In this document: piece by piece, positions 1 through 54,720 of the stretch
Layout of the letters: each line of letters begins with the position of its first letter
Position numbering within the stretch: the stretch's first letter is position 1
Source of the DNA: Gammaproteobacteria bacterium
Lineage (GTDB): Bacteria > Pseudomonadota > Gammaproteobacteria > Pseudomonadales > Pseudohongiellaceae
Length of the DNA stretch: 54,720 nucleotides
NCBI GenBank assembly: GCA_029242705.1
Contig: JAQWTK010000106.1
Span: forward strand, 1 to 54,720
Direction: 5' to 3'
Notes under the pieces: model-generated
The model's database searches: none
What the model was told of the DNA's origin: nothing
Seen by the model: the letters and a program-made list of their open reading frames with translations, nothing else
Position numbers and translations under genes: made by a program

Positions 1-2
1 AT

Positions 3-554
3 GCTCATGTTAATGAGGAAGCGTGTCCTTTAGGGTTAGCCCCTACCTCCAGTACTACAACAGCATTAGTAATGGGGGATGCTCTTGCAATGGCTCTATT
101 AGAAGCACGAGGATTTACTCGAGAGGATTTTGCTTCTTCACATCCTGGCGGCAATTTAGGAAGAAGACTGTTAGTGAAAGTTAAAGATGTAATGCGCAGG
201 GGAGATGAAATCCCTATGGTAAAAACCGGCACTACCTTAGCTAATGCCCTAATAGAGATGAGCTCAAAAGGATTTGGATTAACCACTGTAGTTGATGATT
301 CAGGGGTCGTGAAAGGCGTCTTTACCGATGGCGACTTGCGCCGCATACTTGATACTAGATTAGACATTCAATCGACCTTAATTGACACAACAATGTCATT
401 AAATTACAAATGCATTTCAAGCAATTCTTTGGCCGCAGAAGCGGCGCTTTTAATGCAAAACGAAAACATCTATGTACTCATAGTTGAAGATAAAAAAGGT
501 AATATAGAGGGAATATTAAAAATGCATGATCTTCTTCAAGCCAATGTCATCTAG
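3..554 (+). CDS. kdsD: Arabinose-5-phosphate isomerase KdsD, C-terminal part (5' end outside window)
   Basis: This enzyme interconverts ribulose-5-phosphate and arabinose-5-phosphate in the cytoplasm, the first step of Kdo synthesis for lipopolysaccharide. The reading frame is open from the window edge. It begins inside the SIS sugar-isomerase domain with the family motif NEEACPLGLAPTSST, followed by MGDALAMALLEARGF and the SHPGGNLGRRLL segment. Two CBS domains fill the rest (roughly the last 130 residues; VMRRGDEIPMV and FTDGDLRR are visible). About 183 of the usual 320-330 residues are present, so roughly the first 140 are missing. The ATG at position 72 is internal, not the start. kdsC follows 9 bp downstream, so the two consecutive Kdo-pathway genes are very probably co-transcribed. 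The identification is secure; only the start is unseen. Confidence 0.95.
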   Translation, partial: AHVNEEACPLGLAPTSSTTTALVMGDALAMALLEARGFTREDFASSHPGGNLGRRLLVKVKDVMRRGDEIPMVKTGTTLANALIEMSSKGFGLTTVVDDSGVVKGVFTDGDLRRILDTRLDIQSTLIDTTMSLNYKCISSNSLAAEAALLMQNENIYVLIVEDKKGNIEGILKMHDLLQANVI

Positions 555-563
555 CGGCGTTAA

Positions 564-1094
564 ATGAAATTTAACTTAAATGAATCAATAGTTTTTAATA
601 ACGCATCGAAAATCAATTTACTTGTCCTCGATGTCGATGGAGTGTTAACAGATGGCCGGCTCTACTTTTCAAACGCTGGAGAAGAACTGAAAACCTTTCA
701 TACTCTGGATGGGCATGGGATTAAAATGCTGCAAAAATCAGCAATTGAAGTAGCTATAATCACAGGAAGATCTTCAACCATTCTAGAAAGAAGAGCTTCT
801 GACCTAGGTATAAAAATACTATACCAAGGCCGAGAAGATAAATTGACCGCACTTAATGAAATACTTGAAGATCAGATTTATACAACTAAAGAGGTGGCTT
901 ATGCTGGAGATGACCTTCCAGATTTAGCTCCCATAAAAGCCGTAGGTTTAAGTTTCTCGGTACCGAACGGACACCCTGAAATAAAATCTGCTGCACATGC
1001 AATAACCACTGCCAAAGGAGGCCTTGGGGCGGTTCGCGAAATTAGCGATTTTATTTTAAAAGCGCAAAATAAATATGATCCTTTTTATGGCTAA
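564..1094 (+). CDS. kdsC: 3-deoxy-D-manno-octulosonate-8-phosphate phosphatase KdsC
   Basis: The product is a cytoplasmic HAD-superfamily phosphatase that removes phosphate from Kdo-8-phosphate to release Kdo. The protein is 176 aa, normal for the tetrameric capless KdsC type. The catalytic motif DVDGVLTDG lies at residues 23-31 (Asp23 nucleophile, Asp25 acid/base). FHTLDGHGIKML follows, then the Thr motif in AIITGRSS, and motif IV as AGDDLPDLA near residue 115. The start lies 9 bp after the kdsD stop. The lptC gene follows after a 161-bp gap that may hold its own promoter. The kdsD-kdsC-lptC order matches many gammaproteobacteria. Confidence 0.96.
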   Translation: MKFNLNESIVFNNASKINLLVLDVDGVLTDGRLYFSNAGEELKTFHTLDGHGIKMLQKSAIEVAIITGRSSTILERRASDLGIKILYQGREDKLTALNEILEDQIYTTKEVAYAGDDLPDLAPIKAVGLSFSVPNGHPEIKSAAHAITTAKGGLGAVREISDFILKAQNKYDPFYG

Positions 1095-1232
1095 CTTAAA
1101 AACCCGCTTTAAGCGTGCAACCTCTTCTTTTCATCCTGCTCTATACTTTGGGTATCAAATAAAATTAGAAATACAGCTATAAAAACAATAAGATCAGATT
1201 CTAATAATACGTCGTTTTCGTGATAAGCTCGC

Positions 1233-1238
1233 TATAAT
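1233..1238 (+). promoter_or_regulatory. Possible -10 element upstream of lptC
   Basis: A perfect TATAAT lies 17 bp before the lptC start in the 161-bp kdsC-lptC gap. No good -35 box is visible at 16-18 bp spacing, so this is only a candidate. Transcription from it would give a very short leader. In E. coli the lpt genes have an internal promoter at about this place, which makes one plausible here. Confidence 0.3.
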
Positions 1239-1255
1239 ATAATTTAAGAGCTCTT

Positions 1256-1840
1256 ATGCAAAAATTAATATTGACATTAATTCCTAGCCTAATCGCTATA
1301 GTATTATTTGTTGTGATCTCTTCTTATGAAGGCCTATCTTCTCTATTAGAAAATGACCAAAACCTTCCTATTGCTAATCTTGACTTCGAAACATATTCAG
1401 AAGGTATAAATACCATTCTCTATGATAATGATGGTTATGTAGACTATACATTGCACGCAAAGACGCAAATCCAATTTGATGACGACTTGATAGAAATAGA
1501 AGAGCCTTTCATTAAGCTGTATAAAAATGGAGAATCATATTGGAATATTGTAGCGAACAGCGGTAGGATCTTGCCGAATAACAAATACACAGAGAGAATT
1601 CTAGAGTTATCAGGGGATGTAGAAATATTCGGCATAGATGACTATGGAAATAGAACCAAAATATCAACTGAATATTTGAAGGTAGATCCTAATAACGAGA
1701 TATTAGAAACTGATCGACAAGTTCAATTTATAGCTCCAACCCTACAACAGTCATCTCTAGGAATGTTTGCTAACTTAAAGACAGATGAAATTATTTTTCA
1801 TCATAAAATTCGAGGTTCTTATGAAAAGATCCCTAATTAG
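1256..1840 (+). CDS. lptC: LPS export ABC transporter periplasmic protein LptC
   Basis: LptC is the bitopic inner-membrane subunit that passes lipopolysaccharide from the LptB2FG extractor to LptA. The 194-aa protein has one N-terminal membrane helix (about residues 4-24, LILTLIPSLIAIVLFVVIS) and then a beta-rich periplasmic domain of the LptC/OstA fold (LSGDVEIFG, STEYLKVDPNNEILETD). The family diverges quickly in sequence, so the call rests on fold-like motifs plus position between kdsC and lptA. The last 20 bases overlap the start of lptA, suggesting translational coupling. Confidence 0.92.
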   Translation: MQKLILTLIPSLIAIVLFVVISSYEGLSSLLENDQNLPIANLDFETYSEGINTILYDNDGYVDYTLHAKTQIQFDDDLIEIEEPFIKLYKNGESYWNIVANSGRILPNNKYTERILELSGDVEIFGIDDYGNRTKISTEYLKVDPNNEILETDRQVQFIAPTLQQSSLGMFANLKTDEIIFHHKIRGSYEKIPN

Positions 1841-2336
1841 ATTCATACTTCTGTTGGCTTTAAGTCCTCCAATAATTCTTAACCCACTTATTGCTCTAGA
1901 CTCGGATAAAGGCAAGCAAGTTAATTGGAGCTCAGATGGCGGTTCTACAATGACCATAATGGGGGATTTTCGCATATTAGAAATGGATAGAAACGTTGTC
2001 GTTACTCAGGGCTCGTTGGAAGTACTAGGCGATCGCGCAATATTCGAATATGTTGCTTCAACTAATGAGCTGAGAAAAGTAACAGTCCATGGAGAGCCGG
2101 TAAATTATCAACAGCAACTAAATGAAAACGGACAAATTGTTAGTGGCTCGAGTAATACTCTGATTTTCTATACAAACGATATAGATGAGACAGTTCTTGA
2201 ATTGTTAGGAAGTGCAAACATCGAATCACCCGACTCAACAATCAGTTGCGACTCTATCATTTACATAGTAGACCAAGATCTAATAAGAGAAGCTGTGGGG
2301 CCCTGCCAGGGTGCACTAAGCTCAAAAGCAGATTAA
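1821..2336 (+). CDS. lptA: Lipopolysaccharide transport periplasmic protein LptA
   Basis: LptA forms the periplasmic bridge that carries LPS from LptC to LptD. I chose the ATG at 1821 rather than the earlier ATG at 1785. The later start has a GAGG sequence just upstream and yields a proper signal peptide ([16 protein letters not shown]..., cleaved near residue 25). The longer version would put 12 extra residues in front of it. The mature domain shows OstA-like repeats ([47 protein letters not shown]). The protein is about 171 aa, normal for the family. It overlaps lptC by 20 bp and is followed 4 bp later by lptB. Confidence 0.93.
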
Positions 2337-2340
2337 TAAT

Positions 2341-3060
2341 ATGTTAAAAGTCGTAAATCTTGCGAAAAGCTATAAAGGCCGGCAAGTTGTGCAGGATATC
2401 TCGATCGAAATCAAGCAAGGTGAAATAGTTGGCCTCCTAGGTCCAAACGGCGCCGGCAAAACCACCTGTTTCTACATGATAGTCGGGTTAGTTCATGCGG
2501 ATTCCGGCCAAATTATTCTAAATGAAAATTTGCTAGTGGATCTCCCTATACATAAGCGCGCCAATTACGGCTTATCCTATTTGCCACAAGATTCTTCTAT
2601 TTTTAGAAAACTTTCAGTAGAAGATAATATTCTAGCAATATTGGAAACAAGGCATGATCTTTCTGATTCTCTAAAACAAGAAAAACTAGAAACCTTGTTA
2701 GATGAATTTAACATTCGACAGATCAGAAATATTAATGGTATGAGCCTTTCGGGAGGGGAAAGAAGACGAACGGAAATAGCACGCGCCTTAGCTACAGACC
2801 CCAAGTTTATACTTTTAGATGAACCTTTTGCCGGCGTCGATCCTATTTCAGTAAGCGATATTAAACAGATAATAAAGCACCTAAAATCGCGTAATGTTGG
2901 AATTCTCTTAACAGATCATAATGTTAGAGAGACTCTTGATATTTGTGAAAAAGCTTACATTGTCAGTGAAGGAAAAATTATCGCTAAAGGCACGGCAGAC
3001 GATATATTGAGCAATGAAAAAGTTCGGGAAGTATACTTAGGAGATCAATTCAGGATCTAA
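2341..3060 (+). CDS. lptB: LPS export ABC transporter ATP-binding protein LptB
   Basis: LptB is the cytoplasmic ATPase that powers LPS extraction by LptB2FGC. The 239-aa protein has every ABC motif: Walker [10 protein letters not shown] at residues 34-42, Q-loop YLPQDSSIF, signature [15 protein letters not shown], Walker [14 protein letters not shown] and the H-loop [10 protein letters not shown]. The LSGGERRR and FAGVDP variants are typical of LptB. It starts 4 bp after lptA, completing a kdsD-kdsC-lptC-lptA-lptB unit. The rpoN gene follows after 189 bp. Confidence 0.97.
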
Positions 3061-3139
3061 ACCTAAACTACACTCTAAGCAACCGTTTTTAGAATTTTTA
3101 GACCCATTACTTTGGGTTATGCAATCTAGGTATGGATTT

Positions 3140-3148
3140 TGCTATACT
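3140..3148 (+). promoter_or_regulatory. Candidate extended -10 promoter upstream of rpoN
   Basis: TGCTATACT is an extended -10 element (TGN plus TATACT) in the 189-bp gap between lptB and rpoN, about 100 bp before the rpoN start. No convincing -35 box lies 17 bp upstream, but extended -10 promoters tolerate that. It would let rpoN be expressed separately from the lpt genes. Confidence 0.35.
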
Positions 3149-3249
3149 AATCCCATAGTAAAATGATTAATAAGATCTATCTAAATGGAAAGATATTAAG
3201 AACAGCCACTTTCACATAATTCTAATGTTTTAAAATATAAGCAATTTCG

Positions 3250-4755
3250 ATGAAACTTTCGCTGCAATTAAAGATTGGCCAACAGCTAACTATGACGCCG
3301 CAGTTGCAACAAGCGATTCGGCTACTTCAGCTATCTACATTAGATTTGCAACAAGAGATTCATCAAGCTTTAGAATCAAACCCAATGCTTGAACTCATTG
3401 AAAATGCTGATGAAGATGACCAAATTTCGCATGAAGATATCAACACTCCTTCTGTTGAAAAACTGGGATCTCAGGAGAATATAACTTCTCACGAAGGACA
3501 ATCTAAAAATGAGGAAATCTCAAGTTGGGAGGAGCAGATACCTAGCGAGCTCTCAGTCGACAGTGACTGGAACGATGTTTATCCCGATACTTACCCATCC
3601 AAAACCTCTTACAATCTTGATTCGAGCGATTATGAATCTAGAAGTACAATGATAGAAACCCTACAAGACCACCTACTATGGCAATTAAATCTAACCCCCA
3701 TGTCCGAGAAAGACCAATCAATTGCGCTTACAATTATAGATGCTATTGACCCAAACGGCGCGTTAACTACTGATATCGAATCTATTCATGCGGGCTTAGA
3801 CACTGAACTCGAAACCGAGCCAGATGAAGTAATTGCCGTACTCCATAGAATTCAACAGTTTGACCCAGTAGGTGTGGGCTATCGAGACCTTACAGAATGT
3901 CTTTTAATCCAACTTAATCAATATGAAAATCCAAACCAAAGCAAGCACATTACCCAGGCAAAATACATTGTCAAAAACCATATAAATCTTCTTGGGAAAA
4001 AAGACTATGCTCAATTGATGCGAAAAACTAAGCTTGAAGAAAACGAATTAAAAGAAATAGTCACAATAATTGAAAGTCTTGACCCCCGGCCGGGAGCAAA
4101 TATATCTCCGCCGTCAACTACTTATGTAGTGCCTGATGTAATTGTCACAAAACAACTCGGATCGGAAAAATGGAAGGTTGAGCTTAATCCAGATACCACA
4201 CCAAAAATCCGAATAAATGATGATAATGCTTCATTGGTAAAAAAGCAGTCCTCTAGCGCAGATAAAGATTATCTTAGAAATAACTTACAAGAAGCTCGCT
4301 GGTTTATAAAAAGTCTTCAGAGCCGCAATGACACCCTACTAAAGGTGTCCTCTCGTATAGTAGAGCATCAAGAAGAATTTCTAGAACACGGAGACGAGGC
4401 GATGAAACCACTGGTTCTCCAAAATATCGCGGAATCTGTAAGCATGCATGAATCAACAATTTCTCGAGTAACTACGCAAAAGTATATGCATACACCTCGA
4501 GGCATCTATGAATTGAAATATTTCTTCTCTAGCCATGTATCAACGAAAGGTGGAGGTGAATGTTCATCTACCGCTATAAGAGCAATCATTAAGAAAATTA
4601 TTGCATCTGAAAATACACGTAAGCCACTGAGTGATAGCAAGATTACTTCTCTTTTAGAAGAAAAAGGAATCAATGTGGCCCGCCGGACTATCGCCAAGTA
4701 TCGAGAATCTCTCGCAATACCACCTTCAAATGAACGCAAACGATTGGTTGGATGA
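3250..4755 (+). CDS. rpoN: RNA polymerase sigma-54 factor RpoN
   Basis: Sigma-54 directs RNA polymerase to GG/GC (-24/-12) promoters and needs an AAA+ enhancer-binding activator. The 501-aa protein has the Gln/Leu-rich region I ([20 protein letters not shown]) and an acidic region II (about residues 50-130). The core-binding region follows, then the C-terminal RpoN box ([11 protein letters not shown], about residues 475-485). Its presence matters locally because a CbrB-like activator and a sigma-54-type promoter occur at 23.6-25.2 kb. Downstream come ptsN and HPr, but hpf and rapZ, which usually sit beside rpoN, are absent here. Confidence 0.97.
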
Positions 4756-4813
4756 GTGTAGCAAGTTGCGCATCCGATGAATGCTTATTTAAAAATTTTT
4801 AGGGGTTGAAATA

Positions 4814-5263
4814 ATGCAATTAGAAGAAATTCTTACGCCCGAACGCTGTTTTTGTAAAATAGAGGGATTTAGTAAAAAGCGGCTTTTAACGAAAGTTAGT
4901 TCATTACTTGGAGATCTATTCGAAAACCTTGATGAAACAGAAGTTTTTAACTCAATGATGGCTCGCGAATACTTAGGCAGCACAGGACTAGGCAACGGAA
5001 TAGCAATACCACACTGCCGTGTTCCACAGTGTGAAACAATTATTGGATCACTTGTAACTTTAGTTAACCCTGTTGATTATGATGCTATTGATGATAATCC
5101 AGTAGATCTAGTGTTCGTATTAATCGTTCCCGAAGAAAAAAAAGATGAGCATATTAGAGCATTATCAGAACTAGCAAAGCTGTTTAATAACCCAGCTTTC
5201 TGCCAAAAATTAAGAGAAACACATAACAGTACGCGGCTTTACCAGGCTGCTACTAGCTTTTAA
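4814..5263 (+). CDS. ptsN: Nitrogen PTS IIA component PtsN (EIIA-Ntr)
   Basis: PtsN is a phosphorylatable regulator at the end of the nitrogen phosphotransferase chain (PtsP-NPr-PtsN). In other bacteria it affects potassium transport, envelope stress and sigma-54-related regulation. The 149-aa protein has the PTS EIIA type-2 fold. The phosphoacceptor His is in GNGIAIPHCRV (His67), and REYLGSTGLGNG precedes it. It lies 58 bp after rpoN and about 100 bp before the HPr-like gene. The usual hpf gene between rpoN and ptsN is missing. Confidence 0.95.
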   Translation: MQLEEILTPERCFCKIEGFSKKRLLTKVSSLLGDLFENLDETEVFNSMMAREYLGSTGLGNGIAIPHCRVPQCETIIGSLVTLVNPVDYDAIDDNPVDLVFVLIVPEEKKDEHIRALSELAKLFNNPAFCQKLRETHNSTRLYQAATSF

Positions 5264-5365
5264 TGGCCAAGAGCTAAATTGCAGAGAATCTAATAAGAAT
5301 ATTTTATCTTCAATTCTATTGACATAAGATAGGCAGGAATAAAAACACTATTTGATTATTATTCT

Positions 5366-5632
5366 ATGAAAAAATCTTCTGCAAAGATAATTAACGAAAC
5401 CGGACTGCATGCAAGAGCTGCTTCAAAATTGGTAGACATCGCTACAGAATATTCTTCAAGTATTAAAATTGGTCACGAAAAAATGGTGGATGGGAAAAGT
5501 ATCCTTGCACTCATGATGCTAGCAGCAGTTAAGGGTACGGTTCTTAATATTGAAGTCGAAGGAATCGATGAAGAACAAGCAATGAACTCAATTCTTGATC
5601 TAATAGGTACCGGCTTTGGTGAGACAAAATAA
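5366..5632 (+). CDS. HPr-family phosphocarrier protein (NPr type)
   Basis: This 88-aa HPr-family protein relays phosphate from PtsP (EI-Ntr) to PtsN. The active-site motif NETGLHARAASKLV contains His15, and the regulatory-site segment is DGKSILALMMLAA. Its position just after ptsN points to the nitrogen PTS (NPr/PtsO role), not a sugar PTS, and no sugar permease lies nearby. The gene for rapZ, normally between ptsN and NPr, is not present. There is no obvious Shine-Dalgarno sequence before the ATG. A TTGACA hexamer occurs at 5319-5324 without a convincing -10. Confidence 0.93.
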   Translation: MKKSSAKIINETGLHARAASKLVDIATEYSSSIKIGHEKMVDGKSILALMMLAAVKGTVLNIEVEGIDEEQAMNSILDLIGTGFGETK

Positions 5633-5782
5633 GTAAAGCCAAGCTGACTATTGCTTTTTTTTAATAGTGAATAAGGTTAGACTCACTCGTCAAACTAAGC
5701 GCGAACTTTTCACAAAATACCTGGCGTTTCTAACCCATCATATTCGTAGTCAATCGCCATGTTATGAGAGGACTATTTAAAC

Positions 5783-7141
5783 ATGTCTTCGTTACAGAAA
5801 TCGCAATCTAATAAAGAAAATATTTTGGTATTAAACCAAGCGATAGATAACGGCTCACTATCTCAAGCTCGACAAATACTAAAAACGCTTCCCACCGCTG
5901 GAGTTGCATATTTATTCGAATCCTCCCCCCCAAAAACACGAACCGTTCTATGGCAACTTATCGATAAAGATTTAGAAGGTGAAATAATTCAGTCGCTTAA
6001 CGAAGATCTCCAAAATAATATATTAAGCGAATTAAATGCCAAACAAGTTACAGAAATTACAGAAGGCCTAGAAACCGATGATCTAGCAGATATATTGCAA
6101 CAACTACCTCAAAAAATCACTACAGAAGTTCTTCAAGCAATGGATCAACAGGACCGCCAACGTCTTGAGTCCATCTTATCATATGACGAAGACACGGCTG
6201 GTGGCCTCATGAATACGGATACAATTACAGTAAGACGAAATCATACCGTTGAACTAGTATTGCGCTATTTAAGGCGCCATGAATCCCTTCCAGAAATGAC
6301 TGACAATCTTCTCGTAGTTAATCGAGAAGACGAGTTATTAGGAATATTACCTCTACAAAAAGTGCTCGTTTCAGATCCAAGCACTTTTGTACTTGATGTA
6401 ATGCGAAAAGATATTGAAGCTATCCCGGTGGAAATGGAAGTAAGTCAAGTAGCTCAACTATTCGAACAATATGATTGGGTTTCAGCTCCAGTAGTAGACG
6501 CAGAAAATAAACTCGTAGGGCGAATTACAATTGATGACGTTGTAGATGTAATTAGGGACACAGCAGAGCACTCTTTAATGAGTATGGCAGGACTGGATGA
6601 AGAAGACGACACCTTTGCACCTATACTAAAAACTGCAAAACGTCGAATGTTATGGCTCGGCGTAAACTTGATGACAGCAGTTTTAGCTTCTCTTGTTATT
6701 TACCTATTTCAAGATACGATAGACCGGGTAGTTTACCTGGCAGTTCTCATGCCTATAGTTGCAAATATGGGTGGAGTGGCAGGCACCCAAACACTCACAT
6801 TAGTCATTCGAAGCATGGCATTGGGCCATATTAGCCCTTCAAATAGTCGCTGGTTACTTTTAAGAGAGCTCGGTGTCGCCATCATAAATGGAGTAATTTG
6901 GGCCTGTTTAGTAGCAGTTATCGTCTTCTTTTGGTACAAAGATTTACAACTCAGCTTCATCATCGCGTTAGCAATGATGATAAATCTAATTACTGCTGGG
7001 CTTACTGGAGCCTACCTTCCCCTTTTCTTAAAAAGAATAAGTATAGACCCGGCGCTCGCGGGTTCTGTGGCTTTAACTACCGTAACCGATTCTATTGGCT
7101 TCTTTGTATTTTTGGGCCTAGCACAAATTTTTTATCTGTAA
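5783..7141 (+). CDS. mgtE: Magnesium transporter MgtE
   Basis: MgtE is a gated Mg2+ channel of the inner membrane. The 452-aa protein shows the family order. An N-terminal superhelical domain (about residues 30-135) contains the DLADILQQLP repeats. Two CBS domains follow (about 140-265; AGGLMNTDTITVRRN and GRITIDDVVDVIRDTAEHSLM). The C-terminal part has five membrane helices, including the pore segment LMPIVANMGGVAGTQ near residue 330. No M-box-like structure is evident in the 150 bp upstream. The darP gene follows 18 bp later. Confidence 0.95.
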   Translation: MSSLQKSQSNKENILVLNQAIDNGSLSQARQILKTLPTAGVAYLFESSPPKTRTVLWQLIDKDLEGEIIQSLNEDLQNNILSELNAKQVTEITEGLETDDLADILQQLPQKITTEVLQAMDQQDRQRLESILSYDEDTAGGLMNTDTITVRRNHTVELVLRYLRRHESLPEMTDNLLVVNREDELLGILPLQKVLVSDPSTFVLDVMRKDIEAIPVEMEVSQVAQLFEQYDWVSAPVVDAENKLVGRITIDDVVDVIRDTAEHSLMSMAGLDEEDDTFAPILKTAKRRMLWLGVNLMTAVLASLVIYLFQDTIDRVVYLAVLMPIVANMGGVAGTQTLTLVIRSMALGHISPSNSRWLLLRELGVAIINGVIWACLVAVIVFFWYKDLQLSFIIALAMMINLITAGLTGAYLPLFLKRISIDPALAGSVALTTVTDSIGFFVFLGLAQIFYL

Positions 7142-7159
7142 ATTAAAACATCTAAAACA

Positions 7160-7672
7160 ATGAGCAAAGAATCTAAAACAACAGATATACCCAGCAAAAC
7201 ACAAAGAAAAAAAGAAGCGCTAGAATTACAAAATTTAGGCGTTAAGCTAACTTCGCTCAAACCCAACGAACTCGATATCCTTAAGTTAGATTTAAAACTA
7301 AGACATGCGATCAACGAATACCAAAAACTACCTAACGCTCACGGTGCGCGAAAAAGACAAATACAGTTTATTGGAAAAATCATGAGAGATTGTAATGGAG
7401 ATAAAATTCGAAAAAACATCTCTTTGCTGAAATCAAATACTAAAAAAAAACAAGAGTATTCATCATTAGTTGAAAGCGTAGTTGCAAAAATTATAAATGA
7501 GGGAGACGCAGCCATTAACGAAATAATTGTGCTACATAGAAGCTTAGAACGTAAAAAATTACGCCGCCTTAAAAATAAAATATCAGAAATAAGCCCGAAA
7601 AATCAAAACAATGGTAGGGATAAACTGAAAGCCTATCTATCAAGCGCTCTCGAAAAAGACGAAGACTTATAA
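7160..7672 (+). CDS. darP: Ribosome biogenesis factor DarP (YjgA, DUF615)
   Basis: DarP binds late 50S precursors and promotes peptidyl-transferase-centre maturation in E. coli. The 170-aa, strongly basic protein has the DUF615 features. These are SKTQRKKEALELQNLG near the N-terminus, then a helix-rich domain with the conserved ARKRQIQFIGKIMR motif (about residues 67-80). A charged alpha-helical tail rich in Lys and Arg completes the protein. Its position after mgtE with an 18-bp gap suggests co-transcription. The family match is clear; the function is by homology. Confidence 0.9.
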   Translation: MSKESKTTDIPSKTQRKKEALELQNLGVKLTSLKPNELDILKLDLKLRHAINEYQKLPNAHGARKRQIQFIGKIMRDCNGDKIRKNISLLKSNTKKKQEYSSLVESVVAKIINEGDAAINEIIVLHRSLERKKLRRLKNKISEISPKNQNNGRDKLKAYLSSALEKDEDL

Positions 7673-7839
7673 TTCAAAACTAAATAAGTCATATTTGCTA
7701 ATGCATATACAGCCAAAACCCCTGATTTTAGAGTGCTATACGCTTTCTTCATTAAATGATAAGATCCTGCAATGTACGTTTAATAGAAAAATTAGTTATT
7801 AGCTGACTCCTGAGACCAGCAACTTTAAAAGAGGTTTTA

Positions 7840-8145
7840 ATGTCTGACAACAATGCTCAGTCCTATTGGAAATCAAATATAAAAATTGTACTAGCATTAC
7901 TCTCAGTGTGGTTCTTCATATCATTCGGTTGTGGAATATTATTTGTAGATACACTAGACAATATCCGTTTTGGTGGATTTAAATTAGGCTTCTGGATTGC
8001 TCAGCAAGGGTCTATCTTCGTTTTCGTCGCACTTATATATATCTATATTTATTTTATGGACAAGCTTGATGCGAAATATAACCTAGAATCCACAAAATTA
8101 GAAAAAATCTCCGAAGAATATAGTTTAGAGGAAGATAAAAAATGA
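7840..8145 (+). CDS. Small subunit of two-component sodium/solute symporter (DUF4212)
   Basis: The 101-aa protein has two membrane helices (about 16-40 and 52-73), as expected of DUF4212 proteins. These are always encoded immediately before a large SSS-family permease. The short polar N-terminus includes the family segment SYWKSNI. A GGFKLGFW segment links the helices, and the tail is charged and cytosolic. Its stop overlaps the start of the permease gene in an ATGA arrangement at 8142-8145, so the two are translationally coupled. It is preceded by a good AAAGAGG ribosome-binding site. It is presumed to be needed for stability or activity of the large subunit. Confidence 0.92.
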   Translation: MSDNNAQSYWKSNIKIVLALLSVWFFISFGCGILFVDTLDNIRFGGFKLGFWIAQQGSIFVFVALIYIYIYFMDKLDAKYNLESTKLEKISEEYSLEEDKK

Positions 8146-9830
8146 GCGTTCAAATTTGGACTTTCGTATTTATCTTCTTAACTTTTGGGTTGTATATTGG
8201 TATAGCAATAAAGTCTAGAGCAGGATCGACTAGTGAGTTTTATGTGGCAGGTAGCGGGGTTCCGCCTCTTGCAAATGGCATGGCGACAGCTGCCGATTGG
8301 ATGTCCGCAGCATCATTCATCTCTATGGCAGGGCTCATTTCTTTTCTAGGTAGAGATGGTACTTTTTATTTAATGGGCTGGACCGGCGGTTATGTTCTCT
8401 TAGCATTGTTATTAGCTCCATACCTTAGAAAATTTGGAAAATTTACTGTCCCAGATTTTATCGGCGATCGTTATTATTCAAAAACTGCAAGGTTAATTGC
8501 AGTTTTTTGTGCCATAACTATCTCCTTCGTATATGTATGCGGCCAAATGCAAGGCGCCGGTATAGTATTTTCCAGATTTCTAGAAGTAGATATAACAACT
8601 GGTGTCGTTATTGGCATGGCTATCGTTTTTTTCTATGCAGTAATGGGCGGCATGAAGGGAATTACTTACACACAAGTTGCCCAATACTGCGTATTAATCT
8701 TTGCATTTATGGTGCCGGCTATCTTTATTTCGATACTTATGACTGGAGTCCCTATCCCTCAAATCGGATTTGGTTCTGAATTAACAGAAGGTTTTGGAGG
8801 AGGCTATCTACTCGACAAGCTAGATGGGATGAGTGAAGAGCTTGGTTTTGCAACCTACACCGAAGGTCAACGATCAACACAAGATGTTTTTTTTATCACG
8901 GCAGCTCTCATGTTTGGCACTGCTGGGCTCCCTCATGTAATTATACGATTTTTTACAGTCCCTAATGTTCGCGATGCACGCCGCTCCGCTGGATACGCCC
9001 TAATCTTTATCGCAATTTTATACACAACTGCGCCCGCAGTGGCCGCTTTTGCAAAAACCAATCTCATTAATACAGTTAACAACGTAGAGTACACTTCAGT
9101 TCCTGAATGGTTTACCAAATGGGAAGCAACCAATCTGATTAGCTTTAATGACAGAAATAATGACGGGCGTATTCAATATTTAGGTGACCCTGAAGCCAAC
9201 GAACTAGAGGTAAATCGGGACATAATGGTACTAGCAAATCCTGAAATCGCTGGATTGCCTAACTGGGTTGTTGCTCTAGTTGCTGCTGGAGCTCTTGCAG
9301 CAGCACTATCCACTGCTGCAGGATTACTACTCGTAATATCCACTGCGGTAGCACACGACCTTATGAAAAGAAGTTTTTTGCCGGCCATCTCGGAGCGTCA
9401 AGAATTATTGTATGCGAGAATAGCAATCTTTATAGCAGTGATCATTGCAGGATACGTCGGTATCAACCCACCCGCTTATGTTGCTCAAGTCGTGGCCTAT
9501 GCGTTCGGTTTAGCGGCCGCATCTTTTTTCCCAGCAATCGTTTTAGGAATATTTAATAAACGAATGAATAAGCAAGGCGCTATCACAGGTATGCTCGCCG
9601 GATTCTTATTCACCGCTAGCTATATTATATATTTTAAGACCTTAAACCCATCATTGGATAACGCTGACGGCTGGCTTTTAGGTATCTCTCCCGAGGGTAT
9701 TGGCACTTTGGGCACAATTGTGAATATGGCTTCTTCCTATATAGTATCTAGGTTTACGCCAGAGCCACCCAGAGAAGTACAAGAGATTGTTGAAAATATT
9801 AGATTACCCGGCGAAGTTACTGAACGTTAA
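8142..9830 (+). CDS. Sodium:solute symporter, large subunit (SSS family, VC_2705/ActP-like)
   Basis: This is a 562-aa inner-membrane Na+-coupled symporter of the SSS family, with about 13 predicted helices. The N-terminal segment STSEFYVAGSGVPPLANGMATAADWMSAASFISM is the core Na+/substrate region of the ActP-like subgroup. Carboxylates such as acetate, pyruvate or lactate are the known substrates of relatives, but the exact substrate cannot be read from sequence. Residues about 326-375 form an extracytoplasmic insertion that contains an EF-hand-like loop, DRNNDGRI (Asp337, Asn339, Asp341, Ile344). It is encoded with the DUF4212 small subunit. Confidence 0.92.
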   Translation: MSVQIWTFVFIFLTFGLYIGIAIKSRAGSTSEFYVAGSGVPPLANGMATAADWMSAASFISMAGLISFLGRDGTFYLMGWTGGYVLLALLLAPYLRKFGKFTVPDFIGDRYYSKTARLIAVFCAITISFVYVCGQMQGAGIVFSRFLEVDITTGVVIGMAIVFFYAVMGGMKGITYTQVAQYCVLIFAFMVPAIFISILMTGVPIPQIGFGSELTEGFGGGYLLDKLDGMSEELGFATYTEGQRSTQDVFFITAALMFGTAGLPHVIIRFFTVPNVRDARRSAGYALIFIAILYTTAPAVAAFAKTNLINTVNNVEYTSVPEWFTKWEATNLISFNDRNNDGRIQYLGDPEANELEVNRDIMVLANPEIAGLPNWVVALVAAGALAAALSTAAGLLLVISTAVAHDLMKRSFLPAISERQELLYARIAIFIAVIIAGYVGINPPAYVAQVVAYAFGLAAASFFPAIVLGIFNKRMNKQGAITGMLAGFLFTASYIIYFKTLNPSLDNADGWLLGISPEGIGTLGTIVNMASSYIVSRFTPEPPREVQEIVENIRLPGEVTER

Positions 9831-9875
9831 TTTCAACGAAACTTTCTCATGCTAAGCAATTATCTGCTTTTGAGT

Positions 9876-11546
9876 TTAGCGAGTTTTATTTCTGAACTTA
9901 TTTCTATCCCAATATTCGCTAATAGTTTGCTTCATTTCTTTATGCATAAATAAAATCCCTATAAGGTTAGGAACTGTCATTAACACAATAGTTATCAAGG
10001 AAATATTCCAAATGAGAGTCGTATCCGCTAAAGCAGCATAGAAAAATCCAACTACATATACCAAGCGATAGGGAAGGACTGACTGTGAACCAAATAAATA
10101 GGTCATAGCTCGATCTCCGTAGTAAGACCAAGCGATTACGGTGGAAAACGCAAAAAGTACTAGGCCTACCGACACAATATATTGACCATAATCTCCGAAT
10201 AACCCACGTGTAAAAGCCTTTGTGGTTAAAGGCACAGAATGCAATAGCGAGTCTCCAGTAACGATGATACTGGTATCTGTCAACAAACCATTTTCAACCG
10301 AAACAGACCCTGTAATGAGCCCTTCTGAATTACTAAACAACATATTTTCTGCAAATGATCTTGCATGAATTAAAGTAAAATCGTTATTACCTGAAGGCTC
10401 TCCGTTCACTAAATTAATCGGGCCAGTAAAACTGTAGACTGTCGATTCATCGCCCGTAAGGTATGAAAATAACTGCTCAATATCCGATGTATCAGTTTCA
10501 TCATAATCACCCGCAACAAAAGTCATATCTGCACGTTGAAATTCACTTTCGAATTTTTCCACCCAAACTCCGGAAGAAAGAATTACTAAACCAGTAATTG
10601 TGCAAACAATAATTGTATCGATAAAGGGTTCTAGTATCGAAACCATACCCTCATCCGTAGGCTCATCCGTTTTAGCTGAAGCGTGCGCAATTGGAGCCGA
10701 CCCTTGTCCGGCCTCATTTGAATAGAGACCTCGATTTACTCCCCTGTCAAAAGCATAGGCAAAAGTTGCGCCTAAAAACCCCCCAGTTGCTGCTGATCCT
10801 GTGAATGCATCTGAAAAGATGGATAAAAAAGACGGTAAAATGTTATTCGCGTTCGGAATAATTACTGCGAAAGCACCGATCAAATAAATCACTGCCATTG
10901 TTGGCACAATAGCGGCAGCCACTTTTGCTATTCTTGTTATTCCTCCGATTATTACCAAAGCCAATAATACCGAAAGTATACTCGCAGTAATTATTGGATC
11001 TAAGTTAAAAGTTGCCTGAAGACCAGTCGCAATACCATTGATCTGCGGCATGTTACCGGTACCAAAGGAACTCAAGACTGTAGCAAGCGCAAAGATCACT
11101 GCTAGCCATTTGGCATTTAAACCCTTTTCCATGTAGTACATTGGGCCACCGGAAATCGTTCCATCCGATAACTCGCTTCTATATTTATGCGATAGAGTTA
11201 CTTCGACGAACTTGCTAGTCATACCAAAAAAAGCAGTCATCCACATCCAAAAAAGTGCAGCTGGGCCACCCAAGTGCAATGCAAGAGCTACTCCGCCGAT
11301 ATTGCCTGTACCTATCGTCCCGGAGAGAGCAGTAGAAAGGGCTTGAAAATGCGTGGTCTCTCCTTTAGCGCCTTCTTTGTCAAATTTACCTGTAGTTACA
11401 TTAATAGCATGCTTAAAATACCGAATTTGAGGAAACCCAAGATAAAGCGTAAAAAATACGCCGGTAAATAGCAAAAGTGTTGGAAACCAGATCGCGGATC
11501 CTAAAAATTGATCTAGAAAAATTATAAAATCATTCGCTGCATCCAA
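9876..11546 (-). CDS. Sodium:alanine symporter family protein (AGCS) with a large loop insertion
   Basis: This is a Na+-coupled amino-acid (alanine/glycine) permease of the inner membrane. Family motifs are clear: [27 protein letters not shown] (residues 76-102), the [12 protein letters not shown] segment (132-143) and [19 protein letters not shown] (271-289). At 556 aa it is about 80-100 residues longer than typical members. The extra length is a hydrophilic stretch at about residues 330-437 between two membrane helices, rich in Asp, Glu, Ser and Thr and presumably extracytoplasmic. The C-terminal helices then resume ([23 protein letters not shown]). It is encoded downstream of mrp on the same strand with a 92-bp gap. 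Confidence 0.92.
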
Positions 11547-11638
11547 AATCGTTTCTCCATTTGAGTTATTGCTCTTTTCTAAACGGTACTTCTCAAAAAA
11601 TCAATTATGACCACCGCTAAAATAGACCTGTATTCAGC

Positions 11639-12442
11639 CTAGTCATCTTCTATCGTAATCGTTGGACTCTCAGTTTTTTCTGCCACCTGATTTAATTTCT
11701 CATCTACTTTTATAGCCAATTCCTTATAGGCCTCAGAGACCAAATGCATTGGATCTGATGCTACCACAGGTAAGCCTTTATCTGTTTGCTCGCGAATAAT
11801 TAAGTCTAAAGGCAAGCGAGCTATGACTTCCACTCCATATTCAGCAGCCAGTCTATCGCCTCCACCGGAACCAAAGATATCCTCCTCATGACCACAATTT
11901 GTACAGACATGCGTGCTCATATTTTCAACTATACCTAATATAGGAACATCTACTTTGTTAAACATTTCGATTCCTTTCCTGGCATCCAATAATGCCACAT
12001 CCTGAGGAGTCGTAATAATTACAGCGCCATTAACTTTGGCAGACTGAGTAAGGCTCAGCTGGATATCCCCAGTCCCTGGTGGCATATCCACTATCAGATA
12101 ATCCAAATCATTCCAGTCTGTATCGTTCAAAATCTGATTGAATGCTGAAATAATCATAGGGGCTCGCCACACCATAGCGGTCTTTTCATCGACGAGTAAT
12201 CCCATAGAATTAAACTTAATTCCATGAGACTTAATCGGAATCATATATTTACCACCGCGGATTTCTGGGCGGGCCCCTAGCGTCGCACCCATCATCATAG
12301 GGATGCTAGGACCGTAAATATCAGCATCTAGAAGACCAACCTTCTTATTCATTCCGGAAAGAGCGAGAGACAAATTAACAGCTGTTGTTGACTTACCAAC
12401 CCCTCCTTTCCCCGAAGCAATGCAAACTAAATTTTTAAACAT
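11639..12442 (-). CDS. Mrp/NBP35-type P-loop ATPase, iron-sulfur carrier (ApbC)
   Basis: The protein is a MinD/Mrp-family ATPase that holds and delivers Fe-S clusters to target apoproteins. The deviant Walker A GKGGVGKSTTAVNL lies at residues 11-24, MPPGTGDIQLSL is the switch region, and the bridging-cluster CxxC is in HVCTNCGHEEDIFGSGGG (about 182-200). At 267 aa it consists of only the ATPase domain. The N-terminal MIP18/DUF59 domain found in full-length bacterial Mrp (about 350-370 aa) is absent. The sequence begins right at the beta strand before the P-loop, so this is a real short form and not a mis-called start. Confidence 0.92.
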   Translation of the reverse strand: MFKNLVCIASGKGGVGKSTTAVNLSLALSGMNKKVGLLDADIYGPSIPMMMGATLGARPEIRGGKYMIPIKSHGIKFNSMGLLVDEKTAMVWRAPMIISAFNQILNDTDWNDLDYLIVDMPPGTGDIQLSLTQSAKVNGAVIITTPQDVALLDARKGIEMFNKVDVPILGIVENMSTHVCTNCGHEEDIFGSGGGDRLAAEYGVEVIARLPLDLIIREQTDKGLPVVASDPMHLVSEAYKELAIKVDEKLNQVAEKTESPTITIEDD

Positions 12443-12582
12443 AATTCACTGACCTAAAATATTATGAATTGATATGTCAATAACAAATAATTTTACTAAA
12501 TATTCAAGCTTAATTATCTTGCATCCATGTATAAAAGCAAATAGTCGTGACACAAGGACCTTAACACCGGTAGAATCGAGCC

Positions 12583-13131
12583 GTGAAATCTGATCAGAAA
12601 AGCAATGCTTTTTTTAGAAAAATTCGACTCCTGAGTATAGTCCTGCTTCTAGCTCCCAAGACTTATCCTGCCCAAATCACCGAAGACGGGGATATAAAAT
12701 TTGCATTTTATTCCTCTGCCTGGAGTGCAGATTCAAACGATGGAATGAGATTAATACTCTTTAATAGTACCAACAATGAATTAATACTTAACTCAATCAC
12801 TTTCTTGAAAGAACAACAAGAATCAGAATTCGTTGAAGTCGGAATAAATACTAAAATACCCCCCCTCGGTTATGCGGAGGAAGAATTCGAATATATAGAT
12901 TTATTACAAGGTAACGGGTGCATTACTAGAACTTTAGCTGAGAACTGGAAGCTTGTCGAAGTATCAAACTACACACTTAACCCATCTGTCAGGAATCTTA
13001 TCATTGAAGACACCGAATCATTTAGAATTTACCAATGCTCAGAATATGTTAAGACTAAATGGAAAAATACAAACTCTAACGAAGAAATAGAATCAGTGGA
13101 ATGGGTGCTTTTCCATTTTGAGATCCACTGA
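12583..13131 (+). CDS. Putative secreted protein of unknown function
   Basis: I do not recognise this 182-aa protein. It uses a GTG start. A basic N-terminus and hydrophobic stretch (about residues 16-30, IRLLSIVLLLAPKTYPA) form a likely Sec signal peptide, probably cleaved after YPA. The mature part is polar and beta-strand-like. It has two cysteines (in GNGCITR and YQCSEY) that could form a disulfide in the periplasm. It stands alone between mrp (divergent) and the pyrophosphatase gene (convergent). There is no visible operon partner, so context gives no function. Confidence 0.7.
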   Translation: MKSDQKSNAFFRKIRLLSIVLLLAPKTYPAQITEDGDIKFAFYSSAWSADSNDGMRLILFNSTNNELILNSITFLKEQQESEFVEVGINTKIPPLGYAEEEFEYIDLLQGNGCITRTLAENWKLVEVSNYTLNPSVRNLIIEDTESFRIYQCSEYVKTKWKNTNSNEEIESVEWVLFHFEIH

Positions 13132-13189
13132 ACAATCTCTTACCTTAATGATAAGAGCCCAACTAGGCCCTTTTCATTCTTCTCATTAG

Positions 13190-15313
13190 TTAAAGCAATA
13201 TCCCGCCATATTGAACAAAGAATGGCGCGAATACTAAACTTAAAATTGCAGATAACTTAATTAGAATATTAAGCGAAGGGCCGGACGTATCTTTCAATGG
13301 ATCGCCAACAGTATCTCCAACCACTGCTGCTTTATGTTCCTCTGAACCCTTACCACCCAGATTGCCAGCTTCAATATATTTCTTCGCATTATCCCAAGCA
13401 CCCCCACTATTTGAAGAGGCTATTGCTAATACACCACCTGCAACGAGGGACCCTGCGAGAATGCCGGCTACGGCCTCAAAAAAAAACAAAAACCCAACTA
13501 TTAGTGGAGTTCCCATAATAAGTACTCCCGGGGCAATCATTTCACGCAGTGCTGCCTGTGTCGATATGGCTACACACTGTGCGTAGTCGGGTTCTCCTGT
13601 CCCTTCCATTATCCCAGGGATCTCTTTAAATTGACGGCGTACCTCTTCAATCATATCGAACGCTGCCTTACCTACCGATTTCATAGTCATAGCCGTAAAT
13701 AGAAAAGGCAGCACCGCACCGATGAACAAACTAGTGTATACGAGCGGATCCAATAAACTCATAGAAATAGGTTCACCCTTTAGAGCAGATGCCGCAGTAA
13801 TGAATGCAGCAAACAATGCTAACGAAGTCAAAATTGCAGCGCCTATAGCAAAGCCCTTACCAATGGCGGCGGTAGTATTTCCGGCCGAGTCAAGTATATC
13901 CGTACGACGCCGAACCTCTTTCTCCAAACCTACCATCTCCGCAATCCCACCCGCATTATCCGCAACTGGACCATAAGCATCTATCATAAGAGCAATCACG
14001 AGCGTGCCAAGCATACCGAGCGAAGCAATGGCAACTCCATACATACCAGCAAGCCCCCAAGACGCAAAAATACTAACAGCGATTGCTAAATAAGGTAGGA
14101 CAGTTGATTTATATCCAAGAGCCAAGCCATAAATAATATTCGTAGCAACACCTGTCTCACAGGATCTAGCTAGCTCTTTAACCGGGTCATAATTCTCCGA
14201 AGTATAATAACCAGTTAACAACCCAACCGCTAATCCCGCAATTAAGCCAGAGAGGAAACACCAGTAAACACCCAAACTAGTATATTGCTCTCCATTGAGC
14301 TCAAAGAACTCTGGTATTAAAGCTGCGGTGAAGAAAAACATAACAACAGCCATTAGCGCACTAGAAATAATTAATAACTTCATTAGTGCAGGAGCAACAT
14401 CTTCTTCGGTCTTAACACCGACAACCAATTTAGTAATCAAACTAATTGGGATCCCAACTGCACTAATTAAAATAGGATAAAGCAAGGCATTAGGATCCGC
14501 CGCGAATACAACAGCACTAATCACCATTGCTGCGCAGGTACTTTCTGCGCAAGAACCAAACAAATCTGCACCCATTCCAGCTACATCGCCAACATTATCC
14601 CCCACATTATCAGCGATCACTGCCGGATTTCGAGGATCATCTTCTGGTATTCCCTGCTCAACCTTCCCTACCAGATCTGCACCCACATCTGCCGCCTTAG
14701 TAAAAATACCTCCACCAACTCGAGCAAATAGCGCAATAGTAGAACCGCCAAGGCCAAACCCTGCAATTACTTCCATCAAAATATGATTATTCTCCTGACC
14801 CAAGTCCGCTAACAAAAAGCTCATAATCACATATACGAATACTAAGCCGAGGGTTGCAAGACCTACCAAAGCAAAACCCATTACCGCTCCGGAATTAATA
14901 GCAACATCAAAAGCATCCGAGATATCTTTTTTGGCAGAAACTGTAGTTCTCGCATTACCCTGAGTAGCCACCTTCATACCAATGTAACCCGAAGCTATTG
15001 AGATTGCGCCACCGAGAAGAAACGCTAATGCAGTATAAATACCTTCCCGTATATCAGGAGTATGAGAATCATCTATTAAAACGGCGATGATCGCCGCGAA
15101 AACAACCATGAAAATCGTAAGGAATTTATATTCTTGTTTAAGAAAAGCCATCGCTCCATCTGCAATCGCTCCATGAATGAACTTAAGTCTAGTTCCATCC
15201 TTCTCATCTAGTCCCATATCCAAAGGTATGCTAGTTACCTTCTTCATATAATAGAAAGCAATGGCTAAGCCCAATAATGACAATACTGTTGTAACCGTAA
15301 TTGTGAACGACAT
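13190..15313 (-). CDS. hppA: Membrane-bound ion-pumping pyrophosphatase (K+-dependent type)
   Basis: The enzyme hydrolyses cytosolic pyrophosphate and pumps H+ or Na+ across the inner membrane. The 707-aa protein has about 16 membrane helices. The catalytic segments are [20 protein letters not shown] and [19 protein letters not shown], with the second acidic cluster in [19 protein letters not shown] near the C-terminus. The loop [10 protein letters not shown] has Ala where K+-independent pumps have Lys (GNTTKA), so it belongs to the K+-dependent class. Whether the ion is Na+ or H+ cannot be settled by eye. The start at 15313 has an AGGAG ribosome-binding site. It is monocistronic. Confidence 0.95.
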
Positions 15314-15550
15314 CTACGCGCGTCTCCTCAGGTGGTAAGTTGATTTCAACGCCGCGCACTTTACCATAAGAGGCACTACAAACAAAGCGCGCTAAGTGGC
15401 TTGAACGCCACTATTCTTGTGCCTATAAAGCTGGTAATAACAATGCATAATTAGAGCTCTAATTAACTTTCGTCTAGAACTGTAATTTACCTACACGAAT
15501 ATAATGTTTGGGGAATTTTACGTTTTTCTATTTACTAACTAGGCTACGTA

Positions 15551-16204
15551 TCACTGGGATCTAGCTTGCTGAGCTAAATTCTCCATGCGAGCTTCTAATT
15601 CAGCGATCAATTCCTTTGCTAGAGGTTCGACTGTATTACCAAGACCATCACTACGTTCATATTTAGTTTGCTCTACCCTGAGCGCAGCTAGTAGTTCTTC
15701 TGCCGCAAGGATAGCGTCTTGTAAAAGAGCGGCACTTGCGCCATTTCGAACAAGGTCAGATTGAATAGCAGATATCTGTAACTCTAGTTGTGCGATACGC
15801 TCCAATTTTACTTGCCTATCAGCAAGCGCTATAGAGTGCTCTTGCTCTAGTTCTTCACGCCTCCTCCTATTAGCCTCAGCTAACTCCCTTGCTGCGACTT
15901 CCTGCTCTTGCCTTCTTTCTTCAACTATACGCTCCCTTTCAGCTATTTGAGCCTCACGCCTTCTTTCTTCTAATGCTATACGCTCTATTTCTGCAGTTTG
16001 AACCTGACGCCTGCGCTCTTCCTCTATTTGTACAGCTTCCTGCTCCGCAGCCATTCGCCGAACTTCCTGCGCTTCAATTTCTGTTTGTCGAGTAATTTGC
16101 GAGCTGCAACCGACGAATACTAAGAATATGAGGAGCAGCAAACCTCTTATATTTGAAGAAGATAGAAACACCAAAACAGAAGCATTTATTTGCACGAAAC
16201 TCAT
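15551..16204 (-). CDS. Predicted coiled-coil lipoprotein
   Basis: No named family is recognised. I chose the ATG at 16204 because it has a strong AAGGAAAGGG ribosome-binding site and gives a 217-aa protein with a normal lipoprotein signal. The frame is open further upstream, but that would place about 50 residues with extra hydrophobic segments before it. The signal ends in FVGCSS, with Cys33 as the predicted lipidation site. From about residue 45 to 140 the protein is almost pure Glu/Arg/Gln helix with repeats such as EERRREAQ and EERRQEQE. A shorter helical tail follows. The coding DNA is repeated at about 48-51 bp intervals (15910, 15958, 16009). It is probably a periplasmic coiled-coil envelope protein. 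Confidence 0.75.
   Translation of the reverse strand: MSFVQINASVLVFLSSSNIRGLLLLIFLVFVGCSSQITRQTEIEAQEVRRMAAEQEAVQIEEERRRQVQTAEIERIALEERRREAQIAERERIVEERRQEQEVAARELAEANRRRREELEQEHSIALADRQVKLERIAQLELQISAIQSDLVRNGASAALLQDAILAAEELLAALRVEQTKYERSDGLGNTVEPLAKELIAELEARMENLAQQARSQ
15910..16059. repeat. Imperfect tandem repeat (48-51 bp units) within the coiled-coil lipoprotein gene
   Basis: Three related units begin at 15910, 15958 and 16009, each starting GCCT(T/G)C. The first two share GCCTTCTTTCTTC followed shortly by CTATACGCTC. They encode the Arg/Glu-rich helical repeats (about 16-17 residues each). The pattern suggests growth of the coiled coil by tandem duplication. Confidence 0.6.
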
Positions 16205-16446
16205 AACCCTTTCCTTATTAGAAGTTATGTATCTAGTAAGTCCTAAAAATAAGATTTTAACGCCAAGCCACTGATTAATAAATTTTTTTATGCATATATC
16301 AAGAATTATTTTAACTACCGACGCTTTAAATAGCGAAAAATTGTTAAATTGCACGTAAAATCAAAGGCTGATGGGTTATTTAATTTGTCTTACATGAAAT
16401 CTCTCAAACGTATTATTCGAGAGTCGAATTTAATGGGTTAACGTAA

Positions 16447-17772
16447 TTGAATCGATTTCTGCCCAAAATCCTGCAATATTTTGCACGCGCTCTCGTTATT
16501 CTAGTGCTCAGTATTCCAGTAATTTTGTTACTACTGCCAATTCAAACTAGCTCATCAATTGCTCCCGGCGGATCATTGACCCCCACTGAAATAACCCAAG
16601 CTGAACAATTGATTTTAGATATGGCACCCCAGTCTCCTAGACTTCCCAGCATGCAGGAAATTACTATTAATATATCTGAAATCAATATTCTTACTCGCTA
16701 TTTATTGGAACTAACTAATTTTTCAACTGACTGGGATATCCGATTTTCTCAGAGGGAAAACGTCATAAATGCTTCCTCTAGCTGGCAATTAGTATCAGGA
16801 TGGATGCCGATTTACCTGAACTTAAGAGGAGAATTCAAAATCCAGGACAATAAATTTAGTTTGGAAGGAATCCAAGTGGGAGGATTATACCTGCCTAAAC
16901 GCCTGGCCAATCTATTTTGGGAGGCCATGCAAAATAATCTTACTAAACCAAACATTGTATTTACAGAAATCACAAAGATAATCACAAATATACGTTCAAT
17001 TAACGTAGAAGAGACGGAAATTAGTGCTCAAGTCATTTGGGACCCTGTCTTAGTTGGGACGATAAGTGATAAAGCTCAACAGTTTTTAATTTCTCCTGAA
17101 GACCGAGAACGTATCGTTAATTACTACCTCTCCATTAATGAGATAATAACGGTAATACCCACAGATACGCGAGCAATATCACTAAACGCATTACTGAATC
17201 CTCTATTTGAATCCGCTCGTAAAAAGTCAGAGCAAAATGAGAATCCCATTGCTGAGAATCGAACTCTTTTTCAAACGCTAGCGATTTATGTAAACAACGA
17301 AAATATAGAAAATTTAGTCGGGGAAGATCTTGCCAAAGACTTACCCCATCCTAAATTTATAGAAGTACGGTTATTGAGAAGGCAGGATCTTGCCCAACAC
17401 CTAATTTCAATGGCAGCTATTACAGCATCCATAGGCTCCGACCTAGCCCAACTAGTTTCGACTACAAAAGAGGCTTATGACGCGAGGTATAGATCTGGCT
17501 TTAGCTTCTCGGACTTAACCGCGAATAATGTTGGCGTGGCTATGGGTAGTATAGCTACGGAAAGCATAGCTTCGGCTATAGAAATGCAGCACCGCCTTGC
17601 AAATGTCCAATCTGAATCAGATTATATGCCTTTAATAGGGAATAATAGAGATGGCATCACCGAGCCAGATTTTACTAGTATTTATAACGACCGCTCGAGC
17701 TTGGAATACCAAAAGCGTCTAACCGAAATCCAAGAAATGATCAAATCTAGACCTCTATTTCAAGATTTATAA
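16447..17772 (+). CDS. Membrane-anchored protein of unknown function
   Basis: I do not recognise this 441-aa protein. A TAA immediately precedes the TTG at 16447, and the next in-frame Met would remove the hydrophobic N-terminus, so TTG is the likely start. A single membrane helix (about residues 15-32, LVILVLSIPVILLLLP) is followed by a long extracytoplasmic part. That part has alternating beta-type segments (about 65-200) and helical segments (about 205-430). Near residue 370 there is a small-residue stretch (NNVGVAMGSIATESIASAI). There are no cysteines and no recognisable catalytic motif. The DksA-like gene follows 31 bp downstream. Confidence 0.72.
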   Translation: MNRFLPKILQYFARALVILVLSIPVILLLLPIQTSSSIAPGGSLTPTEITQAEQLILDMAPQSPRLPSMQEITINISEINILTRYLLELTNFSTDWDIRFSQRENVINASSSWQLVSGWMPIYLNLRGEFKIQDNKFSLEGIQVGGLYLPKRLANLFWEAMQNNLTKPNIVFTEITKIITNIRSINVEETEISAQVIWDPVLVGTISDKAQQFLISPEDRERIVNYYLSINEIITVIPTDTRAISLNALLNPLFESARKKSEQNENPIAENRTLFQTLAIYVNNENIENLVGEDLAKDLPHPKFIEVRLLRRQDLAQHLISMAAITASIGSDLAQLVSTTKEAYDARYRSGFSFSDLTANNVGVAMGSIATESIASAIEMQHRLANVQSESDYMPLIGNNRDGITEPDFTSIYNDRSSLEYQKRLTEIQEMIKSRPLFQDL

Positions 17773-17803
17773 TCAAGTAGCCTCAATATTTCCAGGACTA
17801 ATA

Positions 17804-18160
17804 ATGCCCAGGCTTACAAAAACCGAGATCAACCATTTAAAGATTACCCTCGAACGCTTAAAAGAAGAGTTAAAAGAACAAGTAAGCCAAAGTGAAAGCT
17901 CCACTAAAATAGTAACCTTAGATCAAACATTAATTGGCCGTCTTTCAAGAGTAGATGCTATGCAGCAACAAAATATGGCTATATCTACTCGCCAAAAAAA
18001 GGCATTCAGGTTGAGAAAAATTCAAATTGCACTGGAATCAATACGAATGGAAAACTACGGATATTGCGACAAATGTGACGATGCGATCGGATATGCAAGA
18101 TTGAATGTCCAACCAGAAGCTAATTTATGTATTAACTGCCAAGACAAGGCAGACCAATAG
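17804..18160 (+). CDS. Short DksA/TraR-family zinc-finger protein
   Basis: The 118-aa protein has a coiled-coil segment followed by a four-Cys zinc finger: YCDKCDD (about residues 87-93) and LCINCQD (about 108-114). The coiled-coil tip reads LDQTLIGRLSRVDAM. It lacks the DxxDxA signature of true DksA, which is encoded separately at 22064-22507. It therefore belongs to the TraR/DksA group of secondary-channel binders, whose role is often unknown. It may bind RNA polymerase without ppGpp synergy. It is 31 bp after the unknown membrane protein. Confidence 0.88.
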   Translation: MPRLTKTEINHLKITLERLKEELKEQVSQSESSTKIVTLDQTLIGRLSRVDAMQQQNMAISTRQKKAFRLRKIQIALESIRMENYGYCDKCDDAIGYARLNVQPEANLCINCQDKADQ

Positions 18161-18267
18161 TCGAAAACGAGATATAATCCTCCTCTATAGCTCAAATGTG
18201 CAAAAGTCTGCTAACTGAAGCATATAGTTGTCTTCTTTTAAACCTACCGGATATTGTAAGAGCCCCC

Positions 18268-19500
18268 ATGAAGAAAAAAGGCTTTAACACAACCAACTTA
18301 CATTCAGACCGAAAGGATAGCCCAGAACATGGCGTCCTTCACAAGCCTGTGCATACATCTGTCGCTTACGGCTATGAAGATGCGCGTCATCTTGCAGAAG
18401 TTTTTCAAGGAAAACGCGAAGGGTATAATTATGGCCGACAATTAAATCCTACAGTAACAGCGTTACAAAAACGCATTTCCAAAATGGAAAATAGCCTAGC
18501 GAGCGTTGCGTTTAGTACCGGCATGGGCGCTATTTCGTCGACTCTCTTATCTTTATTGCGAAGCGGAGATCATATTGTTTCTTCATCTTTTCTATTTGGC
18601 AACACGAATAGTTTATTTAACACCTTGCAACGACTAGGAATTGAAGTGTCATTTGTAGACGCTACCGACGTCTGTAATGTTGAAGACGCAATAAAGGAAA
18701 ATACTAAACTCATTTTTGTTGAGACAATTGCAAATCCAGTAACACAAGTTGCAGACTTGCAAAAAATCGGACAGCTTTGCAAATTAAAAGGCCTTGTTTA
18801 TATGGTCGACAATACCATGACATCGCCTCATTTATTTCAGCCGAGAAACGTTAATGCCAGCTTAATAGTTAATTCTTTGACAAAATATATTGGTGTTCAC
18901 GGAAATGCATTAGGAGTGGTCGTTACTGATTCAGGGTTATACGATTGGTCGACTTTTAAGAATATTCTTGAAATTTATCGCTCTGAAGATCCGAAATTCT
19001 GGGGTATTACGCAGATAAAGAAAAAAGGGCTAAGAGATTTGGGCGCAACTCTTGGTCCAGAAGCCGCACACCACCTTGCTGTAGGTTCTGAAACTTTACA
19101 ATTAAGAATGGATAAAGCTAGCGCCAATGCCTTAGCTTTAGCAAAGTTCTGCGACAACCATCCTAAAGTCCAGAACACATACTATCCTGGACTTGCAAAG
19201 CATCCGGAGCACGGACGAGCAAGCCAATTATTCAAAGCCTATGGTGCGATTTTTAGCATTGATCTAATTGATTCATTAGATTGCTTTGACGTATTAAATC
19301 GGATGGAATGTGTGATCTCTTCAAGTAATTTAGGGGATACGCGTACCCTTGGTATTCCTGTGGCACATACTATCTACTTTGAAATGGGTGCCAAACGTCG
19401 AAACTCGATGGGCATTTCAGACTCGATGATTCGTTTCAGTATAGGAATAGAAGAAACCGAAGATTTGATCGCTGACTTTGAACAATCTTTATCACAATGA
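18268..19500 (+). CDS. Cystathionine gamma-synthase family PLP enzyme
   Basis: This belongs to the Cys/Met metabolism PLP-dependent (fold-type I) family, which carries out gamma- or beta-replacement or elimination on homoserine esters, cystathionine or related thiols. The PLP lysine is in NSLTKYIGVHG. Other landmarks are YNYGRQLNPT, AFSTGMGAIS and the aspartate before it in VYMVDNTMTSPHLF. I prefer the ATG at 18268 (about 410 aa). An ATG at 18196 would add 24 residues with no family similarity. The exact substrate cannot be assigned. Its stop overlaps the start of a small Rieske protein gene (ATGA), so the two are coupled. Confidence 0.87.
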   Translation: MKKKGFNTTNLHSDRKDSPEHGVLHKPVHTSVAYGYEDARHLAEVFQGKREGYNYGRQLNPTVTALQKRISKMENSLASVAFSTGMGAISSTLLSLLRSGDHIVSSSFLFGNTNSLFNTLQRLGIEVSFVDATDVCNVEDAIKENTKLIFVETIANPVTQVADLQKIGQLCKLKGLVYMVDNTMTSPHLFQPRNVNASLIVNSLTKYIGVHGNALGVVVTDSGLYDWSTFKNILEIYRSEDPKFWGITQIKKKGLRDLGATLGPEAAHHLAVGSETLQLRMDKASANALALAKFCDNHPKVQNTYYPGLAKHPEHGRASQLFKAYGAIFSIDLIDSLDCFDVLNRMECVISSSNLGDTRTLGIPVAHTIYFEMGAKRRNSMGISDSMIRFSIGIEETEDLIADFEQSLSQ

Positions 19501-19841
19501 TTAGCTTAATCTCAATAGATGAAATAGATGAAGGTAATTCTAAAGGCATAGACTACGAGAATGCTTATTTATTTGTGATAAAAAAGAATAACCAAATACA
19601 TTTATATTGGAATCGTTGCCCTCATCTAGGAACACCACTTGAATGGCAAGAAGATAATTTTTTAGACGAAGATAGAGAGTTAATAAAATGTTCTACGCAT
19701 GGAGCCTTATTTAATATCGACGATGGCTTATGCCTAATAGGTCCATGCAAAGGTAAAAATTTACAAAAAATACCGTTTATTATAGATAATGGAATCTTAT
19801 CGGTTGAAGAAGAATACTTAACACCTCCAACACGATATTAG
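19497..19841 (+). CDS. Small Rieske [2Fe-2S] protein
   Basis: The 114-aa protein consists of one Rieske domain. The cluster ligands are visible as CPHLG (Cys-x-His, about residues 41-45) and CSTHG (Cys-x-x-His, about 63-67), with DDGLCLIGPCKG after them. There is no membrane helix, so it is a soluble electron carrier of the ferredoxin/NirD-like type. It overlaps the PLP-enzyme gene by 4 bp. It also overlaps the convergent sfsA gene by 4 bp at its 3' end. A redox role coupled to sulfur metabolism is only an inference from context. Confidence 0.88.
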   Translation: MISLISIDEIDEGNSKGIDYENAYLFVIKKNNQIHLYWNRCPHLGTPLEWQEDNFLDEDRELIKCSTHGALFNIDDGLCLIGPCKGKNLQKIPFIIDNGILSVEEEYLTPPTRY

Positions 19842-20551
19842 ACTAATACAGTCAACTCTTTTTCTAGATTAATAGTCGATAACTTTGTATCGATAGCGGC
19901 TCTATAAGCAATAATCTCTACGCCAACTTCCAATGCTTTTTTCATTAATTGCGCATAAACCAAGTCGATTTTTTCAGCCGGACTAACAGTTTCTATCCCT
20001 GTGTGCTGCACACAAAAAAATAAAATTGCTCTTGCTCCAGCCTTTTTCATAGCCATCAACTCTTTCATATGCTTTTGTCCACGAATAGTTATTGCATCTG
20101 GAAACAACCCCAAAGCTCCTGACACACCGAGACTGATATTCTTTACCTCTATAAAGCAATCCTTACCAAATTCATCTTTGAGCAAAATATCGATCCGACT
20201 GTTCTCATTACCGTAGGAAACCTCTGTCCTTAATTCTGAAAATTTAGAAATTTGGCGCACTACGCCATCCTGAATTGCTTCCACAACAAGTTTATTCGCT
20301 AGCCCAGTGTTTATGCCAACTACCTCAGAATTATTTACCTCAATAAACTGCCAGGTGCCAGGGTACTTTCGTGTTTTCTTATTTACAACGGTATACCAAA
20401 CCCTACTTCCCGGAGTCTGACAATTCTTCATGGAGCCCGTATTCGGGCAATGAATTGTAATTATTTCTCCACTGGCGAGCTTAATATCGGCAAGAAAACG
20501 TTTGTATCGCTTAACTAAAGTGGCACTTTCCAAATTACCTTCAAGCTGCAT
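19838..20551 (-). CDS. sfsA: SfsA family protein (sugar fermentation stimulation)
   Basis: The 237-aa protein matches SfsA along its length. The N-terminal OB-like region contains RYKRFLADIKL and HCPNTGSMKNCQTPG. The C-terminal nuclease-like fold has RIDILLKDE, CFIEVKNISL and FPDAITIRGQKHMKEL. The Asp/Glu-x-Lys arrangement resembles restriction-nuclease-type active sites. SfsA was found as a maltose-metabolism factor in E. coli, and its biochemical role remains uncertain. The aminotransferase gene on the same strand lies just upstream with a 20-bp gap, so they probably form an operon. Confidence 0.94.
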   Translation of the reverse strand: MQLEGNLESATLVKRYKRFLADIKLASGEIITIHCPNTGSMKNCQTPGSRVWYTVVNKKTRKYPGTWQFIEVNNSEVVGINTGLANKLVVEAIQDGVVRQISKFSELRTEVSYGNENSRIDILLKDEFGKDCFIEVKNISLGVSGALGLFPDAITIRGQKHMKELMAMKKAGARAILFFCVQHTGIETVSPAEKIDLVYAQLMKKALEVGVEIIAYRAAIDTKLSTINLEKELTVLV

Positions 20552-20571
20552 AAGACAAATTTTTCGATCGA

Positions 20572-21741
20572 CTAAGATAGTGCGGTTTTTAGTCTTTCTA
20601 CCCCGAGCTCAAGGTCTTCCATACTCGTAGTAAAAGCAAATCGCACAAATTGTTCCGCTTTATATTCCCCAAAATCAGTCCCTGGAGTTATTGCTACGTT
20701 ATATTTATTTAAGAGATCTCTACAAAATATTTCAGAATTTTTAGAGAAATTCGATATATCGGCATAAATATAAAACGCACCCTGAATATTATCGGGCGTA
20801 TAAAACCCGAGAGCTTTTAACTCTTCAACTAGAAAATTTTTACGCCGATCGAACTCTAACCTTCTTTGCTCAAAGATTTCTTCTGCTTCTTCGCTAAAGG
20901 ATGCTAGTGCTGCATATTGAGCGATTGTAGGCGCCGATATAAACAAGTTTTGTGCCAAAATATTAGCCATTTCTATGTAATTTTCGGGAACGATTATCCA
21001 ACCTAGTCGCCACCCTGTCATGCCAAAATATTTAGAGAAGCTATTTACCACGAAAGCATTTTCGTCAACCTCTAATACCGAAGGCAAATCGTCAACATAT
21101 TTCAAGCCATGGTAAATCTCATCTACTAATAAGTGCAACCTTTCCTCTCTCGCCCATTCCGAAATTTCATTAAGATGACTTTTCTCCAGAATGGTACCGG
21201 TCGGATTACTTGGGGAGGCCAGCCATATACCAGTTGTATTTTTTTTCCTATAACGTTTCATTTGCCCAACATTTGGTTGAAAATTTTGCTCCAAGCCAAC
21301 CGGAATTAATTGCGGCTCAGCGGAAAACATGTGAATGAAATTTCTTACACAAGGATAAGCAGGATCACTCGTTAAAATACCATCATTGGGCGATACCAGC
21401 ATATTAGCAAGTAATGTTAGTCCCCCACTCGCTCCAGGAGTAATAAGTATTCGCGATGGATCCACTTCAATTTTATGGTGTTTTGAATAGTGATAAGAGA
21501 TCTTTTCCCTCAATTCAAAGATACCTGGGGCAACGGTATAATGAGTTTTACCCTTATCTAATGCCATTTTTGCGGCATTTACGATTGGTGACGCAGTTGT
21601 AAAGTCCGGCTCCCCTACTTCCATGTGCACAATTTTTTTTCCAGCGGCCTCAAGCTCAGATGCTCGATCCATGACCGTCATAACACGGAAAGGATTTACT
21701 TGGCTAACGCTCCTTGAAAGGCGTAATTCTTGTTTTGACAT
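20572..21741 (-). CDS. Pyridoxal-phosphate aminotransferase, class I/II
   Basis: The 389-aa cytoplasmic enzyme belongs to the aspartate-aminotransferase fold. The PLP lysine lies in VVNSFSKYFGMTGWRLGW. The cofactor-binding segment is PGASGGLTLL, with WLASPSNPTGTILE and VDEIYHGL further on. The final Arg for the substrate carboxylate is in FVRFAFTTS. Members next to sfsA in gammaproteobacteria are usually annotated simply as aminotransferases, and the amino-acid specificity cannot be assigned. It is divergent from dksA across a 322-bp gap. Confidence 0.92.
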   Translation of the reverse strand: MSKQELRLSRSVSQVNPFRVMTVMDRASELEAAGKKIVHMEVGEPDFTTASPIVNAAKMALDKGKTHYTVAPGIFELREKISYHYSKHHKIEVDPSRILITPGASGGLTLLANMLVSPNDGILTSDPAYPCVRNFIHMFSAEPQLIPVGLEQNFQPNVGQMKRYRKKNTTGIWLASPSNPTGTILEKSHLNEISEWAREERLHLLVDEIYHGLKYVDDLPSVLEVDENAFVVNSFSKYFGMTGWRLGWIIVPENYIEMANILAQNLFISAPTIAQYAALASFSEEAEEIFEQRRLEFDRRKNFLVEELKALGFYTPDNIQGAFYIYADISNFSKNSEIFCRDLLNKYNVAITPGTDFGEYKAEQFVRFAFTTSMEDLELGVERLKTALS

Positions 21742-22063
21742 AGTTCGACACTTTTATATTGATGAGTCTATATAATTCGCCATTATAGATGATGCTTTTT
21801 CGGGAGCGGTAGACTTAATATTGCATTAATCCATATCATTTCTTAACCAGAAATCGATCTCAACTTTTTTATAGCATCAAGATTAAGAATCTGTTAGGTT
21901 ACCCAGCTTTTAGAAAATCGTAGATAATTGAGTACAAAAGTTTAGCTTTTTAGCTTGGTTATTAAGGTTATAAAACAATTTAGACACCATGGGCCGTTAA
22001 GCTTACTAAAACTCAGGTATACTTCCTTCGGGTCATGGTAACAACAAATAGGCACCGGCGATT
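21742..22063. other. Divergent intergenic region, aminotransferase / dksA
   Basis: No gene is seen in this 322-bp AT-rich stretch. It must hold divergent promoters. A TATACT at 22018-22023 is a candidate -10 for dksA. A GC-rich TCCTTCGGG just after it would make a stringent-type discriminator. No good -35 box is evident. I see no riboswitch or terminator. Confidence 0.5.
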
Positions 22064-22507
22064 ATGTCCAAGTCAACTAACTCTGATTCTCAGCCAGTTT
22101 TAAAGAATTTCAAGCCCTATAAACCTAAAAAGGGCGAAGAGTATATGAACGAAAAACAACAAGGCCATTTTAAAAAGATATTACTAGATTGGCGCGAACA
22201 ACTTATGCAAGAAGTAGATAGAACGGTGCACCACATGCAAGATGATGCCGCCAACTATCCTGACCCAGCAGATCGCGCTACTCAGGAAGAAGAATTCAGC
22301 CTAGAACTAAGAACCCGGGATCGTGAGCGCAAATTAATCAAAAAAATAGATAGTACTATCGAGTCACTAGCTCAAAATGACTACGGTTTCTGCGAATCTT
22401 GTGGCATAGATATTGGTATCCGTCGGCTAGAAGCTCGGCCAACAGCCGATAAATGCATAGATTGTAAAACGCTTGATGAAATTAAAGAAAAACAACTCGG
22501 TAGCTAA
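22064..22507 (+). CDS. dksA: RNA polymerase-binding transcription factor DksA
   Basis: DksA enters the RNA polymerase secondary channel and works with ppGpp in the stringent response. The 147-aa protein has the coiled coil with the conserved tip [12 protein letters not shown], containing the Asp and Ala residues needed for activity. A C4 zinc finger follows (FCESCG ... KCIDCK, about residues 109-134). The N-terminal 30 residues are basic and typical. Downstream lies gluQ, as in many gammaproteobacteria. It is distinct from the shorter DksA-like protein at 17804-18160. Confidence 0.96.
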
Positions 22508-22602
22508 AAAAAGCAAAGGATTATTGCATATAAAAGCCAGTTTTCTAATTCTGGGTTCATTTCTTTTACCAACTTATTGAAAATAACATCACTTACAAAA
22601 TA

Positions 22603-23520
22603 TTGGCTGTGAATGTTCAATCAAATCAGACCCAAGCTAATTATATTGGACGATTTGCACCGTCTCCAACTGGCCCCCTGCATCTTGGCTCATTAATCGC
22701 TGCTGTAGCTAGCTATGTTGATGCCAAATCGAAAAATGGAATTTGGGTTTTACGTATGGAAGATTTAGACCCGCCAAGAGAACCTCCTGGCACTGCGGAT
22801 CTCATACTAGACCAATTATATGCTTTAGGTATTCAATGGGATGGGGAAGTCCTGTATCAAAGTTCTCGGATAAATGCATATCGCGAAATCTTGAAGCAAT
22901 TATCGAAAGAAGAGCTCTGTTATCCATGTGGTTGCACGAGATTACAGATTAAGGCCATGGGATCCGTATATAATGGCTCATGTAGAAACCACACAGTTTC
23001 TCTTCACAAAAAGTTCGCAATACGCGTTAAAACATTTAATAACTTAATTGGGTTTAACGATAAAATTCAAGGACATCACCAACAAAACGTAAGAAAAGAA
23101 GTTGGCGATTTCATAGTTATGCGAAAAGATAGCTTGTTCGCGTACCAATTAGCGGTAGTCGCAGACGACAGTTACCAAAAAATTACCGATGTTATACGCG
23201 GGTACGATTTGATTGATTCAACTCCTCGCCAAATTCATCTTCAAAAAGTTCTTGGTTTTAAAACACCAAAATATGCACACATCCCGATTATTTTAAACGA
23301 CAAAGGCCATAAATTGAGCAAGCAAAATTTTGCGACTCCAATAGAGCCAACAGATGGAAATAAACTTATATTTCAATCACTTAAATATCTCGGCCAAAAT
23401 CCGCCTTCATCAATAGAGAGAGCTTCTACCGATGAGCAGCTTCAATGGGCAATCTCTAATTGGGATATACATGCCATACCTAAGTTAGCTAATATCAGAG
23501 AAAATCCGAAGAGAATGTGA
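22603..23520 (+). CDS. gluQ: Glutamyl-Q tRNA(Asp) synthetase
   Basis: The enzyme attaches glutamate to queuosine at position 34 of tRNA-Asp. The 305-aa protein is a truncated class-I GluRS lacking the anticodon-binding domain. The HIGH-like motif is in APSPTGPLHLGSLIA (about residues 20-34), and the KMSKS-like motif is HKLSKQN. The zinc site is CYPCGCTRLQ plus the later Cys in GSCRNH. It appears to start at a TTG (22603), or a GTG two codons later. It sits between dksA and the CbrB-like gene, matching the Pseudomonas order. Confidence 0.94.
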   Translation: MAVNVQSNQTQANYIGRFAPSPTGPLHLGSLIAAVASYVDAKSKNGIWVLRMEDLDPPREPPGTADLILDQLYALGIQWDGEVLYQSSRINAYREILKQLSKEELCYPCGCTRLQIKAMGSVYNGSCRNHTVSLHKKFAIRVKTFNNLIGFNDKIQGHHQQNVRKEVGDFIVMRKDSLFAYQLAVVADDSYQKITDVIRGYDLIDSTPRQIHLQKVLGFKTPKYAHIPIILNDKGHKLSKQNFATPIEPTDGNKLIFQSLKYLGQNPPSSIERASTDEQLQWAISNWDIHAIPKLANIRENPKRM

Positions 23521-23582
23521 TGATTTTGTGTTAATTTGTAATCATCTTATATTTAAACAAAATAGTTTTTCTAAGAATATAT

Positions 23583-24956
23583 ATGATAGCGACGAAAGAT
23601 ATCCTTGTAGTTGAAGCCGATGAAGTCACTCGGAATGCTTTGAAATTACTTCTTGCGCAGTACAAATATAGTGTTAATGAAGCTCGTTCTATCAAAGAAT
23701 CTTTAGAAAAATATGACGTTGATAGCTTTGATGTCATTGTTAGTGATTTAAATCTACCTGATGGTCTAGGAACTGACTTAATTAAAATCACAAATACACC
23801 CGTCCTAATAATGACTAGATACTCCAGCATTCGCTCCGCAATCGACACCATAAAGATGGGGGCAGCTGACTATATTGCGAAGCCATTTGACAATAATGAA
23901 ATTATAGAGGCTGTCGTCAGATTAATTTCAGAAAAAGAAAATAAAAAGGGTTCGTTCAATAGAAACGAAGATCAAGAACCTCCGGTTCAAGGAATGGTAG
24001 GACGCTGTCCTCAAATGATGGAATTGTTTCGTCGTATAAGAAAGGTTGCGCAAACAAGTTCTACTGCCTTAGTAAATGGAGAATCCGGAACTGGTAAAGA
24101 ATTAGTCGCGAAAGCAATCCATGATCTCAGTACACGTAAAAAGCAAGAAATGATTTCAGTAAATTGTGCTGCCATTCCAGAAAATTTGATCGAATCAGAA
24201 TTATTCGGTCACGAGAAAGGGGCTTTCACTGGCGCGACAGCGACCCGAACTGGACTAGTTGAAGCAGCACATGGTAGTACTTTATTCCTAGATGAGATTG
24301 GCGAGCTTCCGCTTGAAGCCCAGGCGAGATTGCTGAGAGTGCTGCAAGAAAATGAAATTCGAAAGGTTGGCTCGGTCCAATCTACTAAGGTGGATGTGCG
24401 ATTGGTTGCGGCTACACACAGAGATTTAAAGCAGCTTGTTATTGATGGGGATTTTAGGGAAGACCTATACTACCGGATCAATGTTATGACTCTGTTAATC
24501 CCTCCCCTAAGAGATAGAGGCAATGACATCTTAGAATTAGCAGAGATAAAGCTTAAAAGAACTTGTAGTCGATTAGAGGCACCTACGCTGAATTTTAGCG
24601 AAGGAGCGAATACAGCAATAATCAGTTACAGTTGGCCAGGCAACGTTAGAGAATTGGAGAATGCTATTGAGCGTGCCGTGGTATTGGTAGAAGGAAGTGA
24701 AATTGGTGAAGAATTACTTGCCATAGAGGCGGAATCAACGATCGAAGTAAGAGAAAGCAGCTCAGAAACAACAAGCCTAAATGAAAATTATAATGAAGGG
24801 CTATCCCTCCAAGAATACTTCCAAAGATTTGTTTTGGAGCACCAGGGCTTCTTAAATGAAACTCAGCTTGCTGAAAAATTAGGTATTTCTCGAAAATGCC
24901 TTTGGGAAAGACGCCAAAAGTTTGGAATTCCACGCAAGAAAAAAGAATCAGCCTGA
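23583..24956 (+). CDS. Sigma-54-dependent response regulator, CbrB-like (orphan)
   Basis: This 457-aa NtrC-type activator has three domains: receiver (1-120), AAA+ (about 138-370) and a Fis-type HTH (about 425-450, ETQLAEKLGISRKCLWERRQ). In the AAA+ domain the Walker A is GESGTGKE and the sigma-54-contact loop GAFTGA is intact. The receiver has the phosphoacceptor Asp55 (VSDLNLPDG), the Thr in IMTRYS and the Lys in YIAKPF. The acidic pocket reads V-E11-A12-D13, with Ala where the Mg2+-coordinating Asp belongs. The receiver resembles Pseudomonas CbrB as I remember it, and the neighbourhood (dksA-gluQ upstream, pcnB-panBC-acs downstream) is the CbrB one. No CbrA sensor kinase is encoded beside it. 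Its likely target is the adjacent sRNA promoter. Confidence 0.88.
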   Translation: MIATKDILVVEADEVTRNALKLLLAQYKYSVNEARSIKESLEKYDVDSFDVIVSDLNLPDGLGTDLIKITNTPVLIMTRYSSIRSAIDTIKMGAADYIAKPFDNNEIIEAVVRLISEKENKKGSFNRNEDQEPPVQGMVGRCPQMMELFRRIRKVAQTSSTALVNGESGTGKELVAKAIHDLSTRKKQEMISVNCAAIPENLIESELFGHEKGAFTGATATRTGLVEAAHGSTLFLDEIGELPLEAQARLLRVLQENEIRKVGSVQSTKVDVRLVAATHRDLKQLVIDGDFREDLYYRINVMTLLIPPLRDRGNDILELAEIKLKRTCSRLEAPTLNFSEGANTAIISYSWPGNVRELENAIERAVVLVEGSEIGEELLAIEAESTIEVRESSSETTSLNENYNEGLSLQEYFQRFVLEHQGFLNETQLAEKLGISRKCLWERRQKFGIPRKKKESA

Positions 24957-25056
24957 CCCACATCCAGACTCGCATTGATGACATGAAGCGAAGAAAAGCG
25001 CTAAAGCATAGTCAAAAGTGTTTGCCTTAAACTTTATTAATACTTTTAAATATTTC

Positions 25057-25103
25057 TGTTACCGCTACATATATACACATTATTATCGGGTATAAATGTA
25101 ACA
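25057..25103 (+). promoter_or_regulatory. Inverted repeat, candidate activator (UAS) site for the sRNA promoter
   Basis: TGTTAC (25057-25062) and its reverse complement GTAACA (25098-25103) are centred 41 bp apart, about four helical turns. They lie 98-144 bp upstream of the predicted sRNA start. Sigma-54 activators bind paired upstream sites at such distances. That CbrB binds here is an inference; I do not rely on a remembered CbrB consensus. Confidence 0.4.
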
Positions 25104-25174
25104 TATATATCAATAAAAGAATTGTTTACTAATTTCTTAAAACCTATGTTGCTGTTTTTATTGCTATTAATTAG

Positions 25175-25193
25175 TTGGCATGGTAAGTGCATT
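25175..25193 (+). promoter_or_regulatory. Sigma-54 (-24/-12) promoter
   Basis: The sequence TTGGCATGGTAAGTGCATT matches the sigma-54 consensus TGGCACG-N4-TTGCA at all but two positions. The invariant GG (25177-25178) and GC (25189-25190) are separated by exactly 10 bp. The predicted start is near 25201. It is followed by the A-rich sRNA and lies next to a sigma-54 activator gene. Confidence 0.72.
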
Positions 25194-25200
25194 CTTTATC

Positions 25201-25446
25201 TATGAAAATAACAACAAACAATAATAAGAACCTATATAATAATAAAAGTAGCACTACCTATTTCTAATACTAAGGTTAGTGCGTAAACAATAACAATGGT
25301 GGGTTTAAAGCCAAGGTCTGTAACTTGCTTGCCTAACTGATAATTACCATCATAAGACCATAAGATGCTGTATTTAGCATCCACATAAGTGTTAATAACA
25401 AGAATGATAGAGATATTTCAGATGGGGTGATTTTCACCCCTTTTTT
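25201..25446 (+). ncRNA. Putative CrcZ-like Hfq/Crc-sequestering small RNA
   Basis: The predicted transcript is about 246 nt, from the sigma-54 promoter to an intrinsic terminator. It has ten exact AANAANAA matches (the Hfq/Crc-binding A-rich motif) in four clusters: 25207-25230 (five overlapping), 25238-25245, 25286-25296 and 25394-25404. The 5' cluster resembles the ACAACAA-rich start of Pseudomonas CrcZ. Hairpins lie between the clusters. A 9-bp stem with one bulge pairs 25251-25259 with 25273-25282. A 6-bp GATGCT/AGCATC stem occupies 25364-25381. This gives single-stranded A-rich tracts separated by stems. There is no credible ORF. Location between a cbrB-like gene and pcnB is that of crcZ. 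The Pseudomonas RNA is longer (about 400 nt). Confidence 0.7.
25424..25446 (+). terminator. Intrinsic terminator of the CrcZ-like RNA
   Basis: A perfect 7-bp stem, GGGGTGA paired with TCACCCC (25424-25430 and 25434-25440), has a TTT loop. It is followed directly by TTTTTT and a further T-rich stretch. It is the clearest intrinsic terminator in the window and lies in an intergenic region where no protein-coding gene ends. Confidence 0.88.
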
Positions 25447-25607
25447 ATTATTTTAATTTCAAAATTTAAAGCATTTATATCCCCCCTGAAGTCAATAGTT
25501 CTATTTTCCTCAAGGCGTTGTATCATACCTACTCCTTGGAGCTTCAAAGTAAGCTAACCAAATCGAGCTTCAATCAAAAATAGTAATAATTTTACCCACC
25601 ATATTTA

Positions 25608-26960
25608 ATGAATTTCGAATCAGAATTAGTTGGCACAGAAAAAGCGGATGTTATAAACCGTGATAGACATTCTGTGTCGCGCAAAGATATAGCGCCTAAT
25701 GCTCTAAAAGTACTTTATAGGCTTATGAATGCCGGTTTTCATGCATATATAGTCGGAGGTGGTGTACGCGATTTGTTGTTGGGCCGCAAACCTAAAGATT
25801 TTGATATCGCCACAAATGCCACCCCTGAGGACATAAAAAACCTATTCAGAAATGCACGCGTTATCGGAAGACGTTTTAAGATAGTCCATATCAAATTTGG
25901 AAGAGAAATTATAGAGGTAACAACTTTTCGAGCAAATCACGCTCGCAAACATCAAGTATTAGATGGATCAACCAGGAAACAAATCAAAGGATTAGACTCA
26001 GCGCATTCGGAATCAGGGATGATTCTTCGCGATAATGTCTATGGAAATATCGACGAAGATGCTATGCGTCGTGATTTTACCGTTAATGCGCTTTACTACA
26101 CCACCAATGGTTTTAGAGTGCTAGATTTTTGCTCTGGACTGAAAGATATAGAGTCAAGACAAATCCGAATGATCGGCAACCCCGCAGAAAGATATAAAGA
26201 AGACCCCGTTCGAATGCTGCGCGCTATTCGTTTATCTGCAAAATTGGGGTTCTCCATAGAACGAGAGACAGAAAAACCCATAGATGAACTATCTTATCTT
26301 TTAGATTCAATTTCTTCGGCTCGACTTTTTGATGAAACTTTAAAATTAATGACCGGAGGCCACGCTAGTAAAACATTTAAATTACTCCAAAAATTTCAGC
26401 TCGGAAGTTATTTGTTTGCACCGACACTTGAAGCATTAAAGGAGTCCGATACTAGTGCTGCAAATCTTGTGGACCTAGCATTAAAGAATACGGATGAGCG
26501 CTTGGCAAACGGAAAATCTGTCACTCCGGCATTCTTGTTTGCCTCATTACTGTGGCCTGTGCTTAAACTAACTATAGCGAAAAGTAAAAATTTAGGGCTC
26601 CCTCCTCGAACATCGTTCCAGCAAGCAGCAAAATTAGCTCTTAAGGAACAACTAGATTACACAGCTATTCCTAAACGATTTACTATAGCAGCTCAAGAAA
26701 TCTGGGAATTACAAGATAGATTAAGAATTCGTACTAAACGAAATATAGAAAAAATATTCAACCATTCTCGGTTTCGAGCAGCTTATGATTTTCTGTTACT
26801 ACGAGAACAATCTGGTGAAGAACTACAAGATCTAGGCCAATGGTGGACGGATTTCCAAATTGGTGATAAAAATAAAAGATCGGAGCTGATAGCCATGGTG
26901 ACTAAATCACAAAAACATCGTAAAAAGCGAAGTAAAGACATACCTAGCAAAGGTATTTGA
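25608..26960 (+). CDS. pcnB: Poly(A) polymerase I PcnB
   Basis: PcnB adds 3' poly(A) tails that promote RNA decay. The 450-aa protein has the class-II nucleotidyltransferase core: YIVGGGVRDLLLGRKPKDFDIATNATPE with the metal-binding Asp pair (about residues 47-74), and the second motif EDAMRRDFTVNALYY (about 152-166). RNA-binding motifs with RMLRAIRLSAKLGF follow, and the tail is basic (KHRKKRSKD). The length is normal. Its stop overlaps the TTG start of the deoxynucleoside kinase gene. Confidence 0.95.
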   Translation: MNFESELVGTEKADVINRDRHSVSRKDIAPNALKVLYRLMNAGFHAYIVGGGVRDLLLGRKPKDFDIATNATPEDIKNLFRNARVIGRRFKIVHIKFGREIIEVTTFRANHARKHQVLDGSTRKQIKGLDSAHSESGMILRDNVYGNIDEDAMRRDFTVNALYYTTNGFRVLDFCSGLKDIESRQIRMIGNPAERYKEDPVRMLRAIRLSAKLGFSIERETEKPIDELSYLLDSISSARLFDETLKLMTGGHASKTFKLLQKFQLGSYLFAPTLEALKESDTSAANLVDLALKNTDERLANGKSVTPAFLFASLLWPVLKLTIAKSKNLGLPPRTSFQQAAKLALKEQLDYTAIPKRFTIAAQEIWELQDRLRIRTKRNIEKIFNHSRFRAAYDFLLLREQSGEELQDLGQWWTDFQIGDKNKRSELIAMVTKSQKHRKKRSKDIPSKGI

Positions 26961-27619
26961 GGTTGACTCTCTCTGAAAAATTTAATCAAGATATACCTCG
27001 TTATATCGCTATTGAAGGTCCAATAGGCGTAGGTAAAACGAGCCTGACGAAAAGACTCGCGAAGTCATTTAATTATGAACTGTTGTTAGAAAGGGGTGAC
27101 GAAAATCCTTTCCTCGAACGTTTCTATCAAAATCCCAAACAACATGCGTTATCGACGCAACTCTTTTTTTTATTTCAAAGAGCACAGCAAATCCACCAAT
27201 TAAAACAAGATGATATGTTCCAACCAGTGCGGATTGCTGATTTTCTAATAGAAAAGGATCAGCTTTTTGCACAACAGACTCTAGATCCTGATGAATACAC
27301 TTTATACCTAAACATCTACAACCATTTAACTATAAATGCGCCAGCACCAAACCTTGTTATCTATTTGCAAGCGCCCACTAAAGTACTTTTAAATAGAATA
27401 CAAAAGAGAGGTATTTTGTCAGAACAGTTCATTGAACTTGGTTATTTGGAGAATTTAAACCATGCTTATACTGAATTCTTTCATTACTATGATAAATCTC
27501 CACTACTTATTATTAACAACACAGAAATCGACTTGATTAATAATGAAAAGGACTATAACCAATTAGTTGATTATATTGTTTCTCACCCCACTGGCACTAA
27601 CTATTTCAATCCCGGATAA
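26957..27619 (+). CDS. Deoxynucleoside kinase family protein
   Basis: The 220-aa protein phosphorylates deoxynucleosides in the salvage pathway, by family assignment. The P-loop is GPIGVGKTS (about residues 21-29). The ERG/D-type segment is LLLERGDENPFLERFY, and the substrate-site segment is IADFLIEKDQLFA. The LID-type Arg cluster lies in LNRIQKRG. Start choice is between the TTG at 26957, which overlaps the pcnB stop, and a TTG two codons later. The gene sits where folK stands in Pseudomonas (pcnB-folK-panB), and no HPPK domain is present here. The exact nucleoside specificity is unknown. Confidence 0.85.
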   Translation: MRLTLSEKFNQDIPRYIAIEGPIGVGKTSLTKRLAKSFNYELLLERGDENPFLERFYQNPKQHALSTQLFFLFQRAQQIHQLKQDDMFQPVRIADFLIEKDQLFAQQTLDPDEYTLYLNIYNHLTINAPAPNLVIYLQAPTKVLLNRIQKRGILSEQFIELGYLENLNHAYTEFFHYYDKSPLLIINNTEIDLINNEKDYNQLVDYIVSHPTGTNYFNPG

Positions 27620-27717
27620 CCTCTCTAATCGAAAAAAATTTTAGAATACTTTACCTAAAGTAATTCGTAATAGATTAGATATCTTTCCGCAAGATTTTCG
27701 ATTAGACTTCGACCCAA

Positions 27718-28530
27718 ATGAGCAGCCAAAAAATATCCTCTGGAATTACCTTAGCTACGTTAAAGAATATCAAAGAACGTGGAGATAAATTTGCATGCTT
27801 AACTGCCTATGATGCGTGTTTTGCATCGATATTAAATAAGGCTGGAGTAGATGTGATTCTCATAGGTGATTCTTTAGGAATGGTTCTACAAGGTCATGAC
27901 AGCACTCTTCCTGTTACTATGAATGACATGATTTACCATACGCAGTGTGTAAAAAGAGGTAACAAAAGCTCTTTACTAATGGCTGACCTGCCATTTATGA
28001 GCTATGCCTCAGAAACACAAACCTTAGAGAACGCTGCAGCTTTAATGCGCGCGGGCGCTAATATTGTGAAGCTTGAGGGCGGGGCATGGATTGCTAACAC
28101 TACAAAACTCTTAATGGAAAGAGGCATACCTATTTGCGCACATATGGGTCTGACCCCACAAAGTGTTAATCGTATAGGTGGTTTTCATGTGCAAGGAAGA
28201 GATACAAATCAAGCACAACTCATCATTGACGAAGCTCATATGTTACAAGATGCAGGCGCAAATATTCTTCTATTAGAATGTGTACCACGAGACTTAGCCA
28301 AATCAATCACCGAGTCCCTAGAAATTCCCGTAATTGGTATTGGGGCGGGACCAGATACAACAGGGCAAATTATGGTGCTTCATGATGTACTTGGAGTATC
28401 GCCTATAACTCCAAAATTTGTGAAGAATTTCCTTATAGATTCAAAAAATGGGATACCTGGAGCTATAGAAGGATATGTAAAATCTGTAAAAAACCATTCA
28501 TTCCCGGAAAAACAGCACTGTTTTAATTAA
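27718..28530 (+). CDS. panB: 3-methyl-2-oxobutanoate hydroxymethyltransferase PanB
   Basis: PanB makes ketopantoate from alpha-ketoisovalerate and methylene-tetrahydrofolate, the first committed step of pantothenate synthesis. The 270-aa protein has the TIM-barrel motifs CLTAYDACFASI, LIGDSLGMVLQGHDSTLPVT, KLEGG, HMGLTPQSVNRIGGF and PVIGIGAGP. All belong to the Mg2+ and substrate site. It is 19 bp from panC, so the two form an operon. The distance from the kinase gene upstream is about 98 bp. Confidence 0.97.
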   Translation: MSSQKISSGITLATLKNIKERGDKFACLTAYDACFASILNKAGVDVILIGDSLGMVLQGHDSTLPVTMNDMIYHTQCVKRGNKSSLLMADLPFMSYASETQTLENAAALMRAGANIVKLEGGAWIANTTKLLMERGIPICAHMGLTPQSVNRIGGFHVQGRDTNQAQLIIDEAHMLQDAGANILLLECVPRDLAKSITESLEIPVIGIGAGPDTTGQIMVLHDVLGVSPITPKFVKNFLIDSKNGIPGAIEGYVKSVKNHSFPEKQHCFN

Positions 28531-28549
28531 TCGAATTCACACTTAGTGT

Positions 28550-29404
28550 ATGGAAGTAATTCAATCTATCTCTGATCTGCGTGAAAAGCTCAAGTCTCAC
28601 CGGGATAATGGAAAATCTATTGGACTAGTTCCCACTATGGGAAACCTACATCAAGGCCACGCTAGACTTGTAGAAAGCGCTGCTGAAGAAAATAGTATTA
28701 CTGTCGTAACTATATTTGTTAATCCTCTACAATTTAATCCTGGCGAAGATTTTGAAAACTACCCCAGAACTCTTAATGAAGATATAGAAATATTAGAGAA
28801 CTTAAATTGCGATTATTTATTTTTCCCAAAAAATGATGAAATAATCGAGAGAAGATCGAGCGACCAAGCGCTCATAAAAGCCCCTCAAATCTCCAGGATT
28901 TTATGCGGCAAGAGCCGTCCAGGTCATTTTGATGGAGTCGCAACGATAATATGCATATTGTTTAATATTATTTGTCCAACCACTGCCTATTTTGGTCTAA
29001 AGGATTACCAACAATATCTAATAATTAAAAAGTTAGTTTCCGATTTTAGAATACAGGTAGGCATAAAAGGAATAGAAACTGCGAGGGATAAAAATGGACT
29101 CGCTCTAAGCTCTCGAAATATTTTTTTCTCTTCAAAAGAACTAAAGATAGCATCGCAATTATTTTTCTCTATTAATGAAATCTCTAAAGCCCTGCACGCA
29201 GGAAATAAGAACTTCAAAATATTAGAAGATAAGGCCAAGAGGCAGCTTTCTATAGCGGGGTTTCTACCAGATTACTGCAGTATTTGCCATGCCAATACGC
29301 TGAATCCCGCAGATTCGAACGACAAGGATTTAGTGATTTTAGTTGCAGCCCACCTTGGGTCGGTACGTTTAATAGACAATTTACGTGTATTCCTCAACCA
29401 CTAA
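28550..29404 (+). CDS. panC: Pantothenate synthetase PanC
   Basis: PanC joins pantoate and beta-alanine using ATP. The 284-aa protein has the HIGH-like motif PTMGNLHQGHARLV (about residues 27-40) and the VVTIFVNPLQFNPGEDFENYPR segment. It also has FGLKDYQQ and the KMSKS-equivalent LALSSRN. Length is normal. No panD or panE is in the window. It follows panB directly, and acs begins 159 bp downstream after an AT-rich gap in which I see no confident terminator. Confidence 0.97.
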   Translation: MEVIQSISDLREKLKSHRDNGKSIGLVPTMGNLHQGHARLVESAAEENSITVVTIFVNPLQFNPGEDFENYPRTLNEDIEILENLNCDYLFFPKNDEIIERRSSDQALIKAPQISRILCGKSRPGHFDGVATIICILFNIICPTTAYFGLKDYQQYLIIKKLVSDFRIQVGIKGIETARDKNGLALSSRNIFFSSKELKIASQLFFSINEISKALHAGNKNFKILEDKAKRQLSIAGFLPDYCSICHANTLNPADSNDKDLVILVAAHLGSVRLIDNLRVFLNH

Positions 29405-29563
29405 CGCCGGAAAATCTCATACAATTGAGTGAGATGTCGCTTTAAGGCATACTTGAAGTCCTTTTTTTATTAAACAGCACAGCCTAAAAGTTGAGCATAT
29501 TCATTAATTGCTGGAGAAGCTTAACTCAAAATCGCAATTTACTTTGAAACGTAGGAAACTCTG

Positions 29564-31501
29564 ATGCCGAACGAAAAAATATATCCTGTTGCCAAAGATA
29601 TCGCTGAGCAGAGCCATCTAAACCAAGAAATATTTTCTGAACTATACCGCCAATCTATAGATTCCCCATCAGAATTTTGGGCAGAGCAGGCTGCCGAATT
29701 ACTATCTTGGCATAAACCATGGGAAACCATCACTCGCAGTAACTTCCAGACCGCAAATACAGAATGGTTTGCCGGCGCTAAATTAAATGTGGCTTTTAAT
29801 TGTATTGACAGACACTTAGAAGAAAGAGGAGAGCAGACGGCTATCATTTGGGAAGGTGATGACCCAGGTGATGAAAAATTGATTACCTATAATGAGCTGC
29901 ATAAACAAGTATGTAAATTATCAAACGCGCTTAAAGAACGCGGTATAAAAAAAAGTGATCATGTTTGTATTTATATGCCAATGATTCCAGAGGCTGCCTA
30001 TGCAATGCTAGCTTGTGCCAGAATAGGCGCCATCCACTCAGTAGTCTTTGGTGGTTTTTCTCCAGACTCTATCAAAGACAGAATTCTCGATTCGGATTGT
30101 CAGGCTGTAATTACCGCAGATGAAGGAATTCGTGGAGGGAGGAAAATTCCACTCAAAGCCAATGTCGATAAAGCACTAGAGCACTGTCCAAATGTCCACA
30201 CAGTCTTTGTGGTCAGAAGAACGAATACAGATGTCGCCTGGAAAGATTTGCGAGATGTTTGCTACTACACAGCAATCGAAAATGTTAGTGCGAAATGCGA
30301 CCCTGAAATCATGGACGCAGAAGATCCACTTTTCATTCTTTATACGTCAGGCTCAACGGGAAAACCAAAAGGAGTATTGCATACAACAGCGGGATATTTG
30401 TTAGGAGCAAGCATAACGCATAAATATGTTTTCGATTATCACGAAGGAGACGTCTACTGGTGCACAGCTGACGTTGGCTGGGTAACGGGACATTCGTATA
30501 TCGTTTATGGACCACTTGCAAACGGAGCGATAACGTTAATGTTTGAAGGGATTCCTACTTATCCGACTAACTCTAGATTTTGGCAAGTGATCGATAAGCA
30601 CCAAGTAAATATATTTTACACCGCTCCTACTGCCATCAGGGCACTTATGTCTGCCGGCGACGAACCAGTAAAATCGACTTCGCGCGCCTCACTGCGATTA
30701 CTGGGCTCAGTGGGAGAACCAATCAATCCCGAGGCATGGGAATGGTATTATCGGATAGTGGGCGACTCTCGATGCCCTATCGTTGACACTTGGTGGCAAA
30801 CTGAAACCGGATCCATAATGATTACACCTGTCCCTGGTGTAACAGACTTAAAACCCGGTTCTGCAACATTACCTTTCTTCGGTGTTAAACCCGCTCTTCT
30901 CGACGCTGAAGGTAATGAGATTCAAGGCCCTGCCACTGGTAATCTTGTGATTAAGCAGTCCTGGCCAAGTCAAATTCGTACCGTTTTTGGCGATCATCAA
31001 CGGTGTATCGACACTTATTTTTCTACTTATCCTGGATACTATTTTACTGGAGATAGCGCTCGACGGGACGAAGACGGATTTTATTGGGTTACAGGTAGAG
31101 TTGATGATGTCATCAATGTCTCTGGACATCGACTGGGCACGGCCGAAATCGAAAGTTCATTAGTCCTTCATAGTAACGTTGCCGAAGCCGCTGTTGTTGG
31201 ATATCCCCATGAAATTAAAGGGCAAGGCATATATGCTTATGTAACATTGATGGAAGGCCTCGAAACTAGCGAAGAATTGCGCAAAGAATTAATCAAATTC
31301 GTAAGTGATGATATTGGGTCATTTGCAAAACCTGAAATCATTCAATTTTCCCCTAGTTTGCCCAAAACCAGATCGGGAAAAATTATGCGGCGTATACTGC
31401 GAAAAATCGCAGCCAATGAAATTAAAAATCTGGGAGATACAACAACATTAGCAGATCCCAATGTAGTGGAACAACTTATCGAAAACCGAGCAAATAAATA
31501 A
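29564..31501 (+). CDS. acs: Acetyl-CoA synthetase
   Basis: Acs converts acetate, ATP and CoA into acetyl-CoA through acetyl-AMP. The 645-aa protein has the adenylate-forming motifs [32 protein letters not shown] and [21 protein letters not shown]. The C-terminal acetylation-controlled lysine is in [14 protein letters not shown]. In Pseudomonas, acs lies in the same neighbourhood downstream of panBC, and acetate use is under carbon-source control. It starts with a clear GTAGGA ribosome-binding site. Confidence 0.97.
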
Positions 31502-31558
31502 CCATTATATCTCCACATTAATTAGTCTATAGTCATAATGACAAGAAGAACCCAGTAA

Positions 31559-32884
31559 GTGAATAATTCTACTTTTAAGCGAATCACTAGCAATTCTATA
31601 ATTGTCAAAATAATTGGTGCTATCGCTGGTCTTTTCCCTTTAACAATTCAAGGAACAATTACTTTACTAGTAACTACTATTTTCCTTAGAGTCTTCGGCT
31701 ATGGCTCAATGGATTTAGTTGTATTTGCAATAACGATTTGCGCTCTTACAATTCTAATTTTCTGCTTATTCTGCGTGATAATTAGTGGACTTTTAGTACA
31801 AAGGAAAATACAAAAAAAAATGGGAGAACAAGGAATTTATTATGAAAAAATATCAGTAGAAGCTGAATACCCTAACGAAACTGGCTTCAAACTCCCACCC
31901 CTAAATATTCTTCCTTTAGTACAGCTTAGCTGGAACATTGCATATCCTGATTATATAGAAACACGATTAAGGGCAACCTCCGATGGTATGCTTTCAGAAG
32001 AAATTGTTCCGGCTAAGCGTTGCAATACCGAGTATGTGACTAGAGAATTTACGGTATCAGACGTTCTCGGCTTTTGCCGTTATTCATGGCTGCAAAAACA
32101 AACCGTTAACTGCTTAGCCCTCCCCAAGAAAAATACGTTGAAATCGACACCCCTATTGCGTTCGCTAAACGCTGAAGATGGTTTGCCTAATCCTTCTGGA
32201 GAACCAGAAGGTGATCGGATGGAAATTCGCCCCTACACCCCTGGAGATTCCGTTCGCAATATTATGTGGAAAGTATATGCAAGAACACGTCAACTCAATA
32301 TTCGATTAGCTGAGAAAAGTGTATTCCATGATACAAAGATGATGGCATATCTACTAAGCAGCAAGAATGATGAAGCAGCCGCAGCAGTGGCTCGAATGGC
32401 ACTAGAACGTGGCACATTAGGAGAAGACTGGTTGTTTGGTGCGGACGGAAGCGAAAAAAGCTGTGATACGCTAGCCTCAGCTCTTGAAGCGATAGCAAAA
32501 TCTCGTTCAATCGAATCTGAATATGAATATGGGCTTGAAAATTTTCTCACTTCATCAGCTGGCCGATCAAACACTCATTGTATTGTATTTGCTGCAGCAG
32601 AATATGCTCCTTGGCTTCCACAGCTAAGGAGAACTATTGGAAACTTTCCTAACCAATTCTCATTAGTTTTGGGCACCGATGGATTTGAAGAACCAAATAA
32701 ACCAAATCTATGGCAAAATCTACTTTTTCGGACACCTCCAGCCTCTCACTGCCAACAAAAAGAAAGCGGCTCAAAAAGTGAAATGCTTAAGTTATTGACC
32801 GAATTGGGCCAACTAGTAAAATCCATGATTGTTATCGATAGGAAATCTAGCCTAAGTTTTGATAAGAAATTAAGGAGGATTTAA
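31559..32884 (+). CDS. DUF58 domain protein
   Basis: The 441-aa protein starts at a GTG. Two membrane helices (about residues 20-40 and 45-72) precede a cytosolic or periplasmic segment with the DUF58 signature GDRMEIRPYTPGDSVRNIMWKVYARTRQLNIRLAEK (around residues 220-255). A vWA-like fold is normally present in this family. It starts a four-gene set, DUF58 / transglutaminase / MoxR / TPR, typical of MoxR-linked systems that are thought to act as chaperones or assemble complexes. A precise function is not known. Confidence 0.87.
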   Translation: MNNSTFKRITSNSIIVKIIGAIAGLFPLTIQGTITLLVTTIFLRVFGYGSMDLVVFAITICALTILIFCLFCVIISGLLVQRKIQKKMGEQGIYYEKISVEAEYPNETGFKLPPLNILPLVQLSWNIAYPDYIETRLRATSDGMLSEEIVPAKRCNTEYVTREFTVSDVLGFCRYSWLQKQTVNCLALPKKNTLKSTPLLRSLNAEDGLPNPSGEPEGDRMEIRPYTPGDSVRNIMWKVYARTRQLNIRLAEKSVFHDTKMMAYLLSSKNDEAAAAVARMALERGTLGEDWLFGADGSEKSCDTLASALEAIAKSRSIESEYEYGLENFLTSSAGRSNTHCIVFAAAEYAPWLPQLRRTIGNFPNQFSLVLGTDGFEEPNKPNLWQNLLFRTPPASHCQQKESGSKSEMLKLLTELGQLVKSMIVIDRKSSLSFDKKLRRI

Positions 32885-32913
32885 CCTTGGCATTAAACGA
32901 ATAGAATGACGAA

Positions 32914-35058
32914 ATGATTTCAAGAAACGAAGTATCGATAAGCAAACTTCTTCCAACAAGCCTGCGTGCAGCGATAATTGCATGTAGCTTCTGGGTTTTA
33001 AGTCTACCTATGACCGTGGTCAGCGGCTCTGTGGCTGCTTTCTGCGGCTCTCTTCTCATATGTTATACGATAGATCTTAGATTAGATCGTGAATTCTTTA
33101 GCAAGCTTCGCACGCTCTCAATCATAGGCCTGAGCATTTGCTTATGGGCCACAGGGCTTTTGCTCTCGAACTTTTTTGTGAATACAGAAATAATCTCTTT
33201 TTCAGCATCACCACTCATAGCGTTTAATTTAAGCGAAGCGATAAAGTGGTTAGCTTTGAGCTCGTCCTTGACTCTCATATTGCGAACATTAGCGCAAAGA
33301 ACAAGTTATGGCGCCACAATTGAAATCATTTTTGTCGCGGCTGCGTTTGTAATCACTCTCGCGGCACATAGAAACGGAATGATCCATCGCCCATTTTTAA
33401 TCGGTGACTTTGCCATCATCCGAGGGATCGATCCTTCATCAATTTTAATGGTTTTAGGTTGTGCTGCGGTGATTTCATTATCGGCTTTGCTTATGGTAGA
33501 GAAAAACCATAAGAGGCTGCCGTACCATTTTAGTATCTTAGGAATTTTATGCTTATCGCTTTTCGTTTATGTGAATTTTTTTGGGATACCCACACCACAA
33601 AGCACCGATACCATGGGCCTTACCGGCGAAGCTTCGGACAATACAAACTCGCAGCGAGATAATCCATTTAGAGATGGTGAAAATGAAAATAGCGACAGAG
33701 AAGCTCCTGTTGCTGTAGTTGTATTTAGAGATGATTATGAACCAATCAATGGGTCTTATTACTTTCGCGAATCTGCTTATTCACAATTTAATGGAACAAT
33801 GTTGGATTACTCGAATATTGACGGCATGGATGCTGACCTGATCAAAAAATTCACTATAGATAGAACTGAAGCGGAGCAAAACCCACTAGCAGAGGATCAA
33901 CATAAAGCGATTAAAACAACGGTTGGCATGCTTGTTCCACACCGCAACCCTTTTGGCTTAGAGAGTCCTATTGCCTATGAAAATATAGCCAACCCGAACA
34001 ATGTACGATTTAAAAGAACTTACGACGCTTATTCGCTAGCCCCCCAATACAGTTTCGAATACTTATTAGAAAGAGAGGTAGGAAACGAAGAGTGGTCAGA
34101 AGAAATATTAACCGAATATTTGCGTCTCCCAGATGATGACCGTTATCGATCTCTCGCAGATGAACTAATTGGGAATTTGAAACCCGAATTTACTAATGAT
34201 CCATTCGCTAAGACGTGGGCTATCAAGGCCTATTTAGATGAGAACGGAATTTACAGTCTAAAGAACGAGCACGCCTACGAATCTGACCCAGCTGCATCTT
34301 TTCTTTTTGGCGATTTAACTGGCTACTGCATGCACTTCTCATTTGCAGCTACTTACTTGTTCCGAAGTCTGGGCATACCTTCTAGAGTTGGAATTGGCTA
34401 CTCAGTACCCGCCGCTAACCGTGCGGGAGGGTCTGCATTACTGGTGCAGGCCATACATGGCCACGCATGGCCAGAGGTCTATTTTAAAGACATTGGCTGG
34501 GTAATTATTGATCCCGCGCCTCAGCAAACACTAGTCGACATGACCACTGATCCACAAGACAGTTTGCAACAGTTGCTTGGGGATATGTTAAGAAATGACA
34601 GTTCGTTCCAAGACTTTTTGGAGTCCCAACGAACTTCATTTATTCAATTTGGGACTATACTTAATATTATTTACGCATTAGTAATAACATTGATTCTTAT
34701 AGGTTATGTGGTCAAGACCTATCGATTACTCATTCCGAATTTCAGCTTGGCTAATGAACGTTATCGAGTAAGCTACCGAGCGATCCTTGATCGTCTAGCT
34801 TGCATCGGAATACGTAGGCGTTTTGGAGAAAGCAGAGAAAAGTTTGCTTCTCGAGCTAGCAAAACGGTTCCATCTATCATAGAACTAACTGACTCACACT
34901 TATCTTGTGCATTAGGAAATATTTCTAAATGGAAAAATTATGAGACTAATTGGCAAGAATTCGAAAGAAGAATCCAACAAGAAATAACTTCAAATACGAA
35001 TATATGGCACAGAGTTGTTGGGCTTATTAATCCTTTTTCATGGCTTTTAACAAAATAG
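32914..35058 (+). CDS. Transglutaminase-like membrane protein (TgpA type)
   Basis: The 714-aa protein has about six to seven membrane helices in its first 220 residues. A large periplasmic loop with a transglutaminase-like cysteine-protease domain (about 400-560) follows, then one more helix (about 580-600) and a cytosolic tail. The catalytic triad is visible: Cys in GYCMHFSFAA, His in HGHAWPEVYF and Asp in WVIIDPAPQ. TgpA of Pseudomonas is an essential inner-membrane protein of this architecture with unclear substrate. It is encoded between the DUF58 and MoxR genes, which strongly suggests a joint function. Confidence 0.88.
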   Translation: MISRNEVSISKLLPTSLRAAIIACSFWVLSLPMTVVSGSVAAFCGSLLICYTIDLRLDREFFSKLRTLSIIGLSICLWATGLLLSNFFVNTEIISFSASPLIAFNLSEAIKWLALSSSLTLILRTLAQRTSYGATIEIIFVAAAFVITLAAHRNGMIHRPFLIGDFAIIRGIDPSSILMVLGCAAVISLSALLMVEKNHKRLPYHFSILGILCLSLFVYVNFFGIPTPQSTDTMGLTGEASDNTNSQRDNPFRDGENENSDREAPVAVVVFRDDYEPINGSYYFRESAYSQFNGTMLDYSNIDGMDADLIKKFTIDRTEAEQNPLAEDQHKAIKTTVGMLVPHRNPFGLESPIAYENIANPNNVRFKRTYDAYSLAPQYSFEYLLEREVGNEEWSEEILTEYLRLPDDDRYRSLADELIGNLKPEFTNDPFAKTWAIKAYLDENGIYSLKNEHAYESDPAASFLFGDLTGYCMHFSFAATYLFRSLGIPSRVGIGYSVPAANRAGGSALLVQAIHGHAWPEVYFKDIGWVIIDPAPQQTLVDMTTDPQDSLQQLLGDMLRNDSSFQDFLESQRTSFIQFGTILNIIYALVITLILIGYVVKTYRLLIPNFSLANERYRVSYRAILDRLACIGIRRRFGESREKFASRASKTVPSIIELTDSHLSCALGNISKWKNYETNWQEFERRIQQEITSNTNIWHRVVGLINPFSWLLTK

Positions 35059-35092
35059 ACCATAGTAAATAATTAACCCTTTGGAGTACCAA

Positions 35093-36142
35093 ATGAATTC
35101 GGGTAATACTGATAAAGTCACAGAATTAACTAGCACTGATACTAATGGGGCTAAGCCTAATACTGATTCTTTAGAAGTTGCTACTAAAACTCTAAAAGAA
35201 TTGAATGATATAGTAAAACAACAAGTGCTTGGGCGAGACGACGTCATTGAACTAGCAATCATCGCTCTTATTGCTGATGGTCATATCTTACTCGAAGACT
35301 TTCCCGGTTCTGGAAAAACAACGCTCGCGAAAGCTATGGGGGAAGCGATTGAAACCCGCCAAAGCACTGACGAGCCTATTGTGCCTTTCAGAAGAATTCA
35401 ATTTACGCCAGATCTACTCCCTTCTGACATTACTGGTGTGCCGGTATTCGATAGCAACAGTAACGCAGTCCACTTTCATCACGGCCCCTTGTTCGCCCAC
35501 GTTGTTTTAGCCGATGAAATAAATCGTACATCTCCAAAAGTACAGTCTGCCATGCTGGAAGCAATGGGAGAAAAACAGGTTACTGTAGACAATACAACTT
35601 ACCTCTTGGATGATCTTTTCTTCGTAATTGCAACTCAAAATCCGCTCGATCTTATTGGAACTTATCCACTGCCAACACCGCAATTAGATAGATTCTTATT
35701 TAAAATAACGATGGACCATATTGATCGCGCGTCGGAACTAGAAGTCTTAGATTCCTATAAGGAGAGAAGGCAGCTAACCAACCAGCATAAAACTGTCACA
35801 CGCAGTGATGTTCTGATGGCACGATCCATAATTGATAAGAACGTTGAAATTAGCGCTCAAATAAAAGCAACCCTAGTTGATATATCTCGAAACCTTAGAA
35901 AAGATGATCGTGTTTTACAAGGAAACTCGACACGCAGCATGGTTTTATTACTCCCTGCGCTGCAAGTCTCTGCGGCATTAAGGCAAAGAGAATATGTTTC
36001 CACGGAAGATATAGAACTTCTCATTCCTCATGTATTAAACCATCGTATAGAATTAGCCCCAGGCGTTTCAGATATTAAAAAAATACTTCAAGAAAATATG
36101 CAGGAGCCTATAGAGAAACTTGCTAAGAGCACATTAAAATAA
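35093..36142 (+). CDS. MoxR family AAA+ ATPase
   Basis: I place the start at the ATG at 35093 because it has a GGAG ribosome-binding site 6 nt upstream. A TTG at 35081 would overlap that site. The roughly 349-aa protein has Walker A DFPGSGKTTLAKAMG, the Walker B VVLADEINRTSPKVQSAMLEAMGE and the sensor-1 segment VIATQNPLDLIGTYPLPTPQLDRF. These are characteristic of MoxR. It probably acts as a chaperone for partners encoded in the same operon. The following TPR gene starts within its stop codon. Confidence 0.95.
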   Translation: MNSGNTDKVTELTSTDTNGAKPNTDSLEVATKTLKELNDIVKQQVLGRDDVIELAIIALIADGHILLEDFPGSGKTTLAKAMGEAIETRQSTDEPIVPFRRIQFTPDLLPSDITGVPVFDSNSNAVHFHHGPLFAHVVLADEINRTSPKVQSAMLEAMGEKQVTVDNTTYLLDDLFFVIATQNPLDLIGTYPLPTPQLDRFLFKITMDHIDRASELEVLDSYKERRQLTNQHKTVTRSDVLMARSIIDKNVEISAQIKATLVDISRNLRKDDRVLQGNSTRSMVLLLPALQVSAALRQREYVSTEDIELLIPHVLNHRIELAPGVSDIKKILQENMQEPIEKLAKSTLK

Positions 36143-38199
36143 TGGCAATCGAAGCGGTCAATAATTCGAGACGAACGTTACTAGTTCTAGCGATGAGTAT
36201 TATCTTCGCACAATCTGTCTTTGCCCAAGATGACAATGAAATAAATATAGAAGATATTGAAATAACAGAAGCCACAGCTCCAGTATGTTTTGGCTTCACT
36301 GATATAGCAGATGTGCGCGCGCAAGAAATCTGTGATGCACTGCAATTGGATGAAAATGTTAAAGCCAGAGAGCTTAGCGAAGAGTGGATCCAGAATGAAC
36401 CTGAGTCCCCAGCGGCACAATTCGCGATAGCTGAGGTCTTGTTCTCGGTTGAAGGAAATATGCCTCGCGCATTATTTCATTTGAATCTAGCTGAAGCTCT
36501 GACAAATTACGATTCTGCTGAATCTGCCTTCAACTCCGGTAACGTGCAATGGCATTACTTAACATTAAGCCAGTTGTCTCATGTACACCAGCTAATGGGT
36601 GATCAATTAAAGTCTTTAGAATATTTAGAAAAAATCTCTGAAATTTATGACATTGATATGGAATCGTCACGAGGTTGGCCGCTCATTAAGCTCAAACAAT
36701 ATGCCGCGGCCGAAGAATCGGCAAACCGCGTATTAGATAATAGCGATAATGCGCTGGAAAGAGCCCGTGCGTGGAATACTCTCTGTGCTGCACAACTTGC
36801 GAGCCTAAAGCCAATCGCATCGACTTCAGCTTGTGATCTTGCAGTCAATGAAGAAGAACGAATAACCGACAACTCAAATAATTATGATACCGTTTATCTT
36901 ACCAATGCTTCAGAAGTTTCATTAAGTCTATTGCAAATGGAACAAGCAGAAAATTATTTAGACCGCGCTACCCAGTTTCTAAACCCAAATAGCGTAGCGG
37001 ATCCTTGGATATACAAATTATTTTTGACATTAAGCCAAGGACGGTTCGACGATGCGAAAAATGCTCTCGACAGAATGTTAGTTTGGCGACAGCAGCAAAA
37101 ACCAATAGTTAATGTTATGAATCGCGCCGAACATTTTCTCGTTGCTGCAAGCTTTCTCATGGTGGCTGGCTACTCTGAAGATGCTATTAAGCTTAGTCAA
37201 ACAGCTCTCAATCAGCCAGATCGGAACGGTTCTTATAGCGCAGATGATGATCAGAAAGATTCTTTTGCCGCCTTATTAAGCATGATTGCTAATCGCACCG
37301 AGTATCAAATTCAAATGGAAAAATTGGCGACAGAGGATTTTACTGCATCGCTTTTCAGGAGACTCAAAGCGAACATGCTAAGACTTGATGCTTGGCAGGC
37401 AGAACGAAGAGCCGCCTCACTATTTGCAGACTTCGAGGTATTGCAGAATCGTCTGCGGCCCTATGCTCCATTAGATGTTCATATACCAGAATGGATCGAG
37501 CCAGAAATAATTAATTTAATTGGTACGGGTGTAATGTCAACAATACTTGAGCAAGCTAAGAAAAATGGTGCGTTTCAACTAAATGAAGGATATTACTATT
37601 CATATCTCACAGAAATAGAAACATTAGAAAATAACGCAGAATCATTAATCGACGCTGGTGAAAAAGCTTTAGAAAATTTACCACAACAAGAAGTTCTACT
37701 TCGAGCAAGGATTTCTATGCATATGGCTGAAGCACACTGGAGTAAGAGTAATTATAACGAGTCGTTAAATTATTTTGAATTAGCCTATAAACAAGATCCC
37801 AGCATTATTCGAAGACTAGAGACCAGTTTACCCATTTTTTTTAATGGGGACGGTACAGATTTTTCAAACAGCATAGAAAGTTATTTAAGAAAATCTCCAA
37901 GATTTAAGCATGATATCAATGGATTACAGCTCGAAATAAAGTCAAGCCCAGACCTTTCTATTTGCCTTAAATCGCGGACTGGGGGAGTATTGTCATGCTA
38001 TACTATTCCTACCGCTGAAAATCAAAGTAGTAAATGGCATGCCCAAGAGCTTACCCAACTATTTCACACAAACGCATTTGGATTAGGGCACCAAATCAGC
38101 AAAGCTCAACGGTCTATTCTGCTAGGTTCAAGTGTAATTCTTAGTTCTCAATCAAACAGGAATCTGCGTAATTCAAGAGATGCCTTCCTGATTCGCTAA
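36142..38199 (+). CDS. Secreted TPR-like repeat protein of unknown function
   Basis: The 685-aa protein has a signal peptide (TLLVLAMSIIFAQSVFAQ, cleavage near residue 29). The rest is largely helical, with TPR-like repeats scattered along the chain, for example PRALFHLNLAEAL, LKSLEYLEKISEIY and NESLNYFELAYKQDP. Its acidic start after the signal peptide (DDNEINIEDIEITE) is typical of exported linker regions. It contains a few Cys residues (three between residues 48 and 64) but no enzymatic motif. It overlaps the MoxR stop by one base (TAATG). It is presumably the periplasmic scaffold of the DUF58-TgpA-MoxR system. Confidence 0.75.
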   Translation: MAIEAVNNSRRTLLVLAMSIIFAQSVFAQDDNEINIEDIEITEATAPVCFGFTDIADVRAQEICDALQLDENVKARELSEEWIQNEPESPAAQFAIAEVLFSVEGNMPRALFHLNLAEALTNYDSAESAFNSGNVQWHYLTLSQLSHVHQLMGDQLKSLEYLEKISEIYDIDMESSRGWPLIKLKQYAAAEESANRVLDNSDNALERARAWNTLCAAQLASLKPIASTSACDLAVNEEERITDNSNNYDTVYLTNASEVSLSLLQMEQAENYLDRATQFLNPNSVADPWIYKLFLTLSQGRFDDAKNALDRMLVWRQQQKPIVNVMNRAEHFLVAASFLMVAGYSEDAIKLSQTALNQPDRNGSYSADDDQKDSFAALLSMIANRTEYQIQMEKLATEDFTASLFRRLKANMLRLDAWQAERRAASLFADFEVLQNRLRPYAPLDVHIPEWIEPEIINLIGTGVMSTILEQAKKNGAFQLNEGYYYSYLTEIETLENNAESLIDAGEKALENLPQQEVLLRARISMHMAEAHWSKSNYNESLNYFELAYKQDPSIIRRLETSLPIFFNGDGTDFSNSIESYLRKSPRFKHDINGLQLEIKSSPDLSICLKSRTGGVLSCYTIPTAENQSSKWHAQELTQLFHTNAFGLGHQISKAQRSILLGSSVILSSQSNRNLRNSRDAFLIR

Positions 38200-38255
38200 G
38201 CTAAATTTTCTCGATAAAAAGAATATAACGGAAAGAAGTTGCAAGGATAGTAGAC

Positions 38256-39455
38256 TTGTCGAATATTGATTCGCTTTCAAAACGCATGATGATATTACTG
38301 GCCGCCGTTTCGGCACTCGGGCCGGTCGCTATGCAAATACTGCTACCTGCCTTACCAGTAATAAAAGAAACTTTCTCAGTAACCAATGATGTGGCGCAGC
38401 TCACCTTAAGTCTTTCTATGCTTGCAATAGCAGCAGGCACACTTGTATATGGACCTCTCTCGGATAAATATGGCAGAAAACCAATAATGTTAATAGGCAT
38501 AAGCATCACACTGATCGGTTCAATTTGTTGCTTTTTATCAAACACAATTTTCCTCCTAATCGTCAGCCGATTTATTCAGGCATTCGGTGCGGCCGTAGGT
38601 TTGGTTTTAGCAAGAGCAATCGTTCGTGATGTTTATGGAGCAACAGAAGCTGCACGAGTAATTGCCACACTCGTCATGGTGATGGTAGTACTACCCATGA
38701 TGTCCCCGGCATTAGGCGGGGAACTCATGCAACTATACGGTTGGGAATCAGTGTTCTTGGTCATAGCTGTTGCGAGCGTATTTTCCCTTGTATTTCTCTA
38801 CTACAATTTGCCAGAGACATTAAGAGAGCCGGTTCCTTTTGAGGGTTTGCAGTCAATATTTGCGATTTTCTCAATTTTATTTAAGTCTAAGGCCTTCTGC
38901 GGGTATGCATTTTGTGTAACTTTTGTTTCAGTAGTATTTTTCAGTTTTATTTCGGCCGCGCCGGAGATAATGGTTTCCGTCCTAAACCGACCACCTACTG
39001 ACTATGGTTATTATTTTATTATGCTTCCAGTAGGATTTATGTCTGGAAATTACGTGGCGCGATATTTTGGACGAACAATCTCTATTGATAAAATGATTAC
39101 AGTCGGCGCAAGCGTCGGGATCGCTGGAGTACTCCTAGCGATAACCTTGCACATAATGGGATTTAATCAACCTCTAGCGTTATTTGCCCCTATAGCGCTG
39201 GCCGTATTTGGTAATGGTATAACGCTTCCTAATGCTCAAGCTGCTGCCATAAATGAATTTCCCGAATATGCTGGGAGCGCATCTGGCTTAACAGGGTTCC
39301 TACAAATGACTGCTTCCGCAGCGGCAGCGCAATTAGTCGCATTTATCTATAACGGAACCGTCTATCCTCTACTATTTTTGATGCTAGCTTCCTCAGTCGT
39401 TTCTCTTATGTTATTTCATTGGGGCGTCTTAAGACACAAAGGAAAAATTATCTAG
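38256..39455 (+). CDS. Bcr/CflA-family multidrug efflux MFS transporter
   Basis: The 399-aa protein has 12 predicted membrane helices and MFS motifs. GPLSDKYGRKPIMLIG is motif A between helices 2 and 3, and ARAIVRDVYGA is the motif typical of the Bcr/CflA subfamily. The N-terminal segment with LLPALPVIKETFSV is also subfamily-typical. It probably uses a TTG start at 38256 with an AAGGATAG ribosome-binding site 5 nt upstream; a later ATG would cut the N-terminal tail. Substrates cannot be inferred. It is a lone gene convergent with selA. Confidence 0.88.
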   Translation: MSNIDSLSKRMMILLAAVSALGPVAMQILLPALPVIKETFSVTNDVAQLTLSLSMLAIAAGTLVYGPLSDKYGRKPIMLIGISITLIGSICCFLSNTIFLLIVSRFIQAFGAAVGLVLARAIVRDVYGATEAARVIATLVMVMVVLPMMSPALGGELMQLYGWESVFLVIAVASVFSLVFLYYNLPETLREPVPFEGLQSIFAIFSILFKSKAFCGYAFCVTFVSVVFFSFISAAPEIMVSVLNRPPTDYGYYFIMLPVGFMSGNYVARYFGRTISIDKMITVGASVGIAGVLLAITLHIMGFNQPLALFAPIALAVFGNGITLPNAQAAAINEFPEYAGSASGLTGFLQMTASAAAAQLVAFIYNGTVYPLLFLMLASSVVSLMLFHWGVLRHKGKII

Positions 39456-39460
39456 CCTTG

Positions 39461-40894
39461 TTAATCAAACTTAGCTAAATGCTCTAATTGAGAACTTAAG
39501 TCAGATTCCTTTTTCAAACATCTCAGATCGAAAAGTAGCCTGCCATCATGAATACGGCCAATTACAGGAGCCGGCAAGCTTCGAAATTCTTTAGCTAACA
39601 TTTGGAGAGTTGAATCCGTTTCTCCTTTTCTAGCTATCGGCCTGATCACTATCGCCCTGCTTTCAAGCAAGTCTAAAGGAAGTGCTCCACTGCCAATTTG
39701 GCTCTTGCAGGGCTCTATAAAAACATCAGCAATATTTCTCAATTTTTCATTTAAAATTGGCAATATCTTTTTAGCTAGAGAGTCGATTTCAGCCAATGAA
39801 CGTGTTAAGTCACTTAATAGAGGCAATCTACAATTAAGTCGATCTGGATCTCTATAAATTTTGATGACTTCTGCCAATGCGGCGATAGTAGTTTTATCTA
39901 CTCGCAGTGCACGTTTAAGTGGGTTTCGCTTTATTGCTCCAATGAGCTCCTTTTTCCCGACTATGAGCCCCGCCTGAGGGCCTCCTAATAATTTGTCGCC
40001 ACTAAAGGTAACAACATCTGCCCCTAGACTTAGTGTTTCAGTAACAGTTGGCTCATAAGGCAACCCATACTTCGTTAGATCAATTAGCGTACCACTTCCC
40101 AAATCAGACACAAAGTGTAAACCTTTCTTATGCGCCAACTGACTAAGTTCAGACTCTGGAATAGAATTAGTAAAACCCCGAATTTCATAATTACTAGTGT
40201 GCACCTTCATCAATAAGCTTGCATCTGCGTTAATGGCAGACTCATAATCACGTAAATGAGTGCGGTTGGTTGTTCCAATTTCTTTGAGAATACAACCAGC
40301 ACTTTCCATTACATCGGGAATACGAAACGCACCACCAATTTCTACTAACTCCCCTCGAGAAATTATCACTTCTTTTTCGCAAGCAAGTGTGTTTAACACA
40401 AGCAACACTGCAGCAGCATTGTTGTTTACAACCGTGGCCGCTTCCGCACCGGTAATTTCGCATAGCAGACCCTCTAAGTGTGAGTCACGATCTCCCCTTT
40501 TACCAGTCCTTAAATCATATTCAAGATTCGTCGCGTGAGCTGCTACTTTTCCCATTGCTGAGATTGCAGAATCAGGCAACCTAGCACGCCCCAAATTAGT
40601 ATGCACAACGGTACCTGTTAAATTAATTACTTGAACAAGAGAACTTTGGAACGAATTTCTCACTCGCTCAGCGACGGTTTGACAAAATGATTCGAAAAAA
40701 TCCTTATGTGTAACCGTTTCTATAATGGAGTGGTTATCTAGCGATATCTGGCGCCGCAATGATACAAGGTTTTCCCGAATCACCAATTTAACTGCTTTAT
40801 GCCCATAACTAGACACGAGGTCCTTTAGCTCAGTCGATTGGAGCGCTTTGTCGACACTGGGTAAAGCTTTAAAGATATCAGTTTGAGACTTCAC
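39461..40894 (-). CDS. selA: L-seryl-tRNA(Sec) selenium transferase SelA
   Basis: SelA converts Ser-tRNA-Sec to Sec-tRNA-Sec using selenophosphate. The 477-aa PLP enzyme has the N-terminal tRNA-binding domain (about residues 1-70), NLTGTVVHTNLGRA, and the PLP lysine in TFSGDKLLGGPQAGLIVG (about residue 285). PVIGRIHDGRLLFDLRCL follows near the C-terminus. Length is normal and I see no disruption. selB lies 6.4 kb away on the other strand and is interrupted, and no selD or selC is in the window. Confidence 0.95.
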   Translation of the reverse strand: MKSQTDIFKALPSVDKALQSTELKDLVSSYGHKAVKLVIRENLVSLRRQISLDNHSIIETVTHKDFFESFCQTVAERVRNSFQSSLVQVINLTGTVVHTNLGRARLPDSAISAMGKVAAHATNLEYDLRTGKRGDRDSHLEGLLCEITGAEAATVVNNNAAAVLLVLNTLACEKEVIISRGELVEIGGAFRIPDVMESAGCILKEIGTTNRTHLRDYESAINADASLLMKVHTSNYEIRGFTNSIPESELSQLAHKKGLHFVSDLGSGTLIDLTKYGLPYEPTVTETLSLGADVVTFSGDKLLGGPQAGLIVGKKELIGAIKRNPLKRALRVDKTTIAALAEVIKIYRDPDRLNCRLPLLSDLTRSLAEIDSLAKKILPILNEKLRNIADVFIEPCKSQIGSGALPLDLLESRAIVIRPIARKGETDSTLQMLAKEFRSLPAPVIGRIHDGRLLFDLRCLKKESDLSSQLEHLAKFD

Positions 40895-41084
40895 GATTAT
40901 ACATAGCTCACGGCTACTTAATTAGACAGCTTTCTGAAGAAGGACCCGCAATCTACGTAATTTTTTGGCAATATTCAACCTGAAATTCAACTTAACTGAC
41001 CGTAGATAGAAGTTTTTCACTTTACATAGAGGTAAATTCGTTCAAATAATAGCGCATAAAGCAACCTAAGCATCTTAGATCACT

Positions 41085-42026
41085 ATGACTTCACTGCCCC
41101 ACCTATTAATATCTAACAAGTTCCACGAAGCAACGATTGAAAAATTAGACTCTCTTTTCCAACTCCATCATTTATGGAAAATGGATAGGAAAGAACAGAA
41201 AAAACTTATCGATGAGCTAAACGGCTCCTGTCAAGCTGTTGCTACTGGTTCGTGGGCTTGTAACGAACTAGTCTATGGCCTAGATTCTCTAGCGTTAATA
41301 GCTGCATACGGAGTTGGGATTGATGGAATTGATCTTACCCTAACCAATAAAAAAAACGTCAGAGTAACCAACACACCCAATGTTTTAAATAACGACGTTG
41401 CCGATATAGCCCTAGCGCTTATTTTAGCGACTACAAGAAATATCATTAACGCAGACAAATACGTTCGATCTGGCCATTGGGAAAATAACCCTATGAATTA
41501 TGGTTCTGGCCTCAGCGGTAAAACACTTGGGATAGTTGGACTTGGTAGAATTGGCAAGGCAGTGGCTGAAAGAGCTCTACCGTTTAAATTAAAGATCGCT
41601 TACCACAACCGAACTCCCAAAAATTTAGATTATATCTACTTCTCTTCAATCACCGAGCTCGCGAAAGCTTCAGATATTTTAGTATGTATTCTTCCTGGAG
41701 GAGTAGAGACGAATCACCTTATAAATGAAGAAGTGCTTACAGCTCTTGGATCAGAAGGAATTTTCATCAACATTGGGCGGGGATCTACCGTTGACGAAGC
41801 AGCGTTAACAAACTGCTTATCGAGAGGTGCTATTGCAGGAGCAGGTCTAGACGTCTACGCTAACGAACCTAATATATCGATGGAATTACGAAGACTAGAA
41901 AATATTGTGCTCCTACCGCATATTGGCAGCGCGACAATAGAAACTAGAGCCGCCATGGGAGACCTAGTTATAGATAACCTTAACGCCTATTTTTCAGGCA
42001 AAGAATTAATTTCAGAAGTATTGTGA
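41085..42026 (+). CDS. D-2-hydroxyacid dehydrogenase (NAD-dependent)
   Basis: The 313-aa cytosolic enzyme belongs to the D-isomer-specific 2-hydroxyacid dehydrogenase family. The NAD-binding glycine motif is GIVGLGRIGKAVAERA. The catalytic set is Arg in INIGRGSTVDEAAL, Glu in AGLDVYANEP and His in LLPHIGSATIETR. Likely substrates are glyoxylate, hydroxypyruvate or similar 2-oxo acids, but the sequence does not decide. The stop overlaps the GTG start of the small CPXCG protein gene. Confidence 0.93.
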   Translation: MTSLPHLLISNKFHEATIEKLDSLFQLHHLWKMDRKEQKKLIDELNGSCQAVATGSWACNELVYGLDSLALIAAYGVGIDGIDLTLTNKKNVRVTNTPNVLNNDVADIALALILATTRNIINADKYVRSGHWENNPMNYGSGLSGKTLGIVGLGRIGKAVAERALPFKLKIAYHNRTPKNLDYIYFSSITELAKASDILVCILPGGVETNHLINEEVLTALGSEGIFINIGRGSTVDEAALTNCLSRGAIAGAGLDVYANEPNISMELRRLENIVLLPHIGSATIETRAAMGDLVIDNLNAYFSGKELISEVL

Positions 42027-42220
42027 GCCATTTAGTGCAGGAATTTGTCAAATCCCAATGCCCTTACTGTGGCGAAATCGTAGAACTGGGTGTGGACTGC
42101 TCGATACCACAGCAAGAGTATATTGAAGACTGTCATGTCTGCTGCAGACCTATACAGGTTATTGCTTCGGTTGATGAGCAAGGAATACCATCGATTTATC
42201 TGAGTGACGAAAACAACTAA
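42023..42220 (+). CDS. CPXCG-motif cysteine-rich protein
   Basis: The 65-aa protein has the hallmark CPYCGE (about residues 13-18) and a second pair CHVCCRPI (about 39-46), a zinc-ribbon-like arrangement. Such proteins are widely conserved in Proteobacteria and have no known function. The start is GTG overlapping the dehydrogenase stop (GTGA). Confidence 0.88.
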   Translation: MSHLVQEFVKSQCPYCGEIVELGVDCSIPQQEYIEDCHVCCRPIQVIASVDEQGIPSIYLSDENN

Positions 42221-42503
42221 TCGCCGGAATTACGGCAGAATTCCCATTTATAGAATCAGATAAAAATTACAGCATTATGATAACTAACTCAGAACTGGAT
42301 TTTAACTTTGTTGTGCTTTATTCTCTCGCCCGCAGGCATCGGATTGAACTGATTATTTTTTGTACAAAATATGCTCCTATAAAACCACAGGAAGCTAAAA
42401 TTTAGCTCATTGTGATTTGTAAAACGTATTCGGGTATGATCTGCATAGCTAATTTCAGATTTGTAGAAATTTTTCAAGACTAAAGCGGGTAGTAATTTAC
42501 TCT

Positions 42504-45254
42504 ATGAAAAAAGCTCCATCCAAAAAATCCTCTCCGTCTCGAAAACTAAGAAAAAAACCTAAAAAGTATGTTTTTGCTTTCGGTAAAACCACAGACGGCA
42601 ACGCCTCGATGAGAGAATTGCTTGGTGGAAAAGGAGCAAACTTAGCAGAAATGGCGTCTATCGATTTGCCCGTACCGCCAGGATTCACCATCTCAACGGA
42701 TGTCTGTACCTACTACTATAGTCATGAAAAGCGCTACCCAGCAACTTTAACAAAAGCAGTTGAAGTGGCCGTTAAAAAAATTGAGTCACAACTAGGAAAG
42801 AAATTTGGAGCTCGCGCAAATCCATTACTAGTTTCTGTTCGATCCGGAGCCCGCGATTCCATGCCAGGAATGATGGATACGATTCTTAACCTTGGCCTCA
42901 ACGATGAAACAGTAGAAGGGCTATCCGAAACTTCAAATAATCCGAGATTCGCATGGGATTGCTACCGTCGTTTTATTCAAATGTATGGCGATGTGGTTAT
43001 GGGAGTACAAGCTCGAACGGAAGAAGAGGAAGAACCTTTCCACAAGGAACTTGAAAAGCTTAAAAATAAGGTTGGCGCATCATCAGACGCAGAGCTTAAT
43101 ACAGAAGACTTAAAACTATTGGTTAAGCGTTACAAAGCACTTATTTCAAAGCGAACACGAAGCGCATTCCCACAAAATGTTATGGAACAATTATGGGGAG
43201 CAATTAGCGCTGTATTTAACTCATGGAAAAATGAGAGAGCTATACTTTATAGGCAACAATACGGCATCCCTGCCGAATGGGGAACCGCTGTTAATATCCA
43301 GGCAATGGTGTTTGGCAATGCGGGAGATGATAGTGCTACTGGTGTGGCATTTACGAGAGATCCCGCAAATGGGGAGAAAATATTCTATGGCGAGTATTTA
43401 ATAAACGCTCAGGGAGAAGATGTTGTCGCAGGAGTGCGGACCCCGCAACCCATACAGCAGATGGCTGAAACCCTACCCAAAAATTTTAAGGATTTGGAAA
43501 AAGTTCGAAGGAAATTGGAAAAGCATTTCTGTGATATGCAGGATTTTGAATTTACGATAGAAAATGGTCAGCTTTACATGCTTCAAACACGAAATGGTAA
43601 ACGAACAGGTTTAGCAGCAGTTCGCATTGCGGTTGAAATGCAAAAAGAACGATTAATGGATCAAAAAACCGCATTGTTAAAAATACCCGCAGAGTCTATC
43701 GATTCCTTACTGGTACCGATATTTAATCCCAAAGCACTAAAAGCCGCTACGGTTATAGGACATGGTCTTCCCGCTGGGCCTGGCGCTGCCACTGGACGAA
43801 TCGCATTTACGGCCGCCAACGCGGAGATCGAAACTCGCAAGGGTAATAAGGTCGTACTGTGCCGCACTGAAACTTCTCCCGACGATCTTAGAGGCATGCT
43901 TTTAAGCCAAGGCATCCTCACTTCGAGAGGCGGGGTCTCCTCCCATGCTGCTCTAGTAGCACGGCAGTTAGGAAAAGTTTGTATTTGTGGTGCCGGAGAC
44001 GTAGTAATCAATTATGAGAAGCGCACATTAACTTCCGGCAAAGTCGTGCTTAAAGAAGGCGACTACATCTCCATAGATGGATCTACGGGTGCCATCTACA
44101 AAGGCGCTATAGAAAGTGCCGACTCTGATGTTAAACGAGTACTAGAAGGCGGCCTAAAGCCGTCGAGCAGTTACACCTATGATTTGTTCGATACTGTAAT
44201 GAAATGGGCGGACAAACATCGGGAGCTTAAGATTAGGACAAATGCTGACACACCAGCAATGGCGCAACAAGCAGTTGCTTTTGGTGCTGAAGGGATCGGG
44301 CTTTGTAGAACTGAACATATGTTCTTTGATGGTGATCGAATAGACTATATGCGCCAAATGATACTTGCAGTCGATGAAGTGCAGCGAAGAGCAGCTCTTA
44401 AAAAACTCTTACCTTTCCAAAAGAAAGACTTTATTGGTCTCTTCAGGGCAATGAACGGTAGGCCCGTAACCATACGCCTCCTTGATCCTCCATTGCATGA
44501 GTTCTTACCACAAGACGATGTAGTAAGAAGACAGCTCGCTGAAAAGCTTGATGTACCATTCGATTTTGTTATCGATCGCATAAAAGCATTGCATGAAGAA
44601 AACCCAATGTTAGGTTGTCGTGGTTGCCGCCTCGGCATCCTTTATCCAGAAATTACTGAAATGCAAGCAAGGGCGATATTTGAGGCTGCAGCGCAGATCC
44701 TTAAGGGAAAGAAGCGCATCAAAGTGAAGCCTGAAATTATGATACCCCTAATCGGGTTTAGAGAAGAGCTTGCCGATCAGTTAAATATCGTCCATCGCGT
44801 TGCTAAAGAAGTCATGAAAGCAAGAAAAGTAAAAATCAACTATTTGGTTGGAACGATGGTTGAAGTTCCTCGAGCAGCTATAACGGCAGACGAAATCGCT
44901 CATGAAGCTGACTTTTTTAGCTTCGGCACAAATGACTTAACACAAACTACTTTAGGTCTAAGTAGAGATGATATGGGCCTCTTTTACGACGAATATCAAC
45001 GTAAAGAAATCTATAATCAAAATCCGTTCGCCAGCCTGGATCAAATGGGCGTTGGCAAGCTAGTTAACTATGCAGCTCGTAAGGGCCGAGAAGCAAAACC
45101 AAGTTTAAAGCTCGGTATTTGCGGCGAACATGCGGGAGATCCAGCATCAATAGATTTCTGTCATAGGACTGACTTAAACTATGTTAGTTGTTCTCCCCCA
45201 CGAGTGCCTGTTGCTCGACTGGCGGCAGCGCAAGCGAAGCTCCGCAATAACTAG
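42504..45254 (+). CDS. ppdK: Pyruvate, phosphate dikinase
   Basis: The enzyme interconverts pyruvate + ATP + Pi and phosphoenolpyruvate + AMP + PPi. The 916-aa protein has the ATP-grasp domain ([12 protein letters not shown] near residue 33; [21 protein letters not shown]). The central phosphohistidine domain follows ([18 protein letters not shown], about 472-489), then the PEP/pyruvate barrel ([36 protein letters not shown]). The catalytic Cys is in [19 protein letters not shown]. Minor oddities are EHAGD for the usual EHGGD and SPPRVP for SPFRVP. It produces PPi, which the membrane pyrophosphatase at 13-15 kb could use, so the two may be functionally linked. A basic N-terminal extension of about 24 residues is unusual. 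Confidence 0.95.
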
Positions 45255-45403
45255 TTTTAATTAATCCGATCAAACATAGTTTCTGAATAGTCGCTCTAGT
45301 ATGCGCCAAGTCATGTAACTTCTGCTCTTTGAAATGAGTTTCTCACATCAACATTTATCTGCTAAGCTCAAGAGATTCGCTCGACGACAACCCACTCAAA
45401 CAC

Positions 45404-45411
45404 AAGAATAA
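45404..45411 (+). promoter_or_regulatory. A-rich motif (AAGAATAA) at the lactate permease start, candidate Hfq/Crc site
   Basis: AAGAATAA, an exact AANAANAA match, ends 5 nt before the ATG at 45417. It occupies the ribosome-binding region, where no normal Shine-Dalgarno sequence is visible. In Pseudomonas such motifs mark Crc/Hfq-repressed carbon-uptake mRNAs. The motif is cheap in AT-rich DNA, so this is only a candidate. Confidence 0.3.
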
Positions 45412-45416
45412 ATATC

Positions 45417-47198
45417 ATGAGCACTGGAATTCTTGCATTACTATCTTTACTACCCATAATTTCTGTCGCAATTTTCTTGGTCATGTTGCGCTGGCCGGCG
45501 AGCAGGGCCATGCCTATAGCCTACATCGTAGCGGTAGCCCTAGCCCTGTTTATATGGCAATTATCAATATCTCAGGTACTAGCGGCCTCAATGAACGGGC
45601 TGATTGTAGCTGGAACACTAATCTATATAATATTTGGTGCTATTTTATTGCTTAACACTCTCCAACAAAGTGGAGCAATAAATACTATTCGGCAAGGGTT
45701 TTCGGACATTACGCCGGATCGTCGAATACAAGTAATCATAATCGCCTGGCTTTTCGGCTCTTTTATCGAGGGCTCCGCAGGTTTTGGAACTCCCGCCGCA
45801 GTGGCTGTCCCTTTAATGGTAGGGTTGGGTTTTCCCGCAATGGCAGCTGTAGTTGCCGGTATGATTATTCAGAGCACTCCCGTGTCTTTTGGTGCTATGG
45901 GCACACCAATTCTAGTCGGGATAAATACGGGTTTGTCGGCTGACCCCGCTATGGCAGCCTTTGCGATGGAAAGTGGTTTCGCTGAATGGGAAGATTTTCT
46001 AGCTTCTATTGGAACCAAAGTCGCAATCCTCCATGCCAGTGCTGGCACGTTTATTCCTTTATTGGTTACTGCGGTAATGACTAGGTTTTTCGGAGCTAAT
46101 CGTTCTTTTTCAGATGGGTTTAAGGTGTGGAAATTTGCAATCTTTGCCGCGCTATCGATGACGATCCCTTATCTTTTGGTCGCTACATTCCTAGGCCCAG
46201 AATTCCCATCAATGTTCGGAGGCATGATAGGCCTCGCTATCGTCGTAACTGCGGCAAAGAATGGATTTTTGATGCCCGACCAAACATGGGACTTTGATGA
46301 CAGAAAAAACTGGGATGCCGAATGGACGGGCTCCATGCAAACTGATACATCAAATCCTAGTCCTGCATCAGAAATAAGCCTAGTCAGGGCTTGGTCACCT
46401 TATTTGTTCGTCGCAGGATTACTGGTCTTAACACGCCTTCGAGCAGTTAACATGGAGGCATTCCTTCGAAGTGATCATCCTCTAATCACATGGTCTTGGC
46501 CTCAGATATTTGGGAGTGATATTAGCGCTTCTTTCCAACCTCTTTGGTCGCCAGGCACAATTTTTATCATCGTCTCTCTTCTCACGATTCTGTTACATGG
46601 TTTAAAAGGCTCTGAATATAAGATTGCTCTCAATAATTCTTTAAAAACTCTAGTGCCAGCCTCTACAGCCCTAGTATTTACGGTGCCTATGGTCCAAGTA
46701 TTTATTAATTCTAGTGGAGGTGCCGCCGGTTATGAACAGATGCCCATAGCATTAGCCGAAGGAGTAGCAAATATAGCCGGCTCAGCGTGGCCCTTCTTTT
46801 CAACATTTATTGGCGGCCTTGGCGCATTTGTTGCCGGATCGAATACGGTTAGCAATATGATGTTCTCTCTTTTCCAGTTCGGTGTGGGCGAACGTATTTT
46901 TGTTGATCCGACCTGGGTTGTCGCACTGCAAGCAGTTGGGGGAGCTTCAGGAAATATTATCTGCGTGCATAATGTTGTCGCTGCATCTGCAGTTGCTGGG
47001 CTGATTGGTAAAGAAGGTGCTGTAATCAGAAAGACCCTTCTCCCTTTCTTCTACTACGCACTTATTACTGGTTCTCTTGGCTACGGAATTGTTAATTTAA
47101 GCAATGGACTATTAAACGCTGGATTTATTATGGTAGCCCTGATTGTTGCAGTGATGCTGTACTTCATCTTTAAATACAATCGAAATACAGTCCCTTAA
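45417..47198 (+). CDS. L-lactate permease family transporter (LctP/LldP)
   Basis: This is a 593-aa inner-membrane permease with about 13-14 helices for lactate, and possibly glycolate, taken up with H+. Family features are [25 protein letters not shown] (about 118-142) and the Gly-rich segment [39 protein letters not shown] is a very characteristic LldP sequence, as is [18 protein letters not shown]. Length is slightly above the usual 550-560. No lactate dehydrogenase gene is adjacent. Confidence 0.93.
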
Positions 47199-47204
47199 AT
47201 AAAA

Positions 47205-47224
47205 AGAGCACCTAAAGGTGCTCT
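47205..47224 (-). terminator. Strong hairpin after the lactate permease gene
   Basis: An 8-bp perfect stem AGAGCACC/GGTGCTCT with a TAAA loop begins 7 bp after the permease stop. The A-run lies on its left side, so the T-run needed for intrinsic termination is on the minus strand (TTTTTATTT). On the plus strand it is not followed by T's. It may still protect the 3' end of the permease mRNA. It also lies 55 bp before selB. Confidence 0.5.
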
Positions 47225-47279
47225 GCGACTAAAACCTAACCTGTCGCTGTGATCTATAGAAGTAAGTCAACGAAAATTC

Positions 47280-48695
47280 ATGCAAACAAAATCTCTGATT
47301 ATCGCAACAGCGGGTCACGTTGATCACGGTAAAACATCGTTAGTTAATTCTCTTACTGGGAAAGATACAGACACCCTTGCTGAGGAGAAGGAACGTGGAT
47401 TAACGATAAATTTGGGATACGCATACCACCACTTCCTTCCTACAGAGAATAGCGAGCATCCCTGCACGTTAGGATTCGTTGATGTGCCTGGACATATAGA
47501 TTTCATCAACAACATGTTAGCCGGTGTCGGAGCAGTTAACTTTGCTTTGCTCGTTATAGCAGCTGACGACGGCATTATGCCGCAAACGAAAGAGCATCTT
47601 TCTATAATTAATTTATTAGGAATAAAATGGGGAACAATAGCAGTTACCAAAATAGATAGAGTAGATAAAAATCGCCTAAGGAAAGTTGAACAAGACATAA
47701 AAGAAATCATATCTGAATCGGGGCTGAAAAATGCACCCTTATTCGCAGTATCTAGTTTAACTAATGAGGGTATTCCGGAGCTCCTAGATCACCTAAAAAT
47801 CCAAACGATGAGTAGTAGAACTGATCAAGAAAATGTCTCAAATAAACATTTCCGCTATCTAGTGGACCGAGCATTCACTGTCAAAGGCATAGGCACAGTC
47901 GTTACCGGAAGTTTACAGTCAGGGACTACTAGCATAAACGATCATGTTGCTATATCTAGCAACGGCGTTTCCGTAAGAATACGCGGAATTCGAATCGATG
48001 GAGAGAACATCTCAACCATAGAGAGCGGTCAGAGAGCGGCACTTAATATTGACTCTGACCTTGAAAGTATTTCACGGGGTGGTTGGTTGCTAAACCCAAA
48101 AATATTACGCCCAACGAATCGAATAGATACTGTGCTTACATTGATTGACAAAAATACGCGTATAAAGAGTGGTGCCGAGTATCATCTCTACATTGGAACA
48201 TCTCATCATATAGTAAGCCTTAGATATTTAGACAATGAAAATAATTTCGCACAAATAAAATCTAAGAATAATTTTATCACCCATCATGATGATAGATTTA
48301 TTTTACGAGACCCTGCTGGCGAAAAAACCATAGGCGGAGGCAAGGTAATAGATATCTTTATTCCACGCAAAAAGCGGGCCAGCAAATATCGATTAAATAT
48401 GCTCTCCGCATTAAATCAAGATGATATGCCTGCGCTTAAAGCCTTAATTGAGACATCACCCGTAGGAGTTGATTTAAACGAATTTACAATTAATAGAAAT
48501 TTGAGATCGCATAAAATTGATTCTCTGCTTAATGAAATTAATGCAGCAAACGTTGAATTTTTTTCATTTAAGCTCGACAAAAAAGAGGGCTATACGCTCT
48601 TACTAAAAAAATATCTAGAAGAGTACAAACGGTTAATTATCACGCAGATAGAAAACTTCCAGGAAAGAAATTCTAATTTACAAGGGATAAGTTAA
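47280..48695 (+). CDS. selB: SelB, N-terminal part (cut short by in-frame TAA)
   Basis: SelB is the special elongation factor that brings Sec-tRNA-Sec to UGA codons marked by a SECIS hairpin. This 471-aa segment has the GTPase motifs AGHVDHGKTSL (G1), DVPGHIDFINN (G3) and VTKIDRVD (G4). Domains II and III follow (RAFTVKGIGTVVTG, FILRDPAGEKTIGGGKVID), and the beginning of the winged-helix domains is present. Translation stops at TAA 48693-48695 after NLQGIS. The reading frame continues in register with the rest of SelB. Domains I-III are complete, but the last winged-helix domains that bind SECIS lie beyond the stop. Confidence 0.88.
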   Translation: MQTKSLIIATAGHVDHGKTSLVNSLTGKDTDTLAEEKERGLTINLGYAYHHFLPTENSEHPCTLGFVDVPGHIDFINNMLAGVGAVNFALLVIAADDGIMPQTKEHLSIINLLGIKWGTIAVTKIDRVDKNRLRKVEQDIKEIISESGLKNAPLFAVSSLTNEGIPELLDHLKIQTMSSRTDQENVSNKHFRYLVDRAFTVKGIGTVVTGSLQSGTTSINDHVAISSNGVSVRIRGIRIDGENISTIESGQRAALNIDSDLESISRGGWLLNPKILRPTNRIDTVLTLIDKNTRIKSGAEYHLYIGTSHHIVSLRYLDNENNFAQIKSKNNFITHHDDRFILRDPAGEKTIGGGKVIDIFIPRKKRASKYRLNMLSALNQDDMPALKALIETSPVGVDLNEFTINRNLRSHKIDSLLNEINAANVEFFSFKLDKKEGYTLLLKKYLEEYKRLIITQIENFQERNSNLQGIS

Positions 48696-49235
48696 ACCGT
48701 TCTCAGTCACGAAATTAATTTCCCAGGCTCCCACTTGCTATTCCATAGCTTGATAAGATACCTGGTAAAAGCGGGAGTCTTAAAGCTTACGGGAACACTC
48801 TTACATCTTCCTTCCCATAAAATTTCATTAAGCAAAGAGGAAAGCGATTTTCTGACTAAAGTGAGGCCTTTGTTAGAGAAATCTGGAAACATTCCTCCTC
48901 GCACTCGAGAATTGGCTGAATTAACGGGAATACCTCTAAAACCTCTAGAGAAAATTCTAAGACAAACCACTAAATCGGGCAGCTTAATTAAAGTGGCTGA
49001 TAATAGGTATTACCTACCCGAAACGATTATGCACTTAGCCGAATTCACAGAACAACTAATGAACAAGAACCCAGCAGAGGAAGGTTTTTCGGTTATTCAA
49101 TTCAGGGATGAATCTGAAATAGGGAGAAACTTATGCATAGAAATACTTGAGTATTTCGATCGCGTCGGGTTCACCCGCCGGGATGGTAATACTCGCTTTG
49201 TAAGGACCGAAAAGGAAAATGTATTCGGCCAGTAG
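48696..49235 (+). pseudogene. selB: SelB, C-terminal part beyond the in-frame stop
   Basis: Starting right after the TAA at 48693, the same frame is open for 179 codons. It reads TVLSHEINFPGSHLLFHSLIRYLVKAGVLKL, then the last winged-helix domains ending in QFRDESEIGRNLCIEILEYFDRVGFTRRDG. This matches the C-terminal RNA-binding part of SelB. No frameshift is needed; one nonsense codon explains the break, and both parts together would be about 650 residues, normal for SelB. A TTG at 48735 is the first internal candidate start but has no good ribosome-binding site. It is either a nonsense mutation, a sequencing error or a split gene. Confidence 0.8.
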
Positions 49236-49254
49236 TAAAAAGCACCAGAAGACA

Positions 49255-50523
49255 CTAATCGATTCCATGTAAAACAACTGGTAATTTTGTATACCCTTTA
49301 ATAAAACTGGAATAAACACGCTCTGGCTCATCTACTATCTCTATAAATCTAAATCTCTCCATAATTTCTTCCCATAAGATGCGTAACTGCATCTCAGCAA
49401 GCCTATTCCCCATACAGCGATGAATACCAAATCCAAACGAGAGATGTTGTCTCGCTTTTGGGCGATCTATCCAAAAGTCATCAGGACGTTCAACAACCTC
49501 TTCATCCCTATTGCCGGAGACATACCACATAATAACCTTATCACCGGCCATTATTGTTTTATCGCGCAATTGGGTATCTTGCCTGGCCGTTCTTCGCATA
49601 TAAGCAAGTGGCGTCTGCCATCGAATTATTTCTGACACCATGTTCGGTATTAATTCCACATTGGTACGAAGTTTTTCATATTCTTTTGGATTTTCATTCA
49701 GTGCGACAACACCTCCTGATATTGAATTTCGAGTAGTATCATTACCGCCGACGATCAATAAAATGATATTGCCCAAATATTCCATTGGAGACATATTTCT
49801 AGTTGCCTCGCCATGAGCAAGCATTGAAACTAAATCAAACCCTGGTTCTTGATTTACTCTTTCGTTCCAAAGTTTAGTAAAATAATTTAGGCACTCCTGA
49901 ATAGCTGACCAACGCTCCTCCTGCGTTTCCGCAACACCTCCTCCTGGTATAGCAGTAGCCATATCAGACCAGTAAGTCAGTTTGCAGCGGTCTTCAATTG
50001 GAAAATCGAACAACGTTGCTAACATTTGAGTAGTTAATTCAATAGATACATTTTGAACCCAATCGAATTCTTCCTTTATCGGAAGACTATCTAGTATATG
50101 GGCCGCTCTTTTTCGAATTATTCCCTCTAGATTCTTAAGATTGGCTGGTGCTACGACAGGCTGAACTATACGTCTTTGCTCATCATGTTTTGGTCTGTCC
50201 ATCGCTATAAATGATGGTAAGGTAAATTCCTCGAATGCATCTACGATAGCTATAGTCGGCTCAGAAGAATAGATATCTGGCGAGGTATCTACCTCCATAA
50301 TATCTTTGTACTTCATAATTGACCAATAAGGACCCACCGCAGATCTAGTACAATAATGAACCGGATCTTCGTCACGCAATCGCTTTAGAAATGGCAGAAA
50401 TTCATTCGCCTGCCAGATACCAGGATGAGACAAATCAATCTCTTCTAAAGGCAAAGCATATGGATCTTTCCCTACCATGCTCCATTTACTTTGCGTATTT
50501 TTTTTAGGTATTGAATCACTCAC
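49255..50523 (-). CDS. Cytochrome P450, CYP153-type alkane hydroxylase
   Basis: CYP153 enzymes hydroxylate the terminal carbon of medium-chain alkanes and fatty acids, with a ferredoxin and reductase. The 422-aa protein matches CYP153A closely in the parts I recall: VHYCTRSAVGPYWSI, FIAMDRPKHDEQRR and LIVGGNDTTRNSISGG (I-helix). The segment NMVSEIIRWQTPLAYMRR covers the K-helix region and includes EIIR. The heme-ligand segment is SFGFGIHRCMGNRLAEMQLR, with Cys370. It ends 19 bp from the convergent selB. The ferredoxin gene is 43 bp upstream on the same strand, so it is an operon. No ferredoxin reductase is in the window. Confidence 0.93.
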   Translation of the reverse strand: MSDSIPKKNTQSKWSMVGKDPYALPLEEIDLSHPGIWQANEFLPFLKRLRDEDPVHYCTRSAVGPYWSIMKYKDIMEVDTSPDIYSSEPTIAIVDAFEEFTLPSFIAMDRPKHDEQRRIVQPVVAPANLKNLEGIIRKRAAHILDSLPIKEEFDWVQNVSIELTTQMLATLFDFPIEDRCKLTYWSDMATAIPGGGVAETQEERWSAIQECLNYFTKLWNERVNQEPGFDLVSMLAHGEATRNMSPMEYLGNIILLIVGGNDTTRNSISGGVVALNENPKEYEKLRTNVELIPNMVSEIIRWQTPLAYMRRTARQDTQLRDKTIMAGDKVIMWYVSGNRDEEVVERPDDFWIDRPKARQHLSFGFGIHRCMGNRLAEMQLRILWEEIMERFRFIEIVDEPERVYSSFIKGYTKLPVVLHGID

Positions 50524-50566
50524 ATGAGTTATCGCTCTAATATTAATTAGAAGTTTAAATAAAAAC

Positions 50567-50887
50567 TCAAAATTGAAATTCTGGTACAGAAACTATCAGT
50601 CCATCTAGTTCTTCGGCGAGAGGTACTTGACAAGCTAGACGTGAATTGGATTTTCGATCAGGGCTTAAACCAAGCATCGCTTCCTCCATTGGGTTTATCT
50701 CAGAGACCTTATTCAACCAGGCCTCCTCAATATAAACATGGCATGTGGCACAGGAACAAGCGCCACCGCAATCAGCATCAATTCCTGGAACACCATTAGT
50801 AACCGCAGCAAGCATTAAAGAAGAACCGACCTTCGCTTCTACACGGTGCTCTGTCCCATCATGTTCTAGAAAAATAATATTTATCAT
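50567..50887 (-). CDS. [2Fe-2S] ferredoxin, putidaredoxin/adrenodoxin type
   Basis: The 106-aa protein has the cluster-binding pattern in DADCGGACSCATCHVYIE (Cys-x5-Cys-x2-Cys) and the fourth Cys in SRLACQVPL. This is the vertebrate/putidaredoxin-like class that donates electrons to P450s. It is the first gene of the ferredoxin-CYP153 operon on the minus strand and very probably feeds the neighbouring P450. Its start lies next to a 224-bp AT-rich divergent promoter region. Confidence 0.95.
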   Translation of the reverse strand: MINIIFLEHDGTEHRVEAKVGSSLMLAAVTNGVPGIDADCGGACSCATCHVYIEEAWLNKVSEINPMEEAMLGLSPDRKSNSRLACQVPLAEELDGLIVSVPEFQF

Positions 50888-51111
50888 TCATTCAAGTCCA
50901 ATAGATTTTTTTTATTTTAAATTAGCATACTAGGAGTTATTTACGCATATTGTAAATTTATCTTGGTATAAATAGCAGGATCTTAGTAAAATTTCTGTAA
51001 TCCGTCACAGCAAATTCGCCCAAAGTAAGTATAGTAAAATAAAAGGTAATTTTCTTATTAAAACTAAGATATTTTAGATAAAAACAACGAATTCCCATAA
51101 TTTGATAATCC

Positions 51112-52347
51112 ATGAGAAATAAAAACTACTCATACATTCCAATCGTAATAAGCGGCTGTGTTTTGGTAATGCTTTCGTTTGGCTATCGGGCAGGTTTTGG
51201 CTTGTTTCTTGAGCCCATGTCGGTAGATAGAGAATGGGGTAGAGATATCCTTGGATTAGCGTTTGCAATACAAAATTTGGCATGGGGAGTCTTTGCGATA
51301 ATTGCCGGGGGGATCGCTGACAAGTACGGCAATCTGCGAGTACTTATTGCTGGAATTCTTTGTTACGGTATTGGCTTGTGGGGAATGGCATACTCTACTA
51401 GCGAGCTCACAATCTATTCAACCGCAGGTTTACTTGTGGGGGCGGGCATAGCTGGAACATCTTTTGGCATAGTGTTACCGGCCTTAGTCCGAGCGGTTCC
51501 GGAAGAAAAGCGAGGGTGGGCCTTAGGAATAGGAACAGCTGCAGGTAGCTTTGGACAATTCCTTCTAGTTCCACTTATACAGACAATTATAGAATTCTTT
51601 GAGTGGTTTCAGACCCTCCAGTTATTAGCTCTATCGACAATAGTCATGTTTTTATTCGTACTGCCTATTGCTAAATATGGAGGAGCACCAAAACCAACTG
51701 AAGAGATTCAGTCTTCTCTATCAATACTTGAAATTGCAAAAAAAGCTTTTCGCGTTCGGTCCTATGTATTGTTAACTTTTGGCTTTTATGTTTGTGGATT
51801 TCACCTCGCTTTTATTGGGGTACATATGCCTGCGTATCTCTCAGATTTAGGTTTTTCAGCTTATATAGGAGCTCTAAGCATTAGCGTTATTGGATTATGC
51901 AATATCTTTGGGGCATATTACGCGGGAATAGCTAGCGACACCTACGCAAAACACAAACTTCTAGTTAACATCTATCTTAGTAGGGCCGTGGCGATAGTTT
52001 GTTTTTTAGTGATGCCAACTAGCATTATTAGTATTTTAGTTTTTAGTGCTGCAATGGGTTTCCTATGGTTGGCAACAGTGCCGCCCACGTCTGGACTGGT
52101 AGCAACATTTTTTGGTACGCGCTACATGACCTTCTTATATGGCATAGTATTTTTTAGTCATCAGCTGGGGAGCTTCACCGGAGTATGGTTAGGTGCATGG
52201 CTTTATGAAAATTTCGGAACGTATGAAGGTGTATGGATAGCTGGAATAATCCTAGGATTAATAGCAGCGGTTTTACATTTCTATATTTCTGAAGAAAATC
52301 ATACCGACGAATTGCAGCATACTAAAATTACCGTTAGTCAAAGTTAA
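51112..52347 (+). CDS. MFS transporter, monocarboxylate/oxalate-type (OFA/MCT-like)
   Basis: The 411-aa protein has 12 helices. The first, with FGYRAGFGLFLEPMSVDREWGRDILGLAFAIQNLAWG, is typical of the OFA/monocarboxylate-type MFS group, and the MFS motif A is GGIADKYGNLRVLIAG. It is divergent from the ferredoxin-CYP153 operon across 224 bp. Transport of a carboxylic acid, perhaps an alkane-derived product, is an inference from this neighbourhood only. A short A-rich leader (AAAAACAACGAA) lies about 30 nt before the start. Confidence 0.85.
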   Translation: MRNKNYSYIPIVISGCVLVMLSFGYRAGFGLFLEPMSVDREWGRDILGLAFAIQNLAWGVFAIIAGGIADKYGNLRVLIAGILCYGIGLWGMAYSTSELTIYSTAGLLVGAGIAGTSFGIVLPALVRAVPEEKRGWALGIGTAAGSFGQFLLVPLIQTIIEFFEWFQTLQLLALSTIVMFLFVLPIAKYGGAPKPTEEIQSSLSILEIAKKAFRVRSYVLLTFGFYVCGFHLAFIGVHMPAYLSDLGFSAYIGALSISVIGLCNIFGAYYAGIASDTYAKHKLLVNIYLSRAVAIVCFLVMPTSIISILVFSAAMGFLWLATVPPTSGLVATFFGTRYMTFLYGIVFFSHQLGSFTGVWLGAWLYENFGTYEGVWIAGIILGLIAAVLHFYISEENHTDELQHTKITVSQS

Positions 52348-52421
52348 CCATAATATTTTTTTTATTTGATTATTAAAAATAAAAATACACGCAATCAAGA
52401 AATAAAATATAAGCTATATTT

Positions 52422-54413
52422 ATGAAATTAATTCTATCCAATCTTCCTTGGACTACGATTACCTTCATTATTTTGAAATTTATATTCTTTATTGAATTTT
52501 TCATATTCAGTTTCGGCTCAATAGCAGCCGGCACAAATACTATCAAAGCATTTGATGGTCATGCGTACGAAGTGATTAAAACCGCTATGTCCTGGGAAGA
52601 CGCGCGAGAATATGCGATTCAAAAAGCAGGCACTCTAGTGAAAATTAATTCTTTTCAAGAGAACGTTTTTGTTAAGTTGCTGATGTCTGAAATAATATCA
52701 ACAGCTCAAGATGGTGGGGGAGCTAGATATTTTTGGTTAGGTGGCTCCGACAAAGATTTTGAAGGCGATTGGAAATGGATTGATGAAACTAAAATCGACA
52801 CATCAGTCATTACTGCTCGATCTCTATGGGGGCATGGCCCAGGATTTGAAAATGGATCAAGCGAGCCTGACAATTTCATGGGAAATCAAGACTGCTTGGC
52901 GATGGGATTAGAAACCTGGCCCAAGGGTGCGGACGATTCTATATCCCTGGGAAGTTCTGGGCAATGGAATGATATTTCATGCTCAAATAAATTAGGCTTT
53001 GTAATTGAATATGATATTAGTGCGAGTTTTAAGGATGGACTCTTAGAGGTTAAGCATTTAACTGCTGGCGATAAAAAATATTGGGCCTCTTTTCAAATAA
53101 CTGAATGTAATTCTATCTGTTTAAAACTCGTAGCGGCTGAAGAAACAAAACTACCAACAACAGGTATGGCAAATTATTTTTCAGAAAATTTTTTGAAAAT
53201 CAAAAAACTAGAGTACGCCGATAAAATTTATGAACTTGATCTCAACCTTATTGATTCTGAACACTTAATCTTTGAGGCGACCAAAGCATCCCTAACAAGC
53301 TCCATTCAAACTTTCCCTTCTGATTCTTGGATAACTGCTAATCCTGAAGACGTAGGCATGGATAGTGTAAAGCTTCAGCAAGCAATGGATTACGCTTTCG
53401 AGAACGCCGCGACCCTAGGAGGTGTTGAAAAATCTGCGACACAACCAAATTCCCAAAATACTCAGGGTTTGGTCGTTATTCGACATGGTGCAATAGTGGC
53501 GGAAAGATATGCGCTAGATTCTGACAAAGAGTCCATCGCAACCTCTTGGTCAACCGCGAAATCTTTTACGAGCGCACTGATTGGAATAGCGGTAGATCGT
53601 GGATATATTTCTTCCATCGAAACTTCTGCAGCAGAATTTATCCCAGAGTGGAAAAGTGATGAAACCAAAAATATAACAATTAAAAATCTACTTATGATGT
53701 CTTCCGGACTGAAAGAAAAGGGAAGTAATGATGGTGCGATAATGTATTCAGGAGAAGAAAGAGAAGATGGGAGCATTGATTATTCAAAGCCAGTGAATAA
53801 TACTCTATTCAGCATCCAAGAGAGAATCGCTGACCCTTCTCGCGCCCATTGGTTGGGAGCCACATATAACTGGAACTATCAGAATACTGACCCTCAGATC
53901 CTGGGAGAAATAATTGAGCGCACTACGGGGAAAACACTGTATGATTTCGCCGAAACGGAGTTGTTTTCAAAGATTGGTATGAAGGCGTCTTGGTGGAAGG
54001 ATGCGTTTAATAACTATATGGCATGGTGCTGCATAGATGCGACAACAAGGGCTTTCGCGAGATTCGGACTCCTCTATGCGAGAGAAGGGAAATGGGGTGG
54101 AGAAACTGTCGTACCAGCGGAATGGGCAGTAGAATCAACTGAACCAAACATAGTGACCGCGCCTTCACTACCGACTGGCTATAGTTACTTATGGTGGCCC
54201 CACAGATCTGGCGAATGGTTTATTGCTTTGGGCAGCAGGAGCAATAATATCTACGTTCACCCAGGATTAGATCTTGTGGTTGTGAGGAATAGCACGCTTG
54301 AACTTGTAGGAAATACGAAAGAACGGTCCACCTCCTATCACTTAACTGAATTCCCTGCACAGTGGGACCATGAAGATTTCTTTCAACCTATAATTGATTC
54401 AGCGCAACCTTAA
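52422..54413 (+). CDS. C-type lectin domain fused to beta-lactamase-family serine hydrolase
   Basis: The 663-aa exported protein has a hydrophobic signal segment (about 10-36). It is followed by a C-type-lectin domain (44-198) with FDGHAYEVI, WLGGSD, EGDWKWID, the EPD ligand-type motif (148-150) and WND (182-184). Cys158 and Cys187 likely form a disulfide. A linker region (about 200-295) leads to a class-C beta-lactamase/esterase fold (305-640). The active-site SxxK is S377-T-A-K380 in TSWSTAKSF, and the YxN motif is Tyr486-Gln-Asn488. It probably cleaves esters, peptides or amides at a sugar- or surface-bound target. It uses an ATG without a strong ribosome-binding site. The hydrolase and lectin assignments are sure; the substrate is not. 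Confidence 0.88.
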   Translation: MKLILSNLPWTTITFIILKFIFFIEFFIFSFGSIAAGTNTIKAFDGHAYEVIKTAMSWEDAREYAIQKAGTLVKINSFQENVFVKLLMSEIISTAQDGGGARYFWLGGSDKDFEGDWKWIDETKIDTSVITARSLWGHGPGFENGSSEPDNFMGNQDCLAMGLETWPKGADDSISLGSSGQWNDISCSNKLGFVIEYDISASFKDGLLEVKHLTAGDKKYWASFQITECNSICLKLVAAEETKLPTTGMANYFSENFLKIKKLEYADKIYELDLNLIDSEHLIFEATKASLTSSIQTFPSDSWITANPEDVGMDSVKLQQAMDYAFENAATLGGVEKSATQPNSQNTQGLVVIRHGAIVAERYALDSDKESIATSWSTAKSFTSALIGIAVDRGYISSIETSAAEFIPEWKSDETKNITIKNLLMMSSGLKEKGSNDGAIMYSGEEREDGSIDYSKPVNNTLFSIQERIADPSRAHWLGATYNWNYQNTDPQILGEIIERTTGKTLYDFAETELFSKIGMKASWWKDAFNNYMAWCCIDATTRAFARFGLLYAREGKWGGETVVPAEWAVESTEPNIVTAPSLPTGYSYLWWPHRSGEWFIALGSRSNNIYVHPGLDLVVVRNSTLELVGNTKERSTSYHLTEFPAQWDHEDFFQPIIDSAQP

Positions 54414-54435
54414 TCTATTTTTAAAAGGAGTGCTT

Positions 54436-54720
54436 GTGACAGACAACCAACTAGGATTTTCTTGGAAACAATTCTGGATAACTTTTATCTATGAGAATCT
54501 TCCACCTGTATTCGTATCTCCAATTGCGGCGATATGTATCGAACGCTCCAAATCTCGCGCCTGGTATGTTTGTCAAAATCGTAATCTATTTGCGGTTTCA
54601 AGGGACTGCCATCCAACCTACTTTCTTGTCTTTTCGTGGTTATTAGTTTACCCATCATCATGGCTGATCACGGCTGGCTTTTTCATCACTTTATTCGGAG
54701 AACCCGATACCATTCAGATC
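54436..54720 (+). CDS. Predicted membrane protein of unknown function (runs off the window)
   Basis: A GTG at 54436 with an AAAAGGAG ribosome-binding site 5 nt upstream opens a frame that continues to the window end (95 codons). The translated part begins MTDNQLGFSWKQFW and contains a hydrophobic helix (about residues 68-86, YFLVFSWLLVYPSSWLITAG). It has several Cys residues. I recognise no family. It lies 22 bp after the lectin-hydrolase gene, so the two may be one operon. Confidence 0.65.
   Translation, partial: MTDNQLGFSWKQFWITFIYENLPPVFVSPIAAICIERSKSRAWYVCQNRNLFAVSRDCHPTYFLVFSWLLVYPSSWLITAGFFITLFGEPDTIQI

Follow-up and report, generated by a model that had tools for sequence, protein, structure and literature searches.

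The interval between cbrB and pcnB in a marine gammaproteobacterial metagenome-assembled genome (MAG) very likely encodes, at positions 25201-25446, a short CrcZ-type RNA that would titrate Hfq and be driven by CbrB and sigma-54, in a setting that seems to lack the cognate sensor and a Pseudomonas-type Crc. The analyzed stretch of DNA (54,720 nt; hereafter, the window) represents contig 105 out of 109 in a MAG of 2.46 Mb that is 90% complete (G000). The assignment to the CrcZ type is based on the density of A-rich motifs, the location between cbrB and pcnB, the sigma-54 promoter, and the CbrB half-sites at crcZ-like spacing. The initial annotation had already proposed a short CrcZ-type RNA in a different, marine lineage, a reading that is supported by the place, the promoter, the half-sites, and the conserved A positions; the loss of cbrA had been overlooked.

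Genomic context of the putative RNA

The neighboring genes are, in order, dksA, gluQ-RS, the gene for a CbrB-like activator, pcnB, a deoxynucleoside kinase gene, panB, panC, and acs. The families of gluQ-RS, pcnB, and acs were assigned by family search, and the genes that we take to be panB and panC were named from sequence. The putative RNA occupies the interval between cbrB and pcnB, the location characteristic of CrcZ (RF01675), and thus adjoins the activator gene as originally described. The claim that the locus lies outside Pseudomonas-type gene sets did not hold: gluQ-RS, cbrB, RNA, and pcnB, followed by panB, panC, and acs, is what we take to be the Pseudomonas order, here without cbrA. 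The features of the window are as follows (all except the junction on the forward strand):

3250..4755, +, rpoN (sigma-54), required by the promoter
22603..23520, +, gluQ-RS, upstream flank (family search)
23521..23582, no strand, 62-bp junction between gluQ-RS and cbrB, occupied in most relatives by cbrA (about 3 kb)
23583..24956, +, CbrB-like sigma-54 activator with a decayed receiver (Ala12 for the Mg2+-ligand Asp)
25057..25062, +, putative CbrB half-site F, TGTTAC, -118 from the promoter start
25098..25103, +, putative CbrB half-site R, GTAACA, -77 from the promoter start
25175..25191, +, predicted sigma-54 (RpoN) promoter, -24/-12, TTGGCATGGTAAGTGCA (regular expression; 71 of 74 intervals)
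25201..25446, +, putative CrcZ-type small RNA of about 246 nt, with the 5' end placed according to the promoter
25207..25230, +, A-rich cluster 1, with five AANAANAA that overlap, hardly varying among 32 relatives
25238..25245, +, A-rich cluster 2 (motif scan, alignment)
25251..25282, +, hairpin GCACTA...TAGTGC, conserved, separating cluster 2 from cluster 3 (RNAalifold)
25286..25296, +, A-rich cluster 3 (motif scan, alignment)
25394..25404, +, A-rich cluster 4 (motif scan, alignment)
25424..25446, +, predicted intrinsic terminator, GGGGTGA-TTT-TCACCCC and T6
25608..26960, +, pcnB, downstream flank (family search)

Two DksA-family genes are present in the window (17804-18160 and 22064-22507), only the second of which passes the curated DksA cut-off, and a AACAACAA motif at 22040-22047, located 17-24 nt ahead of the dksA start, is a possible Hfq site. 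On the same contig as acs, positions 7840-9830 encode a small membrane protein and a sodium/solute-symporter-like permease, presumably an acetate permease pair.

A CbrB match with an E-value of 1e-80 or better was found in 118 of the 119 sampled genomes of the family. From the named-collection loci retrieved in a CbrB protein search, the best 80 of 91 were taken; 73 of these contain both cbrB and pcnB and, together with the window, make up the 74 cbrB-pcnB intervals compared here, all of which carry between 8 and 24 AANAANAA motifs. The titles of the relatives' records read Pseudohongiella, OM182, Pseudomonadales, or simply Gammaproteobacteria, and on this basis the family is referred to here as Pseudohongiellaceae. 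Two other records, titled as Klebsiella pneumoniae (L080) and Rhodoferax (L096) MAGs, contain a cbrA-cbrB-RNA-pcnB locus resembling those of the Pseudohongiella relatives, and these titles look wrong.

Sigma-54 promoter and CbrB half-sites

The promoter reported in the initial annotation is present, with GG at 25177-25178 and GC at 25189-25190 separated by 10 nt. Although the sigma-54 consensus scan alone was not significant (four sites with at most one mismatch versus 4.2 expected), the site at 25175 was its only exact match. Across the 74 intervals, the regular expression identified a sigma-54 promoter in 71, with a doubtful match in L047 and none in L063, L065, and L069; in L065 and L069, the two half-sites are present at a spacing of 40 nt, along with a degenerate promoter. 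AANAANAA motifs are sparse ahead of the promoter (at most two in all 71 cases), and 8-24 occur within 430 nt after it. A parallel scan for sigma-70-like sites yielded nothing above chance (2 versus 4.2 expected) and these were set aside.

Within 200 bp upstream of the 71 promoters, exact TGTTAC was found in 67, exact GTAACA in 66, and the pair in 63; the usual positions are about -119 and -78, respectively. The eight loci of family f21 (presumably, Pseudomonadaceae) that exceed the Rfam cut-off for CrcZ all have TGTTAC at -121 to -124, with GTAACN at -79 to -81 in seven and at -87 in one, and most of them have a further GTAACN near -102. In four loci of families f2 and f35, TGTTAC is located at -142, and GTAACN occurs near both -121 and -88. 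For Pseudomonas putida CbrB, one F and two R subsites have been described (PMC6296734). Most f21 loci have a middle R1 subsite, for which the window shows no exact GTAAC. A sigma-54 promoter preceded by CbrB subsites, a hallmark of CrcZ, is found in the window, and the rpoN gene lies inside the window as well.

Apparent loss of CbrA and decay of the CbrB receiver

Among the 74 relative loci that contain both gluQ-RS and cbrB (not counting six further loci cut by contig ends), 70 encode a long CbrA between these two genes, three encode a short CbrA (L051, L065, and L087), and one (L110) encodes none. The window likewise has no cbrA between gluQ-RS and cbrB, and the cognate CbrA that accompanies CbrB in the CbrA/CbrB system is not found beside it. 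With a full CbrA as query, the window's genome yielded only generic kinases (kinase-core identity, 26-29%), and the genome that contains L110 (G102) yielded one kinase at 28%. Because the MAG is 90% complete, an unlinked gene for CbrA or Crc could be missed. One of the 70 long CbrAs, that of L042 (2678-5921), is matched in two pieces about 400 nt apart, indicating a broken or interrupted sensor gene.

The CbrA of L035 matches PDB entry 10ED, the SLC5-STAC structure of CbrA (PMC13022988), over residues 13-603, and Pfam detected only the kinase domains of this protein. The short CbrAs of L051 and L087 retain HisKA and HATPase along with a PAS match, which in L051 falls below the Pfam cut-off, and are a natural parallel of the engineered CbrA lacking the transporter part, which is described as inactive when expressed from its own promoter and as activating when overproduced (PMC6591292, PMC7918813). 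In a tree of 72 loci, the window and L110 group together (support 1.0) inside the loci with a long CbrA (0.984), apart from both L051+L065 (1.0) and L087. This placement implies that CbrA was probably reduced on three separate occasions.

The CbrB-like protein of the window contains a receiver, a sigma-54 ATPase domain, and a DNA-binding domain, the latter identified by alignment with relatives only. Position 12, which by comparison with CheY we take to be the second residue of the Mg2+-binding acidic pair, is Ala in the window and L110 and Asp in all 78 other sequences that have a letter there (11 have none); at position 13, the same two sequences have Asp in place of Glu. The phospho-acceptor Asp55, Thr78, Lys100, and GAFTGA are all kept in the window. 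Thirteen columns that are at least 97% conserved elsewhere are changed in both the window and L110, nine of them in the receiver (Fisher test, p 0.0007, a rough guide given that all columns were counted and the two sequences are sisters). For the receiver, the identity to the five closest loci with cbrA amounts to 0.69 in the window and 0.66 in L110, compared to 0.92 among these five. For the ATPase domain, the respective values are 0.84, 0.85, and 0.90, and for the DNA-binding end, 0.84, 0.87, and 0.96, so that the latter drops also, albeit less than the receiver.

As judged from the sequences, kinase loss and receiver decay coincide in a single lineage, in which the half-sites, the promoter, and the putative RNA persist. 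The receiver of the window and its sister is probably no longer phosphorylated well, and considering both this change and the missing CbrA, CbrB of this lineage is most likely a phosphorylation-independent activator. Such a step appears plausible because CbrB of P. putida is described as barely phosphorylation-dependent (PMC6296734), and unphosphorylated CbrB is reported to keep 40% of its activity in vitro (PMC8871633, section 2.2). A variant of this explanation, which we consider unlikely, is that the circuit was rewired and CbrB is still switched by phosphorylation, through an unlinked kinase or small-molecule phosphate donors. The retention of Asp55, Thr78, and Lys100 and the presence of other histidine kinases in the genome are compatible with this possibility, whereas the replacement of the otherwise invariant Asp by Ala at position 12 in both cbrA-less genomes argues against it; the role of the RNA would be the same in either case.

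A-rich motifs and structure of the RNA

The putative RNA contains ten AANAANAA motifs starting at 25207, 25210, 25217, 25220, 25223, 25238, 25286, 25289, 25394, and 25397. AANAANAA corresponds to the CA motif, AAnAAnAA, that marks targets of Hfq/Crc (PMC3003667, PMC12533007), and the presence of several such motifs is a feature of CrcZ. The ten exact motifs in four clusters listed in the initial annotation were confirmed, and no other part of the window matches their density, which also exceeds that of all shuffled sequences: none of the other separate 246-nt stretches contains at least eight motifs (108,948 stretches, both strands), and none of 5000 dinucleotide shuffles of the RNA stretch reached ten, the maximum being six. 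Thus, the motifs are not explained by A-richness. At the gene starts of the window, AANAANAA shows no clear enrichment, with 5 of 41 cases compared to 5.5% of random 60-nt stretches (raw proportions).

Conservation was analyzed in an alignment of 33 sequences selected from 58 non-redundant ones, after exclusion of 25 that were mostly more distant. In the 32 relatives, identity to the window is 97% at the A positions of its motifs, 40% at the N positions, and 51% in the other columns, a pattern shaped like a predicted Hfq site. Taken together, the motif evidence is strong, and the RNA would most likely titrate Hfq. The aligned RNA stretches are 238-290 nt long; in the two Marinobacter loci, the end lies further downstream, near 390 nt. 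We consider it improbable that the RNA instead acts in trans by base-pairing, with A-rich stretches that just recruit Hfq and no decoy function. The central region (about 25300-25390) varies among relatives and could hold lineage-specific seeds, but conservation is concentrated at the A positions, and the central part contains no strongly conserved candidate seed.

The RNA stretch folds with a minimum free energy of -48.7 kcal/mol (z -2.15). The hairpins described between the clusters were recovered in part: the one at 25251-25282 is supported by RNAalifold in relatives, whereas no other, besides the terminator, is kept. This hairpin is nearly invariant (99.5% of cells paired) and, because it hardly varies, lacks covariation support; in the terminator stem, three pairs show changes on both sides. 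For the two helices together, the paired fraction is 95.8% and the covariation score is 0.133, neither of which was reached in 500 shuffles. However, related sequences can beat shuffles without any structure, and pairs slid by one column score 0.155, above the predicted structure itself, so that the evidence of RNA structure is modest.

The perfect terminator with T6 is present in the window as annotated, and conservation of the A-rich clusters or the terminator, on which the initial annotation had staked its reading, extends to the A positions and to the G-rich 3' hairpin but not to the T-run. The hairpin was detected in 69 of 71 loci by a rule that is silent on the T-run; the T-run is weak in most relatives, being detected in 20 of 71 loci under a strict rule and in 25 under a looser one, in one case (L073) after another hairpin.

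The number of motifs in the 58 non-redundant sequences ranges from 8 to 20, and both the window and L110 lack an A-rich block that is found in most aligned relatives (A2 columns 210-224). Combined with the loss of cbrA, the decayed receiver, and the count of ten motifs in the window, this could suggest a relic, that is, a circuit decaying after the loss of cbrA, with the RNA no longer made or used. Such a scenario seems quite improbable because both cbrA-less genomes retain the half-sites, the promoter, the 5' A-rich block, and the terminator hairpin, and the ATPase domain of CbrB is still conserved. That the stretch is a long pcnB leader with an attenuator rather than a separate RNA, as might be imagined given that pcnB is on the same strand and starts 162 nt past the terminator, is highly improbable in view of the dedicated sigma-54 promoter and CbrB half-sites, the terminator well ahead of pcnB, and the absence of motifs on this strand of the window both ahead of the promoter and past the terminator.

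Comparison with the Rfam CrcZ family

The RNA was searched with the Rfam CrcZ model and with a family-specific model, both suggested in the initial annotation. The gathering score of RF01675 (95 bits) was reached neither in the window (12.5 bits) nor in any of seven relatives. Model R1, built on the 5' part of the RNA of the Pseudohongiellaceae family, found one place per genome in all seven genomes searched, including that of the window. With at most 150 candidates scored in each of these seven genomes, R1 detected no second, CrcY/CrcX-like copy. At more distant loci of the family, R1 scores are lower, with E-values of 0.1-0.4 at L120, L122, and L123, and the model misses crcZ in L112-L119, L121, and the Marinobacter locus L107, which suggests that the RNA body diverged whereas the place and the control regions did not. 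Other Rfam families, sraA among them, gave better but weak hits to the stretch (E up to 10); these fall largely on the terminator hairpin and the A/T-rich flanks, score far below their cut-offs, and were dismissed as chance matches.

Among 244 sampled genomes of the order, RF01675 matched 50 at an E-value of 0.001 or better, 11 of them above the cut-off, and weak matches near 1e-4 may be due to chance. In five genomes of genus g4 of the family, a sub-cut-off match (E 1e-7 to 1e-9) lies directly downstream of cbrB. No RF01675 matches in this sample came from the window's genome or from G004, G012, and G033.

Hfq and Crc

The window's genome encodes Hfq, in which, by alignment with P. aeruginosa Hfq, Tyr25 and Gly29-Gln33 are kept and Asn28 is replaced by Ser. 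Xth/Crc (exodeoxyribonuclease III) family proteins were identified in 110 of the 119 genomes of the family and not found in the remaining nine, which are 73-92% complete: that of the window and G092, G096, G101, G102, G112, G007, G040, and G052. A protein query gave the same negative result for the window's genome, G102, and G096 and a positive one for G115 and G061. The alignment comprised six Crc-like copies and one Xth, all from relatives; the six Crc-like copies keep the catalytic residues QET, DWN, and SDH, compared to QDT, SLY, and SQH in P. aeruginosa Crc, and for the two that were searched against the PDB the best match is 2jc5, which we take to be a Neisseria-type exonuclease, followed by Crc. 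Thus, a Pseudomonas-type Crc without the nuclease residues was not seen among the six copies of relatives, and the 90%-complete genome of the window yielded no family member.

Discussion

We infer the following mode of action. CbrB would bind the half-sites at -118 and -77 and drive transcription from the sigma-54 promoter, and the transcript would end at the terminator (25424-25446). The four A-rich clusters would then bind to the distal face of Hfq, the surface contacted by CrcZ in P. aeruginosa (PMC4063720), and Hfq titrated off A-rich ribosome binding sites would leave catabolic genes derepressed. In the window's lineage, the input would no longer come from CbrA, no Pseudomonas-type Crc would act as co-repressor, and CbrB of the window and its sister would activate independently of phosphorylation, with the output set by the level of CbrB and by RpoN. 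The complete scheme, in which a stripped-down circuit combines a regulator with a decayed receiver, free of sensor and phosphorylation, with a short CrcZ-type decoy RNA and Hfq titration in a cell without Crc, is put forward tentatively, as a realistic possibility.

The putative RNA resembles CrcZ of Pseudomonas and Azotobacter (RF01675) in its place between cbrB and pcnB, sigma-54 promoter, half-site distances, AANAANAA clusters, and 3' hairpin, and differs from it in length, about 246 nt versus 407 nt (PMC4063720), in scoring below the Rfam threshold, and in the lack of a second copy detectable with R1. By place and apparent design, and not by Rfam score, it is of the CrcZ kind. Similarly, as in the CbrA/CbrB system of Pseudomonas, a CbrB-like activator adjoins the RNA and relatives possess a long CbrA, whereas the window has lost cbrA and the receiver Mg2+ ligand, and CbrA is short in L051, L065, and L087. 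The resemblance to Hfq/Crc repression consists in the conserved distal-face residues of Hfq; unlike in that system, the Crc-like copies of relatives keep nuclease residues and the window's genome shows no member of the family.

A 2022 review states that CbrAB is unique to Pseudomonadaceae (Pseudomonas and Azotobacter), with no orthologous system described (PMC8871633). At the sequence level, this confinement does not hold for the sampled Pseudohongiella/OM182 and Marinobacter loci: a long CbrA, CbrB, half-sites, and promoter occur together in Pseudohongiella sp. O18 (L068), P. nitratireducens (L084), LSUCC0112 (L097), and Marinobacter pelagius (L107). In the portion of the open-access PMC literature covered, we found no report of CrcZ or CbrAB outside Pseudomonadaceae; transcripts of cbrA and cbrB have been described in a mesopelagic metatranscriptome, in an account of these transcripts that does not name Pseudohongiellaceae (PMC5073097).

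Thus, a CbrB-CrcZ-type unit appears to be spread across the sampled Pseudohongiella/OM182 relatives and Marinobacter, and the sensor-less circuit is a new form of this system. The occurrence of a long sensor, a short sensor, or no sensor under the same promoter architecture provides natural experiments on the signal of CbrA and on the need of CbrB for CbrA, and suggests that the Hfq-decoy RNA can be uncoupled from both the sensor and Crc.
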